Source: Corynebacterium canis
GTDB taxonomy: Bacteria > Actinomycetota > Actinomycetes > Mycobacteriales > Mycobacteriaceae
Assembly (NCBI RefSeq): GCF_030408595.1
Contig: NZ_CP047080.1
Coordinates: forward strand, 2,135,685-2,199,684
Length of the DNA stretch: 64,000 bases
Direction of reading: 5' to 3'
Under the pieces are notes generated by a model. That model searched no databases and was not told where the DNA came from. It saw only the letters and a list, made by a program, of their open reading frames with translations. How positions within the stretch are numbered: the first letter of the stretch is position 1; each line of letters begins with the position of its first letter. The translations under genes were made by a program, and so were the position numbers. Below, one piece after another: positions 1-64,000 of the stretch.

Positions 1-411
1 GTCCAGCCCGGCGGTTTGCAGCGCCACCACCGTCATCGAGGTGGTGGAGGTTTTCCCATGGGTGCCCGCGATAAGCACTTGCCGCGAACCTTCCATGAGT
101 TCCGCCAGCAGGTCGCTGCGCCGCAACAAGGGGATGCCCGCCTGCTGCGCCGCCACCAGCTCCGGGTTGTCCTTGGGGATCGCCGTAAAGGAAATGACCA
201 CCGCGGTGGGCAATTCGCCGGACAGGGTCAGGTGTTCCGCCTGGTGCCCCACCGCGATCTTTGCACCCATGGAACGCAGCGCCGCCAAGGTGCGGGATTC
301 CTTGACGTCGGAGCCGCTCACCTGCGCCCCGCGGGCGAGCAGGATGCGGGCAACGCCGGACATGCCGGCACCGCCAATACCAATAAGGTGTACTCGAGAA
401 AGGTCAGTCAT
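1..411 (-). CDS. murC: UDP-N-acetylmuramate--L-alanine ligase MurC (N-terminal part, cut by window edge)
   Basis: MurC adds L-alanine to UDP-MurNAc in the cytoplasm, the first step of stem-peptide synthesis. Only the first 137 codons are inside the window. The N-terminus shows the Rossmann-type motif [14 protein letters not shown], and near the left edge the Mur-ligase ATP loop [10 protein letters not shown] is visible. The ATG at 409-411 overlaps the end of murG by 8 bases, so the two are probably translationally coupled. This is the last visible gene of the minus-strand dcw operon; by family synteny ftsQ and ftsZ would follow outside the window. Identity is clear from motifs and position. 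Confidence 0.97.
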
Positions 412-1480
412 GTTCCTCTAGGTTTTCTTTCGTCTGTAGGATGCGCGAAGCGATTGCCTCGGCGGCGTGCCCCAGGCCACTGCGCCGGGCGGCATCGATC
501 ATGCTGTCGTGGATCTCCGGATCCCCAAGGATCGCATTCACCTGCGTGGCCAACCCCTCGGCGGTAAGATCCGCATCGTAGATCAAGGTGGCACCGCCGG
601 CGTCCACCACCGGCTTGGCGTTCAGGGCCTGTTCGCCATTGCCGTGCGGCAGCGGCACATAGATGGCGGGGATCCCGGCGGCCGTCACCTCCGCCACGGT
701 CATGGCCCCGGCCCGGCACACCACCAGGTCCGCCACCGCATAGGCCAAATCCATGGTGTCAATGTACGGCACCGCCACATAGCCCTCCCGGGCGGGCGGG
801 GCCTCGTTTTTGCGCCCATAGGCGTGCAAGACCTGAATGCCGGCTGCGGTGATGCTTTCCACCGCATCGGCGACCGTAAGGTTCAGGGAACGCGCGCCTT
901 GGGAACCGCCCGTGACCAATAGGGTTTGCTTGGCGGGATCTAAGCCCCATTTGGCGTAGCCTGCGGCGCGTTTGTCTGCGGACTGCGCGCCGGAAAGGTT
1001 CGCGCGGATCGGCACGCCCACGACGTCGCCACGCATGCCGGAACCGGCGACGGCGTTGAGCCCCGTGCCGCCCATCCACACGCCCAGCTTATTGGCCAGC
1101 CCAGCGCGCGCGTTTGCCTCGTGCACAAAATACGGTATACCCAGCGTGCGGGCGGCAACATAGGCCGGCGCCGCGACGTAACCGCCGAAGCCGATCACCG
1201 CATCCGCGCGCTGTTTGCGCAGGATTTTCCGGGTCTGCCGCACGGCCTTAAGCACCCGCAAAGGCAGCAGCAGCAGGTCCAGGTTGAGCTTGCGGGGCAC
1301 CGGCACGGGATCGATAAGGTTCAGCTCGTAGCCGCGCTTGGGCACGAGGTCGGTTTCCAGGCCGCGGGCGGTGCCCAATGCAGTGACGTCTGCCCCCTGC
1401 GCACGTAGTGCATCCGCTACGGCGAGTGCCGGCTCGATGTGTCCTGCGGTACCGCCACCCGCCACAACGATGTTCACCAC
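404..1480 (-). CDS. murG: UDP-GlcNAc:lipid I N-acetylglucosaminyltransferase MurG
   Basis: MurG is the peripheral membrane GT28 enzyme that adds GlcNAc to lipid I, giving lipid II. The 358-residue product has the glycine-rich N-terminal loop [13 protein letters not shown] at residues 8-20 and a C-terminal sugar-nucleotide-binding half with [16 protein letters not shown] and [13 protein letters not shown]. Its length is normal for the family. The start overlaps ftsW by 7 bases and the end overlaps murC by 8, as expected inside the dcw operon. Nothing looks damaged. Confidence 0.97.
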
Positions 1481-2826
1481 GGTTTTGTTCTCCTTCGTCG
1501 ATTCGCTGGCGTCCTTGCACCGACGCTACCACCACGCGCCGTGACCGGCTCGCCAAAGCGGGGCCTTACCTGCGGCTTCGGGCGGCGTGCATTGGGCGCC
1601 ATCGGTTCCGGCAAACGCAACAATCGATCCCAGAAAGATCGTCCGTAATTCTGCATATTGGAAATCGCCTCGGGTTCGTGCCGCGCGCAATTAGCCAATA
1701 GCCCCATTGCGGCCAATGTAATAATTGCGGAGGTTCCGCCCGCGGAAATCATGGGCAGCTGAATGCCGGTCACGGGCACCAAACCCACCACGTAGCCGAT
1801 ATTGATAAACGCCTGCGCCGTCACCCCAGCGGTTAACGACGCCGCGAGCAAACACTGAAAACGGTTACGGCTCCGCTGTGCGGTGCGCAGCCCAAACCAG
1901 GCGAGGACACCAAATAATCCAATGACCATGGCCCCGCCCCACAGGCCTAATTCCTCGCCGATAATGGCAAAAATAAAGTCGTTTTTCGCTTCCGGTAAGT
2001 AAAACCATTTCGCGCGAGATTGGCCGAGGCCCACGCCGGTAAGGCTGCCATCAGCCAGCGACAAGAAACCCTGATAGGACTGAAACGCCTTGCCCCGGGT
2101 GTCTTGGAAGGACCCAAAGAGCGCGTCAAAATACACGGTGAAACGGTCCGAACGGAAACCGCCGCGCATGCTGATAAGCAGCAGGCCCACACCCACCACG
2201 CCGATCGCGCCCACGATCAGCTTGGGGTGCACCCCCGCGAAAAACAGCACGAAACCCACCACCACGATAAAGGCGAGGGCCATGCCCACATCGCCCTGCA
2301 GCAGGATCAATACCACCATGCACAGGGACACGCCCAGGTAGCGGAAATGCGAGGAATCCAATGAAGAGGAGGCCTTGGTGCGGTCCGCAAGATACGCCGA
2401 ACCCCACACCGCGATGGCCACCTTGGCGATCTCGGAAGGTTGGATGCGCAACGGGCCCACCGCGATCCAGGATTGGGAGCCAACCGACTCGCGGCCCGTG
2501 CCGATCCCCGGGATAAGCACCAGCAGGAGCAACACGAAAGCCACCACCAACAGCGCCCCCGACCAGCGTTTTATGGTGGCCGGGCGCAGCCGCAACGCCC
2601 CCCAAAAGGCGAGCACACCCACCATCACCATGGCGGCTTGCTTACCGGCGGCGCCCCACACGGTATCGCCATCCAGCACCGACCAGGTCATGGAGCTGGA
2701 GGTCACCATGATAAGGCCCAAGCCGGTGAGCGCGCCCACCACGATGGTGATCATGTAATAGTCCGTGAGCGGGCGGGCGTTCACATCGCGCGATACCGCT
2801 TGCACCTTATCTGCAAGTTTGCTCAT
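1474..2826 (-). CDS. ftsW: SEDS peptidoglycan polymerase FtsW
   Basis: FtsW is the SEDS-family lipid II polymerase of the division septum and works with its class B PBP, FtsI, also in this cluster. The 450-residue protein has about ten hydrophobic segments, the SEDS signature PVTGIQLPMISAGGTSA in its last third and the loop sequence GVGLGQSRAKWFYLPEAKND. A soluble N-terminus of about 22 residues and a strongly basic C-terminal tail (ending NRRRRTKPW) flank the membrane core. It overlaps murD by 4 bases (ATGA) and murG by 7. Position between murD and murG supports FtsW rather than RodA. Confidence 0.95.
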   Translation of the reverse strand: MSKLADKVQAVSRDVNARPLTDYYMITIVVGALTGLGLIMVTSSSMTWSVLDGDTVWGAAGKQAAMVMVGVLAFWGALRLRPATIKRWSGALLVVAFVLLLLVLIPGIGTGRESVGSQSWIAVGPLRIQPSEIAKVAIAVWGSAYLADRTKASSSLDSSHFRYLGVSLCMVVLILLQGDVGMALAFIVVVGFVLFFAGVHPKLIVGAIGVVGVGLLLISMRGGFRSDRFTVYFDALFGSFQDTRGKAFQSYQGFLSLADGSLTGVGLGQSRAKWFYLPEAKNDFIFAIIGEELGLWGGAMVIGLFGVLAWFGLRTAQRSRNRFQCLLAASLTAGVTAQAFINIGYVVGLVPVTGIQLPMISAGGTSAIITLAAMGLLANCARHEPEAISNMQNYGRSFWDRLLRLPEPMAPNARRPKPQVRPRFGEPVTARGGSVGARTPANRRRRTKPW

Positions 2827-4175
2827 GTACTACTCCCAGCGGCAGCTTGGGCGAAAATGGTTCCGCGCTGGCTCATACCCGAATACATGTCCAGGGAGGC
2901 CGCAGCCGGGGCGAGCAGCACCACATCACCCGGGGCCGCGATGCGGCGGGCCGCTGCCACGAGCTCCGCCATCGCCTGCTCCGGATCCGTCGAATCGGTG
3001 ATAACCACCGGAATCTCCGGATTGATTGTAGCCAATGCAGCCGCGATCAGGCCGCGATCCACGCCGAGCAATAGCGCCGCTTTCAACCTGCCGGCGTGCT
3101 TTCGAATCACCGGAAGGATATCCGCACCCTTGAGCTGACCGCCGGCGATCCACACCACCGACTCATGCCCCTCCAAGGCGGCGTCCGCGGCGTGCGGGTT
3201 CGTCGCCTTGGAATTATCAATATAGGACACCCCGCCGGAATGAAACACCACCTGGCCGCGATGCCCCGAAACCTGAAAACTCGACAACGCCTGCGCGATC
3301 GACTCCGGCGGGATCCCCTGGGAGCGCGCCATCGCCGCCGCCGCCAACGCATCCAATACGCCGGCCGAACCGGGCGGGGAAATGCCCGCCACCGGCGCCA
3401 ACCTGCCGCCGTCAAAGGCGCGGTCCACCAGGTAGCCGTCCACCACGCCCACCTGGCCCGCGGCGGGCTCGCCGAGGGTAAAGCCGATGCAGCCCGCGCC
3501 GGCGCGGGCCACCACCTCCGGATCATCCACGCCGATAATGGCGGTGCCGCCGCGCAAGGCCTTCATTTTCGCCTCCGCATAGGCATCAAAACTGCCGTGC
3601 CAATCGATGTGATCGTGCGCCAGGTTCAATACGCAGCCCACATCCGGGCGCAATTGCTCCGACCAGTGCAGCTGAAAGCTCGATAGCTCCGCCACCAGCA
3701 CATCGATGCGCGGATTCGCCGTCAGCGCATCGCCGATGGCCACGCCGATATTGCCCACCGCGGCGGCGCGCTGCGGGCCCCGGCGCATCATCTCCGCCAA
3801 CATGGCCGTGGTGGTGGTCTTGCCATTGGTCCCAGTCACCACCATCCAGGTGCGCGGCGGGCCGAACACACCGTCCCGATCGAGCCGCCACGCCAGCTCC
3901 ACGTCGCCGATTACGGGGAGGCCGTTGGCCGCGGCGTCGATAAGCAACGGCGTGTCGGGGCGCCACCCCGGGGAGGTGACCACGCACGTATAGTCCTGCC
4001 AACGCACGGCATCCCTGGACACATTCGCCGCACCCGTCGCCTCGCTGACGCGAAACCGCGCGGTCTCATCGTCGTCTACGACGGTAACCTGCACCCCCAG
4101 GTCCACCAGCATGCGCGCGCACCCCGCGCCAGAAACGCCGGCGCCCGCGACCAGCACGTGTCCATCAATAATCAT
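2823..4175 (-). CDS. murD: UDP-N-acetylmuramoylalanine--D-glutamate ligase MurD
   Basis: MurD adds D-glutamate to UDP-MurNAc-L-Ala in the cytoplasm. The 450-residue product opens with a nucleotide-fold N-domain (HVLVAGAGVSGAGCARML), carries the ATP loop GTNGKTT at residues 115-121, and keeps the central-domain motif NLAHDHIDWHGSF and the C-terminal-domain motif YIDNSKATNPHAADAAL. Length is normal. The ATG follows the mraY stop by very few bases in the operon direction and the stop overlaps ftsW by 4 bases. No anomaly was seen. Confidence 0.96.
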   Translation of the reverse strand: MIIDGHVLVAGAGVSGAGCARMLVDLGVQVTVVDDDETARFRVSEATGAANVSRDAVRWQDYTCVVTSPGWRPDTPLLIDAAANGLPVIGDVELAWRLDRDGVFGPPRTWMVVTGTNGKTTTTAMLAEMMRRGPQRAAAVGNIGVAIGDALTANPRIDVLVAELSSFQLHWSEQLRPDVGCVLNLAHDHIDWHGSFDAYAEAKMKALRGGTAIIGVDDPEVVARAGAGCIGFTLGEPAAGQVGVVDGYLVDRAFDGGRLAPVAGISPPGSAGVLDALAAAAMARSQGIPPESIAQALSSFQVSGHRGQVVFHSGGVSYIDNSKATNPHAADAALEGHESVVWIAGGQLKGADILPVIRKHAGRLKAALLLGVDRGLIAAALATINPEIPVVITDSTDPEQAMAELVAAARRIAAPGDVVLLAPAAASLDMYSGMSQRGTIFAQAAAGSST

Positions 4176-5276
4176 CTACACTCCCGCAACGTTAAGCCAT
4201 TCGGTATAGAACAATGCCATACCGCCAATACACGCCATGGCCGTCATTAACCAAAAACGGATCACCACGGTGGTTTCCGCCCAGCCGCCGGACTCAAAAT
4301 GGTGGTGGAACGGCGCCATGCGGAAAAAGCGCGTACCCCGCGTGCGGAACACCGCCACCTGAATCACCACCGACGCCGCCTCAATAACAAACAGCGCGCC
4401 GATCACGATCATCAGCAGCTCCGTGCGGGAAGCCACCGACAGGCCGGCCACCAAACCACCCAACGCCAAGGAACCCGTATCCCCCATAAAAATCTTTGCA
4501 GGCGCCGCATTCCACCATAAAAAGCCCAGGCAGCCGCCCAAACCCGCCGCCGCCAAAATAGCCAAATCCAGCGGATCGCGCACGGAATAGCAACCGGCCT
4601 TCACGGCCAATTCGCAGGAATTACGGAATTGCCAGAAGGTCACCATGGTGTAGGCGCCCATCACCATCGCCGTTGCGCCCGCGGCAAGGCCATCCAAACC
4701 GTCCGTTAAGTTCACGGCATTGGACCAAGCGCTGATCAAAATGTAAATAAACAGCAAAAACAGGCCCATGCCGAGGATGCTGCCGCCGAAGCTGATATCC
4801 AAAATATCAATGTCACGGATAAAGGAAAGGTGCGTGGAACCCGGCGTTAAGCCTTGCTCGTTGGCAAACCGGGTAAGCAGGAAACCGAACACCAGCGACG
4901 CCACCGCCTGGCCGATCAGCTTGGCTTTCTTATTCAAGCCCAGGTTGCGGCCCATGGCGAGCTTAATGTAATCATCGGCGAACCCAAGCCCGCCTAACAC
5001 GAGCGTAAGCCCCAGCACCAGCAGCCCGGACACGGTAAAGCCGCCGTAGCCCATGAGCAGGCCCATAACCCCGGAAATCAGGTAGGCCACGAGGATTCCG
5101 GTGAGGATCGCTATCCCGCCCATCGTCGGCGTGCCGCGTTTGCGCAGGTGCGACTTAGGACCCTCCGCCCGGATTTCCTGGCCGATCCCTTCCGCGCTGA
5201 ACCAGCGGATCAGCACTGGGGTGAAAAAGATCGCCACGAGAAAGCTAATCGCGGCACTAATTAGGATCTGAGTCAC
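4176..5276 (-). CDS. mraY: Phospho-MurNAc-pentapeptide translocase MraY
   Basis: MraY transfers phospho-MurNAc-pentapeptide to undecaprenyl phosphate, making lipid I at the inner face of the membrane. The chosen GTG start at 5276 gives 366 residues beginning [15 protein letters not shown]; it lies 7 bases after the murF stop and starts directly at the first membrane helix. An ATG at 5309 would add 11 hydrophilic residues and overlap murF by 26 bases, which is less likely. Family motifs present are ADDYIKL (near residue 101), [24 protein letters not shown] and APFHHHFE. About ten membrane helices are visible. Confidence 0.95.
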
Positions 5277-5283
5277 TGTTTGC

Positions 5284-6723
5284 TCACTTTTCGTTTGGGC
5301 ATGCTTCATAAAGGCCCGTGGCTACCGTCCACAGGCGTTCAGCAAAGGACGCCTTGACTAGCACGGCATCCCCAGGCTGAAGTTCTTCCGCAATTAAGTT
5401 AATAGCTGCATCTGAACTATCCGCCATCAGGGTGGGTACTCCGCGCGCGATCGCGGCATCGGCCAAGGCCCGCGCGTTCACTCCGACGCCGACCGCGATC
5501 AGCGTGGAAATGCCGAGTTCCGCCACCACGTCCGCGAGCCGCCGATGCTCCTCCGCCGAACCCTGGCCGAGTTCGCCCATTTGACCGAGAACCGCCCAGC
5601 TGCGGCCGCGTGCCGTGTGTGCCAGCGCCTCCAGCCCGGCCCGCATGGACTCTGGGTTTGCGTTATAGGCATCATTGATAATCACCACGCCATCCGCACG
5701 CGTCCGCACATCCATGCGATGTTGGGAAACTGCGCGGTATGCACACAGCTTTGCGACGACCGCGTCTAACGGCACCCCCGCCTCCAATGCCACCGCGGCA
5801 GCGGCGAGCGCATTGGAAACCTGATGCATCCCATGCACGCCGAGGCTGACCGGCCGGTGCCCAACGGGGGTATGCAATTCAAAGGAAGCCCGCGCGAACT
5901 CGTCGCTACAAATCCCCGCGGCGTAATACTCCGCGGACGAATCGGAGGCCGAGAATCGCACCACCTTCGCCTTGGTGCGCTGCGCCATGGCCGCCACCGC
6001 ATCATCATCCGCATTGAGCACCGCCACGCCGGTTTCCGGCAGCGCCTCGACCAGCTCGCCCTTCGCCTGCGCGATCACCTCGCGGGAGCCGAATTCCCCC
6101 AGGTGAGCGGTGCCCACATTGAGCACCACGCCGAGCTGCGGCGGGGTGATCTCCGTGAGCTGGCGGATATGCCCCAGCCCGCGGGCGGACATTTCCGCCA
6201 CCAAAAACTCCGTCTCCTCCGTGCACCGTAGCGCCGTGTACGGCAGGCCGATCTCGTTGTTAAAGCTTCCGGGGGGCGCGACCACGTGCGGCAACAGCGA
6301 CGCCAAAAAGTCCTTTGTGGAGGTTTTCCCAGCCGACCCGGTCACACCGATGACCTGCACCTTGGTGCGCTCCACCACGTGCCGAGCCAGCAGCGAAAGC
6401 GCCCGCAGCAGCGAGGCCGTGTCCGCCGTCGGGTCGTGCGCATAGGCCTCCGCATTGGTTTCGGGCCGCGCCACCTCCGGCACGTAGATAGCCGGGGCGT
6501 CGACCTTCCGCGCCGCCAGCACCACCACCGCGCCCGCCGCGATTGCCGACGCCGCGAACTCGTGCCCATCCACGCGCGCCCCCGGCAGCGCTAGGAACAC
6601 CGAGCCTGCGGTCACCTTGCGCGAATCAAACTCCACCGGTCCGGTGATCAGCGCCTGCGGATCGACCCCGCTTAAGGTGCCGCCGACCACATCCGCGAGT
6701 TCCTGCACCGTCATCTGGATCAT
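5284..6723 (-). CDS. murF: UDP-MurNAc-tripeptide:D-Ala-D-Ala ligase MurF
   Basis: MurF adds the D-Ala-D-Ala dipeptide, completing the cytoplasmic pentapeptide precursor. The 479-residue product has the ATP loop GSAGKTS at residues 129-135, the central-domain stretch [12 protein letters not shown] and the C-terminal-domain motif [11 protein letters not shown]. The start overlaps murE by 4 bases (ATGA); an internal ATG three codons later is also possible. Length and domain order are usual for the family. Confidence 0.96.
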
Positions 6724-8123
6724 CGCTGCACCTCACGCAAAGCCTCGGCCAATTCCACACGATCATCAAAGGGGTGCGTCACACCCTGGATCAGCTGCCC
6801 GGTCTCATGCCCTTTACCTGCGATAACGATCGCATCCCCGGGTTGCGCCCAGGCCACGGCGGCGCGGATAGCCTGTGCCCGATTGCCGATCTCCACCACC
6901 TCCGCGCTCCCCCGCGCCGCACCTTCCAGCACGGCGGCACGAATCGCGGCGGGATCTTCCGAACGCGGATTATCGTCCGTGACCACCACAAAGGCCGCCC
7001 GGGTGGCGGCGGCTTCTCCCATGAGCGGGCGTTTCCCGGCGTCTCGATCCCCACCGGCACCGATCACGATGCCCACCCGATAATCCGTGCGCAGCGTGTC
7101 CAGCACCGCCGCCACCGCCGCGGGCTTATGCGCATAATCCACCACAGCCAGAAAATCCTGCCCCTCATCCACGGCCTCCATGCGCCCCGGAACACCCACA
7201 TCTACCAGCGTCTTTGCAAACGCCGCAGGGTCTATGCCCACGGCGGCCACGCACGTCGTCGCTAATGCCGCGTTCTGCAGGTTAAACCGCCCCGGCAGGG
7301 AAAGCTGGATATCCACGTCGCTTTCCCCCACCCGCACTCGGCACCGCTGCGGCCCCGTCACGTGCAGCTCCCCGACCTCGATCCCGCCATACTCCGCCAA
7401 CAGTCGGCGGCCCCATTCGTCTTCCGCGACGATCACGTTCTGCTTGGCCATACCCGCGAAAAACACCGCCTTGGCCGAGAAATATTCCTCCATCGTGTGG
7501 TGGAAATCCAGGTGGTCCTGGGAAAGGTTAGTAAACGCGGCGACATCGAACTTGGTGCCCTGCACCCGCCCCAAGGACAACGCGTGGCTGGATACCTCCA
7601 TCACCACATGCGTCACGCCGCGCTGCTTCATCAGCGAAAACAGCTCCTGCAGCGTGGTGGACTCCGGGGTGGTCAGCGAGGTGGGCACCCAACGCCCCGC
7701 GATCCGCGTCCCTGTGGTTCCGATAAGCCCCACGGTATAGCCCAAGGCGCGCAACCCCGACTCCAACATGTGCGTGGTTGTGGTTTTCCCTGAGGTGCCG
7801 GTCACGCCGATAACCACCAGGTCCGTGCTGGGGTCGCCGTAAATCGCCGCCGCAACCTCCCCCAAAACCGCACGCACATTCGCCACCACGATAATCGGCC
7901 GGGTTTCTTCCGCAAGCAACTCCAGGCCAGCCTCGTCCGTGAGAATCGCCGCCGCTTTCGAATCAACCGCATAGCTCGCGCCATGAACTCTGCTCCCCGG
8001 CACGGCGGCGAACAAGCCACCCTGCTCCAGCTCTTGGGCGTGTAACCCAATCGCATCGATTGCTATATCTGCGGGGTTCACCAGCCTGCCACCTGCGATC
8101 TTCGCAAGGGTAGTCAAGTCCAT
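6720..8123 (-). CDS. murE: UDP-MurNAc-L-Ala-D-Glu:meso-DAP ligase MurE
   Basis: MurE adds the third stem residue. The motif DNPRSEDP in the C-terminal domain is the form typical of meso-diaminopimelate-adding enzymes, which fits a corynebacterial wall. The ATG at 8123 is preceded by a strong AAGGAG (8133-8138) at 9 bases, so I prefer it to an upstream in-frame GTG at 8144. This gives 467 residues, with the ATP loop GTSGKT near 109-114 and the central motif NLSQDHLDFHHTM. It lies 45 bases downstream of ftsI and overlaps murF by 4 bases. Confidence 0.96.
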   Translation of the reverse strand: MDLTTLAKIAGGRLVNPADIAIDAIGLHAQELEQGGLFAAVPGSRVHGASYAVDSKAAAILTDEAGLELLAEETRPIIVVANVRAVLGEVAAAIYGDPSTDLVVIGVTGTSGKTTTTHMLESGLRALGYTVGLIGTTGTRIAGRWVPTSLTTPESTTLQELFSLMKQRGVTHVVMEVSSHALSLGRVQGTKFDVAAFTNLSQDHLDFHHTMEEYFSAKAVFFAGMAKQNVIVAEDEWGRRLLAEYGGIEVGELHVTGPQRCRVRVGESDVDIQLSLPGRFNLQNAALATTCVAAVGIDPAAFAKTLVDVGVPGRMEAVDEGQDFLAVVDYAHKPAAVAAVLDTLRTDYRVGIVIGAGGDRDAGKRPLMGEAAATRAAFVVVTDDNPRSEDPAAIRAAVLEGAARGSAEVVEIGNRAQAIRAAVAWAQPGDAIVIAGKGHETGQLIQGVTHPFDDRVELAEALREVQR

Positions 8124-8168
8124 TTGAGTTTTCTCCTTGGTCACGAGTCTCGGCCGAACTATTCCAGA

Positions 8169-10028
8169 CTACGGGGTTTGGAGGACGAACGGACCTTCCA
8201 CAGGGGCAGAAAGGGGGATGTTATCGCGGTTCAATAACCACGACGCAATGTCATGGAACAAAGGTGCGGCACTCTGGCCACCTTCACCATGTACGCCACG
8301 CTTCGGCTCATCCAGCATTAATGCAATAACATAGCGAGGATCATCGGCCGGAGCAATGCCCGCAAACGTGATCCAATACTTAGAATTAGAATAACAATTA
8401 CATGCCGGATCAACCTTTTGTGCAGTACCGGTTTTACCCGAAATCTGGTACCCCTCGACCGCTGCGCCGACACCCGTACCCATCTGCACGCCGCTGGGAT
8501 CATTCTGCGTTACCGAGCGGAACATCTCGCGCACCGTCACCGCGGTCTGCGGGCTGACCACCTGCACGCGCTCCGGCTCGGGTTGCTCCACCTCGGTGCC
8601 ATCGGGGTTTGTCACCTTTTTAATAATGCGCGGCTGGATACGCTCACCATCATTGGCCACCGCCTGATACACGCCCGCCATTTGCAGCAGCGTTAAGGAC
8701 ATTCCTTGCCCGATCGGCAGATTGGCAAAGGTTCCGCCGGACCATTGGGAGCGCGCGGGTAAGAGGCCCTCAGATTCGCTCGGCAATTCGATTCCCGTGG
8801 ATTGCCCGATGCCGAACTTCTCCAACATTTCCGCAAAGCGGTCCTCGCCGACGCGCTGCGCCATCATCAGGGTGCCCACGTTCGAGGACTTTCCAAAGAT
8901 CCCCGTGGTGGTATAGCCGACCGTGCCGTGCTCCCACGCGTCCTTGACATTTACGCCGGCCATATCGATGCTGCCCGGCACCTGCCATACCTCGTCCGGC
9001 GTGGTCACCTCATCTTCAATGGCTGCCGACGCCGTGACCACCTTGGCCACCGAGCCCGGCTCGAACGGGTGCGTGACCGCCGGATTATCAAAGTTCTTGC
9101 CCTTTTCCAGCTGCCTGCTGATATCGCCGGTGGGGTCGATCGTATTGTCATTGGCCATGGCGAGCACTTCGCCGGTGGTGGCATCCAGCACCACCGCCGA
9201 CGCCCCTTGCGCCAAAGAGTTCGATTGCGCCTGCTCCACCTGCTGCTGCACATAAGTCTGCAGATCAAGATCGATGGTCAATTGCACATCCGCACCATCG
9301 ACCACCGGCACCTTATCGCGCAGCGTGCCCGGAATCACCTGGCCAGTCGTGGACACGTCTTCGGTGGAGCGGCCGTCGATACCCGCGAGCAGATTGTCGG
9401 AGGAAGCCTCAAAGCCGAACTGCCCGACGCCATCCATGCTGATCTTGCCGATAAAGTTTTCCCCAATCGCGCCATTGGGGTATTGGCGGATATCCTGGTG
9501 ATCCGCCGCGATGCCCTTAAACTTGGCGGCGATATCGGCGGCCACATCGGGGTCGACATTGCGCACCAAAACCTCGTATTGGGTGTCCGCCTTCAGCTTT
9601 TCCAAGATCTCCTTTTCGGACACCTTTTCGGCCGCCTTATCGGAGGATTCCCCGGCCTGCTTGATCATTTCCGGGATGCCCTTGGCGATGTCCTTGAGCG
9701 TGTCATCCAGCGGCGCGTAATCGTCGGGATTGCTGGCGTGCCGTTCCTCGATCTCCTGGCGCAGCCGCTTCGGCGAAATTGTGAGCGAACGGGCCTGCAT
9801 GGTGTACGCGAAACGCTTACCGTCCCGATCGGTGATGGTGCCGCGACGGGCGGGGTCCTTATAGGTGCGGGCGCGTTGCTGTTCCGCTACGGCCGCGAGC
9901 GCCGGCCCCCACACCAATTGCACCCACGCCAGCCTTCCGACCAGCAGGGTCACCGTCACCACCGCGACGATTTTTATCATGCGGAGGCGACGCTGACCAA
10001 GCTTAATGGCATCGTGTTGCCGGGTCAC
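8169..10028 (-). CDS. ftsI: Division-specific class B penicillin-binding protein FtsI (PBP3)
   Basis: FtsI is the septal D,D-transpeptidase that crosslinks peptidoglycan outside the membrane. The 619-residue protein has a short cytoplasmic N-terminus, one signal-anchor helix at about residues 18-38, a PBP dimerization domain, and a transpeptidase domain with SVAK (326-329, active-site Ser326), SSN (381-383) and KTG (532-534). The GTG start at 10028 overlaps the upstream ftsL-like gene by 4 bases (GTGA). All catalytic motifs are intact. Confidence 0.96.
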   Translation of the reverse strand: MTRQHDAIKLGQRRLRMIKIVAVVTVTLLVGRLAWVQLVWGPALAAVAEQQRARTYKDPARRGTITDRDGKRFAYTMQARSLTISPKRLRQEIEERHASNPDDYAPLDDTLKDIAKGIPEMIKQAGESSDKAAEKVSEKEILEKLKADTQYEVLVRNVDPDVAADIAAKFKGIAADHQDIRQYPNGAIGENFIGKISMDGVGQFGFEASSDNLLAGIDGRSTEDVSTTGQVIPGTLRDKVPVVDGADVQLTIDLDLQTYVQQQVEQAQSNSLAQGASAVVLDATTGEVLAMANDNTIDPTGDISRQLEKGKNFDNPAVTHPFEPGSVAKVVTASAAIEDEVTTPDEVWQVPGSIDMAGVNVKDAWEHGTVGYTTTGIFGKSSNVGTLMMAQRVGEDRFAEMLEKFGIGQSTGIELPSESEGLLPARSQWSGGTFANLPIGQGMSLTLLQMAGVYQAVANDGERIQPRIIKKVTNPDGTEVEQPEPERVQVVSPQTAVTVREMFRSVTQNDPSGVQMGTGVGAAVEGYQISGKTGTAQKVDPACNCYSNSKYWITFAGIAPADDPRYVIALMLDEPKRGVHGEGGQSAAPLFHDIASWLLNRDNIPLSAPVEGPFVLQTP

Positions 10029-10666
10029 TGGGCGCCACCATCATGTCGCGGCGCGTACGGAGTCACCCCTGGAACAGTGTTCGGCCGCTGCAGGTTGCTC
10101 TGCGGGATCGGATTCAGGTTATCGCTCACATCGCGGGTCTCATCGGGATTCGAAGATGCGCGCGAAGGGCTGATCTGCTTGCCATTGACATCGATAATGG
10201 GTTGCGTCTTGCTCGGATCGGCGGGGCGCTGCTCCGTCACGGTGCCGTCCTCACCGACCGCAAGCACCCCGGGCTGATCCGGGACGACCATGCCGAAACC
10301 GGCGGCACGGCGCGCGATTTCCGCGGAGGAACGCGCAGTTTCGACGTCGCGGTGCAGCGTCTCCAGCTGATTATTCAGCTGGGTTTCTTCCGCATGCAGC
10401 TCCTGGAGCTTGAAAGTCTGTTCGGTAGAAATACCAGACAGGCCGATGGTGGTGGCGATGCCCCCAGCCAGCACAGCTGTCACGAGGACTAAGAACTTCA
10501 CTACCTTGGGATCAGCTTTGTGCGTCGTGGTAACACGACGACCGCGAACCGACACCACCTGCCGCGACCCCGGAGTGTGTTGGAATCGCCTCCGCGTGGG
10601 CGTAGTCGTAGGGGTACGGGGAAGTGCGGTGGGCTGAGGACGCACTGTGGTTAATTGAGTAGTCAT
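10025..10666 (-). CDS. ftsL: FtsL-like bitopic division protein
   Basis: This 213-residue protein sits exactly where ftsL lies, between rsmH and ftsI. It has a proline/threonine-rich basic cytoplasmic N-terminus, one membrane helix at about residues 55-78, then a coiled-coil stretch (about 83-115, rich in Leu and Glu) and a low-complexity proline/asparagine-rich tail. That topology fits FtsL, which recruits FtsW-FtsI to the septum. Sequence conservation in this family is poor, so the name rests on position and topology. It starts 12 bases after the rsmH stop and overlaps ftsI by 4 bases. Confidence 0.8.
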   Translation of the reverse strand: MTTQLTTVRPQPTALPRTPTTTPTRRRFQHTPGSRQVVSVRGRRVTTTHKADPKVVKFLVLVTAVLAGGIATTIGLSGISTEQTFKLQELHAEETQLNNQLETLHRDVETARSSAEIARRAAGFGMVVPDQPGVLAVGEDGTVTEQRPADPSKTQPIIDVNGKQISPSRASSNPDETRDVSDNLNPIPQSNLQRPNTVPGVTPYAPRHDGGAQ

Positions 10667-10678
10667 CGCTGCCTCCTT

Positions 10679-11659
10679 CTATTGCACTTCGACTCGTTCA
10701 ATTGCGCGCACCCGCACGGGTGCAGCCCTTGGGTTTTCTTCAATTTCCTCAGGTGAAGCCCGCTCCGCGCCGCGCGTGACCAACCGGAACTCCGGCGCAG
10801 TGCCGGGCAGATCCATGGGCAAACCCGGCGGAGTCTTAGAAGCCGTAAGCTCGGCGAATTGCTTTTTCACAATCTTGTCTTCGAGCGATTGGTAGCTCAT
10901 AAACACCGCCCGACCACCGACGCTGAGCATGCGCGCAATCACCGGTATAACGGCGGCCAGAGAATCCAGCTCGCGATTCACCTCGACCCGCAGCGCCTGG
11001 AACGTCCGCTTCGCCGGATGCCCACCGGTACGGCGCGTGGCTGCCGGGATCGTGGCGTACAAGAGTTCGACTAGACGAGCGGAGTGCGTAAACGGCTCCT
11101 TCGCACGCTCCCGCAGCACCGCCGCAGCGATCTTGCCCGCGAAACGCTCCTCGCCATAGGCCTTTAACACGTGCGCCAACTCGCCGTGCGAATACGTATT
11201 GAGCACATCCGCGGCGGTGATGCCACGGGTTGGATCCATGCGCATATCCAACGGGGCGTCGACCTTATAGGCGAAGCCACGATCCACTTGGTCCAATTGC
11301 ATCGAGGACACGCCCAGATCGAACAGTGCCCCCGATACTCCCTCGCGCGCCCATTCAAATGCGGCGCCGGAGCCGCCTGCGATCGCATCGAACACGCCGT
11401 CGAAACGCGTGTGAACGGCGACAAAGCGCTCGCCGAAACGTGCTAACCGCTGCTGAGCCCCAGCCAAGGCGTTCGGATCGCGGTCGAGGCCAATCACGTA
11501 GGCGTCTGGGAACACGCTAAGGAAATGCTCGCTGTGGCCGCCGGCGCCCAAAGTGGCGTCAATAATCACGGAGCCCTCGCTGATGCTCGGGGCAATCAAC
11601 TCTGTTACACGGTCACGGAGAACGGGAACGTGCCCGTAATGCTTTTCAAATGTGTCCAT
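10679..11659 (-). CDS. rsmH: 16S rRNA (cytosine-1402-N4)-methyltransferase RsmH (MraW)
   Basis: RsmH methylates C1402 of 16S rRNA at the decoding centre. I chose the ATG at 11659 ([14 protein letters not shown]), preceded by a GAGGGGGA ribosome-binding site; the open frame upstream to 11779 runs through a set of hairpins and is probably not translated. The 326-residue product has the SAM-binding stretch [14 protein letters not shown] (about 33-46) and [18 protein letters not shown], both typical of RsmH. It is separated from mraZ by 135 bases of structured leader, while genes downstream are tightly packed. Confidence 0.95.
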
Positions 11660-11794
11660 AAGGCTTGTCCCCCTCTCGGTGCCGGAGATTAACAGGTATT
11701 GCAGGGCGCGTATAGGGCCCTGTCCGCAGGATCTGGTATCGGGGAAGTACACCAGATCCTGCGGGCAGAGTCCGTACACGCACTCTGCGGTGAC
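11660..11794 (-). promoter_or_regulatory. Three tandem hairpins between mraZ and rsmH
   Basis: The 135-base gap contains three consecutive inverted repeats: CAGGGC/GCCCTG at 11702-11707 and 11717-11722; a 14-base perfect stem CCGCAGGATCTGGT with its complement at 11724-11737 and 11751-11764; and GCAGAGT/ACTCTGC at 11765-11771 and 11782-11788. On the transcribed (minus) strand no run of T follows any stem, so these are not ordinary intrinsic terminators. Roles in mRNA processing, attenuation or binding of a regulator are possible but not shown by sequence. Confidence 0.75.
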
Positions 11795-12226
11795 CTACAA
11801 TAAGCCACCCAAAACGTCGTCCTCAGCATCGGAGAAGGAATCCTCCGTCTCCGCCTGATATGCGGCCCAGGACTCAGCGTCCCAGATTTCCAGGAAATCC
11901 ACCGAGCCGATCACCACGCACTCCTTGGTCAAACCCGCGTAGGCGCGATGGGCGGCAGACAAAGTGATGCGCCCGTGCCCGTCGGGCCGCTGCTCATCCG
12001 CACTTGCCGCCAAGTTACGAATGAACGCACGCGCCTTCGGGTTCGTGCGCGAGACAGCCGCCGCCTTGCGAGCACGTGCCGCGAACTCTTCGCGGGGATA
12101 CACAGCAAGAGAGTGATCCTGTCCCTTGGTCACCATCAGGCCGCCCGCCAATTCCTCGCGAAACTTCGCGGGGAGGGTGAGGCGACCCTTATCGTCGAGC
12201 TTCGGAGTGTAGGTACCAAGAAACAT
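11795..12226 (-). CDS. mraZ: Transcriptional regulator MraZ
   Basis: MraZ is the first gene of the dcw cluster and, in studied bacteria, a DNA-binding repressor of its own promoter. The 143-residue product has two SpoVT/AbrB-like halves with the paired signatures DDKGRLTLP (residues 11-19) and DGHGRITLS (82-90). The ATG at 12226 follows a GGAAGG. Three direct GTGGGG repeats with a 10-base period lie about 60-85 bases upstream, matching the known spacing of MraZ-binding boxes, so self-regulation is very plausible. A short acidic C-terminal tail follows the second half. Confidence 0.95.
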
Positions 12227-12264
12227 CGGCGGCCTACCTTCCTCACTCCAGTCGATACAACCTC

Positions 12265-12281
12265 ACGGAGATAATCTCCGT
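12265..12281. promoter_or_regulatory. 17-base perfect palindrome in the mraZ leader
   Basis: ACGGAGAT-A-ATCTCCGT is a perfect 8+1+8 palindrome lying just downstream of the GTGGGG boxes and about 40 bases before the mraZ start. It could be a protein operator, or a 5' hairpin of the dcw mRNA if transcription starts near 12285. I do not recognise the motif. Confidence 0.6.
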
Positions 12282-12285
12282 TGTG

Positions 12286-12311
12286 CCCCACACTACCCCA
12301 CTTTGCCCCAC
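12286..12311 (-). promoter_or_regulatory. Probable MraZ operator: three GTGGGG boxes with 10-base period
   Basis: On the minus strand GTGGGG occurs three times, at 12306-12311, 12296-12301 and 12286-12291, each 10 bases apart. MraZ is known to bind TGGG-type direct repeats with this spacing. A TAGTGT that could be the -10 box lies between the last two boxes, so binding here would block RNA polymerase. Confidence 0.8.
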
Positions 12312-12372
12312 TTTTGTCATGCCAAAACCCCCATTTCGCCCCACTCGATTTAATTTCAGCAGGTCAGTAGGG

Positions 12373-12502
12373 GTGGAGGGAGGTGGGGCGTCAGTGAAAA
12401 ATATGACCGAAAACCCCCTCACATGCGTCACACCAACCCCTTTAGACACTTTGTGTACCGCGCATTTAGATCGTGCGTGAACAAATGTGGGGCAAAGTGG
12501 GC
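12373..12502 (+). promoter_or_regulatory. Two further pairs of phased GTGG boxes in the opposite orientation
   Basis: On the plus strand GTGGAG (12373) and GTGGGG (12383) are 10 bases apart, and GTGGGG (12487) and GTGGGC (12497) are 10 bases apart. The second pair contains the 15-mer GTGGGGCAAAGTGGG, whose exact reverse complement lies inside the mraZ operator at 12297-12311. They look like auxiliary MraZ sites; function is inferred only from motif and spacing. Confidence 0.5.
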
Positions 12503-12503
12503 A

Positions 12504-12530
12504 GAAAAAATCCCCGCCGAGGCGGGGAAA
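12504..12530 (-). terminator. Intrinsic terminator of the DUF3040 gene
   Basis: TCCCCGCC (12511-12518) pairs with GGCGGGGA (12521-12528), followed on the minus strand by a run of T (plus-strand AAAAAA at 12505-12510). It lies 30 bases after the DUF3040 stop codon and separates that gene from the dcw promoter. Confidence 0.85.
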
Positions 12531-12558
12531 GCATTACGCGTGCGGCTAGCACACCGGA

Positions 12559-12933
12559 TCAGTTCTGCGGATCATCAAACCTACGGCGGAAATTCTCTTC
12601 CATGCGGGCGCCGAACGCGCCCGATTGCAATTTCACTGGACGTGGCGAAACCATTGGATCTCCGCCGCCCCCGCGCAACATCCAAACCCCCGCACCAAAC
12701 ATCACCAAAAAACCCACCACGCTCAGCGCAGTAAACCAAAGGTTCTGTTGACTCAGGGCCACGCCACCGACCAACATGACAAGCCCAACAACCGTGATCG
12801 CGAGACCACGCAGCGTAAGGCCTGACTGCGGACTTGGGCTGTGCCCTGCAACGACAGCGCTGAATGCAGGATCTTGGGCGAGCGACTGCTCGATCTCCCG
12901 AAGCATCCTCTGCTCCTGCTCAGAAAGGGACAC
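12559..12933 (-). CDS. DUF3040 small membrane protein
   Basis: The 124-residue product starts MSLSEQEQRMLREIEQSLA, the amphipathic N-terminal signature of DUF3040 proteins of actinobacteria, followed by two hydrophobic helices at about residues 43-60 and 66-86 and a hydrophilic tail. Family function is unknown; location next to the dcw cluster is common in this order. The gene ends in a strong intrinsic terminator, so it is transcribed separately from mraZ. Confidence 0.88.
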   Translation of the reverse strand: MSLSEQEQRMLREIEQSLAQDPAFSAVVAGHSPSPQSGLTLRGLAITVVGLVMLVGGVALSQQNLWFTALSVVGFLVMFGAGVWMLRGGGGDPMVSPRPVKLQSGAFGARMEENFRRRFDDPQN

Positions 12934-13017
12934 GATTCCTCCACACTGTGTGCTGGCCTACTATACGTTAGGTCTAACGCCAAGAGTAGTCGGAAAGTTC
13001 CCGCATTGTCGGCACCG

Positions 13018-13410
13018 CTACGCTACCAGCGGCAACCTGCCTTCTACCTCTTCTATAAAAGATGCAACATCGGCGAGAAAAATGTTGACTTCCGTAGCAC
13101 TTTTCCCAATATCTAACCCTACTACCGCACGCGCCCGCACCGCAGACCAACCTTGAAAATGGGCAGCCTGGCGGGCACCCGCGGCGTCGATACGCCGGAG
13201 TCTTTCCCACGCACTACCCCGCGCGCGTCCCCCCACAAGTCGGGCACCGGCGGCACGCAAGGCGGCCTGGTAACCGCAATCAACAGCGAGCAATAGATCC
13301 CCCGCACGGAGGTAACTGTGCGCCTGATCCAGCAGACCATACGCCCGCGAAAGGAAATCGGCCTTGCGGTCTTGTGCGCGGTAGAAAGTGGCGGAAACTA
13401 CGGTTGACAT
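13018..13410 (-). CDS. SAV_6107-type HEPN-like protein
   Basis: The ATG at 13410 follows GAGGAGTTACACC, a good ribosome-binding site, and gives 130 residues. A longer frame up to 13902 only reads through the antisense of the acetyltransferase and is rejected. The protein is helical, with DQAHSYLRAGDLLLAVDCGYQAALRAAGARL, and resembles the SAV_6107 HEPN family of actinobacteria as I remember it. HEPN proteins are often nucleases or toxin-like, but I do not see a clear RxxxxH motif, so no activity is claimed. It is divergent from the acetyltransferase gene and shares the intergenic LexA-like box. Confidence 0.7.
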   Translation of the reverse strand: MSTVVSATFYRAQDRKADFLSRAYGLLDQAHSYLRAGDLLLAVDCGYQAALRAAGARLVGGRARGSAWERLRRIDAAGARQAAHFQGWSAVRARAVVGLDIGKSATEVNIFLADVASFIEEVEGRLPLVA

Positions 13411-13471
13411 GGTGTAACTCCTCGATTCTCGAACTGATGTATGCAACGCTATCGAGGACTTCGAACATGGC

Positions 13472-13487
13472 TTGAACGTATGTTCGA
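13472..13487. promoter_or_regulatory. LexA-like SOS box
   Basis: TTGAACGTATGTTCGA matches the actinobacterial SOS consensus TCGAA(A/C)ANNTGTTCGA at 14 of 16 positions. A second half-site, TCGAACAT at 13461, makes a wider inverted repeat. The box lies 13 bases before the proposed acetyltransferase ATG and about 60 bases before the divergent HEPN-like gene, so LexA could repress one or both. Confidence 0.7.
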
Positions 13488-13500
13488 GTGGGTTCGTCCT

Positions 13501-14079
13501 ATGCTGGTGGGCGTGAGTGTTTCTCTGCGCCACCTCAGCACCCCCGAATTCGCCCGGCACGCGCCCGCATTTGTGGACATCTATATCCAAGCCATGGGCT
13601 ATCACCCCGGCATCCGCCACACCCGCATCAACGCATGGCAGCACCTCACCCGCAACGCCGGATTCACCGCCGTATGCGCACTCGACGGAACAAAACCCGT
13701 GGGCATCGCCTTCGGATACATCGGCATGCGACACCACTGGTGGTACCAACAAATCCACCACGGACTCATCCGCGCCGGAAAATACGGGCCGGAAGCACAA
13801 AAAATCCTCCGCCACTACTTCGAAATCGCCGAAGTCCACGTGCTGCCGAGCAGGCAAGGCGAAGGGATCGGGCGGGCACTGATCACCGCACTCGCGCGAC
13901 ACGCCGAATCGAACTACGCGCTACTGTCCACGCCGGAAGTGGAAAACGAAAACAATGCTGCGTTTCGGCTCTACCGGAGCCTAGGATTCCGAGACGTCCT
14001 GCGAAACTTCCACTTTTCCGGAGACGACCGGCCATTCGCCGTGCTGTGGGCTCCATTGCCGTTGGAGACAAGATCTTAA
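13501..14079 (+). CDS. GNAT-family N-acetyltransferase
   Basis: The product, about 192 residues from the ATG at 13501, carries a C-terminal GNAT fold: VHVLPSRQGEGIGRALI contains the acetyl-CoA pyrophosphate loop (R/QxxGxG/A), followed by LSTPEVENENNAAFRLYRSLGF, typical of motif B. The substrate cannot be predicted. The start is uncertain: an in-frame GTG at 13513 and an ATG at 13441 are alternatives, but 13441 would place the LexA-like box inside the gene. No good ribosome-binding site precedes either preferred start. The gene is probably SOS-controlled. Confidence 0.82.
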   Translation: MLVGVSVSLRHLSTPEFARHAPAFVDIYIQAMGYHPGIRHTRINAWQHLTRNAGFTAVCALDGTKPVGIAFGYIGMRHHWWYQQIHHGLIRAGKYGPEAQKILRHYFEIAEVHVLPSRQGEGIGRALITALARHAESNYALLSTPEVENENNAAFRLYRSLGFRDVLRNFHFSGDDRPFAVLWAPLPLETRS

Positions 14080-14200
14080 ATTAGGGGCTGGGATTTCGGG
14101 CGGCGGGTTGCGGTTGAATGATGGGTGCCGCGTGCTGGCTGATGGGTTGTGTGCGACTGCCTGGGTTGCCGATGGGTTGTGTGCCGCCGCCTAGGTCGCC

Positions 14201-14382
14201 GATAGGTTGTGCACAACCGCTGACCTGGGGCTGGTCTTTCTATTCTTCATTCGGGGCCCCAACGAAGAAATTCAGGACGAATCTTGGCCAAAAACGCCGC
14301 AGCTCGTCTTTCCATTCTTCGTTGACCACCCCAATGAAGAAATTCCGGACCATCGCAGGTCAACGGCTGCACACAATCTATC
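14201..14382. mobile_element. MITE-like element, copy A
   Basis: The 182-base element is bounded by 27-base imperfect inverted ends: left GATAGGTTGTGCACAACC... (14201-14227) and right, ending ...CACACAATCTATC (14356-14382). Inside, two similar halves each form a stem (TTCTTCATT...AACGAAGAA and TTCTTCGTT...AATGAAGAA). No reading frame of its own is credible. It looks like a non-autonomous transposable element or a palindromic extragenic repeat. Confidence 0.75.
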
Positions 14383-14615
14383 CGCGCAAGCTATTGGCAA
14401 GGCCGTGAAGCGCGGACAAGATTGAACTTTTTCGAACCATCGGCCGTGCCGGATCTGCCTCAGGCACATCTGACACGGCGAATTCGGCGTCCAGCGGAAA
14501 CACCGTCCCGAGCACCCCGGCATGTCGGATCTGCCTGAGCGCGGAGAATTGTCGGCTGATTTCGGCCCCCAAGTCGCCCAGCGGCAGTAGGTTATACACC
14601 ACCGCCAAGGTCGCC

Positions 14616-14797
14616 GATGGGTTGTGCACAACTGCCGACCTGGGGCTGGTCTTTCTATTCTTCATTCGGGGCCCCAACGAAGAAATCCAGGACGAATCTG
14701 GCCCAAAAACGCTGCAAATCATCTTTTTATTCTTCGTTGACCACCCTAATGAAGAAATTCCGGACGATCGCAGGTCAACGGCTGCACACAACCTATC
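14616..14797. mobile_element. MITE-like element, copy B
   Basis: A second 182-base copy in the same orientation as copy A: left end GATGGGTTGTGCACAACTG... (14616-14642), right end ...GCACACAACCTATC (14771-14797). It keeps the two internal stems and differs from copy A by scattered substitutions, so it is not a very recent duplicate. Confidence 0.75.
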
Positions 14798-14922
14798 CGC
14801 GCAAGCTGCCAGCGGCCGATTAAACGCCTCCAGATCGCTTCACCGCCGAGGTCGCCGATAGGCTGCGCAGCCACCGCCTAGGTCACCGATAGGTTGTACT
14901 CAACCGCCGTACCGCCGGTGGG

Positions 14923-15897
14923 CTAGCGGATCACGTCCATGTCCGCGGCGGGGGCCATGCCGAGGTTGTGTAGGACTTCTTGGGTGGCCCGCACGAGATT
15001 GAGGGTCATAAAGTGCAGGTCAGGGGCGCCTTCCGCGATAAGGCGTTCGGCCATTTCGGTGGTCACCTCGATGCCAACTTCGCGGATGGCCTCCCGGTTG
15101 GCCTCCTCATCGCCGGCGGCGGCGCGTTCGAGCCGGCGTTCGAGGGCGGGAGGCAATGCGGCGCCGCTTAGTTCCATTTGGCGCCGCACAGATCGCAGGC
15201 TTGTAATGGGCATCAGCCCTGGAATGATCGGCTTGTGCCCGTGCTCGGCGTCCACCGCCAGCCGATCGCGCAGCCGCAGGTAATGCTCCACATCGAAGAA
15301 CATTTGTGTGATCGAGTAGTTCGCCCCGGCGCGCAATTTCGCCAGCGTGTAGTGGGTGTCCTCCTCGAGGGAGGCAGCGCGGTAGTGCCCCTCGGGAAAC
15401 GAGGCGATGCCGATTTCAAAGTGTTCGCACTCCGGCAGGCTTTGCACCAATTCGATGAGTTCGCTCGCGTAGGTCAGGCCGCCGGCGGTGGGGATCCATT
15501 CGCCGAGCGGATCACCCGGCGGGTCGCCACGCAGCGCCAACAGGTTCGAAAGCCCCAATCGCGCGTATTCCCGCAGGATATCCACGAGTTCTTCGCGGGT
15601 GTGATCCACCAGTGTGAGATGCACGAGCGTGGTCAAGGGCTGCCGGGCCAGCCGCCGCGCCACCCGAGCGGTTCGTTCGCGTGTGCTACCACCGGCACCG
15701 TAGGTGACTGATACAAAGGAAGCGCCGAGGTCGTGGAACGTTTTCGCCGCGTGTTTCAGGCGGGCCTCAGCGGCGTCGTCACGCGGCGGCATGAATTCCA
15801 CGGAAAACGGTATGCGGCCAGGGGTTGGTCGTTTGAGGGCGTCGGAAATGGCTAACTGGTAGTTCGTTGGGGTCATGCCTGGGTATCTTATTCTCAT
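14923..15897 (-). CDS. metF: Methylenetetrahydrofolate reductase MetF
   Basis: MetF reduces 5,10-methylene-THF to 5-methyl-THF, the methyl donor for methionine synthesis. The 324-residue form from ATG 15897 (preceded by GGGGGAAGGA) is preferred; another ATG at 15876 lacks a ribosome-binding site and a longer frame would enter the idsA start region. Motifs typical of the TIM-barrel flavoprotein are FSVEFMPPRDD, ASFVSVTYGAGGSTRERT, NLLALRGDPPGDP and IASFPEGHYRA. It is divergent from idsA with 34 bases between starts, so the promoters must overlap. No S-box-like leader fits in that gap. Confidence 0.93.
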   Translation of the reverse strand: MRIRYPGMTPTNYQLAISDALKRPTPGRIPFSVEFMPPRDDAAEARLKHAAKTFHDLGASFVSVTYGAGGSTRERTARVARRLARQPLTTLVHLTLVDHTREELVDILREYARLGLSNLLALRGDPPGDPLGEWIPTAGGLTYASELIELVQSLPECEHFEIGIASFPEGHYRAASLEEDTHYTLAKLRAGANYSITQMFFDVEHYLRLRDRLAVDAEHGHKPIIPGLMPITSLRSVRRQMELSGAALPPALERRLERAAAGDEEANREAIREVGIEVTTEMAERLIAEGAPDLHFMTLNLVRATQEVLHNLGMAPAADMDVIR

Positions 15898-15931
15898 ATC
15901 ATCCTTCCCCCAATGATGAGGACACACGACA

Positions 15932-16972
15932 GTGATTGCACTCCACGACATTCCGCGCCGCATCGACACCATTATCGAGGATTACCTTGCCTCCCGAAGC
16001 GCAGAGGTGTGCGATATTAGCCCGGCCACGGCGGCGGCGTTTGAGCTGCTCGGAGAGTCGCTACGCGGCGGCAAGCGCATCCGGCCCACATTCGCCTGGG
16101 CGGGGTTTATGAGCGCGCCCAGCGACGAGGACCCGGAAGCCGTGCTGCGGGCTATCACCGCCCTAGAATTCATTCAGTCGTGCGCAATCATTCACGACGA
16201 TATTATCGATTCCTCCGATACCCGGCGCGGCAAGCCAACCGTCCATCGCGCGGTGGAAGCACACCATAGATCGAACGCATGGTCGGGAAATTCCGAGCAT
16301 TATGGGGCGTCCGTGGCGATCCTCCTCGGCGACCTCGCGCTAAGCTGGGCCGATGATTTGCTCAATTCCTCGGGCCTAAGCGCCGCCGCATTAGCGCGCG
16401 CGTGGGAGCCGTGGCGGGCCATGCGAACCGAGGTTATAGCTGGGCAAATCCTCGATGTGAGCGTGGAGGCCAGCGGCGATGAATCGATTGCGGAGGCGGA
16501 AAAGATCAATCTATACAAGACAGCCGCGTACACCATTGCCCGTCCACTGCACCTCGGCGCAGCCATTGCGAACACACCTGCGGATTCCCTATTGCGCTAC
16601 GGGCGGGATATCGGCGTGGCGTACCAGCTGCGCGACGACCTATTAGGCGTTTTCGGCGATCCTGCGGTCACGGGCAAACCCGCCGGGGACGACCTGCGCG
16701 AGGGGAAACGCACCGTCCTCTTAGCCACCGCCTTGCAGCTTCTCGACGCCGCGGACCCAGCCGCCGCGGCCACCCTCCGCGCCGGCGTAGGCACGCCCAA
16801 TACCGCCGGTTTGGTGGACATTATTCGCGCCAGCGGGGCGGTGGACGTTATCGAACAGAGAATAGCAACGCTGACCGAATCCGGCCTCGCACATTTGGAC
16901 GATTCGCTGCCGCCGGAAGTGACCAGCGGGCTGCACAGCATGGCACAAAAGGCGACATCGCGACATGCGTAA
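15932..16972 (+). CDS. idsA: Polyprenyl (geranylgeranyl) diphosphate synthase IdsA
   Basis: Trans-isoprenyl diphosphate synthases condense isopentenyl diphosphate onto allylic diphosphates, here feeding menaquinone, carotenoid and polyprenyl-phosphate carriers. The 346-residue protein has the first aspartate-rich motif DDIIDSSDTRRG (from residue 89) and the second, DDLLGVFGD (235-243). The start is a GTG with GAGG about 10 bases upstream. It overlaps mptA by 8 bases, so the isoprenoid enzyme and a polyprenyl-phosphomannose-using transferase are made together. This idsA-mptA order is conserved in Corynebacteriales; chain length is not shown by sequence alone. Confidence 0.92.
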   Translation: MIALHDIPRRIDTIIEDYLASRSAEVCDISPATAAAFELLGESLRGGKRIRPTFAWAGFMSAPSDEDPEAVLRAITALEFIQSCAIIHDDIIDSSDTRRGKPTVHRAVEAHHRSNAWSGNSEHYGASVAILLGDLALSWADDLLNSSGLSAAALARAWEPWRAMRTEVIAGQILDVSVEASGDESIAEAEKINLYKTAAYTIARPLHLGAAIANTPADSLLRYGRDIGVAYQLRDDLLGVFGDPAVTGKPAGDDLREGKRTVLLATALQLLDAADPAAAATLRAGVGTPNTAGLVDIIRASGAVDVIEQRIATLTESGLAHLDDSLPPEVTSGLHSMAQKATSRHA

Positions 16973-18395
16973 CCCCATCTACCTTGGATTCGTCGGCTCC
17001 ATCCTGCTCACACTGGCCTCTTTCGGGGGTGGGGCCACCCGCAATCGCGGGGGCCTACTGGACGCATTCGGGCTTTCCTTCCTGTCCTTCGGCCACGGCG
17101 CCGGGTTCTCCAACGTTACGTTCTGGTGTTCGATCATGATGTTCGTGGCGGCGTGGGTCATGCTCGGCCGCCACCAGGAGCAAACGCTGAAGGCGCTGGC
17201 GTGGTGGATCCCGCCGCTGGTGTTCGCCGGGCCGATCCTTTCGCGCGACGTCTACTCCTACCTCATGCAGGGGGCCATGATGCGCGACGGCTTCGACCCA
17301 TACACCCAAGGTGCCGCCGTCAATCCGGGCCCCTACCTGTTGGAGGTCAGCCACGACTGGCGCAATACCACCACCCCCTACGGCCCGCTACACCTGTGGC
17401 TGGGCGAGGGAATTACCCGCCTGGTCGGCGAAAACGTCACCGCCGGGGTGTTCCTATACAAGCTTGTTTCGCTGGCCGGGTTCGCCATGATCGTGTGGTC
17501 CGTGCCGCGCATCGCCACGGCCCTGGGCGGCAACCCCAATCTGGCGCTGTGGCTGGGGGTGGCCAACCCTGTGATGACGCTGCACCTTATCGGCGGCATG
17601 CACAACGAATCCATCATGGTGGGCCTGGTGTGCGTGGGCGTCCTGTGCGCCCTGAACAGGCGTTTCGCGCTGGGCGTTGTCCTTGTCTCACTATCCGTTT
17701 CGTTGAAAGCTACGGCGGTGTTTGCGCTACCATTTATGGTGTGGATGGCCATGCGCGCCGTGCAGCGTCCGGACCATAGCCGCCCGCGCCGCATGTGGAA
17801 CTTCGTGGTTTCCGGCACCTGGATGACCGCCCTGTCCGTGGCGGTGGTGGCGCTGGTGACCTACCTTTCCGGCTCCTCCTGGGGCTGGGTCTCCCAGATT
17901 TCCGGTAATTCGAAGGTGATTAATCCTTTGGCGTTTCCGTCGCTGCTGGCGGGGTTGGTGTCGCCGGCCGCTTCCCTGGTCAACGAGGATTTTTCCTATA
18001 ACGCGTTTCTGGGGGTTGCCCGCAGCGTGTCGCAGATCCTCATGTTGCTGGGCTTGGTTACGGTGTGGTGGTTGTTCCGCCGCACGGATCGCGACGCCGT
18101 GATCGGCATCACCGCAGCATACGCCGTCGCCGTCGTGTTCAACGCGGTGACCTTGCCTTGGTATTACACCAGCCTGATCGCCTTAGTGGGCACGTTTAAT
18201 CCGGACCAGCGGATCGTCCGCTGGACCACCGGCCTTTCCGTCCTGATCGCCTGCTCGTTTACGGGCAGCGGCAACCACCAGCTTTACAACATCGTGTGGA
18301 TCGCCATAGCGGGCACCGCCGCCTGGTACGCCGTGCGATGGATCGAGTTCGGCACTTTGCGCATTAAAACGCCATCGCCTGCGCGCGGCGCATAA
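16965..18395 (+). CDS. mptA: Alpha-1,6-mannosyltransferase MptA-type (GT-C)
   Basis: MptA extends the alpha-1,6-mannan backbone of lipomannan using polyprenyl-phosphomannose on the outer face of the membrane. The 476-residue protein is a polytopic GT-C enzyme with an acidic early loop (GPILSRDVYSYLMQGAMM) and conserved loops TPYGPLHLWLGEGI and GGMHNESIMVG. Naming rests on the neighbours: idsA directly upstream (8-base overlap) and the Rv2175c-like/pknL pair downstream, the same order as the mycobacterial mptA locus. MptB, its paralogue, is the main alternative. Confidence 0.85.
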   Translation: MRNPIYLGFVGSILLTLASFGGGATRNRGGLLDAFGLSFLSFGHGAGFSNVTFWCSIMMFVAAWVMLGRHQEQTLKALAWWIPPLVFAGPILSRDVYSYLMQGAMMRDGFDPYTQGAAVNPGPYLLEVSHDWRNTTTPYGPLHLWLGEGITRLVGENVTAGVFLYKLVSLAGFAMIVWSVPRIATALGGNPNLALWLGVANPVMTLHLIGGMHNESIMVGLVCVGVLCALNRRFALGVVLVSLSVSLKATAVFALPFMVWMAMRAVQRPDHSRPRRMWNFVVSGTWMTALSVAVVALVTYLSGSSWGWVSQISGNSKVINPLAFPSLLAGLVSPAASLVNEDFSYNAFLGVARSVSQILMLLGLVTVWWLFRRTDRDAVIGITAAYAVAVVFNAVTLPWYYTSLIALVGTFNPDQRIVRWTTGLSVLIACSFTGSGNHQLYNIVWIAIAGTAAWYAVRWIEFGTLRIKTPSPARGA

Positions 18396-18732
18396 CCTCC
18401 CGCGCGAGGTGGCCGTGCAATGCGTCGATTGGCCGCCCCGGCAGGGATTCATCTTCGGTAAAGAGATAGCTCAGGATTTCCTCGTCCTGGAACCCGCCGT
18501 CTGAGAGCAGGGCGATTACGCCGGGCACAAACTTCATCAGCTCGCCGTGTTCATTGAAGTAGGCTTTGGGCAATAGTTTCACGCCGTCGCGGCGTACGGG
18601 GATGATTTGGTGGTCGTTGATAAGGTGGAACACCCTGGTCACCACCACCCCCATCAGCTCGGCGGCTTCGGGGATGGTCAATACGGGTTCGTCTGCTGGC
18701 AATACCTTGTGCATCGCGGGAATAGAACTCAC
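18364..18732 (-). CDS. Rv2175c-like DNA-binding protein
   Basis: The protein of about 122 residues carries an N-terminal helix-turn-helix (TIPEAAELMGVVVTRVFHLIND) and a small C-terminal domain ending REVMRRAQAMAF. It corresponds to Rv2175c of mycobacteria, a DNA-binding substrate of the kinase PknL, and is encoded divergently from pknL here too. I chose a GTG at 18732 because TACATT lies 7 bases before it, fitting a leaderless transcript; an ATG at 18714 or a longer ATG at 18780 are alternatives. The 3' end overlaps mptA by 32 bases in convergent orientation. Confidence 0.8.
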   Translation of the reverse strand: MSSIPAMHKVLPADEPVLTIPEAAELMGVVVTRVFHLINDHQIIPVRRDGVKLLPKAYFNEHGELMKFVPGVIALLSDGGFQDEEILSYLFTEDESLPGRPIDALHGHLAREVMRRAQAMAF

Positions 18733-21046
18733 AGTGTTCAATGTAGCCCTGTTGTGCGCCGGTGGCGAACCTCCCCTCACCTAGCTAGCATTCAGCAAGC
18801 CGAATCGGGCAAGATGGTGCGCATGGCAGGATTGCACGCTGGCGATGTCCTTGAGGGACGCTATCGAATTGAAACCCCCATCGCGCGGGGTGGTATGTCT
18901 ACCGTGTATCGGTGTATTGACCTCCGTTTGGGACGCAGTGTCGCCGCCAAAGTCATGGACGAACGTTTTATCGATGACCCTGTTTTTCGCACCCGATTTC
19001 GCCGGGAAGCGCGCTCCATGGCAATGCTTTCCCACCCGTGCCTAGTAAATGTATACGACGCCAGCAGCGACGGCGAGCACGTCTACCTCATCATGGAATT
19101 AATCACCGGCGGTACGCTGCGGGAACTCCTGGATGAGCAAGGCCCGATGAAGCCGTACGCCGCGGCCGCCGTGATGCGCAGCGTTCTTACCGGCCTTTCA
19201 GTAGCCCACGAGGCGGGCATGGTGCACCGCGATATTAAGCCTGACAATGTGCTGATCAACGGCAACCATCAGGTGAAATTGGCGGATTTCGGCCTGGTGC
19301 GCGCGGGCGCGGCGTCCCGGCATTCCACGGACCAGATCGTGGGGACGGTGTCCTACCTCTCCCCCGAACAGGTCACCGGCGGGGAGACCGGCCCGCAGAG
19401 CGATGTGTATTCCGCCGGCCTCTTGCTTTTCGAACTCCTGACCGGACGCACCCCGTTTTCGGGAGATACCCCCGTCGCCCACGCCTATCAGCGCCTGAAT
19501 GAAGACGTTCCGCCGCCCTCGTCGAAGGTGCCGGATATTCCCCCGGAGTTCGACGCCCTGCTTGCCCGCGCCACCGCCCGCGACCCCCACGAGCGCTACG
19601 CCGACGCCGGGGAGTTTCTGGCGGATATGGAGCGCACGGTCCGGGACCTGGGCCTGCCGGATTATGAGGTGCCGATCCCACTGAATTCCGCCGCGCATCG
19701 TGCCAATGAGAAGGCTTCCCCGCCGACGGATCTACTTACTTCGGCGATGGTTGCGGCGGGCGTCGGCAATTCGATTGAGCACGCCGCGACCACCGTAATT
19801 CCCGCAGTCACCGAGGAGCAGGCGGAGACCACGCAGATGTTGCCTGTCGACGCCGCGCCCCCGATCAACGCCACCACCGCCTACGAGCGCCGCCCCGAAA
19901 CGACCGGCGAAATCCCGGTGGTGCCGGCGCCGGTTCCGGATCCGTCGCAGCAGCCCGCACCCCCCGGGCCGCCTGTGGTGCAAAAGCAAGCCCCGGCCGT
20001 GGAAAACCGATCCAAGGCCAAGCTTGCGGTGTGGCTTTTGGTGATCGGTATCGTGACCGCCGCCGTCGTGGTAGGCGGCTGGTGGTTAGGATCCGGGCGC
20101 TATGGCGAGGTCCCGCAGGTGATCGGCATGGAACGCACCGTCGCGGAGGCCGCCCTACAGGAGGCCGGCTTTACCCCGGTCGCGGAGGATGTGTATTCGG
20201 ACGAAATCGAACCGGGTTTCGTCGCGGACACCAATCCGAAGACCGGCGAATGGGCCACGCGCGGCGGCAATGTCGCGCTCTTGGTTTCCTTGGGAAAGCC
20301 CAGCGTGCCGGGCATTCCAGAATCCTATAGCGCCAGCGAATATCGCGAGCGGCTTGAGGAACGCACCTTGGTGTGGGCCCAGGGCGCCGATGTGTATTCG
20401 GACGAGGTCCCAAAAGGCGGGGTGGTGAGCACGGACCCAGGCATTGGCACCACCGTGAGCACGCATTCCACGGTGACCGTGGCGTTGAGTAAGGGGCCCG
20501 CCCCGGTCCACGTGCCGGACGTGCGCAATAAAACGCGCCAGGAGGCCATTCAGACCCTCGAAGACGCCGGCCTGAAGGTCTCCGGGATCGAAGAGGCATT
20601 CGACGCCGAGATTGGCCGCGGCAAGGTCATTTCCACCTCGCCGGAAACCGACGCCGAGGTGGATCGCGGCACGGAGATCAAGCTGATCCTTTCCAATGCC
20701 ATCGAGGTGCCCGACGTCACCGGCCTCACCGAATCGGAGGCCCGCAAAAAGCTTTCGGAGGTAGGCATTAGCGTGCGCACCGTCACCACGGATTCCTCCG
20801 CTTCGGGCGGCACCAAGGTGGTCTCGGGCACCGTCCCCGTCGCGGGCCGTTTCCTCGACCCCGCCAATGCGGAAGTGGATCTCACGGTGACCCACCAGGT
20901 GCGCGTCCCCCTTGTGATCGGCAAGACCGTCAAAGACGCCGTGGCTACCCTGCAGCGGGAGGGCTTCAAGGTCACCGGCGTGGATGACGCAGACAATAGC
21001 GACCGCATTATTTCCCAGTCGCCGTCCCCGGCCTCCCTGACTGAAT

Positions 21047-23498
<2,452 letters not shown>

Positions 23499-23566
23499 TT
23501 AACCACGCGCATCACAGCATTCCTAAAATGTGAGACGTCGCCGTTTCATAATGTGGGAAACGCGTG

Positions 23567-24082
23567 TTAGCGGCGGGTAATGGCGGCATTGCTCGGCGTC
23601 AATGGCAACGCCGCAAAACACACCTTAAACTTGGCCAAATTATGGCGGGCATCCACCAGCGCATCGTGATTATTATTGGGCAGCCGCGGCAACCTCGGGC
23701 GGCCCGCAAACTCCCAATACTGCTTTAACTCCCGCGTATAGCGCGGAATCTTGCGCGGCAACGCCACCATATCGCCCCACAGCTGGGCTAGGACCACGTG
23801 ATCGTACGCGCCGACCCACGCCCATAATTCCGGATCCCCGGGCGAATCCAGCAAAAACGCCAGGATTTCCTCCCGGATCAGCTGCGGGGAACGCCACGCC
23901 TTATGGCCCGGCTCCGGCAATTGGTTCAACACATTATTGCGCACCCACGTGTTCGCCTTGGCGGGGTCAAAGGCGGTGGAGACGGCGTAATATTCGCGAC
24001 CGTCCTCGCCGACGATGCCGATGGAAACAAGGTCGATTGTGGTGCCGTCTTCAATAAATTCTGTGTCGTAAAAGAAGCGCAT
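23567..24082 (-). CDS. Rv2179c-like 3'-5' exoribonuclease
   Basis: The 171-residue protein from ATG 24082 (AGGAA upstream) closely resembles Rv2179c of M. tuberculosis, a DEDD-superfamily 3'-5' exoribonuclease: MRFFYDTEFIEDGTTIDLVSIGIV contains the first acidic pair, WAWVGAYDHVVLAQLWG the middle aspartate, and NNNHDALVDARHNL the last. Its place next to aroG is conserved in the order. It likely trims short single-stranded RNA overhangs. The frame extended to 24130 lacks a better start. Confidence 0.9.
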   Translation of the reverse strand: MRFFYDTEFIEDGTTIDLVSIGIVGEDGREYYAVSTAFDPAKANTWVRNNVLNQLPEPGHKAWRSPQLIREEILAFLLDSPGDPELWAWVGAYDHVVLAQLWGDMVALPRKIPRYTRELKQYWEFAGRPRLPRLPNNNHDALVDARHNLAKFKVCFAALPLTPSNAAITRR

Positions 24083-24166
24083 ACAGCAGATTCCTACACT
24101 TTCGCTTACAAACAATCCCGCACTCAGCATAGTCCTTTCCAGGCAACGGCATTAGACTCTCCAAAC

Positions 24167-25384
24167 GTGAACACACTCCAGAGCGAATCCGAAACGTACT
24201 CCAGGCTCCTCACCAGAGCGTTAAGCCACCCCGCGGTGGTGGCCAGCGCCCTCCTGTTTGCCCTGTACGCGGTTTCGTTGCGGACGGTGAATTTCGACGC
24301 CATCGGCAGCTCCGAATTCTGGCGCTACCACATCGATATTGACGTCTACCGCGAGGGCGCAAAGGCCTTCCTGCGGGGCGAAAACCTGTACACCCAGGAT
24401 TACAGCGTCGCGGACATCAAACTGCCCTTTACCTACCCGCCGCTCGCCGCAATTCTGTTCGCGCCGCTGGCGGTGCTCCCCCTAGCCTTCGGCGCGGTGG
24501 TTTTCGATATCGCCTCCGTGATCGTGCTGTGGTGGTGCATGGTGATCGTGCTCCGCCACGCCGCGCCCGCGCTGCCCGCCCGCCTGAGCGCCTTGGTGCT
24601 CCTGCCCGCCGCGCTCCTGCTCGAACCGATCACGGAAACCCTGGACTTTGTGCAGGTAAACATTTTCCTTATGGCCCTCGTCCTCGTGGACACGCTGACC
24701 AAAAAGCCCTGGCTGCCGCGCGGATTTTGGATCGGATTCGCCGCCGCCATCAAGCTCACCCCCGCGGTGTTCGGCCTGTATTTCCTGCTGCGCCGGGATT
24801 GGAAATCGGCGGGCGTGTGCGCGGCGTCGGGAATCGGTTTTACGGCCTTGGCGTGGCTGATCAGCCCCACGAACTCCTCCCAATATTGGCTGCACACGCT
24901 GAGCGACCCCTCCCGCATCGGCGGCCTGTCATACGCCGGCAATCAATCATTGCGTGGCCTGCTGTTCCGCCTCGTGGGCGAACAAACTTCCGAAACGCTG
25001 TGGAAGGTGGGCATCGTGATCCTCCTCGCCCTGATCGCCTGGGCGATGTACCACGCGCAACCCGTAGTCGCCGTCACATTGAATTCGCTGGTTGCGCTTC
25101 TGTGTTCCCCCGTTTCCTGGTCGCACCACTGGGTGTGGATCGTCCCCGCCGCGCTGCTGCTGGCCGTGGCCATGCGCAAGAGCGTGGCCGCCGGTGTGGC
25201 GTTTGTGCTGGTGGTTGGCACCGCATTGTTCCCCCCGCATTGGATGCTGCCGCGCAACAATAACGCCGAAGAGGCGTGGAATTTCGCGCAACAGCTGGTA
25301 GGAAGCTCCTACGTGCTACTCTCCCTCGCCATTGTGTTCGGCGTTATTGCGGCCCATTATCGACGCCGCGGCTCCCTTAGCTAG
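24167..25384 (+). CDS. mptC: GT87-family alpha-1,2-mannosyltransferase, MptC-like
   Basis: This 405-residue polytopic protein shares with its neighbour at 21047 the GT87 motifs IDIDVYREGAKAFL, PFTYPPLAAILFAP, FVQVNIFLMALVLVDTL, LPRGFWIGFAAAIKLTP and SPVSWSHHWVWIVP. Its position after aroG and the exoribonuclease matches mycobacterial Rv2181, which adds alpha-1,2-mannose branches to lipomannan. The GTG start at 24167 has TAGACT 8 bases upstream, fitting a leaderless transcript; the frame extending to 23903 would overlap the divergent exonuclease gene and is rejected. It overlaps the following lipoprotein gene by 8 bases, tail to tail. Confidence 0.85.
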   Translation: MNTLQSESETYSRLLTRALSHPAVVASALLFALYAVSLRTVNFDAIGSSEFWRYHIDIDVYREGAKAFLRGENLYTQDYSVADIKLPFTYPPLAAILFAPLAVLPLAFGAVVFDIASVIVLWWCMVIVLRHAAPALPARLSALVLLPAALLLEPITETLDFVQVNIFLMALVLVDTLTKKPWLPRGFWIGFAAAIKLTPAVFGLYFLLRRDWKSAGVCAASGIGFTALAWLISPTNSSQYWLHTLSDPSRIGGLSYAGNQSLRGLLFRLVGEQTSETLWKVGIVILLALIAWAMYHAQPVVAVTLNSLVALLCSPVSWSHHWVWIVPAALLLAVAMRKSVAAGVAFVLVVGTALFPPHWMLPRNNNAEEAWNFAQQLVGSSYVLLSLAIVFGVIAAHYRRRGSLS

Positions 25385-25949
25385 GGCACGTAACGCTGAC
25401 CTTCACACGGGCAACCTTGCCGGTACCGTCATCGGCATCATCATTCATGGTGCCTTCGGAATGGAAGGCGTCGGTTTCGATGGTCCACGTATTGCCATCC
25501 CGCGTCACGGTGGCGGCCATTTCTTGGGCGTCTTCCGTGTCCAAGTGGGTGGTGTCCACATCGATATCGAGGTTATCCAGGGTGGGGTTATCGTCCGGGT
25601 TATTGATATCAATGTCCAGCTCGTGGGCTTCGCCCTTTTGGGATTCGATGTTCAACTCGGGACCCTCGTTCACATCATCCGCATCGTCGACATCATCATT
25701 GGAATCACCGGGGGTACAGGTGATGTTCAGAAAATTCGCCTCAAGTGGCGAACCATCGACCTCAACGGTGACATCGCCGCCGGAGGGTTGAGCCATCGCC
25801 GAGGAAGCCGCCGAAGTAGCCGAGGACATCGCCGAAGATGCTGCCGAAGTCGCGGACGACATCGCACTGCTGGTCTCGGAGTTGCCGCTGCAAGCAGCGA
25901 GGCTGAGCGTGGTGATGGACAGAAATACAGCAAGACGAATAGGTTTCAT
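25377..25949 (-). CDS. Secreted lipoprotein, LpqH-like
   Basis: The 190-residue product has a lipoprotein signal peptide with lipobox LAAC (Cys20) after MKPIRLAVFLSITTLS, then a repeated Ser/Ala stretch (SSAMSSATSAASSAM twice over) that acts as a flexible anchor, and an acidic domain rich in Asp and Asn. GDVTVEVDGSPLEANFLNITC recalls the mycobacterial 19-kDa antigen (LpqH) family, but the match is weak. AAGGAG precedes the ATG at 25949 by 6 bases. Two Cys in the mature domain could form a disulfide. Function is unknown; probably attached to the outer face of the membrane. Confidence 0.75.
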   Translation of the reverse strand: MKPIRLAVFLSITTLSLAACSGNSETSSAMSSATSAASSAMSSATSAASSAMAQPSGGDVTVEVDGSPLEANFLNITCTPGDSNDDVDDADDVNEGPELNIESQKGEAHELDIDINNPDDNPTLDNLDIDVDTTHLDTEDAQEMAATVTRDGNTWTIETDAFHSEGTMNDDADDGTGKVARVKVSVTCPS

Positions 25950-26106
25950 TGTCACTCCTTCATGAGGGGTGTCTTGGAGCATTGGGCAAACGCCGCGCTA
26001 TAAGTGCTGATTATGAATACAGACACTTAGTTGCATTGTACACAATAACCGGGGCCGAGCAGCGGCGGAGAGTTACCCTCGCTCTGTGGCTGTAGGGTGC
26101 GTCTGT

Positions 26107-27246
26107 TTAGCGATACACCTTTTCGGCCCGCTTCGGGGCAGCCTTCACAAGCTCGGTGAGTGCCGGCGGCACCACGGTCCACTTGACCACGGGGATCCGG
26201 CGCAGGCCCTCGAAGACCAGCCCGCCAAACATGGCGAACAGCAGGCACACCCCAACCCACAGTGTCGGCGAATCCCACAGATTGCCCGAATCCTCCGTGA
26301 ACGCAATGTCCTCGTAGCGATAATGAAAATTAAATAGCAATGTCAGCGCCAGCGGATGCCCCAAATACAGCACGAGGGTATGCCGCCCGAAAAACTCCAA
26401 CACGGAATTGACCACCGGCACGCGGGACAAGACCACCGCCAACGCCACCGCGGCGGGCAGCATCAACAGCCGCACCATCAGGCGCACCATGATATCGATA
26501 TCGTTGCTATCCAGCAGGATGCCGCCGGGCAGCTGCCAGCCTTCCACCGGGTATTCCTGGCGCAGCACCCACAGCGTCTCCAGCACATATCCGGACGCGT
26601 AACTCAGCCCGGCCACACCCAGGCCCCACAGGTACAGGGTGTGCTCCGCGAACCAATTGATCAGCGAGTGCCCATGCGCCCCGATAAAAAACACGGGGAT
26701 AAACATGATCGAATTCGCCACAATTGGATCCCACTCCCCGGCGACCAGCAAGACCACTGGGCTAAACGAAAAGACCACCGCCAGCCACGGCCGCAGCTTC
26801 CGCGTCGCCCACAGCAGCAGATTACACAGGATCAGGCAATACAAAAACCAATAGGTATTGTTCCCGCCCGTGATCGCTTCCCAGTAGAACCACAAGTCCG
26901 GCATGGGTTTATCCTGAAACGCTGCCAACTCGGACGCCTTCAGCCACTGCTCCACCGGCACCCAAATCACATATGGCACCACAAAATACCACAGCCGCCG
27001 AGACACTAACTCGAACAATGTGCTGTGCAGAATCTTAACGGAAAAAAACCCACTGACCAGGAAAAACAGCGGCAAGCGCAGCGGCGCCAGCATCTCATTG
27101 TATTGCGCGGGTAGCGTCGTCTCCATGGCGCTGGGCACCGTCAGACACGCGTGCAGCAATAACACGCCGATAATGGACAATCCGCGGGCAGCGTCTGGCC
27201 ACGCAAGGCGTTCAACCTTACGCGGGGTGGCCACCTGAGTGCTCAC
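26107..27246 (-). CDS. Membrane acyltransferase, acyltransferase-3 type
   Basis: The 379-residue protein has about ten hydrophobic helices and typical acyltransferase-3 features: WPDAARGLSIIGVLLLHA with the conserved His near residue 32, then LRLPLFFLVSGFF, and FFGRHTLVLYLGHPLA near the C-terminus. Such proteins transfer acyl groups to carbohydrates or lipids at the cell surface; in Corynebacteriales these include enzymes acting on trehalose or wall glycans, but no substrate can be named. It starts about 100 bases downstream of the plsC-like gene and is transcribed the same way. Confidence 0.8.
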   Translation of the reverse strand: MSTQVATPRKVERLAWPDAARGLSIIGVLLLHACLTVPSAMETTLPAQYNEMLAPLRLPLFFLVSGFFSVKILHSTLFELVSRRLWYFVVPYVIWVPVEQWLKASELAAFQDKPMPDLWFYWEAITGGNNTYWFLYCLILCNLLLWATRKLRPWLAVVFSFSPVVLLVAGEWDPIVANSIMFIPVFFIGAHGHSLINWFAEHTLYLWGLGVAGLSYASGYVLETLWVLRQEYPVEGWQLPGGILLDSNDIDIMVRLMVRLLMLPAAVALAVVLSRVPVVNSVLEFFGRHTLVLYLGHPLALTLLFNFHYRYEDIAFTEDSGNLWDSPTLWVGVCLLFAMFGGLVFEGLRRIPVVKWTVVPPALTELVKAAPKRAEKVYR

Positions 27247-27347
27247 GCCTTACCTCTCCTTGGGCATAGTTGAAGCCCATTGGATTGGGCCTTGAACAAC
27301 CTTACTGCACCTTTAGCGAATTTGGTAGCCCCGCAGCTCCTGCCAAC

Positions 27348-28088
27348 CTAGTTGTACTGCGGCGCAGTTCCCTCCGGATAGCCCTCACCGGCCGCAAGCG
27401 ACGCCTTGATATCGGCCGCATAGGCATCAACATAAGTCTGGCCCGACAGGGCCGCCAAGGTTTGCACAACGTGGTCCGTCAAGGCGCGTGCCGCTTCATA
27501 GGAATCCGGATCCAGCCCCAGCGCCTTGACATAACCCTCGGCGTCGATAGCCTCGCCCACGCGGATGCGCACCTTCGCCGGCCGCAGCACCCAGGAGCCA
27601 ATCGGGTTGGCCTCCCGCGTGCCAATCATGGCGACCGGAACCACGCTCACACCCGCACCGAGCGCCATCCACGCCATGCCGGTCTTGCCCCGGAAAATAC
27701 GGCCATCGGGTGACCGCGTTCCCTCCGGGTAGATCCCCAGCAAATCATTGCGTCTGAGCACCTGCATGCCCACATCGATGGCGGCCTGCGCAGCGTTGGC
27801 GGAGCTGCGGTCGATGGGCACCTGGCCGACGCTGGAGAAAAACCACTTTTGCAATTTACCTACCGGCGTGGTGCCGGTGAAATACTCCTGCTTGGCCAAG
27901 AAGGTGATCTGCCGGGGGCACATCAACGGCAGGTAAAACGAATCCATCACGGACTGATGGTTGGAAGCCAAAATGGCCGGCCCGGTACTGGGAATGTGTT
28001 CGAGCCCCTCGATTTCCGGGCGGTTATACACCCGAAAAAACGGGCCCATAATGATGTGCTTAAACGCCCAGTACCATTTGTTTTGCAT
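27348..28088 (-). CDS. plsC: 1-acyl-sn-glycerol-3-phosphate acyltransferase-like (PlsC)
   Basis: The 246-residue protein carries the acyltransferase motifs NHQSVMD (HxxxxD block) and IYPEGTRSPDG, which mark PlsC-family enzymes that acylate lysophosphatidic acid at the inner face of the membrane. The position between glk and a membrane acyltransferase parallels mycobacterial Rv2182c. The start ATG directly gives a typical N-terminus (WYWAFKHIIMGPFFRVYNRPEIEGLEHIP). It lies 36 bases after the glk stop and is probably cotranscribed. Confidence 0.88.
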   Translation of the reverse strand: MQNKWYWAFKHIIMGPFFRVYNRPEIEGLEHIPSTGPAILASNHQSVMDSFYLPLMCPRQITFLAKQEYFTGTTPVGKLQKWFFSSVGQVPIDRSSANAAQAAIDVGMQVLRRNDLLGIYPEGTRSPDGRIFRGKTGMAWMALGAGVSVVPVAMIGTREANPIGSWVLRPAKVRIRVGEAIDAEGYVKALGLDPDSYEAARALTDHVVQTLAALSGQTYVDAYAADIKASLAAGEGYPEGTAPQYN

Positions 28089-28124
28089 GCTATTTCACTT
28101 CCATCGAGCCGGAACGGGTGCAGG

Positions 28125-29072
28125 TCAGGTTAGCTGGCGAGCCAAGTCTGCTACGCCAATCATACCTGCGTCGCTGCCAAGTTCCGCCGTGCGCAAACGA
28201 GCGAGCGGCCGATGCCCCGCCCCCACGATGCGCTTGCCATACTGCCTGCGTGCCGCCTCCAAATAGAGCACAGATTCGCCAGCCACGCCGCCGCCGATAA
28301 CAATGAGTTCCGGGTCCAACACATCGCCGACGATGGCCAACCCCTCACCCAACCAATGCGCGAAATCATCGACCGCGGCCAGCGCTGCGACGTCCCCGCG
28401 GCGCGCCGCCTGCATCACCACATGGCCGGTCAAGGCCTCCGGACGCGCGCGAAAATCAATACTTAAGCGGGATTCCTCGAACCTCCCGCTGGCGATCAGC
28501 TCCCGCGCCGTGGATACCAAGGCCGTTCCGGAGCAATACCGTTCCAGGCAGCCGCGCTTGCCGCACGGGCAGGTACGCCCATCGGGGATCACGGTCAAAT
28601 GTCCGAACTCAGGTGCGGTTCCAAACGCGCCCCGATAAATCTTGCCGTCGATCATCAGCGCCCCGCCGATCCCCGTCCCGATCGCAAACAACGTCCAAAT
28701 TTTCGCATCGCGCGCCGCCCCGAACCGATATTCGCCCCACGCGGCGGCATTGGCGTCGTGCTCCAAGCGCACCGGCAGCTGCAGGAGGTTTTGCAGGCGC
28801 TGTTGCACAGCCGCGTCCCGCCACGGCAAGTGCGGCGCAAATCGCACTGTTGTGCAATCCGGGTCGAGGAATGCGGCCACGGCCACTCCCACCGCCGCGA
28901 TCTGGTGCCGCTTTCCGAGCTTTTCAACTATATGTTTGATCCCGCGTTCCAACGCAGAGGTGCTGCTGGGCGTGGGGACTTGCTCGAAATCGATCACCGT
29001 TCCGTGAGCGTCTACGACCGCCCCGCGAAGGTTGGTGCCACCGATATCAAAACCAACGCACACTGGGGCCAT
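28125..29072 (-). CDS. glk: ROK-family glucokinase
   Basis: ROK kinases phosphorylate hexoses with ATP. The 315-residue product has the ATP loop GFDIGGTNLRG near the N-terminus, the catalytic region LEHDANAAAWGEYRFGA, and the ROK zinc motif CPCGKRGCLERYCSG. The gene corresponds in position to the corynebacterial glucokinase beside pimB'. It phosphorylates free glucose, for example from trehalose or maltose breakdown. A transcription-factor-type N-terminal helix-turn-helix is absent, so it is an enzyme rather than a ROK repressor. Confidence 0.87.
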   Translation of the reverse strand: MAPVCVGFDIGGTNLRGAVVDAHGTVIDFEQVPTPSSTSALERGIKHIVEKLGKRHQIAAVGVAVAAFLDPDCTTVRFAPHLPWRDAAVQQRLQNLLQLPVRLEHDANAAAWGEYRFGAARDAKIWTLFAIGTGIGGALMIDGKIYRGAFGTAPEFGHLTVIPDGRTCPCGKRGCLERYCSGTALVSTARELIASGRFEESRLSIDFRARPEALTGHVVMQAARRGDVAALAAVDDFAHWLGEGLAIVGDVLDPELIVIGGGVAGESVLYLEAARRQYGKRIVGAGHRPLARLRTAELGSDAGMIGVADLARQLT

Positions 29073-29147
29073 GGGGCGTATTCACCTGCCGCTCGTTAAA
29101 TAAAATACAAAAAGCTGTTCAAGTATATGCCACGCCGTGTACAAGCC

Positions 29148-30275
29148 CTATTTTGGTGGGCATTCAAGCGCCGCCCGCAGCCGCGCCCCAAGCCTCTCCC
29201 AGGACCAATCGCGCACTACATGCGCCCGCCCGGCACGCCCCATCGCGGCCCTGCGCTCCCCATCCCGCAACAGGGACACAATCTCCCGTGCAAGCCCTGT
29301 AATGTCCCTTCCCGATACCACCACGCCCGTCTCCGCGGTTACCGTTTCCGGCGCGCCCCCGGAATCCCCGGCGATCACCGGCACCTGGCAGGCCTGCGCC
29401 TCCAAATACACGATGCCCAGCCCCTCCACGTCCAAACCACCGCCACGGGTGCGCGCCGGCATGGCGAACACGTCGGCGGTTGCCAGAAGCGCCGTGCGCG
29501 GGGCGTCGGCAAGCATGCCGGTGAAATACACGCCATCCCCGGCGAGCCTACGCAGGATGCGTTCGTACCTGCCTCCGCCGACGATCATCAGGACGGCGTC
29601 GGGGATCTCCGCGCGCACCAGCGGCCACGAACGTATCAGCGAATCCTGCCCTTTTCGGGGGACCAGCCGCGAAATGCAGCACACCATCGGCCGCCCGGCG
29701 ATCCCCCAGCGTTCCCGCACCGCCCTGTAGCGGTCGGCGCCAACCTCCAGAGGTTCGAACACTTGCGCGTCTACTCCGGAGGGCAAATGCAGCCATTCCA
29801 CATCCCCGAACGCACGTTCAATCCGCCGGCAGGTGTACGCGGAAATATACGTCACCACGTCCGCGTGCCGGCCGATCCTGCGCAGCACCGAACGCGCGCC
29901 CGGCAGCATCGCCCAACCCACCTCGTGACCATGCGTCGTAGCCACCACCCGTCGCGCGCCCGCCCGTTTCGCCGCCGCACCCAGCAACCCCAGCGGCGCC
30001 GCGGCACCGAACCACACCGTATCTATACCGTGCGCACGAATTAATTGTTCCATGCGTATCGACGCCGCGACCGTAGGCAGCATCACCCGCCGCGGCCAGC
30101 GCTCCACCACATACGGCAGCCCCGCATCGTATTCGCGCGCGGCCTGAGCGTGTTGAGTCGAGGCAAACACCACGATTTCCTCAGGCGGGAGCTGCGCCAC
30201 AAAATCCCTAAGGTACGACTGAATCCCGCCTACGGTGGGCGGGAAATCATTCGTGACCAGCAGCGTCTTGGCCAC
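29148..30275 (-). CDS. pimB: Phosphatidylinositol monomannoside mannosyltransferase PimB'
   Basis: PimB' adds the second mannose from GDP-mannose to PIM1 at the inner face of the membrane, the early step shared by PIMs and lipomannan. The 375-residue GT4 enzyme starts VTNDFPPTVGGIQSYLRDF (acceptor-binding loop), has SRLVPRKGQDSLI in the donor-binding half and EGLGIVYLEAQACQVPVIAG, the EX7E motif. The GTG start overlaps the last base of the P60 hydrolase stop, so these envelope genes form one transcription unit. Confidence 0.92.
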   Translation of the reverse strand: MAKTLLVTNDFPPTVGGIQSYLRDFVAQLPPEEIVVFASTQHAQAAREYDAGLPYVVERWPRRVMLPTVAASIRMEQLIRAHGIDTVWFGAAAPLGLLGAAAKRAGARRVVATTHGHEVGWAMLPGARSVLRRIGRHADVVTYISAYTCRRIERAFGDVEWLHLPSGVDAQVFEPLEVGADRYRAVRERWGIAGRPMVCCISRLVPRKGQDSLIRSWPLVRAEIPDAVLMIVGGGRYERILRRLAGDGVYFTGMLADAPRTALLATADVFAMPARTRGGGLDVEGLGIVYLEAQACQVPVIAGDSGGAPETVTAETGVVVSGRDITGLAREIVSLLRDGERRAAMGRAGRAHVVRDWSWERLGARLRAALECPPK

Positions 30276-31342
30276 TAGTACCGGCGGGCCCCGTAATAGG
30301 GCATGGAATCCATGGGCACGACCTGCACCGGAATCCCGTAATCGGAGGCGTGCAACAACATGCCATTGCCCGCGTAAATGCCCACGTGGGTGGCGCCCGG
30401 GTAATAGCCGATCACATCACCGGGCTGCAGCTCCTCGCGGCTCACCGGCGTGCCACCGGCCATCTGCGCCTGCGAAGTCCGCGGCACAGTCTTGCCCTGC
30501 TGCTGGTAGGCCCAATACACCAAGCCGGAACAATCGAACGCGTCCGGGCCAATAGCGCCCCAACCATATGGCGAGCCCACCTTGGTCATGGCGACCTCAA
30601 GGGCGCTCATGCCCGACGGGTTCGACCCGGAAATCCCCAGCAGTGAATGCTCCACGGGGCCATTCTTAGAATTCCAGCGTTCCCGGTCGGCAGGGCTCAA
30701 CGCCTCAACGCGGCGACGGATATCGGCAGTCTGGCCGTCGAGATCCTTACGCTCCTTTTCGGCGCGGCTACGCTCAACCTCAAGCTGGCCCGCCTGAAAC
30801 TCAGCCTGCGCCTCCGCCCGCGCCGCCCTATCGTGCGACGCCGCAGCCTCATCAGCCGCCGCCAACAACCCCTTCAGCATCTGCTCCTGGTGGCGCGTCA
30901 GCGAAGTCATATACGCCGTGCGGTCGATGGCGCTCTGCGGGTTCTGCGCGGAAATAACGCTGGTCACGGGGTCAACATTGGCGCCGCGATACTTAGAAAG
31001 CGCCAACTTGTTTACCTCAGCCTGATTGGCCGCAACAGCATCGCGCGCGGCTTGCGCCTTTTCAGAGGTGACACGGACCTCATCGCGGATACCGTTAATC
31101 TCGTTCTGCTTGGCCTCAATATCAAGCTCCAATTGCTTGACATTTTCGTTCTTGGCCTCGATCTCGTGGGAGACCCTACCAAGGTCCTCGATCAGGCGAT
31201 CCACTTCGGCGGGGTCCGCGTAGGCGGGCGGAACCACTGCCACGCTGAAAACAGTGACGCCAATCAAAATTGTGGACTTGATAACGCGGCGCAACTGCGA
31301 CTCGGACACGTAACCTAAACCAACTTTCCATCGTTTGCACAT
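30275..31342 (-). CDS. Secreted NlpC/P60 peptidoglycan hydrolase with coiled coil (RipC-like)
   Basis: The product of about 355 residues has a signal peptide ending PPAYA, a long coiled-coil region (Glu/Ala/Lys-rich, roughly residues 45-230) and a C-terminal NlpC/P60 domain with DAFDCSGLVYWAYQQ (catalytic Cys), HVGIYAGNGMLLHAS (catalytic His) and a third polar residue after it. Such coiled-coil P60 proteins cut the stem peptide and are switched on by FtsEX in relatives. The start is uncertain: ATG 31342 lacks a ribosome-binding site and GTG 31309 is possible. Synteny with mycobacterial Rv2190c supports the call. Confidence 0.88.
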   Translation of the reverse strand: MCKRWKVGLGYVSESQLRRVIKSTILIGVTVFSVAVVPPAYADPAEVDRLIEDLGRVSHEIEAKNENVKQLELDIEAKQNEINGIRDEVRVTSEKAQAARDAVAANQAEVNKLALSKYRGANVDPVTSVISAQNPQSAIDRTAYMTSLTRHQEQMLKGLLAAADEAAASHDRAARAEAQAEFQAGQLEVERSRAEKERKDLDGQTADIRRRVEALSPADRERWNSKNGPVEHSLLGISGSNPSGMSALEVAMTKVGSPYGWGAIGPDAFDCSGLVYWAYQQQGKTVPRTSQAQMAGGTPVSREELQPGDVIGYYPGATHVGIYAGNGMLLHASDYGIPVQVVPMDSMPYYGARRY

Positions 31343-31559
31343 GGGATTCGCGCCGTAAAACACCTGTTCACTCCGGTGTTGGGACCGGCGCCCACATAAG
31401 GCCGTTACGGCAACACTATGACTATAAACGGTTGATAAACAAAGACAAAGAACTCGCAGGAAAACTGAAACTAGAGTGAGCGATGTGATTACCGTGATTA
31501 ATCGCCCACAACTTTTTGGGGAGGGACCGGTGCCCCGCGAAAAGCTACCCCACGAACGC

Positions 31560-31593
31560 AAAAACCCGCAGGCACGAACGTTTCGCTGCGGGT
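31560..31593 (-). terminator. Intrinsic terminator of the second P60 hydrolase gene
   Basis: ACCCGCAG (31564-31571) pairs with CTGCGGGT (31586-31593) around a 14-base loop, followed on the minus strand by five T. It lies 40 bases after the stop codon and isolates this riboswitch-controlled gene from the next P60 gene. Confidence 0.85.
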
Positions 31594-31633
31594 AAATTAC
31601 GGAAGTTTCAGCGCGCGAGGCGCGTCGTTCGCG

Positions 31634-32242
31634 TTAGTAGCGAACAGCGGAGTGGAACGGCATTTGATCCATCGGAACCTCGGACAGCGGGGTGCCCTCG
31701 GTGGAGGCGTGAATCACGGTGCCGTGGCCGGTGTAGATGCCCACGTGCGAAGCGCCAGAGTAGAAGGCGACGATATCGCCAGCCTGCAGCTGGTCGTACG
31801 CAACCTGGTGGCCGTTAGCGGCCTGCTCATAAGAAGTACGCGGAATCTGCTTGCCCACCTGCTGATATGCCCACGTGGTCAGGCCGGAACAGTCGAAAGC
31901 GTTGGGGCCAGCTGCGCCCCACACATACGGAGCACCGATCTTGGATGCTGCGGCATCAACGATGGCCTGCCCATTGTTGGCGGCCGGAATGCCCGGCAGG
32001 TTGAACCCACCAGGGGTGGCAGCTTGCCCCGAGAGCGCGGGCACCCAGTCTTGAACGCCAGGGACGTTCTGGACACCCGGCACGTTTTCGATGCCAGGGA
32101 CATTGAAAGTGATTCCGGTGTTCGGGATGACAACATCTGCAGCCTGTGCAGGTCCCGCAAAAGCAACGGTGGCGCCAACGGCGACAGCGGAAGCGGTTGC
32201 TGCGTTGCGAACAGTGTTCGTATTACGGCGGCTGTGCTTACC
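31634..32242 (-). CDS. Secreted NlpC/P60 endopeptidase
   Basis: From the GTG at 32242 (GGAG about 10 bases upstream) the product has 202 residues: signal peptide ending AGPAQA, a short linker with repeated NVPG(I/V)(E/Q) units, and a P60 domain with NAFDCSGLTTWAYQQ (catalytic Cys) and HVGIYTGHGTVIHAS (catalytic His). It should cleave D-Glu-mDAP bonds in stem peptides during growth and separation. The c-di-AMP riboswitch just upstream places its expression under that second messenger, as for resuscitation and P60 genes in other actinobacteria. Confidence 0.9.
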   Translation of the reverse strand, partial: GKHSRRNTNTVRNAATASAVAVGATVAFAGPAQAADVVIPNTGITFNVPGIENVPGVQNVPGVQDWVPALSGQAATPGGFNLPGIPAANNGQAIVDAAASKIGAPYVWGAAGPNAFDCSGLTTWAYQQVGKQIPRTSYEQAANGHQVAYDQLQAGDIVAFYSGASHVGIYTGHGTVIHASTEGTPLSEVPMDQMPFHSAVRY

Positions 32243-32273
32243 CACGATAGAAAACTCCAAATCTTCCTTTGTT

Positions 32274-32450
32274 GGCCGACCGGGTTAGCTGTCGGGTTCG
32301 GAAGCGGAAGGCTCCCTATCCGGATCCACGCTTTTATCAAAGCGCTCTCACACGGAACTCACCCCAGAATGAATAAGGTTTGGTTCCCCGGTTCACATTC
32401 ACCACCTCCACTTGCCGGAGGCTTTGAAGCAAATGCGATTAGGCATTGTT
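32274..32450 (-). promoter_or_regulatory. c-di-AMP riboswitch (ydaO-yuaA type)
   Basis: On the minus strand the leader contains in order GAACCGGGGAACCAAAC, TCTGGGGTGAGTTCCG, GGATAGGGAGCCTTCCG and TCCGAACCCGACAGCTAACC followed by CGGTCGGC, the conserved blocks of the ydaO family as I know them. It ends about 30 bases before the P60 gene start. The ligand, cyclic di-AMP, normally turns such genes off; in actinobacteria they often control wall hydrolases. Exact 5' boundary is approximate. Confidence 0.88.
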
Positions 32451-33224
32451 CGGTTATCCGTCGCTTACCCTTCAAGACCCGTCTGATCTCTCCCGGCTCG
32501 CAATGTCTCATTTAGGTTACGAAAGGGGGTTTGGTTTGTCCAACGTTCGCAAGCAAATGACGCACATCTTGTGTTCGTTACCGTCCCGTTACCAAAACCA
32601 ACGGGCAACCCTCATGTATCCAAATCGAGACAATCACTGCCACATACAGTACACCAAACCTGCAACAATAAAATATGTTGTACGCTGCACTTTCGCGGTG
32701 GGCGACGCTCAGATTTATGAGCCTAAAGCAATTCAGCTACCAATGCGTGGCGCGACACCCGATCGCACGTTACAAATTAATTTTGTGACTTCTGTCACAT
32801 GCCCATGCGGAAGGGTAAAAAGTTGACCATTCAACGGATGGCGCGTCGCTTTTTGGGCCCCAAATGGCCCCGGTCAGCGTTTTCACAATCGCACCACGGT
32901 TAACTTAAATACCAAATACACCTCGCGTCACAGGCGCTGGCAAGGCGCCCAACACAAGGCGCTCACCGGCGCCACGCAGGAAGCTTTGCCGACGACGCCG
33001 GGCCGGCGGGACGTCGAAAAGCAATATTGCGACCCGCTAGCTCGCAATCTAAGCGTGCACTCCTTATATATAAGGAAAGCTCTCAGAAAAATTGCACCTT
33101 ATATATAAGGTATGCCGCGGCGGCAGGGGTAACCGACGCACACCCCTTTGCGGCGGCCAAGAGCGCCGCACTCGACATTCAGCATCCCGCATCGCCATAT
33201 ATCTCATAGGGATATGATGGCGGT
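32451..33224. other. Long intergenic region upstream of the riboswitch
   Basis: No gene is credible here. It should contain the promoter of the riboswitch-P60 transcript on the minus strand. Around 33061-33111 lie two 16-base palindromes, and at 33193-33222 an imperfect inverted repeat covers the promoter of the following plus-strand gene remnant. Short frames have no ribosome-binding sites. Confidence 0.7.
33061..33111. promoter_or_regulatory. Paired palindromes with CCTTATATATAAGG core
   Basis: TCCTTATATATAAGGA (33061-33076) and ACCTTATATATAAGGT (33096-33111) are each perfect 16-base palindromes sharing a 14-base core, with centres 35 bases apart. They look like a pair of sites for a dimeric regulator. 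The regulator is unknown and none of the local genes is an obvious candidate. Confidence 0.6.
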
Positions 33225-33698
33225 ATGGACAGGACGCAACGCAATCTCGCCGTCTTTTCGGCAGTCGCCGTGGGCTGCGGCTGGGTTGGCGTCGGCTTGG
33301 CTACCCTCCTCGGGATCCCCTCCGACACACCCAGCGGCAGCCCAGGCCTGCTCATCTTTATCGTGACGCCCATGCTTACCGGTCTCGCCCTGCGTGGGCT
33401 CGACAACGACGGCTGGAATAACACAGGCTTTCGATTGAGACTGCGGGGAAATCTGGGTTGGTACACACTTTCTATTCTGGTGTTCCCCATAGTCACCGCC
33501 ATCAATGTGGCCATTGGAATCGCGGCGGGCTGCTTGACCGCACCCGCAACGATGCGGTGCTCGAACGTCTCGCCCCGTTGGGAATTTGCCTTAAAGCCCC
33601 CACTACAACGCACCTCCACGGCCGCCACAGCGCCTCCCAGTGCCCGCCACAGGCCTAAAAAACCCGCCACCACAGTTTGTGTGTGGGGCGGGTTTTGA
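33225..33698 (+). pseudogene. Truncated membrane protein, possibly a CPBP-type protease remnant
   Basis: The frame opens with three hydrophobic segments (about residues 10-32, 40-56, 76-100) and the stretch LDNDGWNNTGFRLRLRGNLGWY, which recalls the N-terminal half of CPBP-family membrane proteins. After about residue 105 (near 33540) the sequence becomes Ser/Pro/Ala-rich and family-unlike and runs into the terminator, so the catalytic half is missing. TATGAT six bases before the ATG would make a leaderless start. I read it as a decayed gene; the family assignment is weak. Confidence 0.45.
33657..33696. terminator. Bidirectional terminator after qcrB
   Basis: AACCCGCC (33661-33668) pairs with GGCGGGTT (33687-33694), with further pairing of CACA and TGTG inside, and runs of A and T on both sides. 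It sits 22 bases after the qcrB stop and serves both the respiratory operon and the plus-strand gene remnant. Confidence 0.85.
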
Positions 33699-33718
33699 GC
33701 GCGTTGGAAATGAGCTAG

Positions 33719-35347
33719 CTAGACGCGGCCATCAGCCTCATCTTGGGCACGGTTGGCGGCTTGCAGCTCTTCGAACATTTCCGCTTCCTCAGCGTGGTTG
33801 CGGTGTTCGATTTCTGCGGCCTTGGCGGCGATCTCTGGGTTATCCGGCTTGAAGTAGGAGCCGCGGCCCGGGGCACCGGCGAAGCCAAGCTGGTTCATCT
33901 GCTTCGGCACGGGGGCACCGGCGTACTCCAGCGGGATCGGGTGGCCGTGATCGTCGACCGGACCCAGCGGCTGGTGCACCTCGATAAAGGCACCATTGGG
34001 CAGCTGGTTGATCACACCGGTCTCGATGCCGTGTTCGAGGACCTCGCGGTCCGAACGCTGCAGGCCAATGCAGATGCGGTAGGTGATAAAGTACGCCAGC
34101 GCGGGCAGCACGATCAAACCGATGCGGCCGATCCAGGTCATGGCGTTCAGCGAGATCTGGAAGTGGTAGGCCACCAGGTCATTACCACCGGAGATGGTCA
34201 GCAGTGCGTAGAACACCAGCGCCATCACGCCGAGCGAGGTGCGGACGGGGACGTCGCGCGGACGCTGCAGCAGGTTGTGGTGGGCATCGTCGCCGGTCAT
34301 CTTCGCCTCGATGAACGGGTAGGCGAACAGCAGGCCCACGAGCACGCCCAGCATGATAGCCACCCAGAACACGGCGGGGATGGTGTAGTTGCCAAAGTAC
34401 AGCTCCCAGGCGGGCATAATACGGGCCGCGCCGTCCGTCCACAGCATGTAGATATCGGGCTGCGAACCGGCGGAGACCTGCGCCGGGTTGTACGGGCCAA
34501 GGTTCCAAATCGCGTTGATCTGGGTAGCACCGGCCATCAGCGCCAGCAGGCCGAAGGTGATCAGGCCGAAGGCCACGGACTTCACTGCGAAGACCGGGAG
34601 GATGCGCACGCCAACCACGTTGTTTTCCGTGCGGCCGGGGCCGGGGAACTGCGTGTGCTTCTGGTACCAGACCAGCGCCAGGTGAGCGGCGATCAGCGCC
34701 AACAGAATGCCGGGGATCAACAACACGTGTGCGATGTAGAAACGGTCGAGCATGATTTCGGACGGGAAGTCACCGCCGAAGATCAGCCAGTGCAGCCAGG
34801 TGCCAATGACCGGCAGGGAAATGACGATCGCGGACATGATGCGCAGGCCCACGCCGGAAAGCAGATCGTCAGGCAGCGAGTAACCCATGAAACCCTCGGC
34901 AACGCTCAGCAGCAGCAACACGCAGCCGATGATCCAGTTTGCCTCACGCGGGCGTCGGAAAGCGCCGGTGAAGAAGATGCGCATCATGTGCACCATAATC
35001 GACACCGCGAACATCAGTGCGGCCCAGTGGTGCAGCTGGCGGATAAACAAGCCGCCGCGAACTTCGAAGGAAAGGTTCAGCGCCGTCTCATACGCACGGG
35101 ACATTTCGACGCCGCGCAGCGGACCGTAAGCGCCGTCGTAAATGACCTTCGTAATGGAAGGGTCGAAGAACAGCGTCAGGTAAATGCCGGACAGCAGCAG
35201 CACAATAAAGCTGTACAGTGCGATCTCGCCGAGCAGGAAGGACCAGTGGGTTGGGAAGACCTTGTTGATCTGCTGGCGGACCATCGCGGACATGGTGTAC
35301 CGCGAGTCCATATTGGTGCCCATTTGGGCTAATTTATTGTTGCTCAT
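33719..35347 (-). CDS. qcrB: Cytochrome bc1 complex cytochrome b subunit QcrB
   Basis: QcrB oxidises menaquinol in the bc1 part of the bcc-aa3 supercomplex. The 542-residue protein has the haem-ligating helices ([24 protein letters not shown] and further His at HWLIFGG and AHVLLIPG), the Qo-site region and a long hydrophilic C-terminal extension typical of actinobacteria, ending in Glu/Ala-rich helices. It overlaps qcrA by 4 bases. The N-terminus [14 protein letters not shown] resembles a segment of the QcrA N-terminus. A terminator follows. Confidence 0.96.
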
Positions 35348-36558
35348 GACTTACGCTCCCAGAAAGCTGGGCCGACCGGCTCGATGAAGTTGCCAGCGGC
35401 GACGAGGTATCCCTCATCATCTACGGTAATAGGCAGCTGCGGAAGAGCACGAGCGGCAGGACCGAAAACGGGCTTACCGTAGTGCAAAGCATCGAACTGC
35501 GACTGGTGGCACGGGCACAGGATACGGTTGGTCTGCGCCTCATACAGCGAGGTGGGGCAACCAATGTGGGTACAGATCTTCGAATAGGCGTAGTAGTCGC
35601 CGTAGTGGAAGTCTTCCTGTCCGGCACGCTCGATTGCGCGCTGCGCGTCCTCGTGGCGGAGGCGAATCAGCATCACGGAGTTGCGCGAACCGTGAATCGA
35701 ATGCATGTGCATCTCGTACACTTCGCGGGTCGAATCGTAGAGGTCGCCATCGTTGACGTCTTCCTCGGGCAGCGGGAAGACGGTTTCCATGGCGCCTGCC
35801 GCGAGATCCTCGGGGCGCATGCGCACGAGGCGGGTCACGCCCTGCGTGGTGTAGTGGCCATTGTGCTCCTCGGCGATAGCGCCGGTATCGCGGCCGAGGT
35901 ACACCTTGGTGCCCTCTTCGGTAAGGGTCCATCCGGTGGTCCACAAGGTGCCGTCGCCCTGGACGTCGACGCCGCCGGGCTTCGGACGCCACGGGTTCTT
36001 CACCATGCCACCCAGCGGGGCGATAATGGCCAGGCCGGCAAGGACCGCGCCGGTGCCCATCAGGCCCTTAAGCAGGCTGCGGCGGCCGAGCGTGGAGGTC
36101 TCCCAAGAATCGTTCAGCAATGCGACGAGGGTGCGCTGATCGACTTCCTCGGAAGGGCCGTCGTGGCGGCGCTGCACCGAAATCTCTTCAGGGATGAACT
36201 TCTTTACGTAAAGGACCGCGCCGAAGCCCATGCACAGGATGGACAAGCCCATCGTGACGCCGAGCAGCGGGGTGTACAGGGTGTACAGCCAGAGGCCTTC
36301 TTCGCCGAGGCCCTTGTACTCCCACGGCCAGAACAGGTACACGCCTAGGAATGCGATAGCGAATACGATGCCCAGGAGGAAGCAGATGACCACGCTGCGT
36401 TCCGCGCGCTTTTCTGCAGGATCGTTCGGGATTGGGAAGCGTTCCTTGCGGTACGCGACCGTCACTTCATCGAGCTCGGTGCCCAAGCGGGCCAGCTCAT
36501 CGTTGCTCATGGAGTTGAGCTCTTGAGAGGTGTACTTCTTCATTTCGTTGTTACTCAT
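35344..36558 (-). CDS. qcrA: Cytochrome bc1 complex Rieske iron-sulfur subunit QcrA
   Basis: QcrA carries electrons from menaquinol to the haems of QcrC. From ATG 36558 (ATGA overlap with qcrC) it has 404 residues: a long cytoplasmic N-terminus, three membrane segments (about 52-75, 88-117 and 165-182, the last after the twin-arginine-like GRRSLLKGL), and a Rieske domain with Cys329, His331, Cys348 and His351 as cluster ligands plus the disulfide cysteines 334 and 350. Three membrane helices instead of one is the actinobacterial form. Confidence 0.96.
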
Positions 36559-37445
36559 GAGCGGGATCCAATCCACAATGCAGCGGCAACCAGCACGGTA
36601 ATGCCGACGAGCCACATCAACATGCCCTCAGTGACGGGGCCGATACCGCCAAGACCGTAGCCACCGGGGTTCGGGGTTTCCTTCGCGGACTTAATGAAGG
36701 CGATGATGTCCTTCTTCTCGTCCGCGGTGAGCTGACGGTCGGAGAACTTCGGCATGTTCTGGGGGCCGGTGAGCATAGCCTGGTAGATCTCCTGCTCGTT
36801 TGCAGGATCTAGGTAGGGAGCGTACTTACCGGAGGAAAGCGCGCCGCCACGGCCGGTGAAGTTGTGGCAGGACGCACAGTTCAAACGGAATAGGTCAGCA
36901 CCACGGGCGACATCGGCTGGATCAATCTCACCGTTGTAGTTTTGACCGCGAAGCGATTCCATGGCGATGGAGCCGTCTTCGTTTTTCACAATGCCCGGGC
37001 CACCGCCGTTAGCGTTGACATATGCGGCAAGCGCAAGCGTCTGATGCTCGGAGTAGCGCGGGGTCTTACGTGCAGCTTGTGCTTCGTTGCGGAGCATCGG
37101 CATACGACCAGAGTGGACCTGGAAGTACACTGCACCTTCGCCTACACCAATCAGGGAGGGGCCGCGGCCCTTGACGCCCTGAAGGTTGACACCGTGGCAG
37201 GTAATACACGCGACGTCGTAAAGGTCTTTGCCTTCTTGAATCAGTGCCTGGGTGTCGGAGCTGGCGGTAGCCACCTGTGCGTCGGGTGTCAACGCATCAG
37301 CCAGAAGGCCAGCACTGGTGAGACCGATGGTCAATGCCACTGCACCGGCGACGGTCCGGCGCACCTTGCGGCGGCTCTTGACCTTCTTCGCCGATCTGAC
37401 CGCAGCGGCGGCCATATCGGGTTTCTGGAGGTTGGTATCCATCAT
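36555..37445 (-). CDS. qcrC: Dihaem cytochrome c subunit QcrC
   Basis: QcrC is the membrane-anchored cytochrome c of the actinobacterial bcc complex that passes electrons directly to the aa3 oxidase. The 296-residue protein has an N-terminal signal/anchor (about residues 30-52), two c-type haem sites CITCH (80-84) and CASCH (190-194), and a C-terminal membrane helix ending LWIGSRS. AAGGG precedes the start; a second Met directly follows the first. It lies 95 bases downstream of ctaE and heads the tightly overlapping qcrCAB run. Confidence 0.96.
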
Positions 37446-37540
37446 TTCCCTTATAACTCGTGTTCGGAAAGTGAAGGGCTATAGGCCGAGCCCTGGAGCT
37501 CATCTACTGGGTGAGTCCGAGGTCCGTCGGCTGCTACGGC

Positions 37541-38155
37541 CTACTGAATGAAGTAAATGGTGATGAACAAGCCGATCCAAACCACGTCGACGAAGTGCCA
37601 GTAGTAGGACACCACCATCGCTGCGGTCGCTTGGGCCGGGGTGAACTTCGACTTGGCCACGCGAATCAAAACCACCACGAAACCAAGGACACCAGCCAGA
37701 ACGTGAGCAGCGTGGAACCCGGTTGTGATGTAGAAAACGGATCCGTAGATGCTGTTCTGAATGGTCAGGCCGTGCTGCACCAACTGGAAGTACTCCCACG
37801 CTTGACCCACGAGGAACACGAGACCCATAACGGTAGAAAGTGCATACCAGCGACGAAGTGCGAAGACGTCACCTCGTTCTGCGGCGAAAACGCCCCACTG
37901 TGCGGTAAACGACGATGAAACCAGAATCGCCGTAATCGCGAAGGCGTACGGAACATTCAGGTGGCCTGTACCTGCGTCCCACGACTCTCCCTGACCATTC
38001 GCACGTGACACAAAGTACATAGCGAACAGGCCAGCGAAGAACATCAATTCCTGCGACAAAAACACAATCGTGCCGACACTGACCATATTGGGCCGGTTCA
38101 GTGCCGCAACACGCTGCGGTGCCGCCATGTCTGTATTTCCAACTGCGCTCGTCAC
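37541..38155 (-). CDS. ctaE: Cytochrome c oxidase subunit III (aa3 type)
   Basis: CtaE is the core subunit III of the proton-pumping aa3 oxidase. The 204-residue protein has five membrane helices, beginning [19 protein letters not shown], and the family motif [14 protein letters not shown] followed by [19 protein letters not shown] at the C-terminus. The GTG start at 38155 has CATACT 7 bases upstream, fitting a leaderless mRNA. It stands first in the ctaE-qcrCAB operon, so oxidase and bc1 subunits are made together. Confidence 0.96.
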
Positions 38156-38803
38156 GTTAACTAGTATGACGGTTTCTTAGAGTTAAGTCATCTCATGCCC
38201 CCGAATTCTCGTGCGAGAAAATCGCGTGTACAGGTGCTTTTCTTGGCCCACTAAGAAATTCCAAAAACTTTCTAAACGGCGGGAACTTTTTCGCCGCAGA
38301 TCCGACGCGCTATTTTTGCAGGTCAACCCCCCAGCCGGACGCGTCCACAAGCCGCTTTCCGTTTTCGCCATTAAAGCCTAAAACATTCCCCTGTATTGAT
38401 GGCCCCAATTCCTCAGCTGAAGTGAGAGATGTATGTCACAAATATCCGCGGGAACTTTTCGTCCGCTACAACTTTCGGTTGACCCCCTGCGGCCTGCGGA
38501 AATGCTGACGGACGAAAAACTCGGCACCATAACGCCCCCACATGCACCACTACTTGGGAAGAAGCGCGAAGCGACGCGAAAGCCTCGCGCCCGCTCTGCA
38601 GCCCATCCCCTACCCTGCCGCTGGGGCTCAATGGTGCTATCGAGGAGTTCACACTCCCCGAGCGCTAACTCCAATTTAGCATTTTAGATAAAGCGTCATA
38701 CGCCAACTAAGCACACAAAAACCCTGCGGGTGATTCCGCAGGGTTTCTCGAATTGCGTTACAGGTGCCTACCTAGGCAACACCACGTAATAGCAGACAGG
38801 AAT
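38156..38803. other. Intergenic region between ctaF and ctaE
   Basis: No credible gene is present in about 650 bases. It holds the ctaF terminator at 38717-38744, the ctaE promoter at its left end and a 10-base inverted repeat (TTTTCGTCCG at 38456-38465, CGGACGAAAA at 38509-38518). The 84-codon plus-strand frame inside (38433-38687) has no ribosome-binding site or family-like sequence. Confidence 0.7.
38717..38744 (-). terminator. Intrinsic terminator of ctaF
   Basis: ACCCTGCGG (38721-38729) pairs with CCGCAGGGT (38736-38744) around a 6-base loop, followed on the minus strand by five T. It lies about 60 bases after the ctaF stop codon. Confidence 0.88.
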
Positions 38804-39235
38804 TTAGTGCTTTTCCTTCGGCAGACCGTATTGCAAGTTGAGCATCGTACCGGACCAAATCAGAACAACTGCGCCAAGCAGAAGCATCCAATAGGACATA
38901 AAGGCAATAGCAAAGCCCATAATCAAAATGGCCATCGACATCACAAACGGCCAAATGGAACTCGGGCTAAAGAAACCGAGCATGCCGGCGCCGTCTTCGA
39001 CCTCGGCTTCCTCCCAGTCGTGCGGGAGAATATCCATTCGACGTTCGGTGAAGTGGAAGTAACCACCCAGCATCAGCGTCAACCCTGTGGCCAGGACCAA
39101 TCCCGTGGCACCGGCCCACTCCAGGCCGCGAATGCTGCCGGCATCGGCAATCTTCATCGTTGCCAGAATGTAGAGCACTGCCATGACCGCCAGGAACACG
39201 GTCAGCCCGTAGAAGATCTTTGCAGAAGACTTCAT
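38804..39235 (-). CDS. ctaF: Cytochrome c oxidase subunit IV, actinobacterial CtaF
   Basis: CtaF is the small fourth subunit of the actinobacterial aa3 oxidase. The 143-residue protein has four membrane helices in two pairs, separated by the hydrophilic loop [24 protein letters not shown], which is characteristic of the family. It lies 18 bases after ctaC and is followed by a strong terminator, so ctaC-ctaF form one transcription unit separate from ctaE-qcr. Confidence 0.95.
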
Positions 39236-39253
39236 TGTTAGGTCACTCCTCCT

Positions 39254-40396
39254 TTAAAAGCCCTCGTTGAGGTCCACGGTGTTTTCGTTCGCACCGCGGG
39301 TATCGGTACGGCCGGGCAAGAACGGGCTGGTAGAAGTAGCGTACGGCTTTTCACCGATAGCCTCCAGCGCCTCGGAGTTCTGCGCATCCGGGTTCTTCAT
39401 CCGGTAGTCCAAGTACTCGGTGAACTTCTCCGGCGAAACAACGCGCACCTCAAAGTTCATCATTGCGTGGTAGGTACCGCACATTTCCGCGCAGCGCCCC
39501 ACGAACGCGCCTTCCTTCTCAATCTTTTCAATCTGGAAGGTCCGCTGGGACTTGTTCGCCTCCGGGTGCGGGAACGCGTCGCGCTTAAACAGGAATTCCG
39601 GAACCCAGAAGGAGTGCACCACGTCGGCCGCGGCGAGGTCGAACTCGATCGCCGTCTGCGACGGCAGCACCAGCACCGGCACCTCGTCCGTGGTGCCTAC
39701 GGTCTCAATCTTGTTGAAGTGCAAGAAGGAAACGTCCGAGGTGGACTTGCCGTGGATCGGGCCCGCGGCCGCACCATGTCCGTCACCATGCGACGCGGTA
39801 CCTTCTTCACCGCGGGTGGTATCCGAGAATTCGGCAGAGTTTTCGGCTGCCTTTTGGCGTTCGGCGTCGGTACCAACATAGTCCGAGCCGGTCGGCGAAA
39901 GCTCCGAAGAAACGTTCGCATAGCCGAACTTCCAGTTCCACTGGAAGGCGGTAACGTCCACCTTGACCTTCGGGTCCTTATCCAATGCGGTGACCTTGTC
40001 CTGGGTCTGCACCGTAAAGAAGAACAAGCCCATCACAATAACGATCGGGATGATCGTAAGCACCAGCTCCAAGGGCACGTTATACCCGGTCTGACGCGGG
40101 AACTCGCCCTTACCGGCCTTTTCCGCCTTCTTCGCCGAATACGCGAAGAGCGACCAGAACATAAGGCCCCACATGATAATGCCGATGATCCATGCCGCCA
40201 CCCAGGTCCATACCCAGAAGTTGCCCATAGCGGTCGCCTCCGGCGTAATGCCCTCGGGCCAGCCCATGCGCAAGAATTGGCCGAACGAGCCGCCGGGTGC
40301 GGCGACGTCGCAGCCAGTCAGCGTAAGGCTACCTGCGCCGATGATTCCGGCAAGCAGGGCCTTTCGCCGAAAACCACGCTTGTTTCGCTGTTCCAC
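39254..40396 (-). CDS. ctaC: Cytochrome c oxidase subunit II with CuA site, lipoprotein
   Basis: CtaC receives electrons from QcrC at its dinuclear CuA centre. From the GTG at 40396 (AGGAAGG upstream) it has 380 residues: basic N-terminus, lipoprotein signal with LTGC (Cys29), two membrane helices, then the cupredoxin domain with CuA ligands in GRCAEMCGTYHAMM (Cys302, Cys306, His310, Met313) and His261. A Glu/His/Gly-rich insertion of about 60 residues precedes the copper part, as in other corynebacteria. The frame up to 40438 has no better start. Confidence 0.95.
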   Translation of the reverse strand: MEQRNKRGFRRKALLAGIIGAGSLTLTGCDVAAPGGSFGQFLRMGWPEGITPEATAMGNFWVWTWVAAWIIGIIMWGLMFWSLFAYSAKKAEKAGKGEFPRQTGYNVPLELVLTIIPIVIVMGLFFFTVQTQDKVTALDKDPKVKVDVTAFQWNWKFGYANVSSELSPTGSDYVGTDAERQKAAENSAEFSDTTRGEEGTASHGDGHGAAAGPIHGKSTSDVSFLHFNKIETVGTTDEVPVLVLPSQTAIEFDLAAADVVHSFWVPEFLFKRDAFPHPEANKSQRTFQIEKIEKEGAFVGRCAEMCGTYHAMMNFEVRVVSPEKFTEYLDYRMKNPDAQNSEALEAIGEKPYATSTSPFLPGRTDTRGANENTVDLNEGF

Positions 40397-40928
40397 GTGT
40401 GTCTGCCTTCCTGTCCACACAATCGCTTCAGAACGCAACGCGTCCTTGTCCTAAACATTGAGGTTATCGCATACGGCGCGGGTTTCCACTTCGATTCACC
40501 CATGAAAAAGGGCAGGCTAGGTGCGTTCCTGATAAAACAGTGAGGATTCTACTGCATGAAAGCCGCGCAAACCGAACATACGCCCTCAGCATGTAATCCA
40601 ACTCACACTCGGTATCAAACGTTTGGGTACCCCCCAATGGGCGTGTTAAGGGCCGTTTATGCAGTGTTTTTTACCCCGCAAGTCACTTTCGGAACTTTCA
40701 AACTCAGCGCTTGCCCACCCGTTCAGGGTTGTTCACCAGTTCCAATGGAGCCGCAATTCACTTGCACGTTCGTAACACCGTCTGACGGAAACCGGCTGAC
40801 ACCTCACGCTTCCGGCATGATGGGTCTGTGGTGCCACAAACCCGCTAGCGGTTAAGCTGTGTTGATGCGTGGCGCGTGGGCGCCGCTGTCCACCCTGACC
40901 AAACGACTCTATTTAAAGGAACTGTTGT
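40397..40928. other. Intergenic region between ctaC and asnB
   Basis: About 530 bases without a credible gene. It must hold the divergent promoters of ctaC and asnB. I see no clear hairpin, riboswitch or repeat here; a few short frames (for example 40556-40855) have no ribosome-binding site and no family-like sequence. Confidence 0.6.
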
Positions 40929-42851
40929 ATGTGCGGCCTCCTTGGCATGCTGACCAGCAATCAGAACGCTGCTGACTTTGTCGCGGCAACCGAACGCGCT
41001 TTGCCGTGCATGCGGCACCGCGGCCCCGACGAAGACGGTACCTGGTTCGATGCCGACGTAGTGTTCGGTTTTAACCGACTCTCCATTATCGATATCGCCC
41101 ACTCGCATCAGCCTCTCCAATGGGGCCCTGCCGACGCCCCCGAGCGCTACGCCATGACCTTTAACGGCGAGATTTACAATTACCTCGAGCTGCGCGCGGA
41201 ATTGCAAGACCTCGGCTACACCTTCAACACGTCTGGCGACGGCGAGACGATCATCGTCGGCTACCACCATTGGGGCAAGGACGTGGTTACGCACCTCCGC
41301 GGGATGTTCGCCTTCGCCATTTGGGATACGCACAACCGCGAGCTTTTCCTGGCCCGCGACCCGTTTGGCATCAAACCGCTGTATTACGCCACCACCGACG
41401 CCGGCACGGTCTTCGCCTCCGAAAAGAAATCAATCCTGGAGATGGCCCCCGAGATCGGCCTCCCGCTGGACCTCGATTTCCGCGCGATCGAACACTACGT
41501 AGATCTGCAATACGTGCCCGAACCGGAGTCCCTACACGCCGCAATCCGCCGCCTGGAATCCGGCTGCATCGCCACCGTCCAACCCGGCGGTCAGGTCACC
41601 GCGGAGCGCTACTTCAAGCCCCAATTCCCCGCCCAGCCCGTGCCCAAAGGCAAGGAGCAGGACCTGTTCGATCGCATCGCGCGGGCGCTAGAAGACAGCG
41701 TCGAAAAGCATATGCGTGCGGACGTTACAGTCGGCTCCTTCCTTTCGGGAGGCATCGACTCCACCGCAATCGCCGCCCTAGCCAAACGCCACAACCCGAA
41801 GCTCCTCACCTTTACCACCGGCTTCGAACGCGAAGGCTACTCCGAGGTTGACGTCGCCGCCGAATCCGCCGCGGCTATCGACGCCGAGCACATCGTCAAG
41901 GTCGTCTCTCCCGAAGAGTACGCCAACGCCATCCCCAAGATCATGTGGTATCTCGACGACCCAGTCGCCGACCCCTCCTTGGTCCCCCTCTACTTCGTCG
42001 CCGCCGAGGCCCGCAAGCACGTCAAAGTGGTACTCTCCGGCGAAGGCGCGGACGAGCTCTTCGGCGGCTACACCATTTATAAGGAGCCGCTATCCCTCGC
42101 GCCGTTTGAGAAACTCCCCTCCCCCATGCGCAAGGGCATGCACCAACTCAGCCGCGTGCTTCCGGACGGCATGAAGGGGAAATCCCTCCTCGAACGCGGC
42201 TCCATGACCATGGAAGAGCGCTACTACGGCAATGCGCGTTCCTTTAACTGGGAGCAACTCAAGCGCGTGCTTCCCGACGCCCGGCCCGAATGGGACCACA
42301 AAGACGTCACCGCCCCCATCTACGCGCAATCCAAAAACATGGATCCCGTTGCCCGCATGCAACACCTAGACCTGTTTACCTGGATGCGCGGCGATATCCT
42401 GGTCAAGGCCGATAAAATCACCATGGCCAACTCCCTTGAACTGCGCGTTCCCTTCCTAGACCGCGAAGTCTTCGCCGTGGCGGAAACCATTCCCTACGAT
42501 CTCAAGATCACCGAAGGCACCACCAAATACGCCCTGCGCCGCGCGATGGAACAAATCGTTCCGGCCCACGTGCTCAACCGCCGCAAGCTGGGCTTCCCGG
42601 TGCCCATGCGCCACTGGCTCGCCGGCGACGAACTCTACGGGTGGGCGCAAGAAACCATCAATGAATCCCAGACCGACGGAATCATAGCCAAGCACGCCGT
42701 GCTTGACATGCTCAAAGAGCACCGCGCTGGAGTCTCCGACCATTCTCGACGCCTCTGGACCGTCCTCGCCTTTATGGTGTGGCACGCCATCTTCGTGGAA
42801 CACCGCATCAAGCCGGACATCGAGGAGCGCGACTACCCCGTCCACCTCTAA
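40929..42851 (+). CDS. asnB: Glutamine-hydrolysing asparagine synthetase family protein LtsA/AsnB
   Basis: This class II glutamine amidotransferase has Cys2 as nucleophile (MCGLLG), a glutaminase domain over about residues 2-200 and a synthetase domain with the ATP loop SGGIDSTA and SGEGADELFGGY. The 640 residues match the corynebacterial LtsA form, which amidates the diaminopimelate of peptidoglycan and is needed for wall integrity and lysozyme resistance; true asparagine synthesis is the alternative. AAAGGA precedes the ATG by 8 bases. It is monocistronic and followed by repeats. Confidence 0.92.
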   Translation: MCGLLGMLTSNQNAADFVAATERALPCMRHRGPDEDGTWFDADVVFGFNRLSIIDIAHSHQPLQWGPADAPERYAMTFNGEIYNYLELRAELQDLGYTFNTSGDGETIIVGYHHWGKDVVTHLRGMFAFAIWDTHNRELFLARDPFGIKPLYYATTDAGTVFASEKKSILEMAPEIGLPLDLDFRAIEHYVDLQYVPEPESLHAAIRRLESGCIATVQPGGQVTAERYFKPQFPAQPVPKGKEQDLFDRIARALEDSVEKHMRADVTVGSFLSGGIDSTAIAALAKRHNPKLLTFTTGFEREGYSEVDVAAESAAAIDAEHIVKVVSPEEYANAIPKIMWYLDDPVADPSLVPLYFVAAEARKHVKVVLSGEGADELFGGYTIYKEPLSLAPFEKLPSPMRKGMHQLSRVLPDGMKGKSLLERGSMTMEERYYGNARSFNWEQLKRVLPDARPEWDHKDVTAPIYAQSKNMDPVARMQHLDLFTWMRGDILVKADKITMANSLELRVPFLDREVFAVAETIPYDLKITEGTTKYALRRAMEQIVPAHVLNRRKLGFPVPMRHWLAGDELYGWAQETINESQTDGIIAKHAVLDMLKEHRAGVSDHSRRLWTVLAFMVWHAIFVEHRIKPDIEERDYPVHL

Positions 42852-43575
42852 ATCCAAGATTGCGCGCAACTTCCACGCTGGTGCCGTGTGGGGTTGCGCT
42901 CAACCAGCCAACCCGCCGATAGGTTGCGGAGCTTCTCCACCCGCCGATGAGTTGTGCACCACCGCCAAGGTCGCCGATGGGTTGTGCGCAACTGCCGACC
43001 TGGGGCTGGTCTTTCTATTCTTCATTCGGGGCCCCAACGAAGAAATCCAGGACGAATCTGGCCCAAAAACGCCCAAAAACGCCGCAGCTCGTCTTTCTAT
43101 TCTTCGTTGACCACCCTAATGAAGAAATTCCGGACGATCGCAGGTCAACGGCTGCACACAACCTATCAGGGCAAGCTGCCGGGAGAGCAATCCCGGGCAA
43201 TAGAGTTCGAACTTTCTCGAACCATCGGCCCCGCAAAATCTGCCTCAGGCAGATCTAACAGCTCGAGTTCACCGTCCTGCGGAAACACTACCCCGCGATG
43301 ACCGACGCGCCGGATCTGCCTCAGGCACATCTAACACGGCGGGTTCACCCTTCTGCGGAAACACCACCGCGCGGCGGCTGGCGTGTCGAATCTGCCTGAG
43401 CGCGGAAAATCGTCGGCCGATTTCGGCCCCAAATCGCCCCAGCGGCAATACATTGTGCGCCACCGCCTAGGTCGCCGATGGGTTGTGCGCAACTGCCGAC
43501 CTGGGGCTGGTCTTTCTATTCTTCATTCGGGGCCCCAACGAAGAAATCCAGGACGAATCTGGCCCAAAAACGCCG
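42852..43575. repeat. Repeat locus 2, left part
   Basis: After asnB the DNA holds the same composite seen at 14080-14922: MITE-like copy C (42976-43167), a linker with repeated ATCTGCCTCAGGC(A/C) and GCGGAAACACC motifs (43226-43440), and the left half of copy D (43477-43575), cut by the insertion sequence. No gene is present. Confidence 0.88.
42976..43167. mobile_element. MITE-like element, copy C
   Basis: A 192-base copy with left end GATGGGTTGTGCGCAACTG... and right end ...GCACACAACCTATC. The extra 10 bases come from a tandem doubling of GCCCAAAAAC in the middle, near 43061-43080. Orientation is the same as copies A and B. Confidence 0.75.
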
Positions 43576-43590
43576 TGTAGAATCTCGCGA

Positions 43591-43686
43591 CCTTGGTAAC
43601 ACTCTGTGCCATCACCTTGGTAACAATCAGTATCATCACCTTGGTGACAACCAGTAGCATTACCTTGGTAACGCGCGAGCGGGTAG
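43591..43686. repeat. Left subterminal array of four 24-base repeats in the IS
   Basis: CCTTGGTAACA-like units begin at 43591, 43615, 43639 and 43663, exactly 24 bases apart, with connecting sequence close to CTCTGTGCCATCA. They are probable transposase-binding sites. No spacer variability or leader suggests CRISPR. Confidence 0.8.
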
Positions 43687-45060
43687 TTAATCCTCTAGTT
43701 CAGCAGCGGCGGTGGGGTGTTGTTGTAGCCATTGCTGCTGTCGTTTGAGAAACCACGGCGGGGCCTCGTGGAGGTACGCGCCGATGATTTTCCAAAGGGG
43801 TACGGTGGCGCCGATCGGTTCGCCGAGCACGTTTAGTGGCAGTGGGATTCGCAGGACCATGACGCCGTCGACGGAATCGAATAGCGCGTATTCATCGTCG
43901 GTGTGAACGACGTAGTAGTGCTTATCGGTAAGCCGTTTGGGGATATTGATGTAGTACCCCGCGAGCGCGAAACGTGGTCTGGACGAGGGTTTGATGTACA
44001 GCATTGCTGGATCCTGGTCGAGGCCATCTGCAGCGCTGGGGGACTCGCTCGAACGGGCCTGCCGGTATTTTTCAATCTCTGCAGTCAATTGCTCCTGGGT
44101 GATGGGCTCGCCGCTACTAGGGCGGTGTTCGATGCTGTCCCAGGCCTGTTTCGGGGTCATACCCCCGAGTGCTTGATGCCTCCGCTTGTTGTTGTAGTAC
44201 TCCCGGTATTCACTGAGCAATTCCTTCAATTTGGCCTCAGTACTGGGCTTGTGCGCATCAAGGAACTTCACCAAGGTTTGATGGGAGCGTTCGTTTTTGC
44301 CTTGGGTTTGGGGATGATCCGCCCGGCCAGTAATGGCCTCACAACCCTTGACGGCAAGAAACCGATGCAGCGCAGTGATCCGGCCCCGGCGAATCTGATT
44401 AAACGCGCCACCATTATCGCTCAGCAATTGGCGCGGTACCCCATAGACACGGATCGCGTTAACTACACAGTTCAACGCATCTGCCCCATTTTCCGGCTTG
44501 GTGCCATACGTAGTACCCACATCAAATCGGGTTGCATCATCGATGAGCTGGTAAATCGTGATCACAGTGCCCGCCGGAGTAGCGAGCCGATAGGAAAACG
44601 CATCCAGCTGCCACAACTCCATGGCACAGGATCGCTCGAAGCGCACTATCGATGAGCGAGGCCGCTTCCGGGGATTCTTCGCGACCACACCCGCAGCAGC
44701 CAGAATCCGAGCAATCGTCGACACCGAAGGAATCGGCTGCACCACATTCGGCTGATCAATCAACGCATACCAAATGGATCGCGGCCCATTATCCCAACCA
44801 AATTGGCCAAGCCGCTCCCGCATCGCAAGCACCATCGACACCGTAGCCTCATCATAGGTAGTCGCAGGCTTATGCGGCGCACTCGACCGCGGATGCAGCG
44901 CCCCAAATCCTTCCTGCTCAAAACGCTTTTTGATCGCATAATACGTTTTCCGGCTAATGCCATGAACCGCACAAAACTCCGTAATACTCATGCCGTTCGC
45001 GGCACACGGATCAAATTCAACAATTAAACGCCGCACATTCGGCGAAAGAGGACGAACCAT
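43687..45060 (-). CDS. IS481-family DDE transposase
   Basis: The 457-residue protein has an N-terminal helix-turn-helix (SITEFCAVHGISRKTYYAIKKRF), an rve-type integrase core with the catalytic triad Asp153 (WQLDAFSY), Asp215 (LLSDNGGAF) and Glu257 (QGKNERSHQTL), and a C-terminal extension of about 150 residues ending in a basic/Gln-rich tail. All catalytic residues and the frame are intact, so the enzyme could be active. The start codon and the 24-base repeat array adjoin directly, so binding of transposase there may also regulate its own gene. Confidence 0.92.
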   Translation of the reverse strand: MVRPLSPNVRRLIVEFDPCAANGMSITEFCAVHGISRKTYYAIKKRFEQEGFGALHPRSSAPHKPATTYDEATVSMVLAMRERLGQFGWDNGPRSIWYALIDQPNVVQPIPSVSTIARILAAAGVVAKNPRKRPRSSIVRFERSCAMELWQLDAFSYRLATPAGTVITIYQLIDDATRFDVGTTYGTKPENGADALNCVVNAIRVYGVPRQLLSDNGGAFNQIRRGRITALHRFLAVKGCEAITGRADHPQTQGKNERSHQTLVKFLDAHKPSTEAKLKELLSEYREYYNNKRRHQALGGMTPKQAWDSIEHRPSSGEPITQEQLTAEIEKYRQARSSESPSAADGLDQDPAMLYIKPSSRPRFALAGYYINIPKRLTDKHYYVVHTDDEYALFDSVDGVMVLRIPLPLNVLGEPIGATVPLWKIIGAYLHEAPPWFLKRQQQWLQQHPTAAAELED

Positions 45061-45096
45061 GCACCTAATTGAAAACGAACACCACCAAAATCGTTT

Positions 45097-45203
45097 CCAC
45101 GGTCATGAGACTCGTTGCATCCAAGGCCATGAGACAGACTGTTACCAAGGACATGAGACAGGTTGTCACCAAGGTGATGAAACAGGTTGTTACCAAGGTC
45201 CTG
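45097..45203. repeat. Right subterminal array of 24-base repeats in the IS
   Basis: The inverted counterpart of the left array: CCAAGG at 45121, 45145, 45169 and 45193, with a degraded fifth unit (CCACGG) at 45097. It covers the upstream side of the transposase gene. Confidence 0.8.
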
Positions 45204-45213
45204 AGAGATGACA

Positions 45214-45670
45214 GGCCAAAAACGCTGCAAATCGTCTTTCTATTCTTCGTTGACCACCCTAATGAAGAAATTCCGGACGATCGCAGGTCAACAGCTGCAC
45301 ACAACCTATCCGCGCAAGCTATTGGCAAGGCCGTGAAACACAGACAAGATTGAACTTTTTCGAACCATCGGCCCCGCAAAATCTGCCTCAGGCAGATCTG
45401 ACATGGCGAATTCCGCGTCCTGCGGAAACACCACCGCGCGGCGGCTGGCGTGTCGAATCTGCCTGAGCGCGGAAAATCGTCGGCTGATTTCGGCCCCCAA
45501 GCCACCCCAGCGGCAGTAGGCTGTCGCAGCCACCGCCAAGGTCACCGATAAGTTGTCCACAACCGTTCGGGACTTAGCCAGACCTAGGCACAACGTTGCA
45601 TCCGAGGCGGTCAGCGCCAGAAACCCGCCCCCAACCCCCGAACCCCCCGATCGGCACGGCAGCGTCTCGC
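45214..45670. repeat. Repeat locus 2, right part
   Basis: The right half of MITE-like copy D (to 45310) is followed by the linker seen in locus 1 (TATTGGCAAGGCCGTGAA, then ATCTGCCTCAGGC and GCGGAAACACC motifs) and a final degenerate element end near 45548. No gene is present before the erpA-like stop codon at 45671. Confidence 0.8.
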
Positions 45671-46015
45671 CTAGTTGAACGAGTCCCCACAGGCGCAAGA
45701 GCCGCTGGCGTTGGGATTATCGATGGTAAACCCCTGGGATTCGATCGTGTCTGCGAAATCGATGCGCGCACCGGTAAGGTACGGCAAGCTCATTTTGTCT
45801 ACTACAAGGTTGACCCCGCCAATAAGGTCGACTTTGTCGCCGTCCAGGCGACGGTCGTCGAAATAGAGCTGGTAGCGGAGTCCGGCGCAGCCACCGGGTT
45901 GGACGGCGATGCGCAACGCTAGGTCGTCGCGGCCTTCCTGATCAAGGAGAGCCTTGGCCTTTGCGGCAGCGGCATCGGTAAGAATGACACCGGTGTTGGT
46001 CTCGGGAGCAGTCAT
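45671..46015 (-). CDS. erpA: HesB/IscA-family iron-sulfur carrier, ErpA-like
   Basis: A-type carriers bind and deliver [Fe-S] clusters to target proteins. The 114-residue product has the three invariant cysteines Cys43 (VQPGGCAGLRY), Cys107 and Cys109 (GSCACGDSF) in the usual spacing. It corresponds to mycobacterial Rv2204c and is divergent from the DUF3043 gene. Its 3' end meets the repeat locus. Which apo-targets it serves is unknown; Rieske QcrA and LipA are plausible clients in this window. Confidence 0.9.
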   Translation of the reverse strand: MTAPETNTGVILTDAAAAKAKALLDQEGRDDLALRIAVQPGGCAGLRYQLYFDDRRLDGDKVDLIGGVNLVVDKMSLPYLTGARIDFADTIESQGFTIDNPNASGSCACGDSFN

Positions 46016-46175
46016 GGAAAAGAAGTCTCCTTGCGTGTGAATCTATGTCGGCAACCAACGGTACTAGCATTGTACGTTTTGCGCACACCTTGTGCTGGAC
46101 CCGCATTCACGGATTGGGCGGAAAAGCTTGTAGCCTTGAGGGCGTTCGTTAGTTTTTTCTTCCAAGGAGTGTTCT

Positions 46176-46814
46176 GTGGCTTCTGACACTCAGTCTGCAG
46201 ACAAGCACCGCAAGGGTTATACGCCGAAAAAGGGGCGTCCGACGCCGAAGCGGAATGAGGTTGAGCGCGCCCGGGGTATCCGGCGGGATCCGGTGTCGCC
46301 GCCGGAAACGTCGAAGGAGGCGCGGGCACGCCGTAAGGCGTTGAAGAAGTCGATGTCTCGGGAAGAGTATAAGGCGCTGAAGAAGCAGGAGCGGGAGTCT
46401 GCGGCCGCGAAGCGCCGGGCGGTGCAGGAGGCGATGGATCGCGGCGATGAGCGCTACCTCTTGGAGCGCGATAAGGGGGAGGTTCGCGCGTTTGCTCGAG
46501 ATTGGGTGGATGCCCGCCGGTTCTTTAGCAATATGGTGATGCCCGCCGCCCTGCTGTTGTTGGTGGTGTTGTTTGCGGTGCAGTCGAATCCGGAGGTGAA
46601 TGCGATCGCTTCTACGATCGCGATGCTGGTCATGGCGGCGTTTTTCATTGAGGGTTTCATTTTGGGCGCTCGTTTGAAAAAGGCTGCGGCGGAGCGTTTC
46701 CCGCATGCGACTGATACCGGTTACGCCCTCGCGTTTTATGGTTATTCGCGGGCGTCTCAGCCGCGTAAGTTGCGGAGTCCGAAGCCGCGCGTGGAGATTG
46801 GCGCTGAAGTTTAG
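46176..46814 (+). CDS. DUF3043 membrane protein
   Basis: The 212-residue protein has a long highly charged N-terminus (KGYTPKKGRPTPKRNEVERARG, a DUF3043 signature), then two membrane helices at about residues 120-135 and 143-163 and a short basic tail. Function of the family is unknown; it is conserved at this place in Corynebacteriales. The GTG start follows AAGGAG. Its stop codon is immediately followed by the cobU GTG, so the two are coupled. Confidence 0.88.
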   Translation: MASDTQSADKHRKGYTPKKGRPTPKRNEVERARGIRRDPVSPPETSKEARARRKALKKSMSREEYKALKKQERESAAAKRRAVQEAMDRGDERYLLERDKGEVRAFARDWVDARRFFSNMVMPAALLLLVVLFAVQSNPEVNAIASTIAMLVMAAFFIEGFILGARLKKAAAERFPHATDTGYALAFYGYSRASQPRKLRSPKPRVEIGAEV

Positions 46815-47342
46815 GTGCGTACGCTTGTGCTAGGTGGCGCACGGTCGGGCAAGTCGGCGTTTGCGGAGGCTTTGATGCCTGCGGGCCCGGTCACGTATGT
46901 TGCTACGGCGCGCCCGTGGCCGGGTGATTCGGATTTTGCGGCGCGCATCGCGGACCATGTTTCTCGGCGTCCCTCCCATTGGCGCACCGAAGATACGCGC
47001 GACGTTGTTGACGTGCTTATCGACGCCTCGCCCACACCCGTCCTGGTCGACGACCTGGGTACGTGGCTCACTCATGTTATCGATTCCGCGCAGGCCTGGG
47101 ACCGCCCCCGTGGCACGTGTCAGGCGCGTATCGACGCCCTGGTACGCGGCGTCGATACGTATGGTGGCGGTGAGCTCGTGCTGGTCACCCCCGAAGTGGG
47201 TATGGGCGTGATACCCGAACACCCTGCGGGACGGTTGTTCCGCGATGAAATTGGCACACTCAATGGGCGGCTGGCCCAGGTGTGCGACAAAGTGGTGCTT
47301 GTTGCCGCAGGATTGCCACTAGTCTTGAAACCCCAAACATAA
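46815..47342 (+). CDS. cobU: Adenosylcobinamide kinase/guanylyltransferase CobU
   Basis: CobU phosphorylates adenosylcobinamide and attaches GMP, starting nucleotide-loop assembly of cobalamin. The 175-residue product has the P-loop GGARSGKS (7-14) and, in ADHVSRRPSHWRTED, the likely guanylylated His48. It starts directly at the DUF3043 stop and is followed 12 bases later by cobT. With cobT and cobS it covers the last steps only, consistent with salvage of cobinamide. Confidence 0.93.
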   Translation: MRTLVLGGARSGKSAFAEALMPAGPVTYVATARPWPGDSDFAARIADHVSRRPSHWRTEDTRDVVDVLIDASPTPVLVDDLGTWLTHVIDSAQAWDRPRGTCQARIDALVRGVDTYGGGELVLVTPEVGMGVIPEHPAGRLFRDEIGTLNGRLAQVCDKVVLVAAGLPLVLKPQT

Positions 47343-47354
47343 AAGGAGTCACCC

Positions 47355-48395
47355 ATGCTTCCCGCAGAACTATTCGCCAAGGTCGACGCGCCGAGTTTCG
47401 AGGTGCGCGAGCAGGCGGAGGCGTATCAGAAGACGCTGACTAAGCCCGCCGGATCCCTCGGGCGCCTCGAACAAATTGGCGTGTGGATGAGCTCCTGTCA
47501 GGGGGTGTGTCCGCCGCGGCCAATTAGGGACCCACGGATTATCGTATTTGCTGGCGATCACGGCGTGGCGCAGCGCGGGGTGTCTGCCTACCCGGCGGAG
47601 GTTTCCCTGCAGATGGCGGCCAATATTGAGGCGGGCGGCGCGGCGATCAATGTGCTGGGCCGGGCGGCGGGGGCTTCGGTACGCGTGGTGGATGTGTCCT
47701 TGGATCACGATGCCGAGGGCGAGGACCGGGTGCGGCGTTCCTGCGGCTCCATCGACGCCGTGGACGCCATGACCGAGCTAGAGGTGCTGCGCGCGATTCA
47801 GGTGGGGCAGCGCATCGCGGATCAGGAGGTGGATAGCGGGGCTGACCTGCTGATTGCCGGCGATTTGGGGATCGGCAATACTACCCCGGCGGCGGCGTTG
47901 GTGGGGGCCATGACCAAGTCCGAACCGGTGGTTGTGGTGGGGCGCGGCACCGGCATCGACGATGAGGGTTGGAAGCGCAAGGTGGCGGCCGTACGGGATG
48001 CCATGTTCCGCGTGCGCAACCAGCACCACGACGCGATCACCGTGCTGCGGGCCATTTCCTCCCCCGATCTCACCGCCATGGCGGGCTTCCTCGCGCAGGC
48101 CAGCGTGCGCCGCACGCCCGTGATTCTGGACGGCGTAGTGGTCACCTCTGCGGCGATCATGGCGAACAAACTTGCGCCCGGCGCGCGGCAGTGGTGGCTG
48201 GCCGGGCATCGCGGCGCCGAGCCCGCCCACAAGCTCGCATTGCGCGCGTTGAAGCTCGAACCCCTGCTCGATTTTAAGATGCGCCTTGGGGAGGGCTCCG
48301 GGGCGGCGGTGGCGCTGCCGATAGTCAAGGCCGCCGTAGACATCATGATTGATATGGCCACCTTCGAATCCGCCGGGGTTTCCGAAAAGGAGTAG
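47355..48395 (+). CDS. cobT: Nicotinate-nucleotide:dimethylbenzimidazole phosphoribosyltransferase CobT
   Basis: CobT makes alpha-ribazole phosphate, the lower-ligand precursor of cobalamin. The 346-residue protein has KPAGSLGRLE near the N-terminus, VFAGDHGVAQRGVSAYP, DLGIGNTTPAAAL and the C-terminal FKMRLGEGSGAAVALPIV with the catalytic glutamate. AAAAGGAG precedes the ATG by 8 bases. It lies between cobU and cobS in one operon. Confidence 0.95.
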   Translation: MLPAELFAKVDAPSFEVREQAEAYQKTLTKPAGSLGRLEQIGVWMSSCQGVCPPRPIRDPRIIVFAGDHGVAQRGVSAYPAEVSLQMAANIEAGGAAINVLGRAAGASVRVVDVSLDHDAEGEDRVRRSCGSIDAVDAMTELEVLRAIQVGQRIADQEVDSGADLLIAGDLGIGNTTPAAALVGAMTKSEPVVVVGRGTGIDDEGWKRKVAAVRDAMFRVRNQHHDAITVLRAISSPDLTAMAGFLAQASVRRTPVILDGVVVTSAAIMANKLAPGARQWWLAGHRGAEPAHKLALRALKLEPLLDFKMRLGEGSGAAVALPIVKAAVDIMIDMATFESAGVSEKE

Positions 48396-48402
48396 CACGG
48401 TA

Positions 48403-49266
48403 GTGTCCGGGAAAGCCGAATTCGTCGCGGGTGACCACGGGTTTGCCCTGGTGGAGGGGCCCGCGACGGCGCTGTCCTGGTTGACCATCCTGCCCGTGCG
48501 GGGCGTAGCACAAGCCTTCGATCGGGTGACCGGGCGGCGGGCCATGAACTCGCTGCCGGTGGTAGGGCTCGTGCTCGGGGCCACAGGCGCCGCCTTGGTG
48601 GCCGGGCTCTCCTGGCTGCACACGCCCACGATATTGATCGCAGCCCTGTGCATCGCGCTGTGGCAATGGCTCACGCGCATGATGCACCTGGATGGGCTCG
48701 CCGATGTGGGCGACGCGCTGGGATCCTTTGGCGATCCCGAACGCGCGCGCGAAATCCTGGCGGACAAATACACCGGGGCGCTGGGCATGGGGGCCGCCGT
48801 GCTATGCCTTATGGTGCAGCTGGCTGGGCTCACCGCGGTGCTGGACAAGCTGCCGGGCACGGCGGCGGCGGGGTTGGTGATCGGATCGGTGCCTGTGGTC
48901 GCCCGCCTGGCCGGGATGATCCCCTGCCACCGGAACTTCTCCCCGCTGGCACCCACCGGCTTCGGGGCGTTGGTGATCGGCACCGTGGCAAGCCGCGCGA
49001 TATTCGCATGGGCGTTCGCGCTGACGGCGGCGCTGGCGATCGCGGCCGGGACCCTCCCGATCGCACCGGTGAGCGAATGGGCGCTGGTGCTGCCGCTGGG
49101 GTGTGCCGGCGCGGCGTCGATAAGCGCGGCGGTGGTATTGGCACGCCGGTTGACGCGTCGCTTCGGCGGGCTCAACGGCGATTGCATCGGCGCGCTTATC
49201 GAACTCACGACCGCCCTCGCGCCCAGCGTCTTTGTGATCAGCTACGGGGCGCTGGTCGGGGGCTAG
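48403..49266 (+). CDS. cobS: Adenosylcobinamide-GDP ribazoletransferase CobS
   Basis: CobS is the membrane enzyme that joins adenosylcobinamide-GDP and alpha-ribazole to give cobalamin. The 287-residue product has the family motifs [10 protein letters not shown] near the N-terminus and [36 protein letters not shown], followed by several membrane helices. I chose the GTG at 48403 with AAAAGGAG about 11 bases upstream rather than a start inside cobT. The 3' end overlaps ilvE by 4 bases tail to tail, with no terminator seen. Confidence 0.92.
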
Positions 49267-50363
49267 CTCAGCTGGTGCATCCAGCCATGGGTATCGGGCA
49301 GGCTGCCGCGCTGAATGCCGGTAAGCGTTTCCCGCAGCCGCATGGTGATCGGGCCGGTCACGCCACCATTGATATCGAAATCGCCGTGGCGGCTCTTTAC
49401 GGAACCGACCGGGGTAATCACGGCCGCGGTGCCGCAGGCGAACGTTTCGGTGAGCTTCTTGGCGGCGGCATCATCCTCCCAATCCTGGGTGGAAATGAGC
49501 ACCTCCTCGGTCTCATAGCCCAAATCGCGGGCCACCTGCAGCAGCGAATCGCGGGTGACGCCCGGCAGCAACGACCCCGACAACTTCGGGGTGACCACGC
49601 GCGCGGACTCGCCCTCGCCGTACACGAAGAACAGGTTCATGCCGCCCATTTCCTCCACATAGGAGCGCTTGATGGCGTCGAGCCACACCACTTGATCGCA
49701 ACCCTGTTCGGCGGCCTGGGCCTGCGCGAGCAAGGAAGCCGCATAGTTACCCGCAAACTTGGCGGCGCCGGTGCCACCCGGGCAGGCGCGAACATAATCC
49801 TCGGACAGCCACACCGACACCGGCTTGATGCCGCCCGCGAAATATGCGCCGGCAGGGCCAGCGATCAGGGCGTACACATAACGCTTCGCCGGGCGCACGC
49901 CAAGGCACGGTTCGGTGGCCAACATAAAGGGACGCAGGTACAAGGACTCCTCACCGCCGGCGGCCGGGATCCAATCCTTATCCACGGCGACCAATTGACG
50001 CAAAGATTCGATAAACACGTCGGCCGGGAGCTGCGGCATGGCAAGGCGCTCGGCGGAACGCTGGAAACGCTGCGCGTTCTGCTCGGGGCGGAACGTTTGA
50101 ATGCTGCCGTCCTCGTGGCGGTACGCCTTCAGCCCCTCAAACACGGCCTGGCCGTAGTGCAGGACCGACGAAGCCGGGTCCAGCACGAACGGCTGGTACG
50201 GGACCACCCGCGCATCGTGCCACCCTTGCTCCTCGGTCCAATCGATGAGCACCATGTGATCCGTATGAAATTTTCCAAAGCCCGGATTGGCCAGGATCTC
50301 GGCCCGGCTCTCGGGGCTGGTGGGCTGTTCAGTTTGCGTAACAGTAAAGGTCATTGCAGGCAT
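49263..50363 (-). CDS. ilvE: Branched-chain amino acid aminotransferase IlvE
   Basis: IlvE transaminates the 2-oxo acids of Leu, Ile and Val with glutamate, using pyridoxal phosphate. The 366-residue protein is the fold-type IV class with the PLP lysine in [15 protein letters not shown] (Lys202), [13 protein letters not shown] and [16 protein letters not shown]. An internal ATG at codon 4 is a possible start. It is transcribed alone, converging on cobS. Confidence 0.94.
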
Positions 50364-50560
50364 ACAGACACCCTACACCTCCCCAACACCCGCACAGCCA
50401 ACCGAACATAGCTACGTTTGCGCTGGGCACGCTGCACCCCGGCGGCGCGCCCATGTGGTTAGGGTGGGAGGTGCCCGCCCGTTGCGCGCGGCCACCGTGG
50501 CGGCACGGCGCGGCAGCAGCAAACTAAGACACGCATCCTTACATCATTGGAGGGCCAATC

Positions 50561-52060
50561 GTGGCTAAAGAATTCACGCTTCCGGCGTATGGCATCGTCC
50601 CTACGGTCTCCGCGTCCAAGAAGCTCCCCAAGCGCACCGAGGCGCTCATTGTTCCTGTGTTCGAAGGTGAGGAGGATCTGGTGCTCGCGGCCAGCGGGCT
50701 GTTTACGGAAGCCGTCGAGCTGGAATTGCTCAAAACCCTCACCGCGCTGGGCGCTACCGGCGCGGCGGAGGAAATCACCAAGGTGCCCGCCCCCGCCGCC
50801 ACCAACCTGGACTTGATCGTGGCCGTCGGGCTCGGCAATGCGGACGAGGTCACCGACACGGTGGTGCGGCGGGCCGCGGGCGTGGCGGTGCGCGAGCTCA
50901 AAGGCGTGCACAAGGCCGCCACCACCCTGGGCACCTTTGGCGTGCAGGCGGCCGTGGAGGGCGCGATCTTGGGCGCTTACACCTACCGCGGTTTGCGCAC
51001 GGCGGAACTGCCGGAACGCAAGACCCCCGTTGCCGAACTGGTATTCGTGGGCGCGGATAAGGCGGCCGTGGAGCGCGCTCGGATTACCGCCGCCGCCGTG
51101 GCGCTGGCACGCGACCTGGTAAATACCGCCTCTTCGCACCTTTATCCGGAAACCTACGCGACGCTTACCGCGGGGCTGGCCAAGCGTGCCGGGCTGCAGG
51201 TCGAGGTGCTGGACGAGGCTGCCCTAGCCAAAGCGGGCTACGGCGGGATTCTGGCGGTAGGCGGCGGGTCCACGCGCCAACCGCGGCTCGTGCGGCTGAC
51301 CTACCGTGCGAAAAAAGCTGCGAAGCACGTGGCGCTGGTTGGCAAGGGCGTGACCTTTGACACCGGCGGGATCTCCATTAAGCCCTCGGCAAACATGGAT
51401 CACATGATTTCGGATATGGGCGGTTCCGCCGCCGTGATCGCAACCATTATCGCCGCGGCACAGCTGCAGCTGAACGTCAATGTGACGGCCACGGTGCCGA
51501 TGGCGGAGAACATGCCCGGCGGCGGCGCGTACCGTCCCGGCGACGTAATCACGCACTACGGGGGTACCACCTGCGAGGTGCTCAATACCGACGCCGAGGG
51601 CCGCCTTATCCTCGCCGACGCCATCGCACGCGCGTGTGAAGACAACCCCGATTACCTGATCGAGGTGTCCACGCTGACGGGCGCGCAGCTGGTGGCCCTG
51701 GGCACCCGCACCACGGGCGTGCTCGGCAGCGATACCTTCCGCGACCGCGTGGCCGAGCTAGGCCGCAGCGTGGACGAGCCGGCGTGGGCAATGCCGATCC
51801 CGGAGGAGATCGCTAGCTCCGCGCTCAAGTCCCCAGTCGCCGATCTGCGCAATATCGCTACGCACAGGTTTGCGGGAATGCTCGTGGCTGGGCACTTCCT
51901 CAGCGAATTTGTCGCAGACGATGTCGAATGGGCACACATGGACGTCGCGGGCCCGGCCTTTAACACCGAAAGCGGCTACGGTTTCACCCCAGCACGCGGC
52001 ACCGGCGCCCCGGTACGCACGCTGCTTGCCGCCCTGCAAGACGTTTCCGACCAGCGCTAA
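50561..52060 (+). CDS. pepA: Leucyl aminopeptidase (M17)
   Basis: M17 aminopeptidases release N-terminal residues using two metal ions. The 499-residue protein has an N-terminal regulatory domain and a C-terminal catalytic domain with GKGVTFDTGGISIKPS, MAENMPGGGAYRPGD and the family signature NTDAEGRLILADA. The GTG at 50561 follows GGAGG. The end overlaps a small minus-strand gene by 4 bases. It probably serves general peptide turnover in the cytoplasm. Confidence 0.94.
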   Translation: MAKEFTLPAYGIVPTVSASKKLPKRTEALIVPVFEGEEDLVLAASGLFTEAVELELLKTLTALGATGAAEEITKVPAPAATNLDLIVAVGLGNADEVTDTVVRRAAGVAVRELKGVHKAATTLGTFGVQAAVEGAILGAYTYRGLRTAELPERKTPVAELVFVGADKAAVERARITAAAVALARDLVNTASSHLYPETYATLTAGLAKRAGLQVEVLDEAALAKAGYGGILAVGGGSTRQPRLVRLTYRAKKAAKHVALVGKGVTFDTGGISIKPSANMDHMISDMGGSAAVIATIIAAAQLQLNVNVTATVPMAENMPGGGAYRPGDVITHYGGTTCEVLNTDAEGRLILADAIARACEDNPDYLIEVSTLTGAQLVALGTRTTGVLGSDTFRDRVAELGRSVDEPAWAMPIPEEIASSALKSPVADLRNIATHRFAGMLVAGHFLSEFVADDVEWAHMDVAGPAFNTESGYGFTPARGTGAPVRTLLAALQDVSDQR

Positions 52061-52455
52061 TCGACGTCCGGCAGCTCGCCGCGCTCAAACCGGGCGCGGC
52101 GTTCGCGCTGTTCCTGGCGTTTGCGCAGAATGCGATCTCGTTCGATCTTGGCGCGCATGCGCTGGGGGTATCCGGTCTCTTCAACGTCGTATACGGGGAT
52201 ATCGAGGAGTCGAACAAGTGCATCAATGCCCTTGGGGCCGCCGATGCGGCGACGCGTGAATTCGCCATTTTCATCGACTAGGACGACACTCATTTCATTG
52301 ACCACCGTCTCGGGCTCAATATATGCCTCGACGAACGCCCGCCCCACTACCCACGAACGTAGGTATTCGCGGTCCTCTGGCCTGATGGTTTCACCCGGTG
52401 CACGGGGTGGTTTCAGGCTGGATCTGGCGCGGTTTCGGCCGAAAATGTTGAACAC
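52057..52455 (-). CDS. Conserved corynebacterial protein of unknown function
   Basis: This product of 132 residues starts at GTG 52455, which has TAGAAT 8 bases upstream, fitting a leaderless transcript; longer versions use a TTG. It is hydrophilic, with a mixed central domain (YLRSWVVGRAFVEAYIEPETVVNEMSVVLVDENGE) and a strongly charged C-terminal helix rich in Arg and Glu. I do not recognise a family. It lies between pepA and the E2 gene, transcribed opposite to both, a place conserved in corynebacteria as far as I recall. Confidence 0.75.
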   Translation of the reverse strand: MFNIFGRNRARSSLKPPRAPGETIRPEDREYLRSWVVGRAFVEAYIEPETVVNEMSVVLVDENGEFTRRRIGGPKGIDALVRLLDIPVYDVEETGYPQRMRAKIERDRILRKRQEQRERRARFERGELPDVD

Positions 52456-52581
52456 AGCACACAATTCTAGGTCCAAATCTGTGGTTTGTGCCTACCCAAG
52501 CGACACAAAACAAACAGCAAACCGGTACGCTTTGCTGTATTAAGACCGTAACAAAACGACTTTTCCAAGGAGTCTGACACA

Positions 52582-54603
52582 ATGGCGTTCTCCGTTGAGA
52601 TGCCCGAACTGGGCGAATCCGTCACCGAGGGTACAATCACCCGCTGGCTGAAGCAGGTCGGTGACACCGTCGCCGCCGACGAGCCGTTGCTGGAGGTCTC
52701 CACAGACAAGGTCGACACTGAGATTCCGTCCCCCGCCGCAGGTGTTCTTTTGAAAATCTTGGCGGAAGAAGACGACACCGTTGACGTTGGCTCAGTCATC
52801 GCCGAAATCGGCGAAGAAGGCGAAGCACCAGCCGACACCACCCCCGCTGCCCCCGCACCGGCACCCGCAGCTGAGGCGGCCCCCGCCCCGGCCGCTGCGG
52901 CCCCCGCTGGCGATGCCACCGATATTGAGATGCCGGAGCTGGGTGAATCCGTCACCGAGGGCACCATCACCCGGTGGCTCAAAGCCGTGGGCGATACCGT
53001 CGAGGTGGATGAGCCGCTGCTGGAGGTCTCCACGGACAAGGTGGACACCGAGGTTCCCTCCCCGGTGGCCGGCACCCTCGTGGAAATCCTTGCCGAGGAA
53101 GACGACACCGTCGATGTCGGCGCCGTGATCGCACGCGTCGGTTCCGGCGTCGCCGCCGCCCCCGCGGAATCGGCCCCCAAGCCCGAACCGAAGGTAGAGG
53201 CCGCCCCGAAGGTGGAAGCCACCCCCGAGGTAGCCGCCAAAGTACAGGCCCCGGCGGCCGATGCCACCGATATTGAGATGCCGGAGCTTGGTGAATCCGT
53301 CACCGAGGGCACCATCACCCGGTGGCTCAAAGCCGTGGGCGATACCGTCGAGGTGGATGAGCCGCTACTGGAGGTCTCCACGGACAAGGTGGACACCGAG
53401 GTTCCCTCCCCGGTGGCCGGCACCCTCGTGGAAATCCTTGCCGAGGAAGACGACACCGTAGATGTCGGCGCCGTGATCGCACGCGTCGGTTCCGGCGTCG
53501 CCGCCGCCCCCGCGGAACCCGCCCCCAAGCCCGAACCGAAGGCAGAGGCAGCCCCGAAGGTGGAAGCACCCGCTCCCAAGCCGGAGCCCAAGCCTGAACC
53601 CAAGCCGGAGCCGAAGCCCGCTGCTCCCGAGCCCACCCCGGCACCCGCGGCGGCGAAAAAGAATGCGGAAAACGTCCCGTACGTGACCCCGCTGGTGCGC
53701 AAGCTCGCCGATAAGCACGGCATCGATCTGCGTACCATCACCGGCACCGGTGTTGGTGGGCGCATCCGCAAGCAGGACGTTTTGGCCGCCGCGAACCAAG
53801 GTGCGGCTGCGGAAGAAGAGGCCGCACCGGCGGCCCCGGTGTCCGCCGCCTCCACCAAGGGTGTGGATCCGGCGAAGGCCGCGCTCCGCGGTACCACGCA
53901 GCGCGTGAACCGCATCCGCGAGATCACGGCGAAGAAGACCCTGGAGTCCCTGCATTCGTCAGCTCAGCTGACGCAGCTGCATGAGGTGGATATGACCAAG
54001 GTTGCGGACCTGCGCAAGGCTTCCAAGGCCGCGTTCCAGGCCAAGTACGGCGTGAACCTGACCTACCTACCGTTCTTTGCCAAGGCGATCGTGGAGGCGC
54101 TGGTTTCCCACCCGAACGTGAATGCGTCCTACAATGCAGAGACCAAGGAAATGACCTACCACCCGCAGGTCAACCTCGGTATCGCCGTGGACACCCCGGC
54201 GGGCCTGCTCTCCCCGGTGATCCACAACGCTCAGGATTTGACGCTGCCACAGCTGGCGCAGGCCATCGTGGACATTGCGGAACGCGCGCGCAGCAATAAG
54301 CTGAAGCCCGCCGACCTCATGGGCGGCACCTTCACCATCACGAACATTGGTTCGGAGGGCGCGTTGTCCGATACCCCGATCTTGGTGCCGCCGCAGGCCG
54401 CCATGATCGGCACCGGCGCGATTGTCAAGCGCCCCGTGGTGATCACGGAGGACGGCGTTGACGCCATCGCCGTGCGCCAGATGGTGTTCCTGCCGATGAC
54501 CTACGACCACCAGGTGATCGACGGCGCCGATGCCGGCCGTTTCCTCACCACCGTGCGCGACCGTCTGGAGACCGCAAACTTCGCGGGCGACCTCGACCTG
54601 TAG
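52582..54603 (+). CDS. aceF: Dihydrolipoamide acyltransferase E2 with three lipoyl domains
   Basis: E2 transfers acyl groups to CoA in the 2-oxo-acid dehydrogenase complex; in corynebacteria this protein serves the pyruvate/2-oxoglutarate supercomplex (also called SucB). The 673-residue protein has three lipoyl domains, each with the lipoyl lysine in STDKVDTE (first Lys43), linked by Ala/Pro/Glu stretches; an E3-binding domain ([16 protein letters not shown]); and a catalytic core with the HxxxDG motif in [20 protein letters not shown] precedes the ATG. Lipoyl domains 2 and 3 are nearly identical in DNA. LipB and LipA downstream make its cofactor. Confidence 0.95.
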
Positions 54604-54638
54604 CACTGGTGAGCGGTTAACGCGAGAGCCCCAACGAT

Positions 54639-54671
54639 AGCCCCGTGTGCGCCCTGCATGCGGGGCTTTTT
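54639..54671 (+). terminator. Intrinsic terminator after aceF
   Basis: AGCCCCG (54639-54645) pairs with CGGGGCT (54661-54667), followed by a run of T. It lies about 35 bases after the stop and separates aceF from lipB. Confidence 0.85.
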
Positions 54672-54718
54672 CGTGCGCAACCAGCGCCGAATAGGAGCTC
54701 ACCCCGTAAGGCGGTAAC

Positions 54719-55435
54719 ATGAGTCCCATTATGACCGCACCCCGCCCCCCGTTTACCGCACCTGACCAGCCAATCCGCGATCTGAGCGTGCCCTTGGATG
54801 TCCAGTGGCTGGGCCGCGTGGATTACCTGCAAACCTGGGAGCGGCAGGCGACACTCGCGGCCCAGCGCGCCCGAGACGAGATCGGGGACCTCCTGCTCTT
54901 CCTCGAGCACCCGAACACATATACGGCGGGCAAGCGGACGCAGCCGGAGGATCGCCCCACCAATGGGTTACCGTGCGTGGACGTGGACCGCGGCGGCCGC
55001 ATCACGTGGCACGGGCCCGGCCAGCTGGTGTGCTACCCCATTATCAAGCTCGCCGAACCCGTGGACGTGGTGGATTACGTGCGCCGCGTTGAGGAGGCGA
55101 TTATTCACGTCCTGCGCACCACCGGCCTCCCTCAGGCCGGGCGTATCGACGGTCGCTCGGGTGTTTGGTTGCCGCAACCCGACAGGAAGATAGCGGCGCT
55201 AGGCATCCGCGTGACCCGCGGTGTGACCATGCACGGGCTGGCCCTCAATTGCAATAACACGCTGGAGTTTTACCAACACATCGTCCCGTGCGGCATCGAC
55301 GACGCCGGGGTGACCACGTTGAGCGCCGAGCTAGGACGCGACGTCGATACGCAACAGCTAATCGAACCGCTTGCCGACGCCCTCGCCGCGGCGTTTTCCG
55401 GCGAACTCACCGTCGCCGACCACTCGCTCGCCTAG
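54719..55435 (+). CDS. lipB: Octanoyl-ACP:protein octanoyltransferase LipB
   Basis: LipB moves octanoate from acyl carrier protein to lipoyl domains, here those of AceF. The 238-residue product has [27 protein letters not shown], the lysine in [21 protein letters not shown] and the catalytic cysteine in [15 protein letters not shown]. An ATG four codons later is an alternative start. In related genomes lipA follows directly; here it is 6.7 kb away, beyond the accessory block. Confidence 0.95.
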
Positions 55436-55938
55436 CTTGTCGCGGCCGTATTCGACCATGCGTGCAGACGGCCGCCGTGGTATAACAGCGGGTCGATGCC
55501 CTCGCGGAAATCGCAATCGTGGACCGCGATGGTGAGGATAATGTGGTCGCCGCCCCGATAACGGCTGGTCACCTCGCCCCGAAACCAGGCGGCGGCACCT
55601 GCGATAAAGGGGATATCGGCGCGGCGGTCGATCTCCACGTCGGCGAAACGGTCGAGCCCGTGGCGGGCGAAACGCACGGCAAGATCCGTCTGCCCCTCCG
55701 CCAGCACGGACACGCCTATCGGCGAGCCCACCTGCAAATATGTGTGCGAACGGGAGTTCTGGTCGATGCTGACCAGCACCATCGGCGGCTGCAAGGACAA
55801 CGATGCGAACGCGCTTACGGTAAGCCCGATATCCTCGCCGTCCTTGTTGGTGGTTACCACCGTCACCCCGGACGGGAAATTCGCCACCGTTTGCCGATAA
55901 TGCGTGCTAGTCGGAAACCGCACCGCACGCTCACTCAT
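55432..55938 (-). CDS. Flavin reductase family protein (FMN:NAD(P)H)
   Basis: The 168-residue protein has the split-barrel flavin reductase fold: [39 protein letters not shown] near the N-terminus, [13 protein letters not shown] in the middle and a conserved HDCDF/HGGRL end. Such enzymes supply reduced FMN to a partner monooxygenase. The ATG at 55938 overlaps the acyl-CoA-dehydrogenase-like gene by 8 bases, so the two are translationally coupled and probably work as a two-component system. The 3' end overlaps lipB by 4 bases, tail to tail. Confidence 0.9.
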
Positions 55939-56983
55939 CGCCCCGCGCACGGGCTAACTCCCAACGCAATTGAGATTCCGACGGCGATTGCACCGGAATA
56001 AACGCCGCCTCGCGGAAACGCCGGGAAGCGGCCGAACTCTTGGCGTATCCGGCGCCGCCCGCCACGCGCACCTCGATGCCCGCCGCATCCACCGCCGCCG
56101 AGGCTGCCCCGAGGCGCAACTCCAGCAGATCAACCGCATTTGCGTTCGGTAGCCGCAGGATGCTTTCCTCGTGCTGTTGCGCCAGGTTTCGGATCCGTTC
56201 CGCCAGCCGCTCCACGTCTTCCGCGAAGGTCGCATTCACACCCGATAGGCGGGTCGAGGCCGCCGCAATCGCCGCCTCGGCCACGCCGAGGCACTCCGCC
56301 ACCTGGAGCAACACGAAGGTCGGGCGGACCTCGGTAATAAACGGTTCGAAATCGTGCGAAATGATTTGCGATTCCGGGATAAATACGGCATTGAACTCCA
56401 CGCCTGCGGACGCCGTGGAGTTCAGGCCAAGCAGGCCGAACGGGTTGCCAAAATCCACGCCTTCCGCGGTGCCCTCGACAAAGAACAAAAAACGTTCGCC
56501 GTGATCGGTGCGCGCGGCGCTGACCACCACGGCGTCGTGATAGAGGTTCGAAGCCCAGTTCAATTTGCCCGAGATGCGGTAGCCACCTTGGACCTCGGCG
56601 GCGTGCAGCTCAACCTGGCCGCAACCAGCGAACTCCTTAAAGGCCGCCGCCATGCCGGTGACCCCGGGGCGCTCGCCGCGCAGCAATTGGCCGAGTACCT
56701 GTTCGGTATCCGCGCGGGCCGCGCGGCGCAGGTATTCCAGCGTCATGCGGTGCGCCCACACGGTAAAGCCAACGGAAAGATCGCACCGGGACAACTCCCG
56801 GATCAGCCGGGCGGCGGAAAGCAGGTCCCCGCCCAGGCCCGCTTCACCCAGCAATGGCAGGATATAGCGGGCGTCGAGCTCCCCGCGATCAACCGCAGCT
56901 GCGTTCGCAGAGACCTTTTGCAGCAGATCCGGGTGCGTGCCCAAGGGTTCGAGTTCGATATGGGAAATGGTTGCGGTGGTCAT
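55931..56983 (-). CDS. Acyl-CoA dehydrogenase-fold flavoprotein, possible two-component monooxygenase
   Basis: The 350-residue protein belongs to the acyl-CoA dehydrogenase superfamily (SGKLNWASNLYHDAVVVSA, NSTASAGVEFNAVFIPES, VRVAGGAGYAKSSAASRRFREAAF). It is shorter than typical dehydrogenases at the N-terminus. With the coupled flavin reductase it fits the DszC/SfnB-like class of FMN-dependent monooxygenases that act on organosulfur compounds; an ordinary acyl-CoA dehydrogenase is less likely without other fatty-acid genes nearby. The substrate is unknown. It follows the OsmC gene directly. Confidence 0.82.
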   Translation of the reverse strand: MTTATISHIELEPLGTHPDLLQKVSANAAAVDRGELDARYILPLLGEAGLGGDLLSAARLIRELSRCDLSVGFTVWAHRMTLEYLRRAARADTEQVLGQLLRGERPGVTGMAAAFKEFAGCGQVELHAAEVQGGYRISGKLNWASNLYHDAVVVSAARTDHGERFLFFVEGTAEGVDFGNPFGLLGLNSTASAGVEFNAVFIPESQIISHDFEPFITEVRPTFVLLQVAECLGVAEAAIAAASTRLSGVNATFAEDVERLAERIRNLAQQHEESILRLPNANAVDLLELRLGAASAAVDAAGIEVRVAGGAGYAKSSAASRRFREAAFIPVQSPSESQLRWELARARGDE

Positions 56984-56984
56984 A

Positions 56985-57548
56985 TCAGCCTTCCTCTGGT
57001 GACACGAGCTCCGAGGTCAACTTCGCCGGGCGCGTGTAGGTGTTTACTACTGGGGACCACCGGATTGCATCCTTGTGGATCTGGTCTAGGGTCGCTCGGT
57101 CTGCGTCGCCTTCCAGTGCGATCTTTACGCGGACGTCGGAAACGCCGGGGCGCTTGTCCGCATTGAGGTCGCCGACGCCCCAGGTCGGGGAAATATCAAT
57201 ATCGCCTTCGATATCAATTTCGATCTTGGTGAGGGTCACGCCGCGGTGCGTGGCGATCGCTTGGATGCCCACCGAAATGCAGGCAGCCAGCGCGGCCTGC
57301 GCCACCTCGGTAGGGTTCGGCGCTGAATCATCGCCCAGCAGCGCCGGCGGTTCGGATACGAGGACGGGCTCAAGGTTTCGAATCTGGGTGACGTTGCGGA
57401 ACAGGCCGTCCGCTTCCGTATGGGTGCGCACGGTCCTCTTTGCACCGGACGGGTTTTCGATGTTCTTTTCGGCGAGGGCGCGAAGGGCTGCGGGATCGAT
57501 AGGTTGCAGCGCTTCGCCGGGGCGGTGATTAGGAGTGAGATTGCTCAT
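56985..57548 (-). CDS. OsmC-family protein
   Basis: The 187-residue product (ATG 57548, MSNLTPNHRPGEAL) carries the OsmC fold with the typical helix NPTEVAQAALAACISVGIQAIATHRGVTL and the C-terminal region VVNTYTRPAKL. OsmC/Ohr proteins reduce organic hydroperoxides through a cysteine pair: one cysteine is in the AACISVG helix, but I do not see the second usual one, so peroxidase activity is uncertain. It is the first gene of the three-gene minus-strand unit and shares a 265-base divergent promoter region with the ABC importer. Confidence 0.82.
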   Translation of the reverse strand: MSNLTPNHRPGEALQPIDPAALRALAEKNIENPSGAKRTVRTHTEADGLFRNVTQIRNLEPVLVSEPPALLGDDSAPNPTEVAQAALAACISVGIQAIATHRGVTLTKIEIDIEGDIDISPTWGVGDLNADKRPGVSDVRVKIALEGDADRATLDQIHKDAIRWSPVVNTYTRPAKLTSELVSPEEG

Positions 57549-57758
57549 CGCAGTCGTGCTCTTTTCCGTTGTGAACGATACATAGCTGAAGTTGAGGAAC
57601 GACCCTAACACATTTCCGCGCGCCTGTGAACCACTTTGTCTATCAATTTGTTAGGGCAACCTTGCCTATAGCGAGAAATATTCACGCTGTTACGTGGCTT
57701 TTTCATTGGGGGCTAGACATCAGACCCGTGCAACGGTTACTCTCAACGGCCAAGCCGC

Positions 57759-57774
57759 AAGACCAAGCGGTCTA
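57759..57774. promoter_or_regulatory. McbR-like sulfur-regulator box
   Basis: AAGAC-CAAGCG-GTCTA matches the corynebacterial McbR consensus TAGAC-N6-GTCTA with one mismatch. It lies between the OsmC unit and the ABC importer, 40 bases before the importer start. McbR represses sulfur-uptake and methionine genes, so the box suggests sulfur control of one or both units. A related half-site TAGAC occurs about 45 bases upstream. Confidence 0.6.
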
Positions 57775-57813
57775 TCTGCTACAGACCATCTTTTCCCCTG
57801 CTAGGTTGCCGCT

Positions 57814-58968
57814 ATGCCTCCACACGCTCACACGATCACCCGCCGCGCGATACTCGCGCGCACCGCGCTCGCCGCCGCAACCCTGCCCGTGGCGAGCATG
57901 GCAACCTCCTGCGCCGTCCCCACTGCCAAATCGACACAATCCGCGAATCAGCTCACCATCGGCTACGTCCCCATCGCGTGCGCCACTCCCCTGATTTTGG
58001 CGCACGCCAATAACCTTTTTGAGCAGCGCGGATTGACCGTCAAACTTAAGAAATTCGCCGGTTGGGCGGATCTTTGGAGCGCCTACTCCACCGGCGAATT
58101 GGACGTGGCCCACATGCTCTCCCCCATGCCCATCGCCATGAACGCCGGCGCTACGAATGGCCAACGGCCCACCGAGATCGCCTTTACCCAAAATACGAAC
58201 GGACAGGCGATCACGCTGGCGAGCAAGTACGTGGACAAGGTTTCCGATGCCGCCGATTTCCGCGGCAAAGTCATCGGCATTCCATTCGAATTCTCCGTCC
58301 ATGCGCTGCTCTTCCGCGACTACCTCACCGCCGGCGGCGTGGACCCCGTCGCCGACCTGGAACTGCGCCTGTTGCGGCCCTCCGATATGATCGCCCAATT
58401 GCAGGTCGGCGGCATCGACGGCTTTGTCGGCCCAGAGCCGTTTAATCAGCGCGCGATCGCTTCCGGTGCCGGACGTATTTTCAAACTCACCAAGGAACTG
58501 TGGCCCGGGCACCCGTGCTGCAGCGTCGCGATGTCCAAGGATTGGCGCTCGACGCATTCAACCCAGGCGGAACTTATTACGGAGGCGCTGGCCGAGGCGT
58601 CCAAGATTGCGAACGACCCCGCAAAACAACACGAAGTTGCGAAAACTTTGGGGCGCGAGGAATACCTCAATCAGCCCGCCAAACTATTCCTGCCCACCTT
58701 TAGCGGGGAATACGAAAATTGGCACGGGCAGGCCGTGGTGGATCACGGCCGCATGTCCTTTGGAGACGCCACCGATCCCGCCGCGATTACCTGGATGGCC
58801 ACCCAAATCGCGCGGTGGAAGCTCGGCGGCGATGCGCTCATCATGGACGACCCGACGCTGATCAAATTTGCGGACTCCGTGCTGCCCGCAGATATCGGGC
58901 ACGGCAGCGAGAGCATCACCGTCAACGGCCGCGAATTCAACCCGAACATACCGACGATCGGCTACTAG
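57814..58968 (+). CDS. ABC importer substrate-binding protein, nitrate/sulfonate/taurine type
   Basis: The 384-residue protein has a twin-arginine start (ITRRAILARTALAAATLP, Arg10-Arg11) and a likely lipobox with Cys33, then an NMT1/SsuA-like binding fold: LTIGYVPIACATPLILAHANNLFEQRGLTVKL and GKVIGIPFEFSVHALLFRDYL. It would capture a small anionic substrate outside the membrane. By family the candidates are sulfonates, nitrate, bicarbonate or pyrimidine precursors; the McbR-like box and the two-component oxygenase favour an organosulfur compound. It heads an operon with permease and ATPase. Confidence 0.88.
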   Translation: MPPHAHTITRRAILARTALAAATLPVASMATSCAVPTAKSTQSANQLTIGYVPIACATPLILAHANNLFEQRGLTVKLKKFAGWADLWSAYSTGELDVAHMLSPMPIAMNAGATNGQRPTEIAFTQNTNGQAITLASKYVDKVSDAADFRGKVIGIPFEFSVHALLFRDYLTAGGVDPVADLELRLLRPSDMIAQLQVGGIDGFVGPEPFNQRAIASGAGRIFKLTKELWPGHPCCSVAMSKDWRSTHSTQAELITEALAEASKIANDPAKQHEVAKTLGREEYLNQPAKLFLPTFSGEYENWHGQAVVDHGRMSFGDATDPAAITWMATQIARWKLGGDALIMDDPTLIKFADSVLPADIGHGSESITVNGREFNPNIPTIGY

Positions 58969-58979
58969 GAACCACAAAC

Positions 58980-59765
58980 ATGCAAACGGAACAAACACCC
59001 GCTATCCGCGCCATTGGGATCGGCACCGTCCTTTTCCTCGCCGCCGTCGGCCTCTGGCAATGCGCCGCCGTGTTCGGTTGGCTGAGCGACCTCGCCCCCA
59101 CCCCAACCCGAACGGCTAGTCGAGCGATAGAAATCCTGTCCAATCCGTTTTACCGGGATGGACCGAGCAGCGTGGGCATTTTCTGGCACCTGGTCACCTC
59201 GCTGCGGCGCGTGCTTACCGGCTTTCTCATCGCCACAGCAATCGCCGTCCCATTAGGCTTTGTGCTGGGCCGCAGCGCGGCATTACGCTGGGCTGTCGAT
59301 CCATTGCTGCAGGTATTGCGGCCGGTCTCCCCGCTGGCTTGGCTCCCTCTTGGCCTCGCTCTGCTGAGCGATTCCGAACGCACCGCCATCTTCGTGATCG
59401 TGCTTTCGGCGCTGTGGCCAACCCTGATCAACACTATCGACGCCGTGCGCAACGTCAATCCCACGTACCTTAACCTCGCCGCCACCCTAGGCACCTCGCA
59501 TTGGGCGCAGATTGGCTATGTGTGGCTCCCAGCCGCTCTCCCCGGAATCATTACCGGCCTGCGGGTTTCGCTTTCCACCTCGTGGTTGGTGATTATCGCC
59601 GCCGAGATGCTCGTGGGCGGCCAAGGCATCGGCTTCTTTGTGTGGAACCAATGGAACCGGCTCGACATTGACGCCATCGTGGTGTCCATCCTCCTGATCG
59701 GAGCCACCGGGCTCATCCTCGACCATCTGATCGCCGCGATTCAGAAAGTTGTTCGCTATGACTAA
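58980..59765 (+). CDS. ABC importer permease, SsuC/NrtB type
   Basis: The 261-residue protein has six membrane helices and the importer loop NLAATLGTSHWAQIGYVWLPAALPGIITGLR, the EAA motif region that contacts the ATPase. The ATG at 58980 follows TAGGAACC; the frame running up into the binding-protein gene is rejected. It lies 11 bases after that gene and overlaps the ATPase gene by 8 bases. Confidence 0.9.
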   Translation: MQTEQTPAIRAIGIGTVLFLAAVGLWQCAAVFGWLSDLAPTPTRTASRAIEILSNPFYRDGPSSVGIFWHLVTSLRRVLTGFLIATAIAVPLGFVLGRSAALRWAVDPLLQVLRPVSPLAWLPLGLALLSDSERTAIFVIVLSALWPTLINTIDAVRNVNPTYLNLAATLGTSHWAQIGYVWLPAALPGIITGLRVSLSTSWLVIIAAEMLVGGQGIGFFVWNQWNRLDIDAIVVSILLIGATGLILDHLIAAIQKVVRYD

Positions 59766-60531
59766 TAGCAGCCATGTAGAACTGCGCAATATCACCAAAT
59801 CCTATGGCGCCGCCGAGGTTATCGCTCCAACGAGCGTGCATATCGACGAAGGACAGTTCGTGTCCATCCTCGGCCCCTCCGGCTGTGGCAAATCAACAAT
59901 CCTTTCGATGATTGCGGGGCTCGCGTTCCCCAGCACCGGCGAGGTATTCGCCGCCGGGCACGCGGTCACCGCACCCGGACCGGACCGGGGCATGGTCTTC
60001 CAACACCACGCGCTGCTGCCCTGGATGACCGCCAAGGGCAATATCGAATTCGGCCTGAAGTCCGCCCGCCCGCAACTTTCCCGCGCCGAGCGCTCCGAAA
60101 TCGCAGATCAGTTCCTGCAACAGGTTGGCCTTGCGCACGCCGCCTCCCGCCGCCCCGCTCGCCTGTCCGGCGGCATGCAACAACGGGTCGGCCTCGCACG
60201 TGCGTTCGCGGTCGATCCGGAGATCTTGCTTCTCGATGAACCGTTCGGAGCCCTCGATGCCCTCACGCGCCGCGAATTGCAATTGCAGCTCCGCAACGTG
60301 TGGGAGGCGAATCGCCGCACGGTCATCATGGTCACGCACGACGTCGACGAGGCCATCCTGCTTTCGGATCGCATCCTGGTGATGTCCCACGGCCCGCGAT
60401 CCACCATCATCGCCGATATCGAGGTGGCCACCCGTTCGAACCACAACGAACTCCGCGAACACCTGCTCGAACTGCTGGAACATTCCCCCGAGCAAGTACA
60501 CGCGACCCTCCAGTACAATACTGTCCCATGA
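59758..60531 (+). CDS. ABC importer ATPase, SsuB/NrtD type
   Basis: The 257-residue protein has Walker A GPSGCGKST, the Q-loop MVFQHHALLPWMT, the signature LSGGMQQRVGLARAF, Walker B LLLDEPFGALDA and the switch His in MVTHDVDEA. It energises the importer encoded just upstream. The ATG at 59758 overlaps the permease stop by 8 bases, and its own stop overlaps the sortase-like gene by 4. Confidence 0.93.
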   Translation: MTNSSHVELRNITKSYGAAEVIAPTSVHIDEGQFVSILGPSGCGKSTILSMIAGLAFPSTGEVFAAGHAVTAPGPDRGMVFQHHALLPWMTAKGNIEFGLKSARPQLSRAERSEIADQFLQQVGLAHAASRRPARLSGGMQQRVGLARAFAVDPEILLLDEPFGALDALTRRELQLQLRNVWEANRRTVIMVTHDVDEAILLSDRILVMSHGPRSTIIADIEVATRSNHNELREHLLELLEHSPEQVHATLQYNTVP

Positions 60532-61253
60532 GGAAATCGGTGGCCGTGCCCATCGTGGCTGTACTGGTCACGCTAGCCTGCGTCTGCGCGGGCGCATTTC
60601 TAGTGCTCACCCGCAATACGGCCACCGAAGAGCCGGAACCATTAGCGGCTTCCACGCCGGTAACCACCTCCACGACGCCACCGCCACCCCCGCCGCCGCC
60701 GAACGTGAATGCGGGCCCGGCCCCGATGGACGTCGGCACGTTCAGTATCGAAGGCAGCGTGCCGCTTGTCGGCGCAACGTACGCCTCGATGCCCTACGTC
60801 CTCCCCCTCGACCCGCCCGGGCCGCAAACAACCATGGTGCGCTGGGTTGAGGGCTGGGGGCAACCACCGTCAAAAGCCCAGGATGGCACCGTATATATCC
60901 TCGGCCATGCCTGGGCTCAGCAGCAACTGGTATTCAACCCTATTTCCGAACGTGTGAGCGCCGATGTGCTTCTCGACGCCCCGCCCGAACAAGTGCCCGC
61001 AGTAAGCGGCGGCACCGTCCCCCGCTATTCCTCTTCGATCCTGAATGGATCGAAGCTACGCACCACCGATGAACACGGTGCGGCGCGCGAATGGGTGGTC
61101 GACGGCGCCTGGCTCGTGGGGAAACAAGATGCCATTGAGGATGCGGAATTGGTGGACACCACCATTCCCGGCCGAATCATTCTGATCGCCTGCGCGGTGA
61201 AGGACAACCAAGACCTCGACTACAACGTCATCGTCTCCGGACACCTTGTTTAA
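60528..61253 (+). CDS. Sortase-like protein with atypical active site
   Basis: The 241-residue protein has a signal anchor (about residues 5-27), a Thr/Pro-rich linker with eight successive prolines, and a sortase-type domain with YILGHAWAQQQ (His127) and IILIACAVK (Cys222). In active sortases an Arg follows in the last strand; here the region reads DLDYNVIVSGHLV, with Asn where Arg is expected, so activity is doubtful. The ATG overlaps the ATPase gene (ATGA), but TACAAT 8 bases upstream could also give a leaderless transcript. No LPXTG substrate is visible in the window. Confidence 0.75.
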   Translation: MRKSVAVPIVAVLVTLACVCAGAFLVLTRNTATEEPEPLAASTPVTTSTTPPPPPPPPNVNAGPAPMDVGTFSIEGSVPLVGATYASMPYVLPLDPPGPQTTMVRWVEGWGQPPSKAQDGTVYILGHAWAQQQLVFNPISERVSADVLLDAPPEQVPAVSGGTVPRYSSSILNGSKLRTTDEHGAAREWVVDGAWLVGKQDAIEDAELVDTTIPGRIILIACAVKDNQDLDYNVIVSGHLV

Positions 61254-61262
61254 CCTGGGAAT

Positions 61263-61922
61263 CTATTCCCAATCGTCCTGGCGGAACCGGCGGCCACGTC
61301 GACCGGGAGGCCCGAATCGCCGCGGACGGCCCATGTACCGCGGCGGCGGAAAACCAGGGCCATAGTCCTCATCGTCCTCGCCGATGTAATCCTCGAGGTA
61401 GGTGATGATCCGATCCGTCACTGCGAAAAACTGTTCGCGCTCCTTGTCGGAGAGCAACGTCAGCGGATCCGCCGAATTGCTGCCCTTGGCGTTTTCCTCC
61501 GCCTGCTTGAGGCCTTCCTCCGTGATGCTGACCACGCGGGCGCGAGCGTCGTTCGGGTCTACCTCGCGGGTAACCAAACCGGCGCTTTCGAGCTTGGCAA
61601 GAATCTCACCGAGCGACTGCGGGCGCACACCGAGTACGTACGCCAGTTCGCTTTGCGCAATGGGGCTGCGCATGGCCAGCATCGCCAGCACGCGGCCCTG
61701 TCCTTCGAACACGCGATGGACTCGATGGCCGAAGCCAAGCTGCCGACGTGCTTGGTCGAGATCTTTCTTAGTGGCGCGCTTGATCAGCGTCCAGATCTCG
61801 AAAATGCGGCCTTCGAAAGTGTCATCCGAAAACGGCAAGCCATCGCGCGGCGGCGGGGGGCCCACAGGCCCATCAAATCCGTCTTCCGGAGGCATTCCGG
61901 GATCTTGCGGATAACCAAACAT
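61263..61922 (-). CDS. MarR-family transcriptional regulator
   Basis: The 219-residue protein has a Gly/Pro-rich N-terminus, a MarR winged-helix domain (AQSELAYVLGVRPQSLGEILAKLESAGLVTREVDPNDARARVVSIT) and a disordered basic tail rich in Gly, Arg and Pro. The ATG at 61922 is chosen because the upstream sequence holds the operator array and promoter; the frame continuing to 62108 would run through them. It converges on the sortase-like gene and probably represses its own promoter through four GGTACC sites. Confidence 0.9.
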   Translation of the reverse strand: MFGYPQDPGMPPEDGFDGPVGPPPPRDGLPFSDDTFEGRIFEIWTLIKRATKKDLDQARRQLGFGHRVHRVFEGQGRVLAMLAMRSPIAQSELAYVLGVRPQSLGEILAKLESAGLVTREVDPNDARARVVSITEEGLKQAEENAKGSNSADPLTLLSDKEREQFFAVTDRIITYLEDYIGEDDEDYGPGFPPPRYMGRPRRFGPPGRRGRRFRQDDWE

Positions 61923-61941
61923 GATGCATTTCCCTTCTTTT

Positions 61942-62010
61942 GGTACCTCCTTGCCCTTCAAGAAGGTACCTTCAGTATTGCAAAGGTACCTTGGCTTGTC
62001 AACAGGTACC
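61942..62010. promoter_or_regulatory. Phased GGTACC operator array and promoter of the MarR gene
   Basis: GGTACC occurs at 61942, 61965, 61985 and 62005; the middle pair are full AAGGTACCTT palindromes, and the last three are exactly 20 bases apart, two DNA turns. On the minus strand TTGACA (between the last two sites) and TGCAATACT, 17 bases later, look like the -35 and extended -10. The arrangement is typical of strong autorepression. Confidence 0.8.
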
Positions 62011-62137
62011 TTACTAATCCCTCGTGGGCTGCCTGTTCGCTCGACCGTTCGCGGCCGCGCCGAGCCGCGACGGCCCACCCAAACACGCCCAACAAGCGTT
62101 TTCGACACACCCCGATTTCCCTAGTAGGGTGTGGAAC

Positions 62138-63181
62138 GTGACTATCGCCCCCAACGGCCGCAAACTGCTTCGCATTGAAGCGCGAAACGCAGAAACGCCA
62201 ATCGAAAGCAAGCCTCGTTGGATCCGCACCACCGCCAAGACCGGTCCCGAATTTAAGGACATGAAACGGCGTGTGTCCGGCGCTTCCCTGCACACGGTGT
62301 GCCAGGAAGCGGGCTGCCCAAACTTGCACGAATGTTGGGAATCGCGCGAAGCCACCTTCCTAATTGGGGGTTCGCAATGCTCGCGCCGCTGCGATTTTTG
62401 CCAGATCTCTTCCGGCCGCCCGGAACCATTGGACCGCGATGAACCCCGCCGCGTAGCGGAATCCATCCAAGAAATGGGCCTGAATTACGCGACGATCACG
62501 GGCGTCACGCGCGACGACCTCCCGGACGAGGGCGCCTGGCTCTACGCCGAGGTGGTTCGCCAAATTCACAAGCTCAACCCCCACACGGGTGTAGAAAACC
62601 TGGTTCCGGATTTCTCCGGCAAGCCCGATCTGCTCGCGGAGGTGTTCGCCGCCCGCCCCGAGGTTTTCGCACACAACATCGAAACCGTGCCGCGGATTTT
62701 CAAGCGCATCCGCCCCGCCTTCCGCTACGAACGTTCACTCGAAGTGATCCGCCAGGCCCGCGACTACGGCTTGGTCACCAAATCGAACTTAATTTTGGGC
62801 ATGGGTGAAACCTTCGACGAGATCACGCAATCGATGCGCGACCTGAAAGACGCAGGCTGTGACATCCTCACCATTACCCAATACCTGCGCCCCGGCCCGA
62901 CCTATCACCCGATCGAACGCTGGGTGAAGCCGGAAGAGTTCGTGGAACACTCCAATGCGGCGAAGGAAATGGGCTTTAGCGGCGTCATGTCCGGTCCGCT
63001 CGTTCGTTCGTCCTACCGGGCGGGCCGCCTGTACGCGCAGACCATTGCCGCCCGCGGCGAGCAGCTGCCGGAGAATCTGCGCCACCTCGCCGAGACCACG
63101 GAGGGTTCCACCGCGCAAGAGGCATCGTCGCTGTTGGCTAAGTACGGCGCTTCCCAAGACACCCCGGTAGTCAGCCGTTAG
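62138..63181 (+). CDS. lipA: Lipoyl synthase LipA
   Basis: LipA is the radical-SAM enzyme that inserts two sulfur atoms into octanoyl-lipoyl domains. From the GTG at 62138 it has 347 residues with the auxiliary cluster ligands Cys55, Cys60 and Cys66 ([12 protein letters not shown]) and the radical-SAM triad Cys81, Cys85 and Cys88 (CSRRCDFC). TAGGGT 7 bases before the GTG fits a leaderless start. It follows the MarR gene divergently, separated from lipB by the accessory block. Confidence 0.95.
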
Positions 63182-63231
63182 TTCGGACCTGCGTTTCGAC
63201 GCCCCCGCCTCCATCACCTATCCTTGAAGGC

Positions 63232-64000
63232 ATGGCAGACGCACGCAAGCAGAGGGATCAATCTGCGCAGAAAAAAGGCTTCCGCGCTAGGCTCGCGCAG
63301 TTCAAACAGAACTGGTCGCAATTGTGGCAGGCCTTCCAGATTCAGCGCAAGCAGGACAAGAAGCTCGTCCCGCTGTTGCTGCTCACTATCATTGGCATCG
63401 CTTTCGCGTTCTTCCTTCTCGGTTTGTTGTGGGGCGGCCAGTGGTACATGCTGTTCGTGGGCATCCTGTTCGGCCTCACGGCCGCGCTGTATCTGTTTAC
63501 CCGCCGCGTGGAAAATTCGGTGTATGACAAGGCCTCGGGCCAACCGGGCGCCGCTGGCTGGGCATTAGAAAACTTGCGCAATGGCGTGGGCATGGTGTGG
63601 AAGACCAAGACTGCGGTTGCGGCGACCACGCAAATGGATGCCGTGCACCGCGTGGTCGGCGTCTGCGGAATCGTACTGGTGGGCGAAGGCGAAATGCACC
63701 GCGTGCGCCCCCTGATGACGCAGCAAAAGAAGCGCTTGCAGCGCGTTGCCGGCACCGCCCCGATCTACGAGATTTACGTGGGCGAAGAGGAGGGCCAAGT
63801 GCGCATCCGCAACCTGCAGCGCGAGCTGATGAAGCTGCCGCGCAATATGAAGAAGGACGAGGTGTACGCGCTCGCCGCCCGCGTTGATTCGATCGATAGC
63901 CGCAGCGCCCAGCACCCCGGCCTCCCCAAGGGCCCGATTCCGAAGGGCGCACGCGTGTCCGGCATGAACCGTCGTGCACGCCGCGCCGCCGACCGCAAAA
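63232..64000 (+). CDS. DUF4191 membrane protein (3' end outside window)
   Basis: From the ATG at 63232 the frame stays open to the window edge, 256 codons so far. It begins with a basic N-terminus, then two membrane helices (about residues 47-67 and 72-90) and a cytoplasmic domain with VGVCGIVLVGEGEMHRVRPLM, as in DUF4191 proteins that follow lipA in Corynebacteriales. The visible end is basic (GMNRRARRAADRK) and may be close to the true C-terminus. Function is unknown. TATCCT 7 bases before the ATG fits a leaderless start, and GAAGG could serve as a ribosome-binding site. Confidence 0.85.
   Translation, partial: MADARKQRDQSAQKKGFRARLAQFKQNWSQLWQAFQIQRKQDKKLVPLLLLTIIGIAFAFFLLGLLWGGQWYMLFVGILFGLTAALYLFTRRVENSVYDKASGQPGAAGWALENLRNGVGMVWKTKTAVAATTQMDAVHRVVGVCGIVLVGEGEMHRVRPLMTQQKKRLQRVAGTAPIYEIYVGEEEGQVRIRNLQRELMKLPRNMKKDEVYALAARVDSIDSRSAQHPGLPKGPIPKGARVSGMNRRARRAADRK

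Follow-up and report, generated by a model that had tools for sequence, protein, structure and literature searches.

The 64,000-nt stretch of Corynebacterium canis DNA analysed here (the window) carries, between lipB and lipA, an operon for an OsmC-like protein, a protein of the acyl-CoA-dehydrogenase fold (ACAD-fold protein) and a flavin reductase, together with a divergent operon for a substrate-binding protein (SBP), a permease and an ATPase (Table 1). The two operons may form one sulfur-scavenging module. We favour, with a probability of roughly 0.4, the reading that this module would take up a small anion, most likely thiocyanate, and oxygenate its sulfur in a flavin-dependent manner, leaving cyanate. 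An earlier note on this DNA had described a sulfur-responsive block for the import and oxidation of an organosulfur compound; all the genes it named between lipB and lipA were found, in the order and on the strands given, and its sulfur-responsive part is supported, whereas its organosulfur part appears less likely.

Table 1. Features of the lipB-lipA region (positions in the window)
Feature	Position	Strand	Match or remark
lipB	54719-55435	+	
Flavin reductase (HpaC/StyB type)	55432-55938	-	PF01613 8.3e-37
ACAD-fold protein, presumed S-oxygenase	55931-56983	-	best NCBIfam model SfnB TIGR04022 1.9e-14
OsmC-like protein, single cysteine Cys90	56985-57548	-	PF02566 3.9e-18
Predicted McbR-type operator AAGAC-N6-GTCTA	57759-57774	no strand	9/10 consensus bases
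SBP, NrtA/CmpA class	57814-58968	+	PF13379
ABC permease, NrtB/SsuC/TauC type	58980-59765	+	PF00528
ABC ATPase, NrtC/D type	59758-60531	+	PF00005
Sortase-like protein, overlaps ATPase stop	60528-61253	+	local add-on
MarR-family regulator	61263-61922	-	PF01047
Four GGTACC sites (61942, 61965, 61985, 62005)	61942-62010	no strand	
lipA	62138-63181	+	

The module is not confined to the lipB-lipA interval

As the earlier note had assumed, lipB and lipA are normally neighbours: their spacing is 13-322 bp (median 106) in 118 of 121 Corynebacterium genomes, and a gap above 600 bp was found in only three, G000 (6705), G139 (13706) and G023 (5076), so that the split is rare rather than typical of the genus. 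Spacings were taken from match coordinates; where one gene gave two matches (G130, G072 and G136), these were combined. One further copy of the module lies between lipA and lipB in a MAG locus (L039), and the ACAD gene is present in 20 of the 121 genomes, often sited between serA and leuB. The module is not tied to the lipB-lipA split, and the suggestion that the block arrived by a private insertion there was given up, since the module occurs at other genomic sites too. A foreign origin by composition was likewise rejected, the GC content being 0.60-0.65 in the block and 0.61-0.68 in the flanks. The lipB-lipA intervals of G139 and G023 contain TetR-FtsX-ABC genes, with an additional MMPL gene in G139, and such variable contents would suit a chance gathering of unrelated accessory genes at an insertion hotspot. 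That explanation is highly improbable, being already contradicted by the conserved linkage: OsmC-ACAD and importer genes co-occur elsewhere in many genomes, with the same box upstream.

Two genes at the lipA side appear to be separate from the module. The sortase-like protein has no Pfam match, even at E 1, and its orthologue L158:4960-5670 matches PF04203 at 6e-5 but below the cut-off (23.2 versus 26.6 bits); of the loci compared, just two lipA-lipB copies, L039 and L040/L158, gave a match to the gene, and it is a local add-on. The MarR gene was rejected as a regulator of the module, because in G023 it sits at lipA where the interval is without the module; its connection is probably with lipA and with its own gene. 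Two of the four GGTACC sites are exact AAGGTACCTT palindromes, a sequence not found elsewhere in the genome, and on the marR strand a match resembling a promoter (62002-61974) overlaps the sites. A sigma-70 scan gave 2 promoter-like sites in 7.7 kb in total, with 2.1 expected, and neither falls in the divergent promoter region.

A conserved McbR-type box precedes the module

Control by sulfur supply is suggested by a box resembling the McbR consensus TAGAC-N6-GTCTA, as given in the available part of PMC2723105. The motif AGAC-N6-GTCT occurs upstream of the SBP gene, the OsmC gene or both in 23 of 26 loci, whereas none of the other palindromic half-sites, of 255 compared, exceeded 4 loci, and the signal is specific to the N6 spacing. 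This set consists of the window and 25 loci obtained by merging duplicate genomes, with G070 (partial match) omitted and L115, whose label is doubtful, included; upstream regions were taken from tblastn match ends, which may differ from the start codons. The box is restricted to Corynebacterium-type loci (1 of 66 others carries it), so that sulfur control of the cyanase-linked clusters of mycobacteria described below is unsupported.

Elsewhere in the window genome, 7 of 20 inspected motif regions precede sulfur, SAM-cycle or methionine-pathway genes, namely metK, metY, hom, metB, ahcY, a nucleosidase gene and a sulfite/nitrite-reductase-like gene; six of these reach their NCBIfam cut-off and the last falls below it. 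Two further regions precede a ROK-like regulator (our own reading, outside NCBIfam support) and a DctA-type symporter, and the matches in the remaining 11 fall within other genes or close to them. With 0-1 mismatch, the pattern is not over-represented genome-wide (35 matches against 98 for a reversed-pattern control), and the argument from the box is therefore one of position and conservation, not of number. Two of the 35 matches fall in the window, 21 in the 20 inspected regions, and 12 were left out by eye for a mismatch inside a half-site, although six inspected ones share such a mismatch. We infer from the conserved box that an McbR-type protein would repress the module, binding being predicted.

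The importer is closest to inorganic-anion transporters

Permease and ATPase both score best on nitrate-transporter models, ntrB (3.4e-57; 193.4 bits, cut-off 209) and ntrCD (7.1e-77, under the cut-off), respectively. Among solved structures the SBP is closest, by profile and by fold, to NrtA/CmpA and the NrtC/CmpC domain and not to SsuA/TauA, and a shared fold with a full-length match places it in the NrtA/CmpA class; its best NCBIfam model is that of the SsuA family, with scores below cut-off for TIGR01728 (76.9 of 163.5 bits) and TIGR01729 (39.5 of 304). Trp84, His163 and Cys235-Cys236 are invariant residues of the SBP, for which one alignment comprised 22 proteins. The nitrate ligands are listed as Trp102, His196 and Lys269 in the available part of PMC13204499. 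By a hand count through the CmpC alignment, Trp84 and His163 align with Trp102 and His196, while Lys269 is replaced by Cys236, which is invariant in 23 sequences. The importer resembles NrtABC/CmpABCD systems but differs from them in this cysteine, in permease and ATPase scores below the NCBIfam cut-offs, in the SsuA-family model of its SBP and in its sulfur-type box. The importer lies near the ACAD gene in 15 of 25 distinct Corynebacterium-type loci, and the flavin reductase is missing from 8 of the 25.

The catalytic glutamate is missing from the ACAD-fold protein, which stands in a separate clade

The ACAD-fold protein (about 350 residues) has no Pfam match and reaches 53.4 bits with the SfnB model TIGR04022, against a cut-off of 430.9. 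That model matches all 33 members of a hand-picked alignment drawn from the loci (L108 was excluded for a stop within its stretch), with similarly low scores and a best E value of 4.8e-15. We take the catalytic glutamate of dehydrogenases to reside either in a C-terminal YEG motif or at an isovaleryl-type position. At the YEG position the window protein has Ser333, and the 33 rows show Ser in 32, Ala in 1 and Glu in none; the same column holds Asp in 9/9 SfnB and Ala in 9/9 HsaA rows, while 3/11 dehydrogenase rows have a gap and 1/11 a Gly, in part owing to an early end of the matched stretch. The isovaleryl-type position falls at an alignment gap and is a weaker test. Judged from this alignment, the protein lacks the dehydrogenase catalytic glutamate of the YEG motif.

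In the tree, the ACAD members form a clade of their own (100/100), apart from 9 SfnB and 3 SfnB-like rows and, in a tree without DszC, also outside the HsaA clade. Midpoint rooting puts this clade beside the dehydrogenases, on a very long stem (2.41) that makes the placement unsure. SfnB membership was rejected on the low score and the separate clade. The protein thus shares with SfnB, DszC and HsaA an acyl-CoA-dehydrogenase fold without the catalytic glutamate and, in the window, an adjacent flavin reductase gene, which lies within 2.5 kb of ACAD in 25 of the 80 loci counted below, but differs in its length and in its separation from SfnB and HsaA (DszC lying outside the tree). The monooxygenase layout of the DszC/SfnB kind, which the earlier note had proposed, agrees with the missing glutamate, has a reductase neighbour in the window but not in most loci, and fails for the SfnB clade; as to a grouping with glutamate-bearing beta-oxidation dehydrogenases, which would have spoken against it, the protein forms its own clade, of unsure placement beside dehydrogenases.

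These results bear on whether the substrate is a small organosulfur acid (a sulfonate, a sulfinate or a taurine-like compound), from which an FMNH2 monooxygenase like DszC, SfnB or MsuC would release sulfur. The McbR-type box, the flavin reductase adjoining the ACAD gene, the SfnB matches of all 33 members and the best, sub-threshold SBP match to SsuA all agree with it, and in the available part of PMC5623697 alkanesulfonates are bound by a protein with an Nrt name, NrtT of Xanthomonas, whose pocket the authors nevertheless call unlike that of NrtA. We nevertheless consider it doubtful, as the SBP is clearly nearer NrtA/CmpA, the ACAD clade stands outside SfnB and HsaA, and the cyanase and FNT partners would be left unexplained.

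A quite unlikely reading is that the protein dehydrogenates or desaturates a small thiol bound to a carrier, with OsmC and the reductase as redox helpers, in a response to oxidative-sulfur stress (e.g. hypothiocyanite or persulfide) and not in nutrition. The fold is nearest to true dehydrogenases, the matches listed in the fold comparison being of that kind, and to ColB1, an enzyme that oxidises cysteine on a carrier; the mycobacterial neighbours (OsmC, a sigma factor and a universal stress protein) would suit such a role as well. Profile matches, too, are stronger to short-chain dehydrogenases (7e-21) than to DszC (3e-7), which speaks against the oxygenase role. The loss of the glutamate in 33/33 rows argues against it, a linked importer is hard to reconcile with a stress system, and the same box precedes assimilation genes in the window genome.

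Cyanase, channel, OsmC and reductase partners

Many mycobacterial loci have OsmC-ACAD together with cyanase and a formate/nitrite-type (FNT) channel, in a conserved OsmC-cyanase-ACAD-sigma-FNT cluster. Counts were made on the best 80 of 231 loci, mostly mycobacterial, and cover homologues findable with the queries used; the distance limits from ACAD were 1.5 kb for OsmC and sigma factor, 1 kb for cyanase, 2.5 kb for flavin reductase, 3 kb for FNT and 9 kb for SBP, and neighbour families were confirmed on representatives. Within these limits, OsmC accompanies ACAD in 77 of the 80, cyanase in 34 and flavin reductase in 25, whereas an FNT channel (49) and an ABC importer (14) never occur together, 17 loci having neither.

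Cyanase and ACAD are also associated across genomes, by Fisher tests that ignore relatedness: ACAD is present in 7 of 9 cyanase-bearing Corynebacterium genomes (p 3.6e-5), and an order-level sample gave 7/20 versus 21/180 (p 0.011). Cyanase was not seen in 13 of the 20 ACAD-bearing Corynebacterium genomes (the window genome and 12 others), and in the order-level sample 13 of 20 genomes with ACAD lack it. Among the seven Corynebacterium genomes with both genes, only G085 and G122 have a linked importer; in G122 (L151) importer, OsmC, ACAD and cyanase stand together. In Rhodococcus L061, a rhodanese/metallo-beta-lactamase protein is encoded downstream of the cluster. The cyanase association, the sulfur box and a urease operon adjoining the module in G023 would also fit another nitrogen-sulfur substrate (isothiocyanate, thiourea, dithiocarbamate or a cyanide-derived adduct) that would likewise leave cyanate or urea on oxidation. 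Such a substrate is unlikely, since an NrtA-class SBP and FNT channels point to small anions and not to neutral molecules, and the urease neighbour was seen in a single genome.

Ohr/OsmC thiol peroxidases have two catalytic cysteines. The OsmC-like protein of the window departs from this pattern, Cys90 being its sole cysteine and the only invariant one across 82 sequences; further cysteines occur in 70-71% of these rows, in the alignment columns that hold residues 27, 46 and 141 of the window protein, and an invariant Ser165 stands, as judged by eye, where the second cysteine is expected. Solved relatives of the flavin reductase include the reductases of p-hydroxyphenylacetate, styrene and phenol monooxygenases, and it is presumed to supply reduced flavin. 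Once identical or internal-stop sequences had been removed, 82, 29 and 23 rows were kept for OsmC, flavin reductase and SBP, respectively.

A possible route for thiocyanate sulfur

In the preferred reading, thiocyanate scavenging, sulfur shortage would take the McbR-type repressor off the box, so that both operons are transcribed, and the importer would carry a small monovalent anion into the cell, thiocyanate being the likeliest one. Reduced flavin from the reductase would serve the ACAD-fold protein; lacking the dehydrogenase base, this protein may oxygenate the sulfur atom. Sulfur would exit as sulfite or as sulfane sulfur on the single cysteine of OsmC, leaving cyanate, and this could be converted to ammonia and CO2 by cyanase, whose gene is clustered in many mycobacterial loci and located elsewhere in some Corynebacterium genomes. 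Gene content, linkage, the box, the protein classes and the missing glutamate are observed, whereas McbR repression, the oxygenation, the part played by OsmC and the identity of the substrate are deduced. In favour of this reading we count the box, the nitrate-type SBP, the OsmC, cyanase and FNT neighbours, the cyanase association across genomes and the rhodanese-type gene of L061. Against it stand the ACAD genomes in which cyanase was not seen, the loci where importer or reductase is missing near ACAD, the few linked importers among genomes with both ACAD and cyanase, the stronger profile matches to dehydrogenases, the SsuA-family model of the SBP, alkanesulfonate binding by NrtT and the restriction of the box to Corynebacterium-type loci. 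More tentatively, the components may represent an actinobacterial flavin-dependent thiocyanate oxygenase pathway (sulfur-regulated importer, ACAD S-oxygenase, OsmC carrier and, where present, a cyanase exit), by which host-dwelling corynebacteria and mycobacteria could gain sulfur, and nitrogen, from thiocyanate.

Known systems resemble parts of this scheme. Enzymes of the SsuD kind are not of the ACAD fold, and the Thioalkalivibrio enzyme is a copper thiocyanate dehydrogenase that serves energy metabolism, whereas the candidate in the window is a flavin protein under predicted sulfur-assimilation control. In Thioalkalivibrio, thiocyanate is similarly oxidised via a cyanate intermediate (available part of PMC5744179). 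The ssu/seu system of Corynebacterium glutamicum (McbR/SsuR) likewise combines sulfur-regulated uptake under McbR control with a flavin-dependent oxygenase, SsuD1, an FMNH2-dependent aliphatic sulphonate monooxygenase, but its substrates are sulfonates and sulfonate esters, and the available part of the source mentions no cyanase or OsmC partner (PMC2580772). The open-licence literature searched contained no report of thiocyanate use by genes of the module.

ACAD relatives were found in species living on people and animals, and in others; named matches are from Corynebacterium matruchotii, C. propinquum, C. bovis, C. mastitidis, C. halotolerans and C. pseudodiphtheriticum. Saliva and airway fluid are rich in thiocyanate, which feeds the peroxidase-hypothiocyanite defence. 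If the proposal is correct, it would assign a function to a subfamily of ACAD proteins that, where named, are called only acyl-CoA dehydrogenase or hypothetical protein, and to the mycobacterial OsmC-cyanase-ACAD-sigma-FNT cluster. It would also represent a new bacterial way to use thiocyanate, a compound plentiful in saliva and mucus, and a thiocyanate-removing gene set would supply commensals with sulfur and might lower the substrate available for host oxidant production.

Gene organization and probable sulfur control

The genes that the earlier note had described between lipB and lipA are all present as described; apart from the MarR gene, they form two divergent transcription units with a shared intergenic region (see table). 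Alignment of the divergent promoters yielded a conserved motif, AAGAC-CAAGCG-GTCTA in the window, 39 bp ahead of the start of the substrate-binding protein (SBP) gene, which agrees at 9 of 10 bases with the McbR consensus TAGAC-N6-GTCTA as quoted in PMC2723105. The AGAC-N6-GTCT box occurs within 300 bp upstream of the SBP and/or OsmC genes in 23 of 26 loci (the exact box is missing at L036, L151 and L155), compared with 0 or 1 loci for spacers of 3-5 or 7-9 and 4 loci for the best of 255 other palindromic half-sites; outside the 26 loci it was found in 1 of 66. In the window's genome, the motif lies upstream of metK, metY, hom, metB, ahcY, a nucleosidase gene and a sulfite/nitrite-reductase-like gene in 7 of the 20 regions inspected; the genome-wide motif count is not above control. 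Judging from the sequence match, McbR itself may bind the box. The proposed sulfur responsiveness is thus supported, and the sulfur link is on firm comparative ground: we consider it likely (probability about 0.8) that the module serves sulfur-regulated uptake and oxidation.

Features of the module and of related loci (positions in the window unless a locus is named)
Feature	Location	Strand	Remarks
sucB-type acyltransferase, upstream of lipB	52582-54603		three lipoyl-domain repeats apparent by eye
OsmC, acyl-CoA-dehydrogenase-fold protein (ACAD), flavin reductase		-	1 bp apart or 8-bp overlap
Intergenic region between the divergent units	57549-57813		
McbR-type motif	57759-57774		
SBP, permease, ATPase, sortase-like gene		+	11-bp gap, then overlaps
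SBP, NrtA class	57814-58968		invariant Cys-Cys pair in pocket region
Sortase-like gene	60528-61253		
marR-lipA intergenic region	61942-62010		four GGTACC sites
OsmC-cyanase-ACAD-sigma-FNT cluster	L064:8846-14456		
Importer, OsmC, ACAD and cyanase together	L151:7392-10009		genome G122; short HTH-like protein separates ACAD from cyanase
TetR, FtsX permease, ABC ATPase	L158:10718-17216		lipB-lipA interval; MMPL and MarR genes in addition
TetR, FtsX permease, ABC ATPase	L159:2207-5888		lipB-lipA interval of a genome related to that of L158

The lipB-lipA interval

In 118 of 121 Corynebacterium genomes, lipB and lipA matches lie 13-322 bp apart (median 106), the exceptions being the window's genome, G139 and G023. 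The module and the sortase-like gene lie between lipB and lipA, as in the window, in G139 and in the MAG locus L039. The intervals of G139 and G023 additionally contain a TetR gene, an FtsX-type permease and an ABC ATPase, and that of G139 an MMPL gene. In G023, a MarR-like gene is retained beside lipA within the interval, and the module is found about 12 kb beyond lipA, adjoining urease. The interval is therefore a local hotspot for insertions, in which the module is a passenger.

The window's MarR gene converges on the sortase-like gene and diverges from lipA. Two of the GGTACC sites between marR and lipA are exact AAGGTACCTT palindromes, absent elsewhere in the window's genome, and the sites are probably an autoregulatory operator, which might also touch lipA. 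The sortase-like protein is recognized by no Pfam model; among the loci compared, its gene is collinear with the importer solely in lipB-lipA copies.

Distribution of the module

ACAD was found in 20 of the 121 Corynebacterium genomes (partial in one, G070). Besides the window, OsmC adjoins it in all 25 distinct loci, the flavin reductase is present in 17, the importer lies within the fetched stretch in 15, and serA-leuB is the module site in 11. Scanning named genomes yielded 231 relatives, and neighbours were counted in the best 80 loci among these, which are mostly mycobacterial and not mutually independent: OsmC occurs near ACAD in 77 and a cyanase within 1 kb in 34 (32 with Mycobacterium names); 59 loci have an ECF-type sigma factor and 25 a flavin reductase. 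A formate/nitrite-type (FNT) channel is present in 49 of these 80 loci, an ABC importer in 14 and neither in 17, the two never co-occurring. Pfam searches on representative loci confirmed the cyanase, FNT, sigma-70 region, rhodanese/metallo-beta-lactamase and USP assignments.

A conserved cluster of, in order, OsmC, cyanase, ACAD, ECF sigma factor, (flavin reductase), formate/nitrite transporter and universal stress proteins is found at L064 and most other cyanase-bearing loci; no function for it was found in the literature searched. The ACAD of L115, a record titled Corynebacterium halotolerans, shares just 44% identity with that of the window, against 64% for a protein named C. halotolerans (P0059); mislabelling or contamination of the L115 record is possible.

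The flavoprotein and OsmC

The confident ACAD model (pLDDT 94.6) has the acyl-CoA dehydrogenase fold, with isovaleryl- and short-chain dehydrogenases as nearest structures. The earlier note had proposed a DszC/SfnB-like monooxygenase. In its favour, the catalytic glutamate of the YEG motif is missing from all 33 ACAD proteins (Ser in 32, Ala in one), and SfnB is the NCBIfam model that all 33 match, though far under its cut-off. Against it, a maximum-likelihood tree that left out DszC and MsuC unites these proteins in a single clade (100/100), distinct from SfnB, HsaA and the dehydrogenases. On this evidence, ACAD probably functions more in the manner of an oxygenase, or of another flavoprotein that is not a dehydrogenase, than as a beta-oxidation enzyme; membership in a known monooxygenase family is not proven.

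The Ohr/OsmC peroxidase cycle uses two cysteines. The window's OsmC has a single one, Cys90, which is the sole invariant cysteine among 82 sequences, many other rows having further cysteines at three more columns (70-71%); that cycle is therefore impossible for the window's protein, which may instead act as a sulfur carrier or thiol trap.

The importer and its substrate

The best SBP profile matches were to NrtC (E = 1.5e-62), NrtA (9e-49), TauA (3e-17) and SsuA (8e-8), and the best NCBIfam model was the SsuA family, below cut-off. By profile and predicted structure (pLDDT 88.6), the SBP belongs with NrtA and CmpA. Trp84 and His163 are invariant, as is the Cys235-Cys236 pair across 23 sequences. 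Pocket positions come from a manual count on the CmpC alignment, and NrtA was placed by spacing; since the conserved His lies 73 residues from the last pocket residue in both CmpC (149 to 222) and NrtA (196 to 269), Cys236 would occupy the place of Lys269, named among the nitrate ligands of NrtA in PMC13204499. With cysteine replacing this ligand, the SBP probably binds a small anion other than nitrate. A caution comes from the Nrt-named NrtT of Xanthomonas, which binds alkanesulfonates, although its pocket is, as its authors state, unlike that of NrtA (PMC5623697).

Thiocyanate is favoured because sulfur control, a small-anion transporter and a cyanase partner converge on it. It is the common sulfur-holding anion that gives cyanate on S-oxidation. 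The sulfur pointer is the McbR-type box in Corynebacterium-type loci; the transport pointer is the NrtA-class importer, for which FNT substitutes elsewhere; and cyanase lies inside the ACAD cluster in mycobacteria, Rhodococcus and Amycolatopsis. Moreover, 7 of 9 cyanase-bearing Corynebacterium genomes carry ACAD (p = 3.6e-5), and in a sample of the order cyanase occurs in 7 of 20 ACAD genomes versus 21 of 180 (p = 0.011; Fisher tests ignoring relatedness). The main weakness is that no cyanase was detected in 13 of the 20 ACAD-bearing Corynebacterium genomes, including the window's; speculatively, use for sulfur only would form little cyanate, which could leave or hydrolyse. The three pointers also seldom coincide within one genome: of the seven Corynebacterium genomes that combine ACAD with cyanase, a linked importer is seen in G085 and G122 only, and G122 is among the three loci without the exact box. 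We therefore regard thiocyanate as the favoured substrate only tentatively, at somewhat less than even odds. The original interpretation, an organosulfur uptake and oxidation block, is partly supported: sulfur-regulated uptake and oxidation is retained, whereas the NrtA-class SBP and the cyanase partner favour thiocyanate over an organosulfur compound.
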